From Aeropyrum sp. (lineage in GTDB: Archaea; Thermoproteota; Thermoprotei_A; Sulfolobales; Acidilobaceae): a stretch of DNA of 43,190 nucleotides. Positions 1-43,190 of this stretch are shown here, in pieces; position 1 is the first letter of the stretch; each line of letters begins with the position of its first letter. Where the stretch lies: assembly GCA_015521685.1 (NCBI GenBank), contig WANT01000035.1, positions 1 to 43,190 of the forward strand, read 5' to 3'. The position numbers were made by a program, and so were the translations under genes. The notes beneath the pieces are model-generated. The model did no database searches. It worked only from the letters and a program-made list of their open reading frames with translations, and was not told the DNA's origin.

Positions 1-749
1 CTACTCCCCTCGGCAGGGAGCTGGCCATTGTGTATCTCGATCCAGAGACCATACCAATACTCAAATCTTACGCTAAATCAATAAGGCAAGATAACGAGTT
101 CGACCTTCTATTCCTGATAGCTCTGATGCCCGACATGATCAGATTCCCGGCTTCAAGACGAGAGGAGAGTAGGCTAATGGAAGAGATTCTCTCAGCCTCT
201 CCAACGCTACTATCAAGTATAGAGTGGCTAAGCGATGAGGACATGTCAGCAGTGAAGACGGCAGCGGTTCTCAAACTTTGGATAGAGGAGGCTTCTGAGG
301 ACCTCATCTATGGAGAGTGGGGTGTCCACTCGGGGGACCTACTAGCTGCTGTTGATACTGCTGAGTGGATTGCTTCAGCCATAGCAAGGATCTCCCCCCA
401 CATAGGATTGTCCGAAGACTTCCAGATGTCTCTAGAAACACTAGCTTCGAGAATACGCTACGGTGTTAAAACCGAACTGCTGCAACTAGTTAGAATCCCT
501 AGCGTAGGCAGGGTCAGGGCAAGAATATTGTTTGACAACGGCTTCAGATCTCTTGAGGACCTCAGCGCCGCAACCCCCCAACAACTCATGAGGCTCCACC
601 TAATAGGTCCATCAGTAGCCAGGCAGATTCTAGAGTATTTGGGTAGGATTGACGAAGCTCTCAGTCTAGCACATAAGGAGTCAATCGAGCGTAGGGGTTT
701 GCTAGCCTTCCTCGATAGCGACACCGTGGCTGGTGAGGAGGCTGACTAG
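1..749 (+). CDS. hel308: ATP-dependent DNA helicase Hel308, C-terminal part (5' end outside window)
   Basis: The frame is open to the left edge (first full codon at base 3), so this is the tail of a longer gene and the GTG at 30 is not its start. The visible part of about 249 residues begins with a TPLGR...VYLDPET segment that matches the region after the helicase core in Hel308. It ends with a helix-hairpin-helix-like stretch (PSVGRVRARILFDNGF, then LHLIGPSVARQIL) typical of Hel308 domains 4-5. Hel308 is a superfamily 2, 3'-5' helicase acting at stalled replication forks. The motor motifs lie outside the window, so the call rests on the C-terminal domain. Its last 48 bases overlap the convergent dehydrogenase gene. 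Confidence 0.85.
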   Translation, partial: TPLGRELAIVYLDPETIPILKSYAKSIRQDNEFDLLFLIALMPDMIRFPASRREESRLMEEILSASPTLLSSIEWLSDEDMSAVKTAAVLKLWIEEASEDLIYGEWGVHSGDLLAAVDTAEWIASAIARISPHIGLSEDFQMSLETLASRIRYGVKTELLQLVRIPSVGRVRARILFDNGFRSLEDLSAATPQQLMRLHLIGPSVARQILEYLGRIDEALSLAHKESIERRGLLAFLDSDTVAGEEAD

Positions 750-1805
750 CTTCTCGTAGAGTCCCATCTCGTAGAGGTCCTCAGGATAGATAACTCCCTC
801 TTCCGACTCGAAGATACTCTCACTTATAAAGACCTCAGTAAACGCCGCGCTAGCACCACCCACAGCCTTGGAGGTGGCAGACCACCACACGTCACTTACT
901 GCAGTGAGCCGAAAGACCCTTCTCCAGTCTTGGCCCTCAAGCGTCTCGACGATTAGCAGTGCATTGTCGCCCAGGACCGCTGGATACCTTCTAGAAATCA
1001 GCTCTGACATTAGGTCGATAGGCCTAACTATACACCCGGCAACTCTTATTGTTGACTTATCGAGTAGGCCTAGGTATTGGAGGGTTTTAACTGTATTAAG
1101 GTGGGCTGGCCTCCTCACGCTACACTCAGCTAGATACCTGAACATCCCTCCATGCCTGTCCATGAACCCCGAGAGCCCCTGGCTGGGAAAACATACTAGC
1201 TTGCCAAAGGACTGGTCGAGGAACTCGATCCAGAACTGCTCATCAAGGGGATCTACCTCTAAGACCCTCCCATCCTTAACTATAACTGACGGAGAGACGT
1301 ATTGCTCAAGCATATCCCTAGTGCTCCATGTTGAGGCGTGGCCTAGAACACCATCATCCTGCTTGCCGAAGCTGCCAACGAGTACCCTAACCGAGGTCCT
1401 CCCAACCTCCCTAGCCGTCCTGAAGACAACGAGGTTGGAGAGGCCTGGAGAGAGCCCGGCCTCAACTATTGCGGGAGACGGTCTGGAAGTACTCGTATTT
1501 ATTGTCAGAGGCTTGACCGTGACTACTACCATTGGAATCCCCCTGTCCATGAGCCTAGCTACAACCTTCTCTGCAACATGATGCGGTAGAGCAACCAGCG
1601 CCACAACTATTCTCCTCTCCTCCAGCCAGTCCGGCAGCTGGCCACCCTCTACGTCAAAGAGCCTAGCATCAATTCCAAGCTCTCTAGCCTTCTCAACAGC
1701 CTCGCCCCTAGCATCCAATGCTATAACATCAAATCCTCTCTCACTCAAGATGTTAGCTGCCCTAAGACCAACCGACCCTAAACCTAAAATGCCTACCCGC
1801 ACCAA
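702..1805 (-). CDS. Saccharopine dehydrogenase-like NAD(P)-binding oxidoreductase
   Basis: The protein of 367 residues starts with a Rossmann fold (VGILGLGSVGLRAANIL, a GxGxxG loop near residues 7-12), followed by an acidic beta-2 end (LDARG). A central segment, EAGLSPGLSNLVVFRTA, matches the PG..N motif of the saccharopine dehydrogenase / lysine-6-dehydrogenase / carboxynorspermidine dehydrogenase superfamily. The exact substrate cannot be read from sequence. The start may be TTG at 1805 or GTG at 1802; the second gives the usual short lead into the first beta strand. The 3' end overlaps hel308 tail to tail by 48 bases. No operon partner is visible upstream. Confidence 0.72.
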   Translation of the reverse strand: MVRVGILGLGSVGLRAANILSERGFDVIALDARGEAVEKARELGIDARLFDVEGGQLPDWLEERRIVVALVALPHHVAEKVVARLMDRGIPMVVVTVKPLTINTSTSRPSPAIVEAGLSPGLSNLVVFRTAREVGRTSVRVLVGSFGKQDDGVLGHASTWSTRDMLEQYVSPSVIVKDGRVLEVDPLDEQFWIEFLDQSFGKLVCFPSQGLSGFMDRHGGMFRYLAECSVRRPAHLNTVKTLQYLGLLDKSTIRVAGCIVRPIDLMSELISRRYPAVLGDNALLIVETLEGQDWRRVFRLTAVSDVWWSATSKAVGGASAAFTEVFISESIFESEEGVIYPEDLYEMGLYEKLVSLLTSHGVAIEEG

Positions 1806-1850
1806 CCCAGATCTATTCCCCCCGCTGTAGAGGGGAGGGGATAGAGTGTT

Positions 1851-1991
1851 CCGGCTATCCTCATCCCACGTATCGGGAGACTCCCTTTATCCACATATCC
1901 CCTCCCCAAAATCCTCCATTGCTAGTCGGGAAATTAATCCCTGAAGCACAATACTCCGCCACTCCAGACTACTATTAGCCGGCTATCCTCA
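1851..1991. repeat. 13-base direct repeat, two copies
   Basis: CCGGCTATCCTCA occurs at 1851-1863 and again at 1979-1991. The second copy covers most of the D box and the 3' flank of the C/D-box RNA on the minus strand. No C box accompanies the first copy, so only the 3' flank is duplicated. It may be a relic of a duplicated RNA gene or a shared 3' processing or termination sequence. Confidence 0.5.
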
Positions 1992-2043
1992 GGCCTGGCC
2001 ACTGTCTTCATGTTATCCGTAAGGCTGGAACTCATCATTGGCC
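1985..2043 (-). ncRNA. C/D-box guide sRNA
   Basis: Reading the minus strand, the elements are: C box ATGATGA (2038-2032), 12-nt guide GTTCCAGCCTTA (2031-2020), D' box CGGA (2019-2016), 5-nt spacer TAACA, C' box TGAAGA (2010-2005), 12-nt guide CAGTGGCCAGGC (2004-1993), D box CTGA (1992-1989). The spacing is what archaeal 2'-O-methylation guides show: two 12-nt guides around a short D'-C' spacer. A T-rich TATA-like box lies 23-32 nt upstream of the C box. By the N+5 rule the predicted target nucleotides are the last G of UAAGG (D' guide) and the last G of GCCUG (D guide). I could not assign the target RNA. The outer boundaries are approximate. Confidence 0.8.
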
Positions 2044-2060
2044 TAGTATAGAGGCCTCTA

Positions 2061-2070
2061 TTGATAAAAA
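2061..2070 (-). promoter_or_regulatory. TATA-like box for the C/D sRNA
   Basis: On the minus strand this reads TTTTTATCAA, placed so that transcription would start at about 2040-2045, just before the C box. A 14-base palindrome, ATAGAGGCCTCTAT (2048-2061), lies between it and the RNA. Inferred from composition and spacing only. Confidence 0.45.
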
Positions 2071-2255
2071 TTCACGACACACTAAATACTAAAACCTCGT
2101 CCGCCTCGATAACCCACAATGCCTGCCCTCTTCGCGATGTTTGTTCATGTGATCCTATCTTCTGGGAGAATCAAGCAAGAGATGTGGACATGGTTTCGCC
2201 CACTATGGCCGTGTTGATTCCAGGTTATTAGTTAATCGCTTCTATAAGTTAGAAG

Positions 2256-2513
2256 CTACTTTGACGCCATCTCCTCCCTAACGGCCCTCATCTTAGACAT
2301 AGTCTTCCACTGGCTAGGCTCTATGCTAAGGATCCACGCAGGAACGTTCTTGACGAATTCGTAAGCCTCCTCCCACGAATCCAAGTTTAGGGCTGATGCT
2401 AGCTGCTCTAGCGACATCTCAGTAGTTCTGTATCTCCTGAGGACCTCTAGGACCTTCTCGTCTATGATAATCTCCTTGTCGCCAGCCTTAACCCTGAAGA
2501 GCTCACTCGCCAT
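2256..2513 (-). CDS. Small conserved-type hypothetical protein
   Basis: The 85-residue protein is not assigned to a named family. It is charged and mostly helical. The segment MSLEQLASALNLDSWEEAYEFV (about 37-58) looks like the recognition half of a winged-helix or similar small helical domain, followed by a tryptophan-containing tail (PAWILSIEPSQW). I chose the ATG at 2513; a TTG at 2525 would add four residues (M-G-C-S). It stands alone between two gaps of about 450 bases. A role in DNA or RNA binding is possible but not shown. Confidence 0.6.
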   Translation of the reverse strand: MASELFRVKAGDKEIIIDEKVLEVLRRYRTTEMSLEQLASALNLDSWEEAYEFVKNVPAWILSIEPSQWKTMSKMRAVREEMASK

Positions 2514-2977
2514 GCTACATCCCAAACCCAGAGCTTAGAGCCGGAGGCTATTATTGTTGAGACCTGGGTGCGAGTAACATGATCTTAGACCTCGCTCCGT
2601 ACTCATGCGATTTCCCATAGCTAGGAATCACAAATTTAGCATCTGAAAACCAGTTTTAGAATTAGCTGGGGATGAGCGGACCGCCAGTAACTGACTCCAG
2701 ATTGCGTATGACGAGCTTTCAGCGGGAGCGACGCCCCCTATAGCTCATGATAACGACTCCGCGCTTCCTTCAATCCATGCATAGCAAGGAACCCTACCGG
2801 GGCTTTGGTGGCTCATGGTCGAGTCGGTGCTCGATGTTGCACTAGTTATTATGAATCTGATCCTTAGATATATATCAGTCCTGGAAGATAGATGGCTAGA
2901 TGCTTATAGACGCTGTTGCTGTCAGGCTAATACTTAACAACCCTTGTTAGTCATCCGTATGATATGGTGTAAGCCAA
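2514..2977. other. Intergenic region with no gene recognised
   Basis: This stretch of about 460 bases has stops in all frames and no tRNA. AT-rich blocks at 2863-2879 (TTAGATATATATCAG core) and 2929-2938 (TAATACTTAA) could be promoter elements for the XRE regulator downstream. A GATGA...CTGA...TGACGA arrangement near 2670-2725 resembles a C/D RNA but lacks a proper final D box. Confidence 0.4.
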
Positions 2978-3016
2978 TTGTCTAATTATGATAATGAAGA
3001 AGAGTTCTACGGAGGT

Positions 3017-3742
3017 ATGGACTACGCATCCCACATAGTGGCTGTCAGGATAGCTGGCGATATCATATACAGCAGAGACTATGGGTCTGCTCTAAAGAAG
3101 TGGAGGGAGTTTTTCGAGGTGAGCCAGAGCGAGATAGCGAGAGAAATGAGGGTCACAGCCAGCGTTGTCAGCGACTATGAGAAGGGGAGGAGAACGCCCG
3201 GAGCATCTTTTATCAAGAGATTCGTTGACTCGCTGCTCAACATCGATTCTAGAAGGGGCTGGAAGAAGACTAAGGATCTGGCTATGCTGGTAGGGACTGT
3301 GCCGGGCGCAATAGTGGATATGAGGGAGTTTCAAGACCCGGTCACTGTCAGCGAGATAAGCAACGTCGTTGAGGGCGTAGTCCTCGGGTTCAAGGACTTG
3401 AAGAGACCTCTTTACGGCTACACGATAGTTGACAGTATTAAGGCTATACTGAGCCTCTCTGGCCTCCAATTCACCGTCCTCTTCGGCCTAAACCCCCAGA
3501 GGGCCATGGTTTTTACTAAGTCAAAGACTGGCAGGAGTCCTATGGTTGCTGTTAGGGCCAGCCCGGTAAAACCAGCTGCAGTAGTGATCCACGGTCCAGG
3601 TAGAGACATAGATATATTGGCTGTGGAGCTCGCTAGGCTCGAGGGAATTCCACTAGTGTTATCTCAGCTTGAGAGCGAGGAAGAGCTTAAGTCTCGCTTG
3701 AAGAGCTTAGCATTGTCCCGCGGGGTCACGCCTCACCCTTAA
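3017..3742 (+). CDS. XRE-type helix-turn-helix transcriptional regulator (COG1709-like)
   Basis: The protein has an N-terminal Cro/C1-type HTH (LKKWREFFEVSQSEIAREMRVTASVVSDYEKGRRTP) and a C-terminal alpha/beta domain of about 150 residues with no catalytic motif I recognise. This architecture matches an archaeal regulator group in which the lead-in reads (I)AG(D/E)I(I/V).S followed by KWRE. The ATG at 3017 gives a 241-residue protein; an in-frame TTG at 2978 would add 13 residues. Its last 17 bases overlap the convergent nac gene. The regulon is unknown. Confidence 0.75.
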   Translation: MDYASHIVAVRIAGDIIYSRDYGSALKKWREFFEVSQSEIAREMRVTASVVSDYEKGRRTPGASFIKRFVDSLLNIDSRRGWKKTKDLAMLVGTVPGAIVDMREFQDPVTVSEISNVVEGVVLGFKDLKRPLYGYTIVDSIKAILSLSGLQFTVLFGLNPQRAMVFTKSKTGRSPMVAVRASPVKPAAVVIHGPGRDIDILAVELARLEGIPLVLSQLESEEELKSRLKSLALSRGVTPHP

Positions 3743-4076
3743 GCCTCAGTATTGCCTCCGCTATATCCCCTCCGGACTCCTCTAGGGCCTTCCTAGCCTC
3801 CTCGAGGCTTACCCCCGCCTGCTCGGCCACAAGCTCCACGTCTTCCTCGCTTATGCTCGGCTCCTCCACTTCAGGCTTCTCGATAGAATACTCTCCTACT
3901 AGATACACCATGGGAGGCTGGGACTTTGCCCTCATTATAACAACAGTTGGCCTGGAAAAGACCATTACCTCCCCGCTCTCAAGTGCTATTCTAGCCTCCA
4001 GGGCCTCCATTTGCTCGACCTTAACTCCAAGCCTCTTCAACATCTTCTCTAAGTCCCTCGGGTTCACAGGAAACAT
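3726..4076 (-). CDS. nac: Nascent polypeptide-associated complex protein (archaeal NAC)
   Basis: At 116 residues this is the usual length of archaeal NAC. Residues 1-70 form the NAC beta-barrel domain (MNPRDLEKMLKRLGVK-like start, then VMVFSRPTVVIMRAK). The last 45 residues form a UBA domain (SEEDVELVAEQAGVSLEEARKALEE, then GGDIAEAILRL). NAC forms a homodimer that binds ribosomes and shields emerging chains. A TATA-like CTTAAG block about 40 bases upstream (4113-4121 on the minus strand) could drive it. It is divergent from the PMT-type gene. Confidence 0.92.
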   Translation of the reverse strand: MFPVNPRDLEKMLKRLGVKVEQMEALEARIALESGEVMVFSRPTVVIMRAKSQPPMVYLVGEYSIEKPEVEEPSISEEDVELVAEQAGVSLEEARKALEESGGDIAEAILRLKGEA

Positions 4077-4176
4077 CCTATGGCACCCATCACACTTTGG
4101 GATCCTTGATGAACTTAAGCCCTTTGCAAGAGAGGATGCCTAATAATCTCCTGTGTCCATTCACTCAGATTCGGGG

Positions 4177-5388
4177 ATGAGGAGTCGGTTGTCTGATAAA
4201 TCAATGAGGAGGCTGAGCTACGCTGACCCCAAGGTCGTGATATTAGTGTTGACAAGCCTCTCCGTATCACTTCTCGCAGCCGCATATGTAGGCCTGGAGG
4301 CCTACAGTAATGCTTCGTTCTTCGACGAGGAGCTTCCGCGCTATGTTAGCGACGAGATATATTATGTCGATGTTGCTCGGAGGCTCCTTGAAAACGTCTT
4401 TGGAGCTGAAATCGAGTTTTACCCCTATAGTGGCAAGACTGATGATAACTACTATAATGCCGAGCACCCGCCGCTGGGCAAATACATTATAGCCTTGTCC
4501 ATGCTTCTATGCGGAGATGAGCCTCTATGCTGGAGGCTACCTTCTGTGATTGAGGCGTCCCTAATACCTCTAGTGCTTTGGATAGGATTTGCCGCAGCAT
4601 TCAGAAGGCCAGCTGGATATCTTGCGGCTACAGCAGCTTCAGTTGCCGCTGCATCTGACAGCGTCTTGGTTACCATGGGTTCTGTAGCTATGCTCGATAT
4701 CCATCAAGCCTTCTTCACAGCCGTAGCCATAGCACTCGCTTTGAACAAGAGGTTCTGGCTAGCGTCAATAGCTTCTGGCCTCGCGGCATCGGTCAAAATG
4801 AGTGGAGGAGCCGTAGTCATTGCTACTGCTGTATTGGCATCCCTCCCTGCCTCATCACACAAAGAGCGGCTTCTAAGGTTTGTGGCCAGCATGATCCTGG
4901 CAGGTACTGTATACATAAGCCTCTACATACCGCTGATGGCCTATTTCGGAGTTCAATGGGTTTTAGATGAGACTATTGATGCCTTAAGGTGGCACACGTC
5001 GAGCAGGCCGGAAGGGCCGCCAACTAGCACGCTATTAGGGTGGGTAATAAACAGTAACCCATTCTACCTCAGCCTTTCTGGCAAAGTCTTGGCCGCTGTA
5101 ACTAATACTTTGCTTCACGCATATGGCGTTGCGTTTGGCCTTACAGCCTTCCTGCTAGAGGCAGTGAGGAAAAGCTATGGGTGGCCGGGAGTGTCACACG
5201 TCTTCATGTTCTTCATAGTACTCCTATACGCTATGGTTTACTTAGCCGGAAACCAAACGCAGTATAGCTTCTATAGTGTACAGCTGACTCCAATAGCAGC
5301 AGCCCTCGTGGGAGAAACTGTGTTGTTCATGATAGGGTGGAGGTGGTGTGCCCGTGAGAGCGGCGATAGCTCAAGTAGCAGCGAGTGA
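4177..5388 (+). CDS. PMT-family (GT-C fold) membrane glycosyltransferase
   Basis: A polytopic membrane protein of about 403 residues with roughly nine to eleven hydrophobic segments. After the first membrane segment an acidic motif (YVSDEIYYVDVARR) and EHPPLGKYII match the DE dyad and HPPLGK motif of dolichyl-phosphate-mannose protein mannosyltransferases and related GT39/GT83 enzymes. These transfer a sugar from a lipid phosphate carrier on the outer face of the membrane. Acceptor and donor cannot be read. An upstream TAATAATC at 4141-4148 favours the ATG at 4177 as a nearly leaderless start; GTG at 4153 is the longer alternative. The 3' end overlaps the next gene by 41 bases. Confidence 0.75.
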   Translation: MRSRLSDKSMRRLSYADPKVVILVLTSLSVSLLAAAYVGLEAYSNASFFDEELPRYVSDEIYYVDVARRLLENVFGAEIEFYPYSGKTDDNYYNAEHPPLGKYIIALSMLLCGDEPLCWRLPSVIEASLIPLVLWIGFAAAFRRPAGYLAATAASVAAASDSVLVTMGSVAMLDIHQAFFTAVAIALALNKRFWLASIASGLAASVKMSGGAVVIATAVLASLPASSHKERLLRFVASMILAGTVYISLYIPLMAYFGVQWVLDETIDALRWHTSSRPEGPPTSTLLGWVINSNPFYLSLSGKVLAAVTNTLLHAYGVAFGLTAFLLEAVRKSYGWPGVSHVFMFFIVLLYAMVYLAGNQTQYSFYSVQLTPIAAALVGETVLFMIGWRWCARESGDSSSSSE

Positions 5389-6142
5389 AGGGTTTAAGAT
5401 GTTAAGGATGTCCGATCTAAACTTATCAAGGATTAGCACCGACATAGTGGTATTGCCAGAGAACTGGATCTCATCCACCCCTGTGGACATCGCCGACTAT
5501 GTCCAAGCCATAGAAGAGATCTATGTGGAGACGGGCTCGCGTGCTGTGTTCGGCGGGGCCCAATACGTACTGATAGACGAGAAGATTGTTAGTGCTGGGG
5601 TTGCGGTAGTGGATGGTAAGAGCTACCTTGTATGCGAGAAGCTATTCCCATCCCGGGCTGTAGGGGAGCGAGGCCATATAGAGGCCGGGAGACTTGTAAA
5701 GCCAGTGAAAGTGGCTGGCTTCAGCGTCGGCTGCATAGTATGCGTTGACATATTCTACCCAGAAGTTTCGAGAGCCTTATCCCTCCTAGGAGCCGATATC
5801 ATCGTCAATCCCTCAAAGATACCCATAGATAAGGAAGACGTGTGGAGATCCGTTTTATCGGCTAGAGCGGCGGAGAACATAGTCTATACTATAGGTGTGA
5901 ATCCAGGGTCAGGTAGATATAGGGATGGCAGGCCGGTTTCAGGAGGGAGTGCAGTGTTTAACCCAGACGGCACCCCCAGGCTCCTGATGGGTAGAATCGT
6001 GTCAACCAGCACTGTCGAAATAGATCTCGACAGTCTCTCGTACTACCGTAGGCGATACGCTTACCACGAGGATTTGATAGGGAGGCTAGCAAGCCATTAT
6101 AAGAGACTCGCCGATGAAGCCATAGACCCTGTAAGGATATAG
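5348..6142 (+). CDS. Carbon-nitrogen hydrolase (nitrilase superfamily)
   Basis: The 264-residue protein carries the catalytic triad of the nitrilase fold: Glu38 in VLPENW, Lys98 in CEKLFPS, and Cys132 in CIVCVDIFYPEV. Such enzymes hydrolyse amides, N-carbamoyl compounds or nitriles; which one is not evident. The GTG start at 5348 lies inside the glycosyltransferase gene (41-base overlap), so the two are probably co-transcribed and translationally coupled. The C-terminus (IDLDSLSYYRRRYAYHED) resembles the usual end of amidohydrolase-type members. Confidence 0.85.
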   Translation: MPVRAAIAQVAASEGFKMLRMSDLNLSRISTDIVVLPENWISSTPVDIADYVQAIEEIYVETGSRAVFGGAQYVLIDEKIVSAGVAVVDGKSYLVCEKLFPSRAVGERGHIEAGRLVKPVKVAGFSVGCIVCVDIFYPEVSRALSLLGADIIVNPSKIPIDKEDVWRSVLSARAAENIVYTIGVNPGSGRYRDGRPVSGGSAVFNPDGTPRLLMGRIVSTSTVEIDLDSLSYYRRRYAYHEDLIGRLASHYKRLADEAIDPVRI

Positions 6143-6208
6143 GACTCTATCCCCAAACCCGAGATACCCAACTTGCTTTAACACCTCTAGTTGGCTCCAA
6201 CCTGACTT

Positions 6209-6799
6209 ATGGGTGAGTTAGAAGTGAGTGAGAACTGCAGCCCAACAAGAGATTTTCTGAGGCACATCGCCAACAAGGTTATCGCAGAGTACTCGAAGAA
6301 GATTGCTGCAGGAATAATAGAGGATGTAAGAAATCACTTGGGTAAGGCCGAGGACAAGTATAAGTTCTCGATATACGGTGGAGACCCTAGGGGGATCATA
6401 GCCTATTTGAAGAGTGAAGACTGGAAGGATCTAGTCGACTATGCCGCTAATACCAACTCGCTAGAACTACTGAGAGATATCTTAGCGTCGCTTGCTAGAG
6501 AGTACTCGGAAGACTGCCCTCAAGTAGCAGAGGTAGCGGAGAGGGAGGCAGCTGAGATAGTTAAGAGTGCTGCAGTTAGGAGGACTGAGGACCTTGATCC
6601 CAGCAAGGTCTATAGAATACTCAAGATGTCTGGATACAGAGTAGTTCAGAGGGATAACATAGTAGAGATTGATGAAGGGCTTATTAGAGCATCTATAAAG
6701 GTGGAGAAAGACAGCATGGAGTATACTATATGCAAGAGCGGCAAGGCTAAGACCCTAGACGGTGTCCTCTCGAAGATAAGTAAGATAAGAGAGCTCTAA
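6209..6799 (+). CDS. Hypothetical protein, helical N-terminus and small alpha/beta C-terminus
   Basis: The 196-residue protein matches no family I recognise. Residues 1-130 are strongly helical and charged. The last 60 residues (VYRILKMSGYRVVQRDNIVEIDEGLIRASIKVEKD) look like a small mixed alpha/beta domain. The ATG at 6209 follows a CTTTAAC block about 35 bases upstream that could be a TATA box. It converges on the flavoprotein gene, and the two overlap by 53 bases at their 3' ends. Confidence 0.65.
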   Translation: MGELEVSENCSPTRDFLRHIANKVIAEYSKKIAAGIIEDVRNHLGKAEDKYKFSIYGGDPRGIIAYLKSEDWKDLVDYAANTNSLELLRDILASLAREYSEDCPQVAEVAEREAAEIVKSAAVRRTEDLDPSKVYRILKMSGYRVVQRDNIVEIDEGLIRASIKVEKDSMEYTICKSGKAKTLDGVLSKISKIREL

Positions 6800-7841
6800 C
6801 CACTCCCACACCCAAACCATAGTTTGAGATTAATAGCCTGGCTAGGTAGTGGCTCTTCACCTCGGCCCTCACGAATCTAATCCAAAACTCTCTTGGTAGT
6901 GAGGCTAGTAGGTCGGATGCCACCCTGATGCTAGAACCCCTCACTAATGCCAGCAGGATTCGAGATACCAGCACCTCGTCGACGAGCCCCAGAATCCTCC
7001 TCCTATAGAGGCTAGAAATCCTTGTGGAATCTTCAACACCAGCATCAGATAGTGATCTGGCAAGAGCTGCTGCAGAGAGGATTGCAGGCCTATTTCCCTC
7101 CCCGCCTGTTCTTAAGAGGAGGCCAGCCGCCTCACCTACTCTGAAAGAACCATCCTTGTATAGAGTTACATCGTTGAAAAGCTGCATGAGAGCTCCTCTC
7201 CTATCTATAGTCTCTAGTGGCTCACCTACTACTCTCTTATGGTATTTCTCAAGCCTTCTCTCGACTTCCACGGCGCTATTTACGCCTTCAAACCCAGCGC
7301 CTATGTTAACCATTCTTCCGTCGGTATCTACCGGAAATATCCAGTAGACACCCCTCTCTTCAACGTTGAAGTCCAGCATAACTGTATCTCCACTCCATCT
7401 TGAGGTGGTGTAAACTCTGTAGAGGAATATCGCGTTTTTAGCGCTCCTCGAGTAGGGGCCTCTAGCGTCTACCCAGATAGGCTCCCTACCCCTTACCCAA
7501 GAACCATGTATTATTTCGGCCCCTAACTCTGAAGCCATCTCCCTCAACCTTGAAACCATCCTTGCCTTGTCCACGATGATCCACGGCGGAGGCGATAGCT
7601 CAAAGTCGTGGACCACATTTCCATTAACAGCTATCACGAATCTCCTTATAGCGGTAACGATGCTTCCCGTTTGTCGAGCGATTTCCAAAGTCTGAGGCCT
7701 TACAGTTACTGCATCTCCGCACGCCTTGTGGTAGCCCTTAGCGACATCGTAAGCTCTCACCTTGAATCCTTTAGAGGCTAGAAGGTAGGCTAGCGTCGCT
7801 CCCGCTACTCCCAATCCACCTATTGATACGTCTACACCCAC
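6747..7841 (-). CDS. Geranylgeranyl-reductase-family FAD-dependent oxidoreductase
   Basis: The N-terminus has a dinucleotide-binding motif in variant form (VDVSIGGLGVAGATLAYLLASKGFKVRAYD), then KACGDAVTVRP, equivalent to the C-G-[DE] motif of geranylgeranyl reductases. A second FAD-contact region reads FRVGEAAGLLLRTGGEGNRPAILSA. In archaea such enzymes saturate isoprenoid chains of membrane lipids or quinones; this copy may act on either. I chose the GTG at 7841, which gives 364 residues and a short lead to the first beta strand. A GTG at 7871 would add ten unlikely residues. Confidence 0.75.
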   Translation of the reverse strand: MGVDVSIGGLGVAGATLAYLLASKGFKVRAYDVAKGYHKACGDAVTVRPQTLEIARQTGSIVTAIRRFVIAVNGNVVHDFELSPPPWIIVDKARMVSRLREMASELGAEIIHGSWVRGREPIWVDARGPYSRSAKNAIFLYRVYTTSRWSGDTVMLDFNVEERGVYWIFPVDTDGRMVNIGAGFEGVNSAVEVERRLEKYHKRVVGEPLETIDRRGALMQLFNDVTLYKDGSFRVGEAAGLLLRTGGEGNRPAILSAAALARSLSDAGVEDSTRISSLYRRRILGLVDEVLVSRILLALVRGSSIRVASDLLASLPREFWIRFVRAEVKSHYLARLLISNYGLGVGVVRALLSYLSSRGHRLGS

Positions 7842-8004
7842 AGCATACCACTCAAAAGAAAGGGAATTCACTATTTGGTAGGTTAAATCTTAGAGTATTG
7901 GGTTTTCCCTCCAAATGCAATGAAGATACTTAGTGAGCTAAATTTGGTAAAAACCTGAGTTTGATACTACTATTGACGGTGCTGGATCGGGAAAGCCTTG
8001 GTAG

Positions 8005-8424
8005 GTGTTGGATAGAATGGTTAGAGCTGTATTGGAGAGGTCTAGGAGTAGGACTGGCAGGCATCAGGAGCTGAAGGCCGCATTTATTGTTGGCGGAGGG
8101 GCTGTGAAGCCAGTTAAACTGGATCCCTTGAGAGCAGTGCGGGTAGGGACGACGTATTCCCGCGGGGAGGCTTTTGAAATGAATGTGGATCTAGGGAAAA
8201 ACGATTTCCTAGCCCTAGTCCGGCTAAATAGAAATTCCGCTGGTAGGCTTTCAGGCGTGATAGTGCTTTATGATAGCAGCGGTAGAGAAGTCCTGCGTGC
8301 TGTTATTAGAAAGAGGAAGATCAGGCATTCTCGTGGAGATCCTTCCTTAGGAATTCTAGTGCACGAGATCGTCAGGACCATGGGCCTGGAGAGCATCATA
8401 ACTAGGTCGCAGTACAGGGATTAA
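8005..8424 (+). CDS. Hypothetical basic protein
   Basis: The 139-residue protein matches no family I recognise. It is rich in Arg and Lys. A predicted beta-rich middle (FLALVRLNRNSAGRLSGVIVLYDSSGREVLRAVI) is followed by a basic RKRKIRHSR patch, which could contact nucleic acid. It starts at GTG 8005, or possibly at the in-frame ATG at 8017. It sits between the flavoprotein gene, which diverges, and tRNA-Pro, which converges. Confidence 0.55.
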   Translation: MLDRMVRAVLERSRSRTGRHQELKAAFIVGGGAVKPVKLDPLRAVRVGTTYSRGEAFEMNVDLGKNDFLALVRLNRNSAGRLSGVIVLYDSSGREVLRAVIRKRKIRHSRGDPSLGILVHEIVRTMGLESIITRSQYRD

Positions 8425-8493
8425 CCCAACCTGCAAACCCCAAGGCCGCAAAACCATGGGGCCCTGATGTCCATAAGGCATGATAGACTATTT

Positions 8494-8509
8494 TACTTGG
8501 ATCCAAGTA
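8494..8509. repeat. 16-base perfect palindrome 3' of tRNA-Pro
   Basis: TACTTGGATCCAAGTA equals its own reverse complement and lies three bases beyond the discriminator base of the tRNA gene. As RNA it could form a short hairpin acting in tRNA 3' processing or termination. As DNA it could be a protein or integrase site. The T-run TTTTA beside it (8491-8495) lies on the far side for tRNA transcription, where it reads as A. Confidence 0.5.
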
Positions 8510-8512
8510 TGG

Positions 8513-8626
8513 TGGGCCCGCGGGGATTTGAACCCCGGACCACGGGGTCCCGAGTCGGGCGGAGCGTCCCTGCCTTACGGGTCGAGCTCCGTACCCCGCA
8601 TCCTAGCCAGGCTAGACGACGGGCCC
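8513..8626 (-). tRNA. tRNA-Pro(CGG) with 39-nt intron
   Basis: Minus strand: acceptor GGGCCCG pairs with CGGGCCC, discriminator A73. The D arm is G10-U25, U11-A24, C12-G23, U13-G22, with A14, G18G19 and A21 in place. The anticodon stem is CGGGG/CCCCG. The variable loop is TGGTC, and the T arm is CGGGG-TTCAAAT-CCCCG. After removal of 8554-8592 the anticodon loop becomes TTCGGGA, with anticodon CGG (Pro). The exons are 34 and 41 nt, giving a 75-nt tRNA. CCA is not encoded. The start lies about 70 bases downstream of kptA on the same strand. Confidence 0.93.
8554..8592 (-). other. tRNA intron at non-canonical position 32/33
   Basis: The intron of 39 nt begins ACGGAGC and ends CCCGAC. A bulge-helix-bulge can be drawn. 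The inner helix is CGGAGC/GCTCCG (6 bp). The central helix is CGGG (tRNA 27-30) with CCCG (intron 3' part), 4 bp. Three-base bulges GT^A and AC^T are cut after their second base. The outer helix is weak, so this is a relaxed BHB motif. Cutting one base earlier on both sides would leave C instead of T at position 32 and the same anticodon. Confidence 0.85.
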
Positions 8627-8695
8627 ATATCACCTGGGTTTAGCCAATTTTCTAGTAGAATTCTGTGGTGGGCTTTAATACCTTACCGTCATCCA

Positions 8696-9346
8696 CTAAC
8701 CAGGCTTGGGCTTTACTACCCGCTTAATACAATCTGGTGGTACCCACTTGGTCGTATAGACTGTGTTTGACGCTCTTTCTACATCCAACCCTTTCTTCTT
8801 AATGCATTCAACATTGACTTCCAGGACCACTACCCTTCTCCCGTGTCTTTTAGCTGTTGCAACGGCGTCTGAAAACTCGCTGGTTAGATGCACCTTTATC
8901 CTCCTTCCGCCAACAATCCCTCTACTCATTATTGAATTAAGATTTTCTTCCACAGTTCCATGATAGAGTATATTTGGCGGGGCTCCAGGCATAGGCTCAA
9001 CCTCGACGGGCACGCTGTGCCCGTACCTAGCTCTAATCTTATCACCTACGACCTCATAACGCCCCTTCTTGTCGAACATTGCTATGCCCCGCACGTGCCA
9101 CTCCCTAACCCAGGGCCCCACGCTAGCCGCTAGAGCCCTTCTAATATCGGCAATCCTCGCCCAACCAGCACGGTCCAATTCTACGTTGTATCTATGCGGA
9201 TAGTGTCTTAGCAAGCCAGCAATCCTCTTGCTTAGTCTTAGCCTATCTACACCTCCCAGGACACCTTTAGGAGGACACGAACATAATTCTCTGTCTTCGA
9301 CTATCGAATCATCACAGCACAAATAAAGATCTCGTAGTCGCTCCAC
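8696..9346 (-). CDS. kptA: RNA 2'-phosphotransferase KptA/Tpt1
   Basis: The 216-residue protein has the KptA fold signatures. Arg47-His48 in GLLRHYP correspond to the catalytic Arg-His of yeast Tpt1. Further matches are LDRAGWARIADIR, an MFDKKGRYEV-like segment, LYHGT and KVHLTSE. The enzyme removes an internal 2'-phosphate using NAD+. Residues 1-30 add a cysteine cluster (Cys10, Cys11, Cys22, Cys24) that could bind a metal. The GTG start at 9346 follows GAGG. A tRNA gene with an intron lies just downstream on the same strand. Archaeal ligation by RtcB should leave no 2'-phosphate, so the physiological substrate is open. Confidence 0.9.
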   Translation of the reverse strand: MERLRDLYLCCDDSIVEDRELCSCPPKGVLGGVDRLRLSKRIAGLLRHYPHRYNVELDRAGWARIADIRRALAASVGPWVREWHVRGIAMFDKKGRYEVVGDKIRARYGHSVPVEVEPMPGAPPNILYHGTVEENLNSIMSRGIVGGRRIKVHLTSEFSDAVATAKRHGRRVVVLEVNVECIKKKGLDVERASNTVYTTKWVPPDCIKRVVKPKPG

Positions 9347-9401
9347 CCTCTATTAACACCCCATTAAGTGATTAAGCCAGCGGCTTGCTATCTATCTTGG
9401 G

Positions 9402-9794
9402 ATGCATAGCTTGGCTGGCAGAGACGACCTCGTGAAGGAAATGGCTAATTTAATGATGCAAGGAGCTATCATGCTCGATAAGACATGCCCGCTCGACAAT
9501 CTCCCCCTATTCAAGCTAAGAAACGGGGATATAGTATGCCCTAGGCACGGGAAGGTCGTCATAGTTGCTAGTGAAGAGGAAGCGCGTGACGTGGAGGTTG
9601 AGGGAATAATTAGGGAGGTAAGATATCGTGCTGCTAAAAAGGTTCTCGAAAGTATGGATGACAATGACGTTGCGGGTATGAAAGAATGGCTGGCTGTTCT
9701 GGAGGCCGCTGAGCGCATTCTATCCCTGAGAAGAGGGTCCACGGAACAGAAGTCTAGCGAGAATAAAGCGTCGGCTGGCAAGAGCGGTAGATAA
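9402..9794 (+). CDS. UPF0148 / autoantigen-p27-like zinc-ribbon protein
   Basis: The 130-residue protein begins with a helix (VKEMANLMMQGAIMLDKTCP), then a degenerate zinc ribbon: Cys29-P-L-D-N-LPLFKLRNGDIV-Cys46-P-R-H. This matches the Sjogren/scleroderma autoantigen 1 family (COG1645). Most members have four cysteines; here only two remain, with Asp/Asn and His in the other places, so metal binding may be altered. The rest is a helical region and a low-complexity Ser/Lys tail. The family's function is unknown. Confidence 0.75.
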   Translation: MHSLAGRDDLVKEMANLMMQGAIMLDKTCPLDNLPLFKLRNGDIVCPRHGKVVIVASEEEARDVEVEGIIREVRYRAAKKVLESMDDNDVAGMKEWLAVLEAAERILSLRRGSTEQKSSENKASAGKSGR

Positions 9795-9868
9795 TTCGCT
9801 TTCTTAGCGTTAAAACGTAGCGTAATTAAGAATATATGATTGAGGGCTTGTGTTAGGGCAGAGGGTGT

Positions 9869-10774
9869 TTGAATCCTTTGATCGAGATAGACAAGTGTTC
9901 AAGAGCAGCGTCAGAAATAGCCAGCCGACTGAGAATTAACAGTATAGAGGGGAAGTTGGTCAGCCCTGGAGGCCAAGTGTCTCCTCGTCCATCCACTAAA
10001 ATTGTGGAGATATTCGTAAAGGATCCGGTAATGCCCAGCTTTGACGAAAGGCCGATACTTTCGGCCCTCAGGCTTTCCCTTGCGAAAAGCGGATTAATTT
10101 CTACAGTAAGGCAGTATGAATCCCCTTCTGGCCCCAGAGAAGAGAAGCTCGCGCAGCTTATAGTCGATTCTCTAAGCCGTGGAACTCCCTTTATAGCTGT
10201 TGTGCCAAGTTTGCTAGCTATAGGGCTGGCCTCAAGACTGCCGCAGCACGTTATCGATGTGCTGGAGGGCTCGCATGTGGTTGAGGTTGTTGTTGACTTC
10301 AGGAACTTGCTATACCTCCCGGTTCCGGAGGTTAACGATCTCATCGAGATCGTGGGTAAGAAGAACAGTGCTGCGAGCTACGAGAGAATTAGGAAATTGG
10401 AGGAAATTGCTGGCTCGGTGGGAATCAAAGTGAGGGGGCATACATTACTCAACAGCAATGGCGAAATACTAGACTATCTTGCCAGCGGGGGGCCTAACTC
10501 GATATACCATAAGGTCCCTGTTACAAAGCTCGCTTTGTACATCAATGTGCTTTCCTTATGCGCGGAATTGGACTTGGATCTTGTGGAGATTGGTGAAAAA
10601 GCCATACACACAATATACTTATACAGGCTTGACAGCGAAACTGTCGATACCATATTAGGATCAATAAATAGTGTCAGCGCCTCCCCATCCAGTGATGAAA
10701 GCTTGGCAACTCAAATAAAGGAGGGCGCCTCTATAGTAGCAAAAGCTCTTGGCATTAGCCTTCCTACGGCGTGA
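9869..10774 (+). CDS. Hypothetical protein, 301 residues
   Basis: No family recognised. The protein is a mixed alpha/beta chain without transmembrane segments. Features are a Pro-rich SPGGQVSPRPSTK segment near residue 35, a VEVVVDFRNLLYLPVPEV strand region near 145, and a helical C-terminus. The TTG start at 9869 is preceded by GAGGGTG at a suitable distance, and AATTAAGAATATATG about 40 bases upstream may be the promoter. The stop overlaps the convergent S2P gene by 11 bases. Confidence 0.6.
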   Translation: MNPLIEIDKCSRAASEIASRLRINSIEGKLVSPGGQVSPRPSTKIVEIFVKDPVMPSFDERPILSALRLSLAKSGLISTVRQYESPSGPREEKLAQLIVDSLSRGTPFIAVVPSLLAIGLASRLPQHVIDVLEGSHVVEVVVDFRNLLYLPVPEVNDLIEIVGKKNSAASYERIRKLEEIAGSVGIKVRGHTLLNSNGEILDYLASGGPNSIYHKVPVTKLALYINVLSLCAELDLDLVEIGEKAIHTIYLYRLDSETVDTILGSINSVSASPSSDESLATQIKEGASIVAKALGISLPTA

Positions 10775-11897
10775 GATCGAGTGGCTGGAAGGACAGGAGG
10801 CCTATTATCAGGATAAGCGTCGCTATACCTATAGCTGCACCCAGGTATCTGCCATTCCGCCCCAGCAGCTTTTCTCCGACATGAACAGCTATATGCCCGC
10901 CGTCGCTAAGCACCGCCGCACCCGGTAGCGGCAGTAGTATGGGAGCTGCATTTATCAACCCAACACCAATGTTTAAGAGGACTAATGCATTGATAGTTGT
11001 AGCCAGTTTTGAATCGTAAAACTCCGCGACGCTCACCCCTATAGTAGTTCTACCCGGCTCCTTGACCACAACCAATTCCCTCGTAGCTCCATCTGCGTCT
11101 CTCACCTTAATGTACACCTCAGCTCTGGCGCTCTCATCCGTGACGCCAGCCTCCCCTAGAAGCCTCCTCAAGTCGTCGAGGCTCCTAACAGGCTTTCCAT
11201 TTACCTCTAGAATAGTCATACCCTGCGCCAAGCCTGCAACCGCTGCCGGGCTACCTTCCTCCACACCTACAATCTTAACTCCCGTAGGCTCTACCAGCGG
11301 TAGGGCTGAGGCGGCCGCCAGAACTGCTAGAGCCACTAGTACGTTAGCAGCAACGCCTGCCGAGAACACTTTTAGGCGAGAGGTTAGTTTAGCTCTGTTG
11401 AGCTGATCCTCGTCTAGTTCGACGAACGCGGCTGGTATGAAAAGAAATATGGCAATACCGGCATCCTTTAGCCTTATCCCTTCAGCTACAGCAACTATTG
11501 CATGCGCGGCTTCATGGAGGAGAACGCCAATACCTAGGGCAAAAGCTACGTAAACCAGGTTATCCCAAGGTATGGTAACTCCCGGTATCAAGGGTATGAA
11601 GCCCGCTGCCTCGCCTCCCCCAGGTCCTGGCGAGAGCCTTGCCAGCGCAGTTCTGAAAGCCAGATAGTAGAAGGCGATCGTGGACAGGAACATCAGAATT
11701 ATTGAGAGATAGCCGTAGAGGCTGACCGCCCTTCCCAACTTACCTCCTTCTAACGGCTCCCTAGAAACACCTATCCTCACAATAATTCCGAAGGGGAGAA
11801 AGGAGATCCTCCCGAGATCCTTGTCCCTGAAGACCGCATATAGAACTAGCCATGCTGCGACCATCGCTGCCAGTGCCACTATCTCGATGCTCACCAA
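10764..11897 (-). CDS. Site-2-protease-type membrane metallopeptidase with PDZ domain (M50)
   Basis: The 377-residue integral membrane protein has the zinc motif HEAAH (128-132) inside a hydrophobic helix. A PDZ domain lies at about 205-280 (VEEGSPAAVAGLAQGMTILEVNGKPV, then LDDLRRLLGEAG). A second catalytic helix contains NAAPILLPLPGAAVLSDGGH, with Asp332 as the likely third zinc ligand. It has at least six membrane segments. S2P enzymes cut transmembrane substrates, for example membrane-anchored regulators; no candidate substrate sits beside it. The start is TTG 11897 or GTG 11894. Confidence 0.9.
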   Translation of the reverse strand: MVSIEIVALAAMVAAWLVLYAVFRDKDLGRISFLPFGIIVRIGVSREPLEGGKLGRAVSLYGYLSIILMFLSTIAFYYLAFRTALARLSPGPGGGEAAGFIPLIPGVTIPWDNLVYVAFALGIGVLLHEAAHAIVAVAEGIRLKDAGIAIFLFIPAAFVELDEDQLNRAKLTSRLKVFSAGVAANVLVALAVLAAASALPLVEPTGVKIVGVEEGSPAAVAGLAQGMTILEVNGKPVRSLDDLRRLLGEAGVTDESARAEVYIKVRDADGATRELVVVKEPGRTTIGVSVAEFYDSKLATTINALVLLNIGVGLINAAPILLPLPGAAVLSDGGHIAVHVGEKLLGRNGRYLGAAIGIATLILIIGLLSFQPLDLTP

Positions 11898-11946
11898 TAT
11901 ACATCAGCCCACTGATTCAGAGAGCCCTCTGAGTCATTGATGAACC

Positions 11947-12798
11947 CTAGAGGTTATAGCTAGTTGTACTGCCCGCGTAGGACGACAAAACCTCGTTTGC
12001 AGACTTCAGCACCTCAGCTGTTAGATCGACCGCCCTATCTAGAGACTCCTTAAGAGAATAACCTCCGATAGCCAGCATTACCAGGACTAGTGCTGTGAAT
12101 ACATCACCTGCCCCAGTAGGGTTTTCCAGCCTCTTCCTCGGAGGTGGTATCCCGAGCCTTGGACCCCCGCATATATCAACATAGCCTCCCCTCACGCCTT
12201 CAGTGTATATAGTGATGTAGGAACTGCACTCCGAGGGATAAAAGCTGTCGTCGCTTGACACGTGAATGATGCTGGCAATTCTCTTAGAAGGCGGTGCCCA
12301 GCCATCCTTCCACCGCCTTGCATAACCCTGTATGTCGAGAGCGACGACTCCGCGCCAGTTTGACGATAGGTATTGGGGAATATATCCAGAGTCCTCGCCA
12401 TAGATGGGAGAATACAGTATGATGTTATAGTCCGCATCGCGTAAGAGATCCAACAAGCGGATTATATCAAGGGGTCTGGGCTCGGTGACTAGCCTCGATA
12501 CCCTCCCCCCAGCTTTGTATATATGGTGGAATACGTATCCGTCGAAAGACTCGTAATAGCCTACCCTGTTAAAACCTAGTCTCTTCTCGACGACAACCGT
12601 CTCCATAGTTAAATGCCCTATGGCACCAACAAGATCAACAGCGCAGCCAGCCCTCTGGAAAGCCACTCCAGCATATATCCCTGGCCCGCCAGGCCTAGAC
12701 TCAGATCCCCAAGGCCCCTCAATCAAGTCGAGGGTAGGCGGCGACACTATGAGGGCTCTACATAAGCCAGACAAAACACCCAATACCGAGCCTCCCAA
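11947..12798 (-). CDS. PfkB-family carbohydrate/nucleoside kinase
   Basis: The 283-residue protein contains PGGPGIYAGVAFQRAG (about 36-51), equivalent to the PfkB N-terminal GG motif, and the C-terminal signature ENPTGAGDVFTALVL with the catalytic Asp232. The family phosphorylates sugars and nucleosides; the substrate is not readable. The segment between the motifs is short, as in compact archaeal ribokinase-like proteins. It diverges from the M16 peptidase gene, with 54 bases between the starts. Confidence 0.85.
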   Translation of the reverse strand: MGGSVLGVLSGLCRALIVSPPTLDLIEGPWGSESRPGGPGIYAGVAFQRAGCAVDLVGAIGHLTMETVVVEKRLGFNRVGYYESFDGYVFHHIYKAGGRVSRLVTEPRPLDIIRLLDLLRDADYNIILYSPIYGEDSGYIPQYLSSNWRGVVALDIQGYARRWKDGWAPPSKRIASIIHVSSDDSFYPSECSSYITIYTEGVRGGYVDICGGPRLGIPPPRKRLENPTGAGDVFTALVLVMLAIGGYSLKESLDRAVDLTAEVLKSANEVLSSYAGSTTSYNL

Positions 12799-12852
12799 TA
12801 TAATGCCCTCATCCAGACTGGGAAATCTTTTGGGCGCATGGAGGTATGAAGC

Positions 12853-14061
12853 ATGGCAATGCCCGAATTCGGCTATCTGACTAATGATGCTAGGTATGGC
12901 TATTACAGGGTAGCTGGCGATAGTGCAGCGCTATGCCTAGCTTCGAGGGCGGGAAGCTCGTTCGAGAAGCCGGGAAAAGAGGGTGTTGCACATTTAGTGG
13001 AGCATATGATATTCAGGAGTAACGAGTACCTAGGTTCAGGTGAGCTTGACAAGCAAGTGGAGCTGTCTGGAGGCGAGACGGTAGCTTACACCACAAGGGA
13101 GCTGCTGTTCCTTTGCGCTGAGTTCATTCCGGAGAGCGCGGTCAAGGTCGCTAATCTAATGTTCAGGGCTGTCTCTGGCCTAAGACTTGATGAAGGGGAG
13201 TTCGAGAGGGAAAGGAGTGTACTCGAGTCTGAGATTAGAGGGTACATGTCTAACCCAGAGGCCTGGATATATAGGTTGGCCCATAGGAGTGTGTGGGGCG
13301 ATACCCACCTAGGGAGGCCCATAGAGGGGACGCCAGAGTCGATTCCATCAGTAGATATATCAGACGTTGTTGACTATAAGGCCCGTGCCTTCAGCCCCAA
13401 AAACGTGTCGATAGCTATAGTAGGCAACGTGACTGAAAGCATTGCTAGAGAGGCTGTTAGAGTCTTCGAGAATCTAGTCGATCACGGCACCCTATCTGAG
13501 CCGTCTCCAGTAGAGGCAGCTCCCCGAGAAATCATTGAAGATCGCGGGCTTGATGCTGCCTATGTGGCTGTATCCCTACCACTCCCGGAGAGGTATAAGC
13601 TTGCTAAAATCCTTCCTTCCTTGAGAGGGGTTGTGTTTAACCTAGAATCCGGAGCTACTAGCATACTCTTCAAAGAGGTCAGAGAAGATAGAGGTTTAGC
13701 GTACTCATTTAATGTAGACGTCCACATCACCACGTGGGGTTCAACAATGGCTACCATAGTCTTCGAGGGATATAGGAGTTCCGTCGATATGATTATTGAT
13801 GCTGTAGAGAGGTCTCTTGAAACAGCGTTCATAGGAGGATACCCGGATGGAGACTGGAGGAGGGGGAGACGTAGCCTCTACAAGTTCCTCACTAGGAGGG
13901 AGTCGATAACTAATGTTGAGAGAGCCGAAGCATTGGCCTCTACTCTACTGTTCCACGAGCGACCATATACCCTGGAAAGCCTTGTTAAGGTAACCTTGGA
14001 ATCCGAGTGGGCACTAGAGGAGTTAGCGAGCGTTGGAAGAGGGAAGGCTGTGATACTCTAA
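12853..14061 (+). CDS. M16-family zinc peptidase
   Basis: The 402-residue protein carries the inverted zinc motif His47-Leu-Val-Glu50-His51 (AHLVEHMIF). The third ligand region lies about 75 residues later (ERERSVLESEIRGYM). A C-terminal half-domain has EDRGLAYSFNV, the R/Y-type segment seen in mitochondrial processing peptidase and PqqL relatives. At this length it is a single catalytic subunit, like small archaeal and bacterial M16B enzymes that dimerise. No signal peptide is seen, so it is probably cytoplasmic. ATG 12853 is preceded by GAGGT. It converges on the nucleotidyltransferase gene with a 13-base gap. Confidence 0.88.
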   Translation: MAMPEFGYLTNDARYGYYRVAGDSAALCLASRAGSSFEKPGKEGVAHLVEHMIFRSNEYLGSGELDKQVELSGGETVAYTTRELLFLCAEFIPESAVKVANLMFRAVSGLRLDEGEFERERSVLESEIRGYMSNPEAWIYRLAHRSVWGDTHLGRPIEGTPESIPSVDISDVVDYKARAFSPKNVSIAIVGNVTESIAREAVRVFENLVDHGTLSEPSPVEAAPREIIEDRGLDAAYVAVSLPLPERYKLAKILPSLRGVVFNLESGATSILFKEVREDRGLAYSFNVDVHITTWGSTMATIVFEGYRSSVDMIIDAVERSLETAFIGGYPDGDWRRGRRSLYKFLTRRESITNVERAEALASTLLFHERPYTLESLVKVTLESEWALEELASVGRGKAVIL

Positions 14062-14074
14062 TGCTTTGGGCTGG

Positions 14075-14758
14075 CTATGGTTGTAGGGCCCTCCTGAAGT
14101 GTTTATTTCTCTTCAATAGCTCTCTCACAACGTATTCTACTGGCTCATCACTAGGAACTTCGACCTTCATATATACCCCAGTCTTCCCGTGCTCCCTCCT
14201 CCTCGTCAGAATTCTCACCCTTTCCATGACCGTCTCTTGTGATATGTTAAGAATGGATGCCGTCCTCCCCTCGTTGCCTATCACAGGCTCCTCAACATGG
14301 CCCTTCTCGGTGGGTATAATTAGCTTGAGCTCTTTAGATACTCCCGGCACTCTTTTTCCCTGCATGAGATCCCTTATATTAGCTTCGCCTCCCCAGGCAT
14401 AGAATTCCCTCTCTCTGGGCTGGAGCCTGGATAGTGGCACGCTTACCACTTCAGACTCGTCTGGCTTGAGTATGAAATAGGCTTTCGGCGTGCTTCTCGG
14501 GGTTGCTTGTATTACCATCTTTTTGTAGGGTGGTATGCCCGAGGCCCTGAGCACCTCCTCTACTATACCAGGCGCTACAGGCTCTACAATGGCTATGTCA
14601 ACATCGCTGTGTTGGGTGACGTCACCGCGAGCCACACTCCCGTGGACTACTATCAAGTCAGGCTGTATTGAGCGCGTGAGGGCAAGTATTATCCTCCTAG
14701 CCTTCTCCCTCTTCTCTGCTAGTATAGTCCACCTCTCCGTATCGTACTCGACCTCCAT
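14075..14758 (-). CDS. Pol-beta-type nucleotidyltransferase domain protein
   Basis: The 227-residue protein has the motif VVHGSVARGDVTQHSDVDIAIVEP: the GS...RGD turn (Gly40-Ser41), then metal-binding Asp52 and Asp54. These are the marks of minimal nucleotidyltransferases (MNT/COG2413-like). The third acidic residue may lie in SEVVSVPLSRL or thereabouts. The C-terminal 110 residues look like a nucleic-acid-binding helical region (NISQETVMERVRILTRR). No HEPN partner gene is adjacent, so a toxin-antitoxin pair is not indicated. It lies 28 bases downstream of the 202-residue gene on the same strand, probably in one operon with the methyltransferase. Confidence 0.75.
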   Translation of the reverse strand: MEVEYDTERWTILAEKREKARRIILALTRSIQPDLIVVHGSVARGDVTQHSDVDIAIVEPVAPGIVEEVLRASGIPPYKKMVIQATPRSTPKAYFILKPDESEVVSVPLSRLQPREREFYAWGGEANIRDLMQGKRVPGVSKELKLIIPTEKGHVEEPVIGNEGRTASILNISQETVMERVRILTRRREHGKTGVYMKVEVPSDEPVEYVVRELLKRNKHFRRALQP

Positions 14759-14786
14759 ATCCTAACCCGCTCCTTCCGACCGCATA

Positions 14787-15395
14787 TTAGGGACTAGAAC
14801 CACCTGTAACACGATCATACAGCTGGTCTAGCTTGTAAACGGGGGGTAGGCTGTCCAGACCGCTGCCCGAGACATGTATCACTAATGCATGCTCATCTGG
14901 CAGATAGTCCCAAGCCAAGCTACCCTTCTCGCCAGGCTTGGGAGGCTCTTCTCCTTCCTCCAGGTAATAGTAGGCTTCGAGGGAAACGCCGCTAGGAGAC
15001 CAGAGGATCACAAGCCTGTCAGCCTTTAGGTCGCTCCCCTCGAGAGCTACAAACTCTGCCTCTAGCGTTCCAGAGGCAGGGTCGAAATCCAGCTCCTCTA
15101 GCTCGTACCTGCCTCTAGCCCTAACTGCCTCTAGCGTTTTTGAAATCAACTCCCTCCAGGCTGTTATAGCGTAGTAGAACATTTCCTCGAATAGGGAGAA
15201 TGGAATATTTTCCTTCTTGACACGCAGCTCTCTAGCCCAATGCGAAAGCTCTTTGTGGTATACTGCAGCAACCTCTGCCATAACATCTATGACATTAACT
15301 ACATCGACTCCCAGGACCTCTGAGAGACGGGATAACCTTTCTATTACGTCCTCTTTTAAACCCAACTTTAGATATGTCTTAGGCAACTCCAACAA
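14787..15395 (-). CDS. Hypothetical protein, helical with beta-rich C-terminus
   Basis: The 202-residue protein has no family I recognise. The first 110 residues are helical, beginning with a segment (LKLGLKEDVIERLSRLSEVLGV) that resembles a ribbon-helix-helix or a short HTH. The second half is acidic and beta-rich (LEELDFDPASGTLEAEFVALEG, VILWSPSGVSLEAYYYLEEGE). It overlaps the methyltransferase gene by 17 bases, so the two are likely translated together. A regulatory or partner role for the methyltransferase is only an inference from this overlap. Confidence 0.6.
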   Translation of the reverse strand: MLELPKTYLKLGLKEDVIERLSRLSEVLGVDVVNVIDVMAEVAAVYHKELSHWARELRVKKENIPFSLFEEMFYYAITAWRELISKTLEAVRARGRYELEELDFDPASGTLEAEFVALEGSDLKADRLVILWSPSGVSLEAYYYLEEGEEPPKPGEKGSLAWDYLPDEHALVIHVSGSGLDSLPPVYKLDQLYDRVTGGSSP

Positions 15396-15948
15396 CCTCC
15401 TTCAAATTATCTAGTCTTAGTATAACATCCTTCTCCGTAACCCCTATTAGCTGGGCTCCAGCCTCTAGAAGCTCATCCTTATAAGGAAGCCTCTTCAGCA
15501 GAGATGCGACCACCGGGCCTCTCGAAACCCTCAACAGTTCCCTAACCGCACCCCAGAGATCATCAACGAGGTCAAGGACCGTGAAGCTATATACCACGTC
15601 GAAGACGTCGCTGCCAAAGGGAAGACTCTCAACGTTTGCGAGAATAGGGAAGCACCTCGAACCGTCAACCACCCTAATTCTATAGCTAGCTATACTCAGC
15701 ATGCACCTGCTATAGTCGAGGCACACGAATGCCTCCACATCCCCAAAGCTCCCCCAACCAGCTATGAACTCCAGGAGAAGACCTGTACCACATCCGGCAT
15801 CCAGCACTAAACCTCTGGGTCTAACTTTCTTTAATGCAACAAAATACTTCTCAAACTGCTCAGACCTATAAAGCTCGTCGTAACCTTTACACGTAGCCTC
15901 ATACTTCTCCCGAATAAGACGCCCCTTACCCCCCATACTAAATGACAC
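15379..15948 (-). CDS. Class I SAM-dependent methyltransferase
   Basis: The 189-residue protein has motif I VLDAGCGTGLLLEF (48-61), an acidic post-I residue in CLDYSRCML, a motif IV-like VVYSFTVLDLV, and LLRVSRGPVVASL after it. This is the ubiE/small-molecule type of Rossmann methyltransferase. The substrate is unknown. It is 97 bases downstream of rpl2 on the same strand and heads a three-gene run with the 202-residue protein and the nucleotidyltransferase. Confidence 0.82.
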   Translation of the reverse strand: MSFSMGGKGRLIREKYEATCKGYDELYRSEQFEKYFVALKKVRPRGLVLDAGCGTGLLLEFIAGWGSFGDVEAFVCLDYSRCMLSIASYRIRVVDGSRCFPILANVESLPFGSDVFDVVYSFTVLDLVDDLWGAVRELLRVSRGPVVASLLKRLPYKDELLEAGAQLIGVTEKDVILRLDNLKEVVGVA

Positions 15949-16044
15949 ACCCTCAGGCTGGGGAGAGGACTGTAGACAGTTACTGAGGTCCTGGCAATAA
16001 ACATAGTAGGAGCCCGACTCTTCCCGCTGGAATTGTTGTGTTGT

Positions 16045-16761
16045 TTACCTCTTACGCCTACCCGTCCTCCTCGCGGCTATATGGCCAACCTTTCTCCCAG
16101 GAGGAGCCGTCCTGGCTACGGTAGACGGCCTACCCTTATGCTGGTGCCTGCCGCCTCCGAAGGGATGGTCTACGGCGTTCATGGCAACACCCCTCACCCT
16201 CGGCCATTTCCTCGCCTTTACCCTCCACTTGTGAAAAGCCAGTCCCGCCTTCATTATAGGCTTTTCTATCCTTCCAGCGCCAGCAGGGATTCCTATAGTG
16301 GCTCTAGCGTCGTTGGGCACCTCCTTATCCTTCCCGCTGGGTAGCCTGATTATGGTTTTGGCACCCGCCCTTCCGACTATGACTGCATAGCTTCCAGCCT
16401 GCCTTGCTAGCTTGCCACCATCGCCGGGCCTTAGCTCTATGTTGTATATCTCTGTTCCTTCAGGTATTCTTCCTATAGGTAGGACGTTCCCCGCCTCAGG
16501 CTTGGCTTCAGGACCCACCTCTATTATCTGGCCGACATACATACCTTCTGCTGCAGGCATAAGGAACTCTACGCCATCTTCGGTAACTACCCTAGCTAGC
16601 GGCACATACCTACCTGGATCATGGATTAGCTCAACCACTTTACCTTTAGTCGTCGAGCCGGAAAGCGGGGGATATTTGGCCGGCCCAGGGTGTATGTGAC
16701 CCTTACTCCTGTATGTCGGCGTCCCCTTACCAGCCCTCTGCTGCCTCAGCCTCTTACCCAT
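16045..16761 (-). CDS. rpl2: Large-subunit ribosomal protein uL2
   Basis: The 238-residue protein is a full-length archaeal L2. It has an N-terminal basic GKRLRQQRAGKGTPTYRSK start, the OB-fold core (VELIHDPGRYVPLARVV), the LPSGK and VGRAGAK segments, and the C-terminal MNAVDHPFGGGRHQH motif whose His residues approach the peptidyl transferase centre. In most archaea rpl2 follows rpl23. Here it starts 2 bases after the cedB stop (TAA-GC-ATG) and is some 5 kb from rpl3-rpl4-rpl23, on the opposite strand. It should therefore be co-transcribed with the Ced genes or have a promoter inside cedB. Confidence 0.97.
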   Translation of the reverse strand: MGKRLRQQRAGKGTPTYRSKGHIHPGPAKYPPLSGSTTKGKVVELIHDPGRYVPLARVVTEDGVEFLMPAAEGMYVGQIIEVGPEAKPEAGNVLPIGRIPEGTEIYNIELRPGDGGKLARQAGSYAVIVGRAGAKTIIRLPSGKDKEVPNDARATIGIPAGAGRIEKPIMKAGLAFHKWRVKARKWPRVRGVAMNAVDHPFGGGRHQHKGRPSTVARTAPPGRKVGHIAARRTGRRKR

Positions 16762-16763
16762 GC

Positions 16764-18179
16764 TTAGACACCCACGCCCGCTATCCCAGAGGTTGTACGG
16801 GCCTTTTTAAGATATTCATTGAACGGGTAAATCTTCACCAGCGAAGCGCCACCACCTAGTCTCACAGCTGCAAAGCCCTCGCCCAGCATACTAAGCCTTT
16901 CCAGCATCCCTCCGGGAAGACCCAGGTCCTCGACAAGCCTCTTGTACTCCTTTGCAACACCCCTAAATGCTATAATAGTACCAGCATTAGATGGGATTTC
17001 GCCCTTGAAGTCCGTGGGATCCTGGCTAGCTAGAACTATATATAGACCCCTACTTCTACCCTCCCTTACGGCCTTCCCGACAGTCTCCCCAGCAGAGCTA
17101 AGTCTCCAGGCCTCATCAACTATAATTACAATCTTCTCGGCAGCCACCCGGCTAAGAACGTAGTCTAGCAGCGAGTCTAGCAGCCTCTTAGACGCCTCAT
17201 TCCTATCAGCCTCGCGCAATAAAGACAAGTCGTACACAGTCAAGGATGTTAGCTGAGGTATAGAATAGCCAGGAGATGGTAGATTCTCAATATTGGAGAC
17301 TACAATCCGCCTACTAGCAACCCCTTCTAGAAGTCGTGATAAGTCGCCTTTAGGATCTATAACTATGACCGAAAGCGAGCCGCTTGATTCTGCAATGACC
17401 GATAGTTGGACTGCAATCCCAGAGAGGAGAACAGTTTTACCCATACCTGTAGGCCCGATTACAAGTATATGCTTCTCGAGGTCCTCAGGCCACCTAAGTG
17501 TTAAGACTTCTCCCGTCTCGAAATCTACGCCTATAGTAATAGAGCCGTGCCGGGATAATAGGGATGCGGGCTCTACGTTAGATGCGGCAGCCTCGAGACT
17601 TATTTCAGCAGCCTCACTTATACACTCGATCTCGCTAAGCGAGAATCTTACTCCAGTCTCGCTTTCGAGCATCCTAGCGAACAGCTCTACACTTCGATGC
17701 TCGTTATTGGTCGCCCAAACAACCACTGACAACTTCTCAGCGACGGGCCTTCCAGCGGAAGAGACGTCCCTATATAACTCCTCGAGAAACGCTAAAGCTT
17801 GCTTGTACCTATCTAGCCGTGTAGTAGTGTATTTGTATTCGACTTTTCTAATCTCCTCCTCTATCAGCGAGGCCAGATACGCCTTCTCAACCGGAGCATA
17901 CGTATAAATATATGAGACTGGGAAGGGAGCCCGTCTGGCCAGACTGTATAGCCTCTTTCCTAGAGCGCCTCCAATCTTTATAGTCCCCGAGGGCTCTAAG
18001 AGAATTGGCCTTCTCTCTGTTGTTTCCCAGCCAGCCCGCAGTCCTCCATCCACTCTCGAGTAAATTTTTCTGGCACTGGCCGCGATAGTCTTCTTATACA
18101 GTATTAGTGCTGATGCAACCATCAATGAGACTATTATCAGGTCGAAAACACTCACCATATGAGCCGCCCCAAGAGTCAT
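16764..18179 (-). CDS. cedB: CedB-like HerA/VirB4-type ATPase of the DNA-import system
   Basis: The 471-residue protein has one N-terminal membrane anchor (about 9-28). It then has a coiled or mixed region and a HerA/VirB4-type motor domain. Walker A is GPTGMGKT (242-249), followed by VIVIDPKGDLSRLL. Walker B is IVIIVDEAWRL (Asp355-Glu356), then GRSRGLYIVLASQDPTDF. CedB is the motor of the crenarchaeal system for exchange of DNA, which takes up DNA from neighbouring cells. The gene starts 4 bases after cedA and ends 2 bases before rpl2. In Sulfolobus cedB lies away from cedA; here it is in the same operon. Confidence 0.85.
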   Translation of the reverse strand: MTLGAAHMVSVFDLIIVSLMVASALILYKKTIAASARKIYSRVDGGLRAGWETTERRPILLEPSGTIKIGGALGKRLYSLARRAPFPVSYIYTYAPVEKAYLASLIEEEIRKVEYKYTTTRLDRYKQALAFLEELYRDVSSAGRPVAEKLSVVVWATNNEHRSVELFARMLESETGVRFSLSEIECISEAAEISLEAAASNVEPASLLSRHGSITIGVDFETGEVLTLRWPEDLEKHILVIGPTGMGKTVLLSGIAVQLSVIAESSGSLSVIVIDPKGDLSRLLEGVASRRIVVSNIENLPSPGYSIPQLTSLTVYDLSLLREADRNEASKRLLDSLLDYVLSRVAAEKIVIIVDEAWRLSSAGETVGKAVREGRSRGLYIVLASQDPTDFKGEIPSNAGTIIAFRGVAKEYKRLVEDLGLPGGMLERLSMLGEGFAAVRLGGGASLVKIYPFNEYLKKARTTSGIAGVGV

Positions 18180-18183
18180 CTAG

Positions 18184-19551
18184 CTATACAACTTTGACCC
18201 TCAGCTTGGAGCCACCGCCTAGGAGTCGGGCTACACCCGCAGTGGCTACCAGGAGGATTGAGATGTACATTGTCGGTAGTGTTAGATAGTATATGATTAT
18301 CATTTTTGCCAAGTCTATCGTGAAATAGTCTGTTAGGCTGGCAATACTTTCTAGAAGATCCCTAGACTCGCCGGACAGGTCCGCCTTGAGCCTGCAGTAT
18401 TCGCTGGCTATCGACACGGAGACTCCGCCATCCCGAGGCGAGACCACTATATATTCGCCTTCCAGCCCAGCCCATCTCCAAGCACCTCTGTTAGACTCGC
18501 CTTGTAAAACCGAGATGCCAGGCGCACACTCGTTCACCCACGATATTAGCACATAATCGCCACGATCTAATCCCGACCATATTGCTTCAAACACACCATC
18601 ACCAGACCTGGTTTCTGTTGGTGGCTCGCTAGACGCTAGGAGGAGGCCGTCGTGGGGTGAGTATATGATGTTGGGTGCTCTGAGCTCAATGCTACCGCCT
18701 ATATCGGAAGTATTGATCGAGGAGGGCTCGAGCGCGAACTCCATGCCCATGTACTCGAGCGAGAAGACCAGCTCCTCCATAGGTAGAGATACTCTAGGTA
18801 TTCCAAGCACGCTACTATAAGCCACGCCATCCTTTACCTCATAGACTATAGTCTCTCCAGAGACAGCTCCACGGGCCACTAGCAAGCCAGCTGGTATAGG
18901 CTCTCCCATCATGTTGAATATCCTTACGCTCCCAATCCACATGCTGTCTGATTTAGGGGCTGGTGGTTCTCCTATGGCTTCCACGAACGCTGGCAAAGCT
19001 GGCAGGCCGGCATTGAATATTAGGACGAACGCCGCTAGCCAAGCCCCAGCAGGCTTGGCAATCCTGAAGGGTATCGCATAGAGTACTACAGCAATTCCTA
19101 GTAACAGGTTGCTATATCCAAGGAGATACTTTAACCCTGCTACCATAGCCACCACAACCGTGATCCCCCATGCTAGTTCATCCAAGATTGAGGCCACGGT
19201 GGAAGCCACAGGCTTGAGGAGAGATAGGGGTTCGGGAAGACTAGTTACTAGACTCGAGAGAACCTTAAGGAGGGCTGCGAATGATATCGCGTCCACGAGC
19301 CACGCGTTGAGTTCCGGCCATGAACCTCCTATGAGTAGCTGGAGATAAGCCGAGGCCGCAAGTAGCGATCCTATAGAAAGAGAGAGCAGAGCTGCCCATA
19401 GAGAGTCTTCTATGAGTATTGGACCCCACTTCTTTATTGATTGTAGGGGTATGGGGGCCGCGTAAATCACAACGCCCATATAGAATCCCAACACTGCTAA
19501 CTTGAACGCTAGGAGTGCAAGCTCTGCCTGTCCCAGGGGGTCCAGCGCCAA
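18184..19551 (-). CDS. cedA: CedA-like polytopic channel protein of the DNA-import system
   Basis: The 455-residue protein has about six membrane segments in its first 195 residues. A long beta-rich domain follows (about 200-410, probably outside the cell, with Cys pairs such as NECAPG and SEYCRL). A last membrane segment ends in a basic GGGSKLRVKVV tail. Its place between a two-helix small membrane protein and a HerA-type ATPase matches CedA1-CedA-CedB, and CedA has been likened to VirB6-type conjugation channels. Residues about 8-65 repeat the CedA1 sequence, including the APIP...IKK.G....EDS.WAAL signature. It starts at TTG 19551, 4 bases after the cedA1 stop. Confidence 0.75.
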   Translation of the reverse strand: MALDPLGQAELALLAFKLAVLGFYMGVVIYAAPIPLQSIKKWGPILIEDSLWAALLSLSIGSLLAASAYLQLLIGGSWPELNAWLVDAISFAALLKVLSSLVTSLPEPLSLLKPVASTVASILDELAWGITVVVAMVAGLKYLLGYSNLLLGIAVVLYAIPFRIAKPAGAWLAAFVLIFNAGLPALPAFVEAIGEPPAPKSDSMWIGSVRIFNMMGEPIPAGLLVARGAVSGETIVYEVKDGVAYSSVLGIPRVSLPMEELVFSLEYMGMEFALEPSSINTSDIGGSIELRAPNIIYSPHDGLLLASSEPPTETRSGDGVFEAIWSGLDRGDYVLISWVNECAPGISVLQGESNRGAWRWAGLEGEYIVVSPRDGGVSVSIASEYCRLKADLSGESRDLLESIASLTDYFTIDLAKMIIIYYLTLPTMYISILLVATAGVARLLGGGSKLRVKVV

Positions 19552-19555
19552 AAAG

Positions 19556-19813
19556 TCACCCCCCTAGGAGGGCCTGGCTAACAATGTTTGCAGCTTTTAC
19601 TATGAGAGCAAACACGGTTGTTCCTAGAGCTAGCCATAAGGCGGCCCACATGGAGTCCTCAACCAGGGAGTTTCCTACCTTCTTTATCTTAGATGATGGG
19701 ATTGGAGCACCCCTTATAGCCCAGCCTAAACTCCAGGAGAGGAGGAATAGAGCCCAAGCTAGAGCGGTTACCTTCGTTGTTAGGTCGTCAATTAGATCTA
19801 CAAGCTCGACCAT
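19556..19813 (-). CDS. cedA1: CedA1-like two-helix membrane protein (candidate DNA-import pilin)
   Basis: The 85-residue protein has two hydrophobic helices (about 16-33 and 54-78) joined by a short charged loop containing APIPSSKIKKVGNSLVEDS. This size and layout fit CedA1, the VirB2/TraA-like subunit of crenarchaeal DNA-import pili. No cleavable signal or class III prepilin site is evident. The gene heads the operon; a distinct CedA2 gene is not seen. The name is inferred from context and architecture and has not been tested by database search. Confidence 0.75.
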   Translation of the reverse strand: MVELVDLIDDLTTKVTALAWALFLLSWSLGWAIRGAPIPSSKIKKVGNSLVEDSMWAALWLALGTTVFALIVKAANIVSQALLGG

Positions 19814-19898
19814 AGGCTCCCCGAAGCTGTTTTGCAGAATCCTAATCTGGGAGGAGGGGTGACTCGATGCGTTGATGTGTGGACCCGCAACTATTTTC

Positions 19899-20828
19899 TT
19901 ACTTTACTTTTTTAGATAAGATTCTTTTGGCCTTAGTCTCTATCTCCTTGTCTCTCTCCTCATACATATAATATCCTATTAGTTCGTAGAACTCTTTCCT
20001 AGTATAAAGCTTGTCTAGAGTGTGGACCTGTGTGCCCTTCTCCATAATCTCCCGTAGTACATCCTCCGAGGCTTTCAGGGAAGCTCTGAACGTTGTCACC
20101 GGGAATATTACGATTTTGTAGCCCGCCTCCCTAAATTCCTCCACTGTTATGTATGGTGTCTTCCCAAACTCAGTCATGTTAGCCAGTAGCGGTGCCTTGA
20201 CTCGCCTTGCGAATTCCCTAAACTCCTCGAGACTCTGGAGGGCTTCTGGGAAAATGATGTCCGCACCGGCCTCAAGGTAGGCGTTAGCCCGCTCGATAGC
20301 TTCTTCGAGTCCCGCAACGCCTCTAGCATCCGTCCTAGCTATTATGAGAGCGTCGCGCCTCGCCTCGCTAGCAGCTATGATCTTCTTAACCATGTCTTCC
20401 ACGCTCACCAGAGATTTACCCGATAAGTGTCCACACTTCTTTGGTAGAACCTGGTCCTCTATCTGTATGGCTGCGGCTCCAGCCCTCTCAAGCTCTCTAA
20501 CTGTACGCTCTACATTGATAACCTCGCCAAACCCTGTGTCCGCATCTACAATTAGGGGTAGCCTGGTGACCCTGGTTATGTAGCTCGTGAAAAGAGCTAG
20601 CTCGCTGAGCGTTATGAGCCCGAGGTCAGGCATCGCTAGGCTCCCTGTAAGCGCAGCTCCAGAGAGGTACAAGGCCTCGAACCCTAGCTTCTCAGCCAAG
20701 AGTGCTATGGCAGGGTTGTACACTCCGGGAGCCACTATTATTTCCCTAGTAGAAATCAGGGCTCTCAAGGATTCTCCGGGACTGTCAAGGGGCTTCCTAT
20801 AGAGGAAGGCTGCCAATCCAACCACCAT
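19899..20828 (-). CDS. prpB: 2-Methylisocitrate lyase / PEP-mutase family enzyme
   Basis: The 309-residue protein has the ICL/PEPM signatures: ALYLSGAALTGSLAMPDLGL (substrate loop), PLIVDADTGFGE (metal-binding Asp95/Asp97) and the catalytic loop KKCGHLSGKSLV (Lys130-His134). KKCGH is the form found in methylisocitrate lyases and oxaloacetate decarboxylases of this family, and the length fits PrpB. It would split 2-methylisocitrate into pyruvate and succinate. No methylcitrate synthase or dehydratase gene is nearby. The leader region to 20915 is shared with a small divergent reading frame. Confidence 0.88.
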   Translation of the reverse strand: MVVGLAAFLYRKPLDSPGESLRALISTREIIVAPGVYNPAIALLAEKLGFEALYLSGAALTGSLAMPDLGLITLSELALFTSYITRVTRLPLIVDADTGFGEVINVERTVRELERAGAAAIQIEDQVLPKKCGHLSGKSLVSVEDMVKKIIAASEARRDALIIARTDARGVAGLEEAIERANAYLEAGADIIFPEALQSLEEFREFARRVKAPLLANMTEFGKTPYITVEEFREAGYKIVIFPVTTFRASLKASEDVLREIMEKGTQVHTLDKLYTRKEFYELIGYYMYEERDKEIETKAKRILSKKVK

Positions 20829-20915
20829 AACTCGCGGTTATAGTGGAGACCCAAATTTTGGATACTCCAAGCCTATAATAGCCGGGGCTTACGATCTTAA
20901 TTGTGGGTGGTATTC

Positions 20916-21026
20916 GTGGGAGGCAGGCAAAAGACCACCTTATTCGCTGACACGAGCAGGAAAGAGAAGGAGGAGCAGCAACAACAGAGAACCAAACAAC
21001 AGAAAGGCAGAAAAGGCAGGCGCTAG
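20916..21026 (+). CDS. Possible small basic, Gln/Lys-rich protein
   Basis: A 36-codon frame from GTG 20916 (or in-frame TTG 20901 or GTG 20907) encodes GGRQKTTLFADTS followed by an Arg/Lys/Gln tail ending KGRKGRR. A symmetric TATA-like GCCTATAATAGCC at about 20869-20881 would place transcription near 20900, so the frame could be leaderless from TTG 20901. The basic composition and the neighbouring ribosomal protein genes fit a small ribosome-associated protein, but I cannot name a family. It is equally possible that it is not translated. Confidence 0.35.
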   Translation: MGGRQKTTLFADTSRKEKEEQQQQRTKQQKGRKGRR

Positions 21027-21143
21027 CTATGCGTAGACCTCACGGCTATAGATCAAGATAGGAATTTTTCCAAGATTACTCAACAAGCTATACTAGACAA
21101 AAGCATTCTGCTCTAACCGTCTGTTACATAGAGCTTGCGGTGC

Positions 21144-22016
21144 ATGAACAAATTGGTGGGTGACAGTAGCGTCTGCTATAAGTGGCCCTCAAAGAGGCGC
21201 AGGAAGAGGCTTGCCATAGTCCTACCAGCTAGCGTGCTGAGGGTGGAACAGACACTACTCCTCAAGACATTAAAATCTGGTATCATTGGCCGCGCGGCCA
21301 CCGTGTATAGGGTTGATGAAATCGGCTTATTCCTAGACCCAGACTCGAGTAAGGAGGATCTCAATCTCATAAAAACTATACTCGAATACCAAGTGACTCC
21401 TCCTCACCTTAAGAGGAAGGTGTTCCCAATTAGGAGAGAGCTGAGATACTCATCTCTGCTCCCCCCCTTAAAAATCCCTAGCCACATAGTTCCCAGCGCC
21501 CCAAAAGAGGGTGCAGTCTTGGACGGCTTCGTCGAATCCTGCTCCGGCGGAATCTGCAAGGTTTACCTAGGCTCTCTGGGCTACGGAACAATGCCGAAAT
21601 CCCAGGCTGGAGGTGCAGGCAAGATTATAACAGTTAAGATACTCGGAGTGCATGGCGAGGGCTTAAAGATAGTGAGGTCCTCTTGGGGTAGAACGTACAC
21701 AGGATATAAGGTTAAAGCATTCAATACCCTAGTACAGGCTTCAAAACACTACGCGAGAAGAGGATATACCGTGATTGGTACAGATAAAAACGGAACTTGT
21801 CCCCCCGAATCCTGGAGAATATTAAAGGACTCGGCTTGCAAAAACCATACAGCAATATTCTTCGGCGGCCCCTACAGAGGCCTCCTAGAGTACGCTTCAC
21901 CAAGTCAGTTCCACTACATCCTAAACACGATTCCCCACCAGGGAACTGAGTCTGTGAGGACAGAAGAGGCAGTAATAGCTACACTCCAGGCTTTGAGCGT
22001 AATTTGCGGCATGTGA
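21144..22016 (+). CDS. SPOUT-fold RNA methyltransferase (COG2106 / SPOUT1 family)
   Basis: About 290 residues. The N-terminus KRRRKRLAIVLPASVLRVEQTLLLKTLKSGIIGRAATVYRVDE and the C-terminal knot-like region GPYRGLLEYA...IPHQGTESVRTEEAVIATL match the COG2106 family, with its hallmark T.SVRTEEA. An inserted OB-like domain (about 120-190) holds GAVLDGFVESCSGGICKVYLG. Human and yeast relatives are putative uridine-N3 methyltransferases. The gene directly precedes rpl3, a common archaeal order that suggests ribosomal RNA as substrate. I chose ATG 21144; TTG 21135 is three codons upstream. Confidence 0.85.
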   Translation: MNKLVGDSSVCYKWPSKRRRKRLAIVLPASVLRVEQTLLLKTLKSGIIGRAATVYRVDEIGLFLDPDSSKEDLNLIKTILEYQVTPPHLKRKVFPIRRELRYSSLLPPLKIPSHIVPSAPKEGAVLDGFVESCSGGICKVYLGSLGYGTMPKSQAGGAGKIITVKILGVHGEGLKIVRSSWGRTYTGYKVKAFNTLVQASKHYARRGYTVIGTDKNGTCPPESWRILKDSACKNHTAIFFGGPYRGLLEYASPSQFHYILNTIPHQGTESVRTEEAVIATLQALSVICGM

Positions 22017-22098
22017 GGCTCCGAAGATAGCTAGATTATTCTTAATAGGCTTGGGAGTGAGACACCCATACGGGATTAACTACTAAGGGTGCCTAGAG

Positions 22099-23133
22099 TT
22101 GGGAGCACGTAAGAAGAGGGCGCCGAGAAGAGGTAGCCTTGGCTTCTCGCCAAGGAAGAGAGCGGCGAGACTAGTCCCTCGCATAAAGAGCTGGCCTCAG
22201 GTTGATATAGGAAGGCCAACTCCACTAGCCTTCCTAGGATACCGTGTGGGAATGACGCATGCATTCGTAGTCGAGGATAGGCCAGGCAGGCCCACTACAG
22301 GGAAGGAAGTTTTCCTACCTGTTACTATAGTAGAGACGCCTCCTATGTACGTTTTAGCACTAAGGCTATACGGGTTTGACCCGAACAGAGGCAGATACTC
22401 TATGGGGGAGGCTTGGTCCCAGCCTCCCGAGGACCTCGAACTACAGAGAAAAATAAAGACACTGGGGTCTTTCGAGACCGACAAGACTCTGGGGGAGCTT
22501 GAGGGTGAGTTAGAGAAAGCCGTGGAGGTTAGGATCCTAGCCGCATCCCAGCCTAAGCTAGCGGGAGGCCTATCCAAGAAGAAGCCAGACCTTCTGGAAA
22601 TTAAGATCGGTGGAGTCAACAGTGTGAGCGACGCTTTCGAGTATGCCAAGGGGTTGCTAGGCAACCAGATAAGCGTCAAGGACGTGTTCCAGGAGGGCCA
22701 GCTAGTCGATGTCATAGCTGTCACTAAAGGCAAGGGCTTCCAAGGAGTGATTAAAAGGTGGGGAGTTAAGGAACTCCCAAGATGGCATAAGCACAGGAAG
22801 GGTAGCAGGAGAATCGGCGCCAGGAGCCATGGAAGGAGCGTTTTCTGGGAGACACCGCAAGCTGGCCAGACCGGATTCCACAGGAGGACCGAGTACAATA
22901 AGAGGATCGTATCCATAGAAGACGACGGATACAAGATAACCCCGGCTGGTGGATTCCTCCACTACGGGGTAGTTAGGTCTACATTCGTGATGCTCGCAGG
23001 AACAATACCAGGCACGCCAAAGAGGCCAGTCGTCCTAAGATGGCCTATAAGGCCTCCAGAATGGTATCTTAAGCTAGGCGTGAAGAAGCCAGAGATTACG
23101 TACGTGAGCCTGGCTAGCAAGCAAGGTACTTAG
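22099..23133 (+). CDS. rpl3: Large-subunit ribosomal protein uL3
   Basis: The 344-residue protein is a typical archaeal L3. It has a basic N-terminal SLGFSPRKRAARLVPRIKSWP tail, FLGYRVGMTH, VTKGKGFQGVIKRWGVK, and the W-finger region GSRRIGARSHGRSVFWETPQAGQTGFHRRTEYNKR that reaches the peptidyl transferase centre. It starts at TTG 22099; no other start fits the conserved N-terminus. TTCTTAATAGG at about 22041-22051 may be its promoter. It leads the rpl3-rpl4-rpl23 operon. Confidence 0.97.
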   Translation: MGARKKRAPRRGSLGFSPRKRAARLVPRIKSWPQVDIGRPTPLAFLGYRVGMTHAFVVEDRPGRPTTGKEVFLPVTIVETPPMYVLALRLYGFDPNRGRYSMGEAWSQPPEDLELQRKIKTLGSFETDKTLGELEGELEKAVEVRILAASQPKLAGGLSKKKPDLLEIKIGGVNSVSDAFEYAKGLLGNQISVKDVFQEGQLVDVIAVTKGKGFQGVIKRWGVKELPRWHKHRKGSRRIGARSHGRSVFWETPQAGQTGFHRRTEYNKRIVSIEDDGYKITPAGGFLHYGVVRSTFVMLAGTIPGTPKRPVVLRWPIRPPEWYLKLGVKKPEITYVSLASKQGT

Positions 23134-23150
23134 AGGGAGGTGAATTAGCC

Positions 23151-23972
23151 ATGCTCCAATATACCTACCTCACGATGTATTCTAGGTCAGGCCTCAAGGC
23201 GCCGCTCTTCAATTCTAAGGGGGAGGAGCAAGGGGACATAGACCTTCCCCCAGTATTTGGCATCCCAGTTAGGAAGGATATAATAAGAAGGGTCTACCTA
23301 AGCGAATTCACAGCCAGGCTACAGCCTAAGGGCAGAGATCCAATGGCCGGTAAGAGGACAAGCGCTGTAAGCCTAGGTGTAGGCAGGGGTGTTGCTAGAG
23401 TTCCACGAGTTAAGGGCAGCCTCAGGGCCGCGCTAGTCAACATGGCGAGAGGAGGTCGAGTAGCTCACCCGCCGAGAGTGGAGAAGCGCGTCCATGAAAG
23501 AGTTAATAAGAAGGAAAGAACGCTCGGAACCATGAGTGCAATAGCGGCTACCGCAATCTTAGATATGGTTAAGTCGAGAGGTCACATGTTCTCCATAGAG
23601 ACTCTCCCACCCGTTCTAGACTCTGAGGTCCTCAACGAAGTAACAAGCACCAAACAAGCAAACATCTTACTCCAAGCTATTGGAGTATACCAAGACGTAG
23701 TTAGAGCAAGGGAAAGAAGGAGAGTTAGGGCTGGTAAAGGAAAGATGAGGGGTAGAAAGTATGTAACGCCTAAAAGCATACTCTTCGTAGTCGAAGATAT
23801 AAAGTCTCCTTTCGCTAGGAGCGTTAAATCTCTGCCAGGCGTCGATGTCGTAGAGCCTAGGCTGCTAAGCGTGCTACACCTAGCTCCTGGCGGTGTGCCA
23901 GGCAGGCTAACGGTTTACACTACAAGAGCTCTAGAGGCGCTAGGAAATAGGTTCAGGGTGATGTCACTGTGA
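23151..23972 (+). CDS. rpl4: Large-subunit ribosomal protein uL4
   Basis: The 273-residue protein is a full-length archaeal L4. The N-terminus [22 protein letters not shown], the extended loop [24 protein letters not shown]-type region lining the exit tunnel, and the C-terminal [12 protein letters not shown]-like segment ([20 protein letters not shown]) are all present. The start ATG 23151 follows GGAGGTGAATTAGCC, a good ribosome-binding site. Its stop overlaps the GTG start of rpl23 (GTGA). Confidence 0.97.
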
Positions 23973-24229
23973 AGCCCGAAGAGATACTCATCAGGGTATA
24001 CGTAACTGAGAAGACTACGAAGCTCCTGGAAGATGAGAACACGCTAACATTCATAGTTAGAAGGGAGGCAACTAAGGGGGACATCAAGAGAGCGGTGGAA
24101 CAGTTGTTTGCTGTCAAGGTAGAGAAGGTTAGGACAGCGATAACGCCGAGAGGGGAGAAGAAGGCATTTGTCAAGCTGGCTCCAGAATATAAGGCTCTAG
24201 ATGTTGCTACCAGGCTAGGAGCCGTCTAG
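23969..24229 (+). CDS. rpl23: Large-subunit ribosomal protein uL23
   Basis: The 86-residue protein matches archaeal L23 in length and motifs: [46 protein letters not shown], then [25 protein letters not shown]23 forms the exit-tunnel docking site for SRP and NAC. It starts at GTG 23969, overlapping rpl4 by 4 bases. The expected next gene, rpl2, is missing from this position; instead a convergent Mrp-type ATPase overlaps the stop by 4 bases. Confidence 0.96.
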
Positions 24230-25185
24230 CCCCCTTCTTCCTCCAGCGTAGGCCCCCATGCCGGGGGTTTAGGCCCTATTTTCTCCACAATTTCTATAAC
24301 CCTATCTGCAATCTCCAAGAAGGCTTTAGCAGCCTCACTATCTCTGTTCTCCATAAAGAATATCCTACCAGAATCGTTGGCCTCCCTAATCCTAGGATCT
24401 ATGGGTATTTTACCCAACAACTCTATCCCATACTGAGATGCTATCTCCTCGGCAGCCCCTTTTCCGAAGATATAGTTGACGCTGCCATCTGGGCATCTAA
24501 AGTAACTCATGTTCTCGATAATGCCGATAACAGGCGCGTTTATCCTTTTAGCAAAGCTCACAGCCTTCTTAACGACAGACTTAGCTACTTCGCTGGGTAT
24601 TGTGACCACGATAAACCCTGAGATATTCGGGATTATCTGTGTTATCGTGAGGACCTCATCCCCTGTGCCGGGCGGGAGATCTATCAGCAGATAGTCCAGC
24701 TCTCCCCACTCTACGTAGGCTAGCATCTCCCTTATTGCGCTAGTCTTAATAGCCCCCCTCCAAATAAGAGGTACCTCGTCCATGGGTATCAAGAGGCCTA
24801 TGCTGGCCACCTTAACACCGGGCGGCACCTCAAGAGGCTTTATGCTTCCGTCTGGCAGGCTAAGCATCCCCATCCCAGTCTGTAGGCCTAGCATCTTGTG
24901 TACACTAGGACCTGCTATATCGGCGTCGAAAACTCCTACCCTCTTACCCCGGCTTGCCAGCGCCGCCGCCAGGCTTGTAGTGACGAATGACTTTCCAACT
25001 CCGCCCTTCGTACTTATCACTGCCACCTTATACTTGATAGATCTCATATTACGTACGATCCTCATCTGTTGTTCTTGAATCGTCTTCATCCTCTCAGCTA
25101 TAGCCTTATACTCGCTCCTGCTGACGCGAAAGCCCCTCCTACTAGATGACTCACCCGACAAGACACTGACCCCACTTAAATCCAC
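24226..25185 (-). CDS. Mrp/Nbp35-family P-loop ATPase lacking the CxxC motif
   Basis: The 319-residue protein has the deviant Walker A KGGVGKS (60-66), [18 protein letters not shown], and [18 protein letters not shown], all diagnostic of the Mrp/ApbC/Nbp35 group that assembles and delivers Fe-S clusters. In the region where the family has ENMSYF.CP.C, this protein reads [12 protein letters not shown], so only Cys231 remains; it is the only cysteine in the chain. A bridging cluster held by CxxC pairs would be absent or need other ligands. It is convergent with rpl23. Confidence 0.9.
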
Positions 25186-25299
25186 AAGACTCTCGGATCA
25201 AATATACATAGATCCTAAATCTAGACTCCCAAAGCCAAGTCCTACCACTGACCATCCCTAAAAGAAAAACCCAACCAAACCGAGAGTACGAGAACTCCT

Positions 25300-26169
25300 C
25301 TATAACCTCTTTCTACCCCTCTTTTTTGCAGAAATTAGGGCCTGGAGAATCTCGAGCTTTGTCACTACGCCCCTAACCCTCCCCTCATCGAGCACAGGCA
25401 ATACACCTACACCTTCTTTGAACATGATTTCAGCGGCTCTTGCTAGATCTTCCTCGGGGTCTATAGTGATGGGATTGGGAGTCATAATATCCTCTACTAG
25501 TGGTACCATGTATACCCTAGCCGATCCTATTCTCTCTTTATATACTAGAGGTTTCTTCAGCTTGACATACTTCACTCCCCCTCTGTATGTTATTGGTGTT
25601 GATACGAAAGCAAGGTCTCTCTTGGTGACGACTCCGGCTAGCTTGTCTCCATCAAAGACTAGGACCTTGCCTGTCGCATCCACCTCTATAAGCTTAAAAA
25701 TATAAAATATACTATGGTCTAGCCTCGCCCTAGCAAAGGATTCTCTCATAACATCTTTGACTAAAAACACGCCAGGCAGCCTCTCATAGTAGTACTTTGC
25801 TAGATCTGTCCTCGTGATAAGCCCCCTTAGAACTCCGTCTGGCGATACTACAGGTAGCCCACCTATATTATACTTTAGCATTAAGGCTGCCGCTGTCTTC
25901 ACACTCTTACTGCTCTCGACAGTTACAACATCCCTACTCATCACCTCTCCAACGTATATCGAGTTAGCGGGTCTGTTGGGGAACTTTTTGACTAGGGCAT
26001 CGGCGACGTCTGTTATAGTCAGCATGCCAATAACTCTCTGGTTACCACCTATAACAGGGAGCCTGCTAATATCGTGGCTCAACATTAGCCTTCTAGCGTG
26101 ACCGAGAGTATCCTCGGGAGTAACTGTATACACTTCCCTAGTCATATAAGAGACTATCCTAGCACTCAT
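25300..26169 (-). CDS. Four-CBS-domain protein (third of a tandem trio)
   Basis: The 289-residue protein consists of two Bateman pairs and little else. Repeated units read DTLGHARRLMLSHDISRLPVI, KSVKTAAALMLKYNIGGLPVV, a degenerate third unit around ARLDHSIFYIFKLIEV, and EDLARAAEIMFKEGVGVLPVL. CBS pairs bind adenine nucleotides or SAM and switch partner proteins. It begins 6 bases after the second CBS gene and ends with a basic KKRGRKRL tail. No enzymatic domain is attached. Confidence 0.88.
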   Translation of the reverse strand: MSARIVSYMTREVYTVTPEDTLGHARRLMLSHDISRLPVIGGNQRVIGMLTITDVADALVKKFPNRPANSIYVGEVMSRDVVTVESSKSVKTAAALMLKYNIGGLPVVSPDGVLRGLITRTDLAKYYYERLPGVFLVKDVMRESFARARLDHSIFYIFKLIEVDATGKVLVFDGDKLAGVVTKRDLAFVSTPITYRGGVKYVKLKKPLVYKERIGSARVYMVPLVEDIMTPNPITIDPEEDLARAAEIMFKEGVGVLPVLDEGRVRGVVTKLEILQALISAKKRGRKRL

Positions 26170-26175
26170 ACACCA

Positions 26176-27198
26176 TCACTCCCCCACCGCTGCAGCTACA
26201 AGAATGTCCCTCTCAGTTATGATTCCCCTAGCCTCACCACCTTCAACAACAATAAGACTATCAACACCCATCTCCAGCATCCTTTTGGCTGCATCTGCAA
26301 CGCTTGACTTAGGGCTTATGGTGTGAACCTCTGGAGACATCACCATGTAGACCGGGGTAGCGAGGACCTCGCTCAACTTTCCCTCTGTTGCAGCCTTGAA
26401 TGCCTCGTGGCTGCCGAAATAAGATACTAGGTCTTTAGCCGTAATGATACCCTTGAGATCCCCTGTCTTAGCCGATATGACTGGGAGCCTTCTGAATCCG
26501 TGGGCTACCATGAGCTTCATAGCATCTATTATAGGCGACTCCATATCCACCGCTACTATCGTTGAAGTCATGTGGTCCTCGACCTTCTTGTCGAAGGGAG
26601 TATCGGCGAGCCTCGACACAACATCCCTCTCAGTGATCACACCATATATTGATCCGTCCTCGTAAACAACCGGAAGGAATCCAACCCCCTCCCCAACCAT
26701 TATAGAAAGAACGCCCTCCAACGATTCATCTAGCGTCACGACTATAGGGCTTCTATTCATGATAGTCGAAACAACCTCCCTCCTCAGAGCACTATAAATG
26801 CTGTCCTTGTGCCGCGAAACCACAATCTGATAGTAGTCTCCTCCTCCTAGATAGTTAATCAGATCTGTCGCTAGTACGACGCCCTCGACTATACCGCCAC
26901 GCACCACAACGAGGCCTCTGACACGGCTCTTGTAAATCTTTTCTGTAGCCTCAATTATAGGTGTAGACTTGTGAATAGTAATAGCTGGTCTCGAGGCAAT
27001 AGACCTAGCATCACCTCCCGCCTTGCGAACCCTCTGACTCCAGTTCGGCGTACCGTCAGCCCTAAGCCACCTAATGCCCTCCGGCCGAGACCTCACTATA
27101 GGTCTTGAGGCAGGCTTATAACCACCCTTATTTAGGGGGAATCTGACTCTAGGGCTACCGCCCGAACTACCCCCTCCTCTACCCCTCCCCCTAACCAA
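26176..27198 (-). CDS. Four-CBS-domain protein with basic Gly/Arg-rich N-terminus
   Basis: The 340-residue protein has an N-terminal extension of about 70 residues rich in Gly, Arg and Ser (MVRGRGRGGGSSGGSPRVRF start, then RSRPEGIRWLRADGTPNWSQR), followed by four CBS units: TPIIEATEKIYKSRVRGLVVV, ESLEGVLSIMVGEGVGFLPVV, SPIIDAMKLMVAHGFRRLPVI and SSVADAAKRMLEMGVDSLIVV. The basic tail could bind RNA, DNA or the ribosome, an unusual addition for a CBS protein. It is the middle gene of the trio. Confidence 0.88.
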   Translation of the reverse strand: MVRGRGRGGGSSGGSPRVRFPLNKGGYKPASRPIVRSRPEGIRWLRADGTPNWSQRVRKAGGDARSIASRPAITIHKSTPIIEATEKIYKSRVRGLVVVRGGIVEGVVLATDLINYLGGGDYYQIVVSRHKDSIYSALRREVVSTIMNRSPIVVTLDESLEGVLSIMVGEGVGFLPVVYEDGSIYGVITERDVVSRLADTPFDKKVEDHMTSTIVAVDMESPIIDAMKLMVAHGFRRLPVISAKTGDLKGIITAKDLVSYFGSHEAFKAATEGKLSEVLATPVYMVMSPEVHTISPKSSVADAAKRMLEMGVDSLIVVEGGEARGIITERDILVAAAVGE

Positions 27199-27225
27199 AC
27201 TGACTCAACCCTCCAGAGGTAGATT

Positions 27226-28059
27226 CTAGTGGATCTCGAGCTTAAAGTAGGGCTTGAGGAGGTCCTCCCTATCTACAATCCCCATCAAGACCCTCTCTGC
27301 CCGGCTCGATACAACTGGTATTCTACCGTAACCCCTATACAGCATTAGTTCTGCGGCCCGCTCGGCAGTATCTTCTGGGGTCAAGTATTCAACTGACCTG
27401 TTCATGGCACTAGAAACCTTAACCCTCCTTGGAGGCGATCCTTCGCTTTCGAGCTCTATCCTTGTATATCCTCTCTTGATCAGATCATACTGGGTAACAA
27501 TTCCCCTTAAGACACCCTTACTGTCGGTTACAGGCACACCAGCGTATCTCTTCTCGACCATAATCTCCCATACTCTAGTGAGGCTTTCCCCCTCCAGAAC
27601 GTATTCAACATCCCTAGTCATAATATCACTAATCCTAATCCCTCTATAGGCCCCGGTTCTCACCAGAATATTTATTGGTATCTCCAGGCCTAGAATGCCG
27701 AGTAGAGTCATACTGTTATCCACAACAGGTGCATACCACTCGTCATACTTCAACATAAGTCTAACGGCATGGCTTAATTTGGTAGATAATGTAAAGAATA
27801 CTCTAGGATCCTCCATAATATCCCTCGCCGTGGCGTTTGACTTAGAGCTTGTGAACCTGAGAATGCTGGACCTGTATATAACCCCTAGTAAAGTCCCCTC
27901 TATACCCACGACAACGACAACTCTCGCACCACTATCCCTCATTATTCTTCTCACTTCTCCAATACTTGCATCTAGCTCTACCGAAATTGGTTTCAGGAGG
28001 TTGACATCTGTCAGGGGAAGCTCCATCGAGTCCCTTAGCAATTGTCCCAGGACTAGCAC
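27226..28059 (-). CDS. Four-CBS-domain protein (first of a tandem trio)
   Basis: The 277-residue protein contains four CBS units: ASIGEVRRIMRDSGARVVVVV, TKLSHAVRLMLKYDEWYAPVV, ESLTRVWEIMVEKRYAGVPVT and DTAERAAELMLYRGYGRIPVV. There are no membrane segments and no catalytic domain. It is the first gene of the minus-strand trio and lies 27 bases upstream of the second. Upstream the sequence is AT-rich (ATTTTTAATTGTCAATATAAG region), consistent with the operon promoter. Confidence 0.88.
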   Translation of the reverse strand: MLVLGQLLRDSMELPLTDVNLLKPISVELDASIGEVRRIMRDSGARVVVVVGIEGTLLGVIYRSSILRFTSSKSNATARDIMEDPRVFFTLSTKLSHAVRLMLKYDEWYAPVVDNSMTLLGILGLEIPINILVRTGAYRGIRISDIMTRDVEYVLEGESLTRVWEIMVEKRYAGVPVTDSKGVLRGIVTQYDLIKRGYTRIELESEGSPPRRVKVSSAMNRSVEYLTPEDTAERAAELMLYRGYGRIPVVSSRAERVLMGIVDREDLLKPYFKLEIH

Positions 28060-28120
28060 CCCCCACTATTTTTAATTGTCAATATAAGAATAAAAATCAG
28101 ACAATCAAACCATTATATTA

Positions 28121-29038
28121 CTACTTCCACTCCCACCCCCTTATGTCGACAACCTCACCCCTGAAATACACTGCCGGAGGCCCTTCAACAACTCTCCCCA
28201 CAATCTCGCACGCAACCCCATTCACCCTACACCAATCTATAATACATTCAGCCTCCCTCTCCCAACCAACAGCTATGAGGTTGTAGTCTTCCCAACTATA
28301 GAGGAACTCGCTATACTCTACTCCAGCAGAACTAGCCAAATCGAGGGCCTCATAATTCACCAAAATCCTGTCTAGTTTAACAGTAACACGACTAGCCTCT
28401 GCAACATTCCATATCGTAGCAGCCAAACCATCACTGTTATCACTAGCTGCAGCTAAACCACAGCTTGATATGGCGGCTCCCGCAGATACTGGAGGGCGCG
28501 GCCTTCGAGTCTCCTCCAACAATCTTCCCGACAACGCATCTAAGCTTATCTTCCCCTCAAGAACCAGTCTCGCAGCCAACCCCACACCAACATGCCCGAT
28601 TTGAACAACATACATTCCAGGCCTCGCTCCCACCCTGCCCACAGGGCGAGCTGTTTCACCTAGGACAAATACGTCGATCCAACCCTCTTCAGAGTAGTTG
28701 AAGTCCGACTTAGACACTCTAACTCCAAGCCACTCAGCAGCATCGCCAACACCCCGAGCCACTTCAATCCCATCCTCTAAACTACTCAAACCAACACTAT
28801 ATGACAAGGCAATAGGCCTACCTCCCGCCGCAGCTATGTCTGACGCTGCAGCTACTACAGCCTTCCACCCCCAATCCTTCATAGACATCCACGGGAGTTT
28901 GCTACGTGGTAGTGAATAGCCGTCCATCGATCCCACTAGGCCCTCGGTTATCGAACAGGCGTCGAATTGGAGACATTGTGAGGAGCGCGACTCCCTGGCG
29001 AGCCTCTTCAAGTAATCTGACCACTCTGCAAAACCCAT
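28121..29038 (-). CDS. ThiL / AIR-synthase-like (PurM-fold) protein
   Basis: The 305-residue protein has the PurM-superfamily pattern: an N-terminal ATP-site half (SMKDWGWKAVVAAASDIAAAGGRPIALSYSVGL) and a C-terminal half (VSAGAAISSCGLAAASDNSDGLAATIWNVAEAS), as in thiamine-monophosphate kinase. The GGD motif of true ThiL is replaced here by VRVSKSDFNYSE, so the reaction may differ. Candidates are thiamine-phosphate kinase or a related ATP-dependent enzyme of the AIR synthase family. It is a single gene between the CBS trio and cobA. Confidence 0.7.
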   Translation of the reverse strand: MGFAEWSDYLKRLARESRSSQCLQFDACSITEGLVGSMDGYSLPRSKLPWMSMKDWGWKAVVAAASDIAAAGGRPIALSYSVGLSSLEDGIEVARGVGDAAEWLGVRVSKSDFNYSEEGWIDVFVLGETARPVGRVGARPGMYVVQIGHVGVGLAARLVLEGKISLDALSGRLLEETRRPRPPVSAGAAISSCGLAAASDNSDGLAATIWNVAEASRVTVKLDRILVNYEALDLASSAGVEYSEFLYSWEDYNLIAVGWEREAECIIDWCRVNGVACEIVGRVVEGPPAVYFRGEVVDIRGWEWK

Positions 29039-29197
29039 CGCTACACCAACCCCATAGGGAAGCGGGGGGTCGGCTTACATGTTAATCTATACCAGAGTTC
29101 ACCCGATCACGTTCATCATTAAAAATCGTGTCCAACCTTCAGAGCTTGCACCCCTCCCCATCCCCCCAACACTCCCAAATCTGGATTTGATTTGGGT

Positions 29198-29953
29198 CTA
29201 CGACTCGGGATAAAGCCTGTCCCTTAACTTAACAACATCGCCGACAATAATGACAGAAGGATTCTTTACTTCACCCTTCATACCTAGCTCCTTCAAACCA
29301 CTCAAAGTCGTTATAATTGTCGATGCATTAGGGGTGGAAACATTTGTGGCAATTGCGACGGGAGTATCGGGTGGTAGGACTTTCAAAAGCCTTTCTGCTA
29401 TCTCTCCAGAAGTTGACGCGCCCATCAACACAACGAGTGTGTCAACACTTCTGGCGATCTCTTCAATCTTCACCCTCCGCTCGGGAGCTTTATCCCCGGC
29501 CTCTCTACCAGGCACGACCGCGAAGGTCGAGGATACCCCCCTGCTGGTTAGTGGTATAGCGTGTAGAGCTGCTGCCGCCACGTAACTGGGCACACCTGGG
29601 ATAACACTGCACCTTACACCCTTAGACTTGAGGTACATACACTCTTCCTCCCCGCGTCCGAAAGTGAAGGGATCGCCCCCCTTTAGTCTGACCACAAATA
29701 ACCCTCTGCAGGCTAGCTTCTCGAGTAGCCTGTTGATCTCCTCCTGGGGCATGCCCTCCCCCGGACGCTTACCCACATAAACTTTTAGGGAGGTAGGCTT
29801 CGCTTCCTTTAGAAGCTCCCTCGGTATGAGCCTATCGTACAAGACCGCGTCCGCATTTCTTAGAGCCTTAAGACCCTTCACAGTTATTAGCTCAGGGTCT
29901 CCCGGCCCGGCGCCTACTATTAAAACTCTTCCCTGGCACCTGGTGTTGTCCAT
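29198..29953 (-). CDS. cobA: Uroporphyrinogen-III C-methyltransferase (SUMT)
   Basis: About 251 residues, standard for a single-domain SUMT. Signatures are VLIVGAGPGDPELITVKGLKAL, VLYDRL, GDPFTFGRGEEE, IPGVPSYVAAAALHAIPLTSRG and LVVLMGAST. It makes precorrin-2 from uroporphyrinogen III with two SAM, the branch point for siroheme, cobalamin and the archaeal siroheme-dependent heme route. The ATG at 29953 follows AGGTGG at 6 bases; a GTG at 29962 is the longer alternative. It is 25 bases downstream of the Cld/HemQ-like gene, so the two form an operon. Confidence 0.93.
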   Translation of the reverse strand: MDNTRCQGRVLIVGAGPGDPELITVKGLKALRNADAVLYDRLIPRELLKEAKPTSLKVYVGKRPGEGMPQEEINRLLEKLACRGLFVVRLKGGDPFTFGRGEEECMYLKSKGVRCSVIPGVPSYVAAAALHAIPLTSRGVSSTFAVVPGREAGDKAPERRVKIEEIARSVDTLVVLMGASTSGEIAERLLKVLPPDTPVAIATNVSTPNASTIITTLSGLKELGMKGEVKNPSVIIVGDVVKLRDRLYPES

Positions 29954-29978
29954 AAGAGCCACCTTAGGATTCTCGCGT

Positions 29979-30704
29979 CTAAACTCTCAACCCCAGGACC
30001 ACCGGCTCCTCTAGGACTACCCATCTCCTAGCCTCTGCCTCCCTCAAGGCCTCTACGGTTTCAATCCAGTGAGCAACATCATCGACCTCGTATATCACTA
30101 GGAATTCGTAGTGTGCTATGCCGAAGGCGTAAGTCGTTATCGAGTTCACAGGCTTCGAACGCGTCGCCTCTACCGCAATCCTTATGTGCTCACCCATAAT
30201 CCTTCTCCTTTTCTCCAAAGGCTCTAGATACCAAGTGGGATCCTTCTTCATCGGGTAAGCCACGAGAAATTTGTAGCTACTCTCCTTTAGCGATTCTAAC
30301 ACCTCTCGTGGAGACCGGCTCTTAGCGTAGGGAGACTCCTTATACAGCGAAGGCCACCAGAACTCCTCCTTTAGACACTCAATTCTGGAAAGCTCCAATC
30401 TAAGGCGCGCAAGGTGCTCTACCTTTCTGGAGGCTGAGAGTAGAGATAGATGGCCAGGTCCTGATATGTTGACATAGGGAAGGGCCACATCAGCCGTAGC
30501 TGACTCTGCAGCCCCTTCCAGCCATATTCGCCACGATGCGGCCGATCTCCACCCCGAAGGGCAATTACGCCCACGGACCAAGCTATATCCAGCAACCGTT
30601 ATGTAGAGACTATCGTCAGCCAAAGAGGCCACCATGAAAAGTCCTATAAACTCTGGATTGGAATATCTAGATCTACTTACACACAATTCCAAAGCATATA
30701 CCAA
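29979..30704 (-). CDS. Chlorite dismutase / HemQ-family heme protein
   Basis: The 241-residue protein has the C-terminal half of the Cld/coproheme decarboxylase family: VAYPMKKDPTWYLEPLEKRRRIMGEHIRIA (about 148-177), then TTYAFGIAHYEFLVIYEVDD and LREAEARRWVVLEEPVVLG. Tyr150 sits where coproheme decarboxylases have their catalytic tyrosine, and His173 is conserved. The N-terminal half is more divergent. Known members decarboxylate coproheme or break down chlorite. Upstream of cobA it points to tetrapyrrole metabolism. The start appears to be TTG 30704; no clear ribosome-binding site is present. Confidence 0.72.
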   Translation of the reverse strand: MVYALELCVSRSRYSNPEFIGLFMVASLADDSLYITVAGYSLVRGRNCPSGWRSAASWRIWLEGAAESATADVALPYVNISGPGHLSLLSASRKVEHLARLRLELSRIECLKEEFWWPSLYKESPYAKSRSPREVLESLKESSYKFLVAYPMKKDPTWYLEPLEKRRRIMGEHIRIAVEATRSKPVNSITTYAFGIAHYEFLVIYEVDDVAHWIETVEALREAEARRWVVLEEPVVLGLRV

Positions 30705-30723
30705 GATACAATCGAGCAGTTAG

Positions 30724-30802
30724 GGCGGCTCGCAAGGTCCGTGAATACGTCACAGCCCTACCCAAATAGGGCTCCCACTACCCAGCGGAGCTCACAGCCG
30801 CC
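30724..30802 (-). promoter_or_regulatory. Structured 5' leader of the cld-cobA operon (candidate regulatory RNA)
   Basis: On the minus strand a closing helix GGCGGCT (30802-30796) pairs with AGCCGCC (30730-30724), 7 perfect bp. It encloses a 22-nt single-stranded stretch, a hairpin AGCCCTA-TTTGGG-TAGGGCT (30773-30754, 7 bp), an adjoining hairpin GTGA-CGTAT-TCAC (30753-30741) and a 10-nt stretch. The element begins a few bases after the predicted transcription start and ends 19 bases before the TTG start. A riboswitch-like or protein-bound leader is possible. It is not a tRNA, as no T-loop is present. Confidence 0.45.
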
Positions 30803-30830
30803 ATCTTCCCCGATTTTGCCTTCCGGGGTG

Positions 30831-30838
30831 TTAATAAG
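30831..30838 (-). promoter_or_regulatory. TATA-like box for the cld-cobA operon
   Basis: TTATTAA on the minus strand, centred about 26 bases upstream of 30807, would start the transcript just ahead of the structured leader. Inferred from composition and spacing. Confidence 0.4.
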
Positions 30839-30929
30839 CTCGTAAGAATTGGACACCCGGAAAAAGGAGGTTGTAGCTTCGCGGGAGAGGATATGGGAAA
30901 CGTTGTACTGTGGGCCTAACTCTGTTATC

Positions 30930-31355
30930 TTACTGGATCTCCTCTATAGCCTCCAGCTTTCTCCCGTGAATTCTCTCTATCACTGGAATAATCCCTGGAT
31001 TCTTGATCTTTGCAATCTCGTCCTCTGGGACATACTGAGGTAAGGAGTACCTCGTGTGGGTTAGCTCTGCAATAACGTTCTTTGCCTTCAAACTGCTGAG
31101 AATTTTCCTAAGCCTGTCCTCACCGACTATACCAGAGAATATCTTCTTTAAGTCGCGCCAGGAGAGAGGTTGTTTAGCCTCGTCGAGAGCGATGAGAACG
31201 AGTCGAACTACGTCATCGTCGACTAATGCCGTATACACACTAATCTCGGCGTCCTCAATCACCACCTTCATTTTCTCGAACTCGCTGAGAACTTTCGATC
31301 TTACCTTGTTCACAACCTCTTCTCCCGCCTCGTACCTCTTAACTAGCTGGCTCAT
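30930..31355 (-). CDS. Hypothetical protein with predicted winged-helix domain
   Basis: About 141 residues. A helical N-terminus (SQLVKRYEAGEEVVNKVRSKVLSEFEKMKVVIED) leads into a likely winged-helix domain (VRLVLIALDEAKQPLSWRDLKKIFSGIVGEDRLRKILSSLKAKNVIAELTHTRYSL). A short C-terminal tail (HGRKLEAIEEIQ) follows. This looks like a DNA-binding or complex-assembly protein; no named family is recognised. ATG 31355 is preceded by GGTGG at 5 bases; a GTG at 31367 is the longer option. ATATATC just upstream may be its TATA box. Confidence 0.6.
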   Translation of the reverse strand: MSQLVKRYEAGEEVVNKVRSKVLSEFEKMKVVIEDAEISVYTALVDDDVVRLVLIALDEAKQPLSWRDLKKIFSGIVGEDRLRKILSSLKAKNVIAELTHTRYSLPQYVPEDEIAKIKNPGIIPVIERIHGRKLEAIEEIQ

Positions 31356-31470
31356 GCCTGCCACCACACTAGATATATGGCCCCTACTTCTATATTAATA
31401 TGGTATAATTGTTGAACGTGGGAGAATAGTGGCATCGGTATATGTACAATAAAAATATAGGTTGCTACCA

Positions 31471-31746
31471 CTAGCCATGGCTTACAGCCTCCTCAATAAC
31501 TGCTCCGCCACTCTCCCCAACCTCCACTTCAGGACTCTCGCTGTCAACTAAGTAGTCCAGAATCTCAGCTATGTCCTCGGCTATAACCCTTCTGGCCGCG
31601 CTTAGAACTACATAATCAATGAGATCATCCTCTTCATCGCCAAGCTCGGATAGCTTCTCGTCTATAACAAAAGCTTGCCTCACAAGCCTCCTAAGATCCT
31701 CCAGCAGCATCAGCCTTACACTCCCCTCTATCTCTTTGACTAGCAC
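31471..31746 (-). CDS. Small acidic hypothetical protein
   Basis: The 91-residue protein is acidic and helical (VRLMLLEDLRRLVRQAFVIDEKLSEL, then an EDDLID turn and VVLSAARRVIAEDIAEILDYLVDS). It has no Cys or recognised motif. The start is GTG 31746. It lies about 115 bases upstream of the winged-helix gene on the same strand, and the two may be co-transcribed. An inverted repeat AAGCAT...ATGCTT lies in its upstream region near 31847-31875. Confidence 0.5.
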   Translation of the reverse strand: MLVKEIEGSVRLMLLEDLRRLVRQAFVIDEKLSELGDEEDDLIDYVVLSAARRVIAEDIAEILDYLVDSESPEVEVGESGGAVIEEAVSHG

Positions 31747-31911
31747 AGCCAGATCTAACCACCACTAAAGAAATTATACTCAATTAAGATTGTGGGGCAG
31801 GAGGGTGAGTATTAATCAGGTATATTACAATAGAGTACCCGGGGGAAGCATGATCTAATAGCGGCTATAATGCTTGCCCTAGTAGTGGACAGAGTGGCTA
31901 AGCACTCCTCT

Positions 31912-32439
31912 TTAACTGGGTTCCAGCCTGGTCTCTACAACATCTCCCTTCAATACTATCCTGGCCCTACTTCTCCTAGCCGTTAGTATCCCCATGGTAA
32001 ATGGGAATGTTATTATGTTCAGGCTTACATCACCCTCAGCAGTTACAATCAGTCTTGTTGCTTTCACCCTAGTACCCTTGGGTAGCTTAACTGTGACAAA
32101 CTCCGAGTCTATCTCAAATTTTAGCGAAAGCACCTCTCCCTCTAGAGTTATGACCCCACTAGATTCTTCAATCTTGCTGATCTTCTCCCCAAACGTGTCA
32201 ACCTCGTATTTTGAGCCTACAGAATATATTTTCACTAGATCCTCATTAACGTACTCAACCTCGGGGTGCTTAGCGAAGTATGCTCTTACCCTCACAGAGC
32301 CAGACTCTATCTCGGCCTCCAGCCTACTCGATCCTATTAACAGCGAGTGGCTGGCCTCATACTTCCTACCAGACACGGTAACCCTGGAATTATCAATATC
32401 GACCTTCACCTGCTGCTCGTTCTTCAGCAGCACTCTCAT
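31912..32439 (-). CDS. Beta-rich hypothetical protein
   Basis: The 175-residue protein is made of alternating hydrophobic and charged strands (VKVDIDNSRVTVSGRKYEA, LEAEIESGSVRVRAYF, EVLSLKFEIDSEFVTVKLPKG, ARIVLKGDVVETRLE) with few helices. It has no signal peptide or cysteine. This composition suggests a beta-sandwich or barrel of unknown function. ATG start at 32439. It runs divergently from the small helical gene at 32599. Confidence 0.55.
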   Translation of the reverse strand: MRVLLKNEQQVKVDIDNSRVTVSGRKYEASHSLLIGSSRLEAEIESGSVRVRAYFAKHPEVEYVNEDLVKIYSVGSKYEVDTFGEKISKIEESSGVITLEGEVLSLKFEIDSEFVTVKLPKGTRVKATRLIVTAEGDVSLNIITFPFTMGILTARRSRARIVLKGDVVETRLEPS

Positions 32440-32598
32440 CGCCTCTTTCGGCCCGAAATAATTCTTAGTGCTACCGGATTGATAACCATTTCTATGATAC
32501 AGATGTATTCAACACAGGCTGGAGGGATACGATTATAACAGCTATTCCGTCTGAAGGATTAACCGTAAAACCCTGCGGTTGTAACTATCTTATCTTAC

Positions 32599-32907
32599 TT
32601 GGAGATGAGAGCAGCATTGTCAGAGGACCTGCCAGAAGATGTTCTCGAGGATCTCAAGGAAGCCGCTAGAGAGGTTGAGAAGGAGATTGAAAGAAGGTCG
32701 AGAAGGCTAGTTAAGAAGAAGTACCCGACTAACAGGGATATTGCGGAAACAATTAAAAGTCTAAGCAACCTCGCTAAGGCAGATCCAGTATCCTTCCCAG
32801 GGATGGTAAGAGAGGCCCTTGAAAATCAAGGCTTCTACACCGCACTGGTTACTGATGAAAGAATATGGAGGATCTACGAGGAGATGGCTAGGAGGGGCGA
32901 GATCTAG
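32599..32907 (+). CDS. Small helical hypothetical protein
   Basis: The 102-residue protein is highly charged and helical, with a likely coiled coil (LPEDVLEDLKEAAREVEKEIERRSRRLVKKK) and a conserved-looking middle (YPTNRDIAETIKSLSNLAKADPVSFPGMVREALE). It starts at TTG 32599 or ATG 32605. Its stop is one base before the GTG of the zinc-finger gene, so the two are almost certainly one operon. No function can be assigned. Confidence 0.6.
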   Translation: MEMRAALSEDLPEDVLEDLKEAAREVEKEIERRSRRLVKKKYPTNRDIAETIKSLSNLAKADPVSFPGMVREALENQGFYTALVTDERIWRIYEEMARRGEI

Positions 32908-32908
32908 A

Positions 32909-33226
32909 GTGACTGTCTCATGCTACTTTTGCGCAGACGACTCGAGGAGTTCGTGCAGCATCTGCAGCAGGCCTATATGTAGCACTCACTCAACAAATGG
33001 AGTCTGTATAGCGTGCCACGACGCTATATGCAGGTTTTGCGGCGAACAGCTTTCTGTGAGCTACTGCCTCTACTGCGGGCGCCTCGGCTGTATTGACTGC
33101 CTCATCCAGATAGACCCCTCCAGAAGAGTCTGTAGAGAGTGTCTAGCAAGCATGGATCAGCGCGGACCCTCAGATACTAGTCTGCAAGCAATGGCCAGAA
33201 TTGCTCTTAGAGTGGTTAAGATTTAG
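32909..33226 (+). CDS. Multi-zinc-finger protein (B-box/RING-like cysteine pattern)
   Basis: The 106-residue protein from GTG 32909 is full of paired cysteines: CYFC, CSICSRPICSTH, CIACHDAICRFC, CLYCGRLGCIDC, CREC. This gives at least three or four zinc sites in a cross-brace-like series, resembling eukaryotic B-box or RING fingers and archaeal multi-zinc-ribbon adaptors. It ends in a short amphipathic helix (LQAMARIALRVVKI). The start is one base after the stop of the helical gene. Protein-protein binding is the likeliest role. Confidence 0.65.
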   Translation: MTVSCYFCADDSRSSCSICSRPICSTHSTNGVCIACHDAICRFCGEQLSVSYCLYCGRLGCIDCLIQIDPSRRVCRECLASMDQRGPSDTSLQAMARIALRVVKI

Positions 33227-33264
33227 GGTTTGGACATGTATGAGTTGGTGGGTCCATAAGCTCG

Positions 33265-33714
33265 CTAGCCGCTTACCTCCTTCACAGCTTTATTAAGGTA
33301 CAGCTCGATAATCTCCTTAGGCCTAACCCCCTCCAGGAACTCCTGATATACGACCTTTCCATTCTTCACTGCGAAAACTGCGATGGTAGGGCTCGAGGAG
33401 ATCTTGAAGGCTTCAAAACTCTTTGACGCGGCCTCAGAGTTGCAGTTCTGAGTGAACCAGTCACACAGAACTACCACAAACTTTACGCCACCCCTCCCAC
33501 CATGCTTCTTAACGACGTCGAGCCAGTAGTGGTCCTGTAGCCGGCAGGCCGGGCAAAGCGCGTTGTCAAAGTAGACAAGCACCACACCCTCCCCCAGCTC
33601 CTCGGGCTTGATAGGATCTCCACCATCCCTCAATAGCCTCCACTCACCCGACCCACCATCGTAAACGTAAATCCCATGCTTCGAACCGGGACCCGGCACT
33701 CTACCCCTTACCAT
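33265..33714 (-). CDS. Thioredoxin-fold protein with CPAC motif
   Basis: The 149-residue protein has the thioredoxin pattern: VVLVYFDNALCPACRLQDHYWL with redox pair Cys-Pro-Ala-Cys, VKFVVVLCDWF, a cis-Pro region SSPTIAVFAVKNGKVVYQEFLEG, and a final helix. It carries no signal peptide or membrane anchor, so it probably acts in the cytoplasm. The N-terminal 40 residues (GRVPGPGSKHGIYVYDGGSGEW) are an unusual Gly-rich extension. The start is ATG 33714. It is a single gene, convergent with the zinc-finger gene. Confidence 0.85.
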   Translation of the reverse strand: MVRGRVPGPGSKHGIYVYDGGSGEWRLLRDGGDPIKPEELGEGVVLVYFDNALCPACRLQDHYWLDVVKKHGGRGGVKFVVVLCDWFTQNCNSEAASKSFEAFKISSSPTIAVFAVKNGKVVYQEFLEGVRPKEIIELYLNKAVKEVSG

Positions 33715-33920
33715 GCCCTAACACCTTCCACTTCTAAATTTGAAGCGACAACTATAAACCATACAGAGGCTTCCAACGATTAACACCTAGCTATGAAGCC
33801 CTAAGGGCCTCAGAACCAGCTCCATAGCCGATATGAGACCCCATTAAAAACCTTACAAGTCAGGGCCTCCGGATGAAATTGTTCGGCGCTACCGAGCACA
33901 CAGCGTTGAGGACCACCGGG

Positions 33921-34682
33921 TTATGAGACGGAGGCCTCACTAGGGAAGAGTTTCCCCTCTAGGTCTGAGATAAATTTCTCGCTGATCTTCTCATATCTCT
34001 CTAGGCTTCCCACGTCAAACCAGGGTCCGTCGTAGTAGTAAGCATAGACTTCCGCCTCCCCCGCCATCCTAGGCATAAGGTCTCCCATAATATCGAAGCT
34101 TGTGCCTAGATGTTTGGAGTGCTCCATGAAGGATGACTTCTTGAATACCGCCATTCCTATGAACACCCTTAAGTCCACCCAGGGCTTCTCGACTACACCA
34201 ACCACCTTTCCGCCCTCACCTATATCCACAACACCCACCGGAACCTGGTACCTCCTCGCGATTGTGAGGGTTGCGTCAGCCCCCATGTCAAGGTGGCTAT
34301 AGTATAAGTCTGCTACGTCGACTACACTTAGTATGTCTCCATACCATACAAGGAAGTCGGTTGAATCCACGAGCCCTTCCTTCAGCGCCTTAAGCACAGC
34401 TCCTCCTGTATCTTTGTACTTATCATCATCTATGCTGTACTTTATTTCGACACCGTAGCGTTCCCCAGAGCCGAAGTAATTATATATATATTTCCACTTG
34501 TAGCCTACAAGCAAGACTATTCTCTTGAATCCACCCTCAGCAAGGATCCTAACTATGAACTCGAGTATTGGTTTCTCTGTGTTACCTATAGGTATCATGG
34601 GCTTGGGGATCAGATCTGTGTATGGCCTAAACCTCCTCCCCTTACCCCCAGCGAGCACTAGGGCTGTTCTATCCTGGGGCAT
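33921..34682 (-). CDS. Sugar-phosphate nucleotidyltransferase
   Basis: About 253 residues. The N-terminal signature ALVLAGGKGRRFRPYTDLIPKPMIPIGN, then YGDILSVVDVADL (metal Asp) and GVVEKPW, are those of the RfbA/GlmU/mannose-1-phosphate guanylyltransferase fold. There is no C-terminal left-handed beta-helix, so it is a single-domain transferase. It makes an NDP-sugar for glycan or S-layer glycosylation; base and sugar cannot be told. I chose ATG 34682; TTG 34691 is in frame upstream. It sits about 100 bases downstream of the dephospho-CoA kinase gene. Confidence 0.88.
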   Translation of the reverse strand: MPQDRTALVLAGGKGRRFRPYTDLIPKPMIPIGNTEKPILEFIVRILAEGGFKRIVLLVGYKWKYIYNYFGSGERYGVEIKYSIDDDKYKDTGGAVLKALKEGLVDSTDFLVWYGDILSVVDVADLYYSHLDMGADATLTIARRYQVPVGVVDIGEGGKVVGVVEKPWVDLRVFIGMAVFKKSSFMEHSKHLGTSFDIMGDLMPRMAGEAEVYAYYYDGPWFDVGSLERYEKISEKFISDLEGKLFPSEASVS

Positions 34683-34780
34683 GCATATCAACCCGGAATT
34701 GCTACAACAATTCTAATCTTTCCTCTTTCCTTTATACTTTTCATCATCCAGTAAGATAAGCGGTAACTCCTCATCCAATT

Positions 34781-35323
34781 CTATCTTAGTCCAGGCACGA
34801 GTCCAATCCAACTAAAGCTTATAGGGTTTCCGGCCATCCTAGGCTTAACTATAACGCCTCCAACCTCTGGAATCCCAAACACCACTGGCCAGCCTCGATA
34901 AGGCGAGCATAATATGGCTGGAAGAGCCAGCAGGTCCTCCTCGCCGTGAACCTCTACTTCATAAAAGCCCCCCTCTGCCATGAGCTCGCATATAGTGTAG
35001 GCCGCATCCAAGGCGATCCCCCCAGGAGTATTATAGATCTCTATCCTCTGGAATCCAGGTGGAGTGTCAACGGGACCAGTTGTGCTCCTCCTAGTCAATC
35101 CATCATAAACAAGGATAAGCTCATTGAAAGATTTCAATCTATGAGCCTCTAGGCACAGTCTAGACACATAATCGCCGACACACACAGCTCTAACTAGATC
35201 CATGAGTCCTCTAGTGAAGGAAGCTCCGCTGAGGGGGGGTGAGGGAGAGGCTGATAATGTCGGCCTCAGTTTATCAGGCAGAAGGAGGTATGGTCTGCCA
35301 CGCAAGAGCCTGGATTCCTCCAA
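34781..35323 (-). CDS. GTP-dependent dephospho-CoA kinase (DUF359 family)
   Basis: The 180-residue protein has the family pattern: LRPTLSASP start, LILVYDGLTRRSTTG (equivalent to the DGxTxR motif), GGIALDAAYTICELM, EVEVHGEEDLLALPAILCSPYRGWPVVFGIPEVGGVIVK. It catalyses the last step of CoA synthesis in archaea using GTP. It follows spt4 by 20 bases, a gene order typical of archaeal rpo7-spt4 clusters. The start is TTG 35323. Confidence 0.88.
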   Translation of the reverse strand: MEESRLLRGRPYLLLPDKLRPTLSASPSPPLSGASFTRGLMDLVRAVCVGDYVSRLCLEAHRLKSFNELILVYDGLTRRSTTGPVDTPPGFQRIEIYNTPGGIALDAAYTICELMAEGGFYEVEVHGEEDLLALPAILCSPYRGWPVVFGIPEVGGVIVKPRMAGNPISFSWIGLVPGLR

Positions 35324-35343
35324 CCCTCATCTCATCTATAACT

Positions 35344-35586
35344 CTATCCTCCTCCCCTGACCACCACTTTTTTTCCTATCATGATCGCCTTCATCGCGGG
35401 CTTATCTATGGAGAACTCTTTAGCGAGAAGCGAGTTCTCTGGATCCAGTACAATTATGATTCCACTCCAGTTCTCGCTCAGCTGTGAGGACCCGCATTCG
35501 GGGCAAACCTGCGTGCCCTTAGGCAATAAGGCTCCACAGTTTTTACATGCTATAAAGCTCGAGGACCTCCCGCCCTTCCTGGCCAA
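35344..35586 (-). CDS. spt4: Transcription elongation factor Spt4
   Basis: The 80-residue protein has the zinc ribbon CKNCG...CPECG near its start, then SENWSGIIIVLDPENSLLAKEFSIDKPAMKAIMIGKK, the classic archaeal Spt4 (formerly RpoE2) sequence. It pairs with Spt5 to keep RNA polymerase processive. I chose TTG 35586 because GGAGG lies 10 bases upstream and the product MARKGGRSSSFIACKNCG matches the family N-terminus. A GTG at 35631 would add 15 residues inside rpo7. The C-terminus has a glycine/basic tail (VVVRGGG). Confidence 0.93.
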   Translation of the reverse strand: MARKGGRSSSFIACKNCGALLPKGTQVCPECGSSQLSENWSGIIIVLDPENSLLAKEFSIDKPAMKAIMIGKKVVVRGGG

Positions 35587-35596
35587 CGATGCACAC

Positions 35597-35601
35597 CCTC
35601 C
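35597..35601 (-). promoter_or_regulatory. Ribosome-binding site deciding the spt4 start
   Basis: GGAGG on the minus strand, overlapping the rpo7 stop codon, lies 10 bases before TTG 35586. It supports internal initiation of spt4 within a shared transcript. Confidence 0.65.
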
Positions 35602-36212
35602 TACCTTTTCGCCGCTTGAGGCTTCAGCCACTCTTCCTTACCGAGATATGGCTGTCTCATAGTAAGCCCTATACCCATAACTTGAGCTGTCCGGCTGGGT
35701 TTCGTCACGTGGGTCACCCTCGCCCTCACTATATCTCCTACCCTGACCTCCCTCTTACTGGCAACACCGATAAAACCCGACTTATCCGGCATTAACTCCA
35801 CATTCTCGTCCATAATCTGACTTCTGTGGACCTTGCCATCAACGGGTCCCAGGTTTACAACGAGGCCGAATTCGTCGACTCTCGTGACGATACCCTTAAC
35901 CAGCTCCTGTATTACCGGTTTGAAGGCTAACACCCTATACCTGACTGGGTAGTAGACTGCAGGGTCTCCGCCCAGAGGAGGTATGACTCCGTCTCCAACG
36001 ATCTTGGCTTCCAATACAGCGACAATGATCCCCAGGTCCTCGTCTATCCTGCCCTCCAGCCCCCTCAGCTTATCTAGCGCTGCCTCATCGAGGTCCTCGC
36101 CGATCTCCTTGGGATCCAGACCTATCCACTCCTCGACTAGATACTCGTAATACAATAACTTTACACCCCTACCCCGGAGGAAGTCCCGACTGTCTTTCAC
36201 ATTATTTGCCAC
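35601..36212 (-). CDS. rpo7: DNA-directed RNA polymerase subunit Rpo7 (RpoE')
   Basis: The 203-residue protein has the Rpb7/RpoE' layout: an N-terminal tip domain (LEGRIDEDLGIIVAVLEAKIVGDGVIPPLGGDPAVYYPVRYRVLAFKP) and a C-terminal S1/OB RNA-binding domain (GIVTRVDEFGLVVNLGPVDGKVHRSQIMDE, RVGDIVRARVTHVTKPSR). With Rpo4 it forms the stalk of RNA polymerase. GTG 36212 gives about 16 residues ahead of VKLLYYEYLVEEW where homologues begin; GTG 36200 is another option. First gene of the rpo7-spt4-dephospho-CoA kinase run. Confidence 0.94.
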   Translation of the reverse strand: MANNVKDSRDFLRGRGVKLLYYEYLVEEWIGLDPKEIGEDLDEAALDKLRGLEGRIDEDLGIIVAVLEAKIVGDGVIPPLGGDPAVYYPVRYRVLAFKPVIQELVKGIVTRVDEFGLVVNLGPVDGKVHRSQIMDENVELMPDKSGFIGVASKREVRVGDIVRARVTHVTKPSRTAQVMGIGLTMRQPYLGKEEWLKPQAAKR

Positions 36213-36240
36213 TAAGCCTATTTTACCTTAAAGCAACCAC

Positions 36241-36504
36241 TCATCCAGCCTTCCCACCAGAGGCGTAGCCCGACTTGAGCTTCCTGATAATATCTGAGAG
36301 AGGAATTTCGACAGGACAAACCTCATCACACCTACCACAACCCAGGCAAAGGTAGCTCAGCTCTCCCGCTAGCCTCTCCCCTAAAGTTATAGCAGTCCAT
36401 CCCATCCCCATAGGCCCGCCGTAGACTGGGCCTCCCCAGAGATTCGCTGTCTGGAGGAACACCGGACATTCAAACTGGCATCTACCGCATCTCACACACC
36501 TCAA
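36241..36504 (-). CDS. 2x[4Fe-4S] ferredoxin-like partner of the LUD protein
   Basis: The 87-residue protein has two cluster motifs: CVRCGRCQFECP (Cys3-6-9-13) and CLGCGRCDEVCP. The spacer GPVYGGPMGMGWTAITLGE is the same region found between the two clusters in LutB. It corresponds to the C-terminal Fe-S half of LutB. The TTG start (36504) overlaps the LUD stop by 4 bases (TTGA), so the two are translationally coupled. The pair probably belongs to an L-lactate or related hydroxyacid oxidation complex; no LutA/LutC or glycolate-oxidase-like gene is in the window. Confidence 0.85.
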   Translation of the reverse strand: MRCVRCGRCQFECPVFLQTANLWGGPVYGGPMGMGWTAITLGERLAGELSYLCLGCGRCDEVCPVEIPLSDIIRKLKSGYASGGKAG

Positions 36505-37442
36505 CTGCTCATGTAGAAAGGGTGGCTAGAAGCACTCATCCTACCATTGTCTAACAGAACGACGTGCAGCTCTCTAGGCCCGTGGGCTCCATGAACTTTA
36601 ATCTGCTCTATATCGCCGGTGGCGGAGGGGCCAGATATGAGTGAGATATAGGTTGGAGGCCAGAAGCCAGCATAGGCGGCCTGAACGAGAGCCACATCTA
36701 TAGCATCCCATATTGTAGGGACTATCTTGTCGATAGGGGCTATCGCCACATGCTTCTCAGGTGTAGACGAAACCATCCTGATGTTGCCCTCGTTCTCAAC
36801 AAGAACTAGAGTCCCCGTATCAGCAGCCAGAGAGTTACATCCACTAATTCCGACGTCAGCCTTGAAGAACTTCTCCCTGAGAAACCTTCTTACGGCGTAG
36901 ACCATACCCTCAACATCCCTAGGGTCCAGTTCTATCCCCAGCTTGTCCCTAATTATCCTAGCAGCCCTCTCCCTCGTCATGTGTATGGCCGGGGCAACCG
37001 TGTGCATAGGTTTCCTGCCCTCAAGAGCGACGAGAAGCTGGCCTAGATCCGTTTCCCAAACCTCGTTGTCCAGGGCCTCGAGATGTCTCCTCAAGTCAAT
37101 CTCCTCGGCAGCCATGCTCTTAGACATCACGACGGTCTTACCCCTACCAACTATCTTAGAAACTATCTCCCTAGCGTCCTCCGCTGTCTCTGCGTAATAG
37201 ACTCTCGCACCGTTCCTCTCCAGACTCCTCGCAGCCTTATCCACGAGGTCTGCTAACATTCTGACGCTATCTCTCTTAACACGCGCTACACGCTTTGCCT
37301 TTTCAACCAAAATTGGATTAGACTCGAGAATCTCCCTGACCTTCTTTTGATTATTTATGCCGCTCTTCCTCAACCCCTCCTGAAAGTCTGCGTCGCCCAG
37401 AGCCTCCAAGATCTCTTCTAGAATATCATCTAGCCCTCCCAC
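36501..37442 (-). CDS. LUD-domain protein (N-terminal half of LutB)
   Basis: The 313-residue protein matches the LUD (lactate utilisation domain) part of LutB/YkgF. Matching segments are ARVYYAETAEDAREIVSKIV, KTVVMSKSMAAEEIDLRRHLE, VWETDLGQLLVAL, ADVGISGCNSLAADTGTLVLVENEGNIRMVSSTPEKHVAIAPIDKIVP, and SLISGPSATGDIEQIKVHGAHGPRELHVVLLDNGR. Usual LutB proteins fuse this to a ferredoxin domain; here the latter is a separate overlapping gene. The start is GTG 37442. The 180-base upstream region holds short AGCCG/CGGCT hairpins but no gene. Confidence 0.87.
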   Translation of the reverse strand: MGGLDDILEEILEALGDADFQEGLRKSGINNQKKVREILESNPILVEKAKRVARVKRDSVRMLADLVDKAARSLERNGARVYYAETAEDAREIVSKIVGRGKTVVMSKSMAAEEIDLRRHLEALDNEVWETDLGQLLVALEGRKPMHTVAPAIHMTRERAARIIRDKLGIELDPRDVEGMVYAVRRFLREKFFKADVGISGCNSLAADTGTLVLVENEGNIRMVSSTPEKHVAIAPIDKIVPTIWDAIDVALVQAAYAGFWPPTYISLISGPSATGDIEQIKVHGAHGPRELHVVLLDNGRMSASSHPFYMSS

Positions 37443-37624
37443 TAGTTACACCCTAACTTAACTAATAGTCGCCTCCCAGATAGATATTTGAACTTAAGTG
37501 TTGAGACAGCGGCAGCTAAGCAAACCTATGCAGATAGCCGCGCTTTTACGGCAAGGATAGCCGCACTTCGGCTTTAAACACGAATTCCATTAGTATTGAG
37601 CGGAGGTCATGGTTCCCTTATCCC

Positions 37625-40006
37625 TTATTCTCTAAGCTCCTGAGCCACGTTGAGCCTACGTAGCTGAATCCATATAGCTATTACACCTGAAATAACGCCC
37701 ACTGCCAGAGCAACCATGAGGTTATCCGGGGCTAGAACAGTTCTCGGATCTAGGACAGGCTCAATATAGCCTACCGCAAGGGCGCTTCTCGAGGCTACGA
37801 GCCTTGATATCAGTGTTGCTAGGATGTATGCTGGTAAGGCTGAAGCTGCGACTGCTATTGTCAAGCCTATTAGATAGCCTCCAACAATCCATCTCTTAGG
37901 AGTTCCCAATGCTATGAGTACTGCGTTCTCCTTAGACCTTGTAGAGGAGTCTACTGCTATCATAGAAGCCACACTTATCCCCGCTGCTAAGGAAGCCAGG
38001 ACTAGTATACCCCCTAAGATACCCGATAACAGTATTGAGAGGACGTTGAAGGCGTCAACGAGCTCCTCTCTAGTGATAACCTCCAGCACGCTGACAAACC
38101 CATACTCCTTCAACGCCTCCCTGATGTCGCCACCTATGGATTCCGAGTCAACGCCCTCCACCAAATCTATGTGGGCCGTAGCGCTAAGGAGGCCTGGTGT
38201 TCCGGCATGCTCGGCATAGAAGTTTGGCGTTACTAGTGCGTAGAAGCCGTTGGCTAGCCTAGAGTAGCTCACGCCAGTTATCGTAATAACCACACTCCGG
38301 CCCTCAAGGTTTAGGGATATGCTGTCGCCCACTCCCACACCTAGCAGACTTGCCAGTGACCTGCTTATAACGGCCTCTCCACCACTCTCGGGATACCTTC
38401 CCTCTTCCAGAGGAAACGCTGTCTCCGGGTTGCCGTGAGTATAAGTAACTAAAGTGAAGAACTCGTTTAGACCTAGAGCATCTATATATTCCTCCGAGGA
38501 TATTATAGTGTAACCCTCTACATATTCTCCCGCCGCAGATATTACCGCTTCCTCGAGAACGCTGGCAACACTCGACGGCGGCGTGAATGTTATGCTCTCA
38601 ACCGATATGAAGAGATCCGGAGGCATCCTCTCAGAGTAGGTGTATATTATCTCGTCGACACCAGCTGATAGGGCAGACATGCTACCCGCAATCCCCCAAA
38701 CCACCGCTAGTGCTAGAGCCAGGCCCACTATTTTCCAAGGCCTCGAGAGGGCGTCCCTAAACCCAGAAAGTAGGCTCAGCGGTGTTGGAAGCGTCAATCT
38801 AGGCGGTACCAGCTGGATTGGAAGCTCCGCGCTTCTCAAGGCTCCAACGATATCAAGCCTCATCATGATACCTATAGGAGCGAGCCCACCCAGTACAACT
38901 CCGGCTAACGCAAGCCCCGACACTTGGGCTAGAACGCTTCGCGGCACCACGAATCCGTAAGACTCGTAGAGCAGCCTAGCGATTTCAGCGTCACCTACGA
39001 ATATACTAGTATAGACCGCCTCACTGGCCAGCAATACGGTTAGAACTCCGAGAGCAGACCCTAGTACGCCCCACACCAGCCAGGGGGTTAGGAACAGTAC
39101 TCCCACCTCGCGCGCTCCTGCACCCTGAGCCCTTAGCACCGCGACCATTCTGGACTCCCTAACCGCCATGGCGGTTCCAGCAGCAGCAGGAAGTATAAAT
39201 AGGAGGACATAGAGAGCTGCGCTTGGAACGGTGAATATGCTATGAGCGCCCTTAAGGAGGACTACTATCGGATTCTCGTCAGGCCTCATAACCGAGTAGC
39301 TAACTACAACACCTCCACCCATCTCGAGGCGCTCTACCACAGCCTCAGCTATCGACTCTAACTCCGCCTCCTCCGGATTCTCGGCGAATATTGCAACCAT
39401 AGTGTACATGCCCCCCGTTAGCCTATCCATAACCTCTTCGCTGACCACTACAGCGACTCTACGGCCAGCGAGCCACTCATACCCCCAGGAGACGCCAACT
39501 ACATCCGCCTCAATAATGATCGGCTCTCCGTCGAGCGAGAAGGCAATTAGCCTAACACTAGTTCCTAGGAGATCCTTTAGCTCTTCAAGGGGTGCCCCGC
39601 TAAGGGCCCAGTACAATATTATTTCGTCTTCCCCTTTAGGCTGCATACCCTCAAGATCCTTGACCTTAACGCTATCCCAGTATGCCGTCGATACGAGGCC
39701 CACAAGAAACTCTTCTTCCTCGGTTTGGAGAGACGACGCTGGCAGGACTTTGTACGCCTCTACTCGCTCAACTCCTCTAAGATCCCCCAGACTATCTATA
39801 GAATCCTCAGGGAAGGCGCCGAGCACTATAACATCTCCAATCCTATTCCTAATCTGAGAGGAAACGTGGTTCTCCATGTTACTGGTTATGACTAGTGACA
39901 CTCCTAATAGTGACACAGATAGCCACACAATTACAGTTAAGGAGAGTCCCTCAAGAAGCCTTCTCCGGGCGCTCCTCAACCCAGCTTTGAATAAGCTCGC
40001 ACTCAA
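37625..40006 (-). CDS. MacB/FtsX-type ABC transporter permease (two FtsX domains)
   Basis: The 793-residue protein has an N-terminal membrane helix (about 18-40), a large extracytoplasmic domain, a first FtsX-type three-helix bundle (about 265-385), a central membrane helix near 430, a second extracytoplasmic domain (about 450-640) and a second FtsX bundle (about 650-790) containing ILVLASLAAGISVASMIAVDSSTRSKENAVLIALGTPKRWIVGGYLIG. This duplicated architecture is typical of single-chain permeases working with LolD-type ATPases as mechanotransmitters or exporters of lipids, peptides or drugs. Its ATG overlaps the ATPase stop by 4 bases. Confidence 0.88.
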   Translation of the reverse strand: MSASLFKAGLRSARRRLLEGLSLTVIVWLSVSLLGVSLVITSNMENHVSSQIRNRIGDVIVLGAFPEDSIDSLGDLRGVERVEAYKVLPASSLQTEEEEFLVGLVSTAYWDSVKVKDLEGMQPKGEDEIILYWALSGAPLEELKDLLGTSVRLIAFSLDGEPIIIEADVVGVSWGYEWLAGRRVAVVVSEEVMDRLTGGMYTMVAIFAENPEEAELESIAEAVVERLEMGGGVVVSYSVMRPDENPIVVLLKGAHSIFTVPSAALYVLLFILPAAAGTAMAVRESRMVAVLRAQGAGAREVGVLFLTPWLVWGVLGSALGVLTVLLASEAVYTSIFVGDAEIARLLYESYGFVVPRSVLAQVSGLALAGVVLGGLAPIGIMMRLDIVGALRSAELPIQLVPPRLTLPTPLSLLSGFRDALSRPWKIVGLALALAVVWGIAGSMSALSAGVDEIIYTYSERMPPDLFISVESITFTPPSSVASVLEEAVISAAGEYVEGYTIISSEEYIDALGLNEFFTLVTYTHGNPETAFPLEEGRYPESGGEAVISRSLASLLGVGVGDSISLNLEGRSVVITITGVSYSRLANGFYALVTPNFYAEHAGTPGLLSATAHIDLVEGVDSESIGGDIREALKEYGFVSVLEVITREELVDAFNVLSILLSGILGGILVLASLAAGISVASMIAVDSSTRSKENAVLIALGTPKRWIVGGYLIGLTIAVAASALPAYILATLISRLVASRSALAVGYIEPVLDPRTVLAPDNLMVALAVGVISGVIAIWIQLRRLNVAQELRE

Positions 40007-40695
40007 CCCCCACCACCGTCTACAACCTCGCCGTCCCTAATTCTCACCACTCTATCCGCAATCTTTGCTAAGGAAGGATCGTGGGTTGCGTAGACTACCG
40101 TTGCGCCTCTCTCCGTCGCCGCTTTGAGCAGGCTAACCACTCTCTCCTTGTTAGCGGTATCTAAATTAGCTGTTGGCTCATCTGCTAGAACTAGCAGGGG
40201 CTCAGGTCCTAGCGCCCTAGCTAGAGCCACCCTTTGCTGCTCGCCGCCACTAAGCTCCCCCGGAAATCGGTCCTCCTTTCCCTTAAGACCGACAAACTCT
40301 AGGAGCTCCTTCGCCCTCCTAATCCTTTCACTCCTCTCTTTAGGCCTGCCCGCAAGCTCCATACCCAAAAGCACGTTCTCAAGAGCTGTAAGCGTTGGCA
40401 TGAGGTGGAAAAATTGGAAGACAAAACCTACATTCCTACGCCTCCATGCCGCCCTCCTGCCTCCTGGGAGTGACGATACTCTCACGCCATCCACTATAAC
40501 CTCCCCCTCGTCGGGGATCTCCACCCCGCCTAGGATCATCAGCAATACGCTTTTCCCGCTCCCGCTTGGCCCTACGACAGCTAGCAGCTCTCCCCTTCTC
40601 ACTTCAAGTGACACTCCTTTCAGAGCTGCTATACGACCCTCTCCCCTACCATACCATTTCCACAGACCTTCTGCTCTAGCTAGAACGCTATTCAA
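40003..40695 (-). CDS. ABC transporter ATP-binding protein (MacB/LolD type)
   Basis: The 230-residue protein has Walker A GPSGSGKS, a Q-loop in FVFQFFHLMPTLTALENVLLG, the signature ELSGGEQQRVALARALG, Walker B LLVLADEPTANLD and the switch His in YATHDPSLA. NVLLGMELAG and the short form place it in the LolD/MacB/FtsE group. It pairs with the 793-residue permease, which overlaps its stop. The upstream 200 bases are AT-rich, with TTTAATTTATATCC on the minus strand as a likely TATA region. Confidence 0.93.
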   Translation of the reverse strand: MNSVLARAEGLWKWYGRGEGRIAALKGVSLEVRRGELLAVVGPSGSGKSVLLMILGGVEIPDEGEVIVDGVRVSSLPGGRRAAWRRRNVGFVFQFFHLMPTLTALENVLLGMELAGRPKERSERIRRAKELLEFVGLKGKEDRFPGELSGGEQQRVALARALGPEPLLVLADEPTANLDTANKERVVSLLKAATERGATVVYATHDPSLAKIADRVVRIRDGEVVDGGGG

Positions 40696-40894
40696 ATAGG
40701 CCTACACCAAATCAGCAATCGTATTCCCAAATAGGATATAAATTAAATTGTAATAAATTATAGATAGGTTTCCGATTCTTTTATTTTAACCTCACTATCA
40801 CTATAAATGCTATTGAGAGTCCTAGAACATAAAAAATTATAACTTGAATATTGATGAAACATCTAGACTATACTAATTACCGCCAGCCGCCAAA

Positions 40895-41623
40895 CTACTC
40901 ACCTGTGTCCCCATGCAGGCCTATACTAGCCACTCCAACGGCTACGGCTATCACAATAAAGCCGCTCAGCACCATGGAAGCCCCTTGTACTCGGATCCCC
41001 GCTTCTCCCGAGATCATTAGTCTAAGCATCAACGCTAGAACTGGCGTTAAGACCGCTAGAATGGACAGCAGCGAAAGTACTACTGCTCTAAGCTTCAGGC
41101 CCAGAGTACCTATAATGAGCAGGACTATTCCCCCAAAGAACACTAAATAAGTTGCAAATATAACAACCTGTAAAACCCTCACGGCCTCTCTGCTAGTCAA
41201 CAGGCTCTGGAGCGAGAACGTATACATTATTAATCTCGTAGCTAGCAGTATTTCGATTATCGAGGTTCCACCAATAACAACAGCTGCCAGTAGCGTGCCA
41301 ACTGCACCAATCCTGGCAAGACCCCTCAACTCTAAAGCCAGTATAAGCGACGCTACTATAAGGGCTGGAACAACTATAAATAGCATTATAGTTTCGCGAA
41401 TCACGAAAAACGTTCTAAGCGCTCGCCACGCGACATCAAATCCTCCCATGATATAGAGCAATCCATTAACCACGAGGAGAAAGCCAATCACGCCTATTGC
41501 TCCGCCAAGAAGGATGAAGGATAGTCTTGGAGCCCGGTGCACCCGGTGCAATTGGTGCACCCTACCCATAATTCCTCGTCTATATCTGGTATATACCATG
41601 CTTACTATTAAGAATTTGTCCAC
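40895..41623 (-). CDS. Hypothetical polytopic membrane protein
   Basis: The 242-residue protein has about six or seven hydrophobic segments (for example FILLGGAIGVIGFLLVVNGLLYI, LFIVVPALIVASLILAL, VGTLLAAVVIGGTSIIEILLA, VVIFATYLVFFGGIVLLIIG). Conserved catalytic residues are not obvious. The first 35 residues are basic and include a His-rich repeat (VHQLHRVHR) encoded by a 9-base triplicate, so the real start may be the ATG at residue 19 or later. No family recognised. Confidence 0.55.
   Translation of the reverse strand: MDKFLIVSMVYTRYRRGIMGRVHQLHRVHRAPRLSFILLGGAIGVIGFLLVVNGLLYIMGGFDVAWRALRTFFVIRETIMLFIVVPALIVASLILALELRGLARIGAVGTLLAAVVIGGTSIIEILLATRLIMYTFSLQSLLTSREAVRVLQVVIFATYLVFFGGIVLLIIGTLGLKLRAVVLSLLSILAVLTPVLALMLRLMISGEAGIRVQGASMVLSGFIVIAVAVGVASIGLHGDTGE
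41536..41562. repeat. Triplicate 9-base repeat GGTGCANNN
   Basis: Three consecutive 9-mers read GGTGCACCC, GGTGCAATT and GGTGCACCC. In the minus-strand frame they encode the VHQ-LHR-VHR segment near the start of the membrane protein. GTGCAC is itself palindromic, so this could also be an operator if translation begins further downstream. Confidence 0.5.
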
Positions 41624-41658
41624 AAATGAATAAGTCTATTTCTTGAGATGGTCAGGTA

Positions 41659-42228
41659 ATGGTAGCGACGCCACATGTGCTAACAGCGGCGATACTCCTC
41701 TCGATTATAATGCCTCCGGCCCTGCTCTCATGGATTTCTCTGCATAGCCTCACTCTAAGAGCAAGACTAGCTGTATCACTCCTAATTATGGTATTCGTGG
41801 GGATGTTATTTATAACACCAGTCGCAAGCATCCTAGCCTCAATAATATCGACAGTATCCTTCAGCCTCCTATCCGTATATCTAGCCTCGCGCAAGCTTCC
41901 CTTGAGAGCCTCAACGATCATAGGCTTCGCCATCGCAGGCTTTACATTAGGCCTGTTCTCAGCTGCATTATGGCCTGGAGAGGCTACCTTCCATGTAAAC
42001 CCGGTGGGCTCTGAACTAGGTGACTATATATACGAGAGATCTATCAAGGCGCTAGGCGACGAGCGTTCGCCGCAAGCCCACCTCACTATACCCCTTCCCC
42101 TTAGGATACCCTGGGTCTACATACCCTCCTCAACCCTAGTATGGACAGTAATAGGACTATTCCTGGCAGCGACTCCTATGCACACGACAATAATGTCTCT
42201 GCTCAAGGATAGGCGTAAAACTCACTAA
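41659..42228 (+). CDS. Hypothetical membrane protein, about five membrane segments
   Basis: The 189-residue protein has hydrophobic stretches at about 6-25, 33-50, 52-70, 82-100 and 160-178 (ILLSIIMPPALLSWISL, SLLIMVFVGMLFIT, SILASIISTVSFSLLSVYLA, IIGFAIAGFTLGLFSAALW, VWTVIGLFLAATPM). The region 100-150 is soluble (PGEATFHVNPVGSELGDYIYERSIKALG). No family recognised. ATG 41659 follows GGT. It diverges from the 242-residue membrane protein. Confidence 0.55.
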   Translation: MVATPHVLTAAILLSIIMPPALLSWISLHSLTLRARLAVSLLIMVFVGMLFITPVASILASIISTVSFSLLSVYLASRKLPLRASTIIGFAIAGFTLGLFSAALWPGEATFHVNPVGSELGDYIYERSIKALGDERSPQAHLTIPLPLRIPWVYIPSSTLVWTVIGLFLAATPMHTTIMSLLKDRRKTH

Positions 42229-42334
42229 CATAATAACCAAGACCAAATTTGAGATGAAGATCTTTCGAACTCGGATAACACTTTCTTCTAAATGTCAAAT
42301 TAAAATCCTCTAGAAGATCAGTAAAGCCTAGAAG

Positions 42335-42532
42335 GTGTGCAAGGCGTTGGCAGGCAATTTCAGCCCTCAGGAATTCGTTGAGGAGAAGTCCAAAATCCTT
42401 AGAGAAACGACTTCCCGATTACTAGCTGAGGCGAAGTCTAAGGTGCTCGAAGAGCACTCAAAAGCCGTGGAAAAGTTAGACACGCTGGCAAGGCAGGGCG
42501 TCAGGAGGGCTGCCGAAGAAATGAAAAAATAG
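42335..42532 (+). CDS. Small coiled-coil protein
   Basis: The 65-residue protein is almost wholly an amphipathic charged helix (SPQEFVEEKSKILRETTSRLLAEAKSKVLEEHSKAVEKLDTLARQGVRRAAEEMKK). It resembles the stalk helices of archaeal A-type ATPase subunits E/H, but it is too short and stands alone, so I do not assign it. GTG start at 42335; AAATTAAAATCC at 42295-42306 is a plausible TATA element about 30 bases upstream. Confidence 0.5.
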   Translation: MCKALAGNFSPQEFVEEKSKILRETTSRLLAEAKSKVLEEHSKAVEKLDTLARQGVRRAAEEMKK

Positions 42533-42544
42533 TACACCACACCC

Positions 42545-42805
42545 TCAACTAGGCAAAACGCGGCGAGACACCAGCATAAGAGCTATTGCAAGAATAGTCA
42601 ACAACACCCCAATAACAGCAGCGAGAAGAAACATCCTCTCACTAGTACCAAAGACTATTGGTAGAGGCCCGATAATTACAACACCCCCGCCCTCAATACT
42701 ACCCCCGCCGCCCAATGCTGACATAAAAACCCCCAAGAATATCAGGATGAATCCAAGAAACACCAACACAAAACCAGCCGCAACAAGCCATCCCCACTCA
42801 GCCAA
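42545..42805 (-). CDS. DUF131/TIGR00304-type small membrane protein
   Basis: About 86 residues with two hydrophobic helices (LVAAGFVLVFLGFILIFLGVFM and MFLLAAVIGVLLTILAIALMLV) flanking a Gly-rich loop that ends GGGVVIIGPLPIVFGTSE. This GGVVIIGP.PIVFG signature marks the archaeal TIGR00304/DUF131 family of unknown function. I chose TTG 42805 as start, which leaves the SRP RNA promoter region outside the gene; ATG 42844 would add 13 residues and run through that promoter. Confidence 0.75.
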   Translation of the reverse strand: MAEWGWLVAAGFVLVFLGFILIFLGVFMSALGGGGSIEGGGVVIIGPLPIVFGTSERMFLLAAVIGVLLTILAIALMLVSRRVLPS

Positions 42806-42828
42806 AACAAAACACCCCCAACTGCCAA

Positions 42829-42836
42829 TTAAACCT
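42829..42836 (+). promoter_or_regulatory. TATA-like box for SRP RNA
   Basis: TTAAA within CCAATTAAACC, centred about 26 bases before the first paired base of the SRP RNA at 42859. Inferred from position and composition. Confidence 0.45.
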
Positions 42837-42858
42837 CTCCCCATGATAATAAAACTAT

Positions 42859-43190
42859 GGACCCGCCCTCCGGGGTAGGGCCGGGGGCCTCGCCGACCCC
42901 CGCCTCCCAGATGGGAGGCCCCGAAGGCGTAAAGCGGGGGCCAGCAACCCCCTCACACCAGCACGGGCCTCCGGAGGCTCCGGAGGGCGACAATGAACCC
43001 CGTCCCGCGGGGCTGGCGGGGGTGGGCAGCCCGCTGGAGGGCGGGCTGAAGCCGCCCTAACCGGGGCCACCCGGCGAGGCCCGGAAGGGAGCAGCCGACC
43101 CCGGCCGTCCAGCGTTCGCGGGGGCGCGGGGGGAGGAGCCCTCCGGGATACAGCCTGCGGAAGGCCCCTCTGCTGCTGTGAGGGGGGTCC
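42859..43190 (+). ncRNA. ffs: Signal recognition particle (7S) RNA
   Basis: A very G+C-rich stretch of about 332 nt with archaeal SRP RNA landmarks. The 5' GGACCC(G)CCCTC pairs with the 3' GAGGGGGGTCC, closing helix 1 at the right edge. Helix 3 (GGGGG...CCCCC near 42878-42899) and helix 4 (CCTCCC-AGAT-GGGAGG near 42902-42919) mark the Alu domain. Helix 6 is AGCCCGC (43028-43034) with GCGGGCT (43041-43047) and a GGAG loop for SRP19. Helix 8 is the conserved GAGGCCCGGAAGGGAGCAGCC (about 43076-43096) with the GGAA loop for SRP54. The RNA appears complete or within a few bases of it. Confidence 0.95.

Follow-up and report, generated by a model that had tools for sequence, protein, structure and literature searches.

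The N-terminal hairpin of CedA, the membrane channel by which these thermophilic archaea import DNA from one another, and the conjugative pilin CedA1 are homologous across the sampled Thermoproteota, and we propose, by analogy with a bacterial system and with a probability of about 0.6 for the two parts jointly, that both descend from one common hairpin and that the copy retained in CedA is a surface which receives CedA1 subunits. To our knowledge, the junction between pilus and channel is unsettled in every type IV system. With a pilin paralogue inside the channel itself, these archaea would offer a short and clean setting for work on docking, on recruitment, and on whether pilus or channel arose first. 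The bare observation of homology is already known, since Beltran et al. (2023) reported explicitly in their Discussion that almost all of the CedA1 pilin has its homologue in the N-terminus of CedA, and described the same relation, with lower significance, between VirB2 and VirB6 (PMC9905601). The initial annotation of this DNA was therefore mistaken in believing the likeness to be undescribed. In the portions available of later papers on the Ced system and of recent reviews, the docking question for archaea is not taken up.

The two genes lie in a stretch of 43,190 nucleotides (the window) from a 1.44-Mb genome of Thermoproteota, where cedA1, cedA and a HerA/VirB4-type ATPase gene follow one another with gaps of a few bases (Table 1); only 4 bp separate the stop codon of cedA1 from cedA. 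CedA1 exceeds the NCBIfam Ced_CedA1 cut-off (116.3 bits against 100), and its residues 3-84 match 8DFU, the A. pernix conjugation pilin of known structure (phmmer, E=5.4e-38). CedA matches NCBIfam Ced_CedA over residues 10-197 (E=6.1e-31) with 107.9 bits, under the equivalog cut-off of 330 because that model describes the 259-aa Sulfolobales form; judged from its sequence, the protein is nevertheless clearly a homologue of the family. Hydropathy gives it seven hydrophobic segments, as in CedA/VirB6-like channels with six or seven transmembrane helices. The ATPase is matched by Pfam DUF87 (E=5.6e-9) and by NCBIfam CedB (E=6e-15; 54.8 bits, far under the cut-off of 700), and is probably a CedB-like motor. 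A cluster of ribosomal protein genes, recognised by eye from ORFs that look like L3, L4 and L23, is found nearby on the opposite strand, at 22099-24229.

Table 1. Genes of the ced locus and compared segments, with positions in the window
Feature	Position	Strand	Basis
cedA1, VirB2-like conjugative pilin, 85 aa	19556-19813	minus	NCBIfam; 8DFU
cedA, VirB6-like membrane channel, 455 aa, TTG start	18184-19551	minus	NCBIfam Ced_CedA; AF2
HerA/VirB4-type ATPase adjoining cedA, probable CedB-like motor	16764-18179	minus	Pfam DUF87; NCBIfam CedB
Pilin-like hairpin of CedA, about residues 10-71	19339-19524	minus	HHalign; Foldseek
CedA copy of the common motif, residues 32-55	19387-19458	minus	16/24 identical to CedA1 36-59
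CedA1 copy of the common motif, residues 36-59	19637-19708	minus	ungapped alignment to CedA 32-55
CedA beta-rich domain between TM6 and last TM, about residues 200-410	18322-18954	minus	hydropathy; AF2

How close is the likeness? The CedA segment APIPLQSIKKWGPILIEDSLWAAL and the CedA1 segment APIPSSKIKKVGNSLVEDSMWAAL align without gaps and are identical at 16 of 24 positions, while the best of 300 composition shuffles reached 12 of 24. The gapless alignment pointed out in the initial annotation is thus real, and its location was given correctly, with the N-terminus of CedA running down from 19551. The likeness reaches beyond that motif, to about 62-69 columns: BLASTP of CedA against CedA1 gives 29 identities in 68 positions (E=2e-10), CedA as a query finds the 8DFU pilin (phmmer, E=1.8e-5), the NCBIfam CedA1 model matches CedA (E=2.3e-8), and the NCBIfam CedA and CedE models (the latter NF053657, E=2e-6) both match CedA1.

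Both proteins are hydrophobic hairpins, and it may be asked if their match is any better than the generic likeness of unrelated two-helix membrane proteins. A genome-wide search with CedA1 as query, at a threshold of E<=10, finds nothing beyond the pilin itself and the N-terminus of CedA (E=2.2e-8). HHalign of the CedA1 family against the CedA N-terminal module gives a probability of 98.2% (E=3e-14, 62 columns), while all other CedA segments and the reversed controls give at most 2.6% each. Furthermore, an HMM of the CedA1 family matches 176 of the 186 CedA ORFs at loci with both genes, and matches no unrelated ORF at these cedA1-linked loci. By genome search, controls and recurrence, chance resemblance is refuted, and its probability can be regarded as negligible.

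CedA1 is present in 122 of 147 genomes across the order, nearly all of them with a second match in the adjoining CedA, and in 177 of 229 genomes across the class; cedA1 and cedA adjoin on the same strand in all of 112 non-redundant pairs. No match to CedA1 was found on plasmids in PLSDB, and PHROGs gave no match. All three near-complete genomes of one genus have no CedA1 match, which suggests that the system was lost or replaced in that genus. In one genome of a Sulfolobales family (G066, C1:117810-117974), the match is interrupted by an in-frame TAG and extends over model positions 20-75 only, which may mean a broken pilin gene or an error of assembly.

When did the two modules separate? In a joint tree, the CedA and CedA1 modules are completely separated and reciprocally monophyletic (support 0.999, branch 1.16). 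Identity between CedA and CedA1 of the same genome is 0.327, against 0.311 across genomes, and compared with near neighbours the same-genome pairs gain only +0.006 (t=1.9), which is no meaningful excess. The two modules split once, anciently: the tree and the lack of within-genome excess point to a single old duplication and no recent copying. Concerted evolution through gene conversion was considered and rejected on the same two grounds, namely the excess of +0.006 and the perfect reciprocal monophyly. The most probable history is that one two-helix membrane hairpin gave rise to CedA1 and to the first hairpin of CedA, by a duplication preceding the divergence of the sampled Thermoproteota. 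The pilin may have been copied into CedA, or a CedA hairpin may have been set free as the pilin; the joint tree gives no order, and Beltran et al. (2023) favoured the channel as the older part (PMC9905601). Either way, the pilin hairpin would have become, or stayed, capable of leaving the membrane and polymerising, while the CedA hairpin would stay in the channel and keep the common fold and loop without the packing residues of the pilin.

What has been kept and what has been lost in CedA was scored at the level of residues over the 112 pairs. A core, PxP....K[KR].G..L..D, is common to both families, and its spacing from PxP to D is fixed in both. The motif emphasised by the initial annotation is general in its PxP-to-D part, but the glutamate and the tryptophan of its EDSxWAAL part are each present in only 7 of 112 CedAs; this latter part is largely local, and the pair in the window has a more pilin-like appearance than is typical of the family. 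All the CedA module positions conserved at 90% or more (L21, G26, P33, P35, K40, D49) carry the same residue in the pilin. The reverse does not hold: CedA retains six of the 18 near-invariant residues of the pilin, G30, P37, P39, G47, D53 and A58 (half-way), and has lost twelve, W20, F23, W27, W31, G35, E52, A57, F59, W60, A62, G64 and F68; the pilin residues W20, F23, W27, W31 and G64 occur in 0% of CedAs, and E52 and F68 in 6%. On helix 1 of the pilin, W20, F23, W27 and W31 lie on one face (R=0.87, p=0.014 against random picks). The fold and loop are thus common to CedA and the pilin, and the probable packing set belongs to the pilin alone. The CedA N-module has the two-helix hairpin and the core loop but lacks the near-invariant W20, F23, W27, W31, E52, G64 and F68, and by this test it would be a homologue of the pilin yet no working pilin.

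These losses bear on the docking model of the initial annotation, a built-in pilin layer, read here as a ring of CedA hairpins isosteric with pilins on which the filament stacks directly. Against it, the helix-1 face and A62, G64 and F68 of helix 2 are among the residues that CedA has lost. The A. pernix pilus is, moreover, a 1-start helix and no stack of rings, so that it has no flat layer for CedA to imitate (PMC9905601), and in R388 the site of assembly lies higher up, where docking and mutants placed it, distinct from the recruitment site at VirB6 helix 1 (PMC9259494). A layer seeding the filament is thus not borne out and appears quite improbable. Equally doubtful is a broader version, that the CedA hairpin is a pilus-nucleating template, the channel seeding its filament through a non-polymerising pilin paralogue, and that this arrangement is ancestral to archaeal and bacterial type IV systems. 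A pilin-derived surface for recruitment or docking would seem to fit the data better than an isosteric layer.

Predicted structures agree with the sequence comparison. An untemplated AF2 model of CedA, built from 61 relatives, has a mean pLDDT of 90.8 and contains seven long helices; a beta-rich domain (about residues 204-382 in the model) precedes the last of them. The solved A. pernix pilin (8dfu_0) superposes on this model at 1.8 A over 58 columns with 41% identity (Foldseek probability 1.00, weak E=0.26). It is to be noted that weak Foldseek E-values are usual for helical membrane proteins, and that hairpins superpose easily. Sequence, profile and predicted structure together support the proposal that CedA opens with a duplicated or fused pilin-like subunit, formed by its first two membrane segments. 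For a 256-aa CedA of Metallosphaera (pLDDT 89.9), which has no beta domain, chains of R388 VirB6 rank first among the PDB matches (probability 0.96, weak E=0.13, 17% identity), and it is through this model that CedA is predicted to have the VirB6 fold; the model of the window CedA has no VirB6 among the 50 Foldseek matches listed. In identity, the top matches of these models agree with the published HHpred result. The beta-rich domain gives weak beta-sandwich matches, contains the only two cysteines of the window CedA (342 and 386), and is probably extracellular. Most non-Sulfolobaceae CedAs sampled are as long as that of the window, while Sulfolobaceae CedA (about 260 aa) lacks the domain. 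The domain recalls the 'extended VirB6' proteins.

How would the hairpin of CedA work at the channel? Both proteins would insert into the membrane as a hairpin, with the K/R-rich loop predicted to be cytoplasmic from hydropathy and charge. The likeliest role of the CedA hairpin would then be to offer a pilin-like surface at the channel, receive CedA1 subunits from the membrane, and align them with the pore, as proposed for helix 1 of VirB6. This role is put forward because VirB6 helix 1 of R388 is the proposed recruitment site of VirB2, on the basis of coevolution and mutants, with the top 50 coevolving VirB2-VirB6 pairs all in that helix (PMC9259494). A rival explanation is that the hairpin is only a signal-peptide-free signal for export or insertion, inherited by both proteins, which do not contact each other. 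The kept positions are mostly in the loop or at helix caps (G30, P37, P39, K44, G47, D53), which is where conservation of fold and topology would be looked for; a common export pathway was suggested by Beltran et al. (PMC9905601); and covariation between CedA1 and CedA (MI-APC), at a shallow Neff of 89, gives no pair above z=3.5, the top scores favouring conserved columns rather than credible contacts. However, the exact loop residues are kept throughout the class, beyond what insertion would generally be thought to need, and cedA and cedA1 are always adjoining and essential together: according to the part available of a study on Saccharolobus islandicus, deletion of either cedA or cedA1 abolishes DNA import (PMC11868833). 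Inheritance of an insertion signal alone is, on balance, unlikely. Recruitment by the CedA hairpin has its own caution, in that the helix-1 coevolution which places the site in R388 (PMC9259494) may partly record common descent of VirB2 and VirB6; helix 1 is the very part of VirB6 described as homologous to VirB2, and paralogy could inflate such a signal.

In comparison with known systems, CedA and CedA1 of the window are the same proteins as those described from A. pernix and Sulfolobales, with nothing different in kind (PMC9905601); what is added here is the set of 112 non-redundant pairs, the controls, the joint tree and the residue-level account of what CedA has lost. Saccharolobus islandicus has CedE, described in the part available of the same study as a second VirB6-like paralogue (PMC11868833), and CedE apparently begins with the same module, because its model matches the CedA1 pilin; unlike that species, the genome studied here has no separate CedE above the cut-off. 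Bacterial VirB2/VirB6 systems (TraA or TrbC, and TrwI) likewise combine a pilin with a channel bearing a related N-terminal hairpin (PMC9905601), and the short form of CedA is predicted to fold like R388 VirB6. They differ in that no sequence identity is recognisable outside the fold, and in that the large beta-rich domain is a property of the window CedA.
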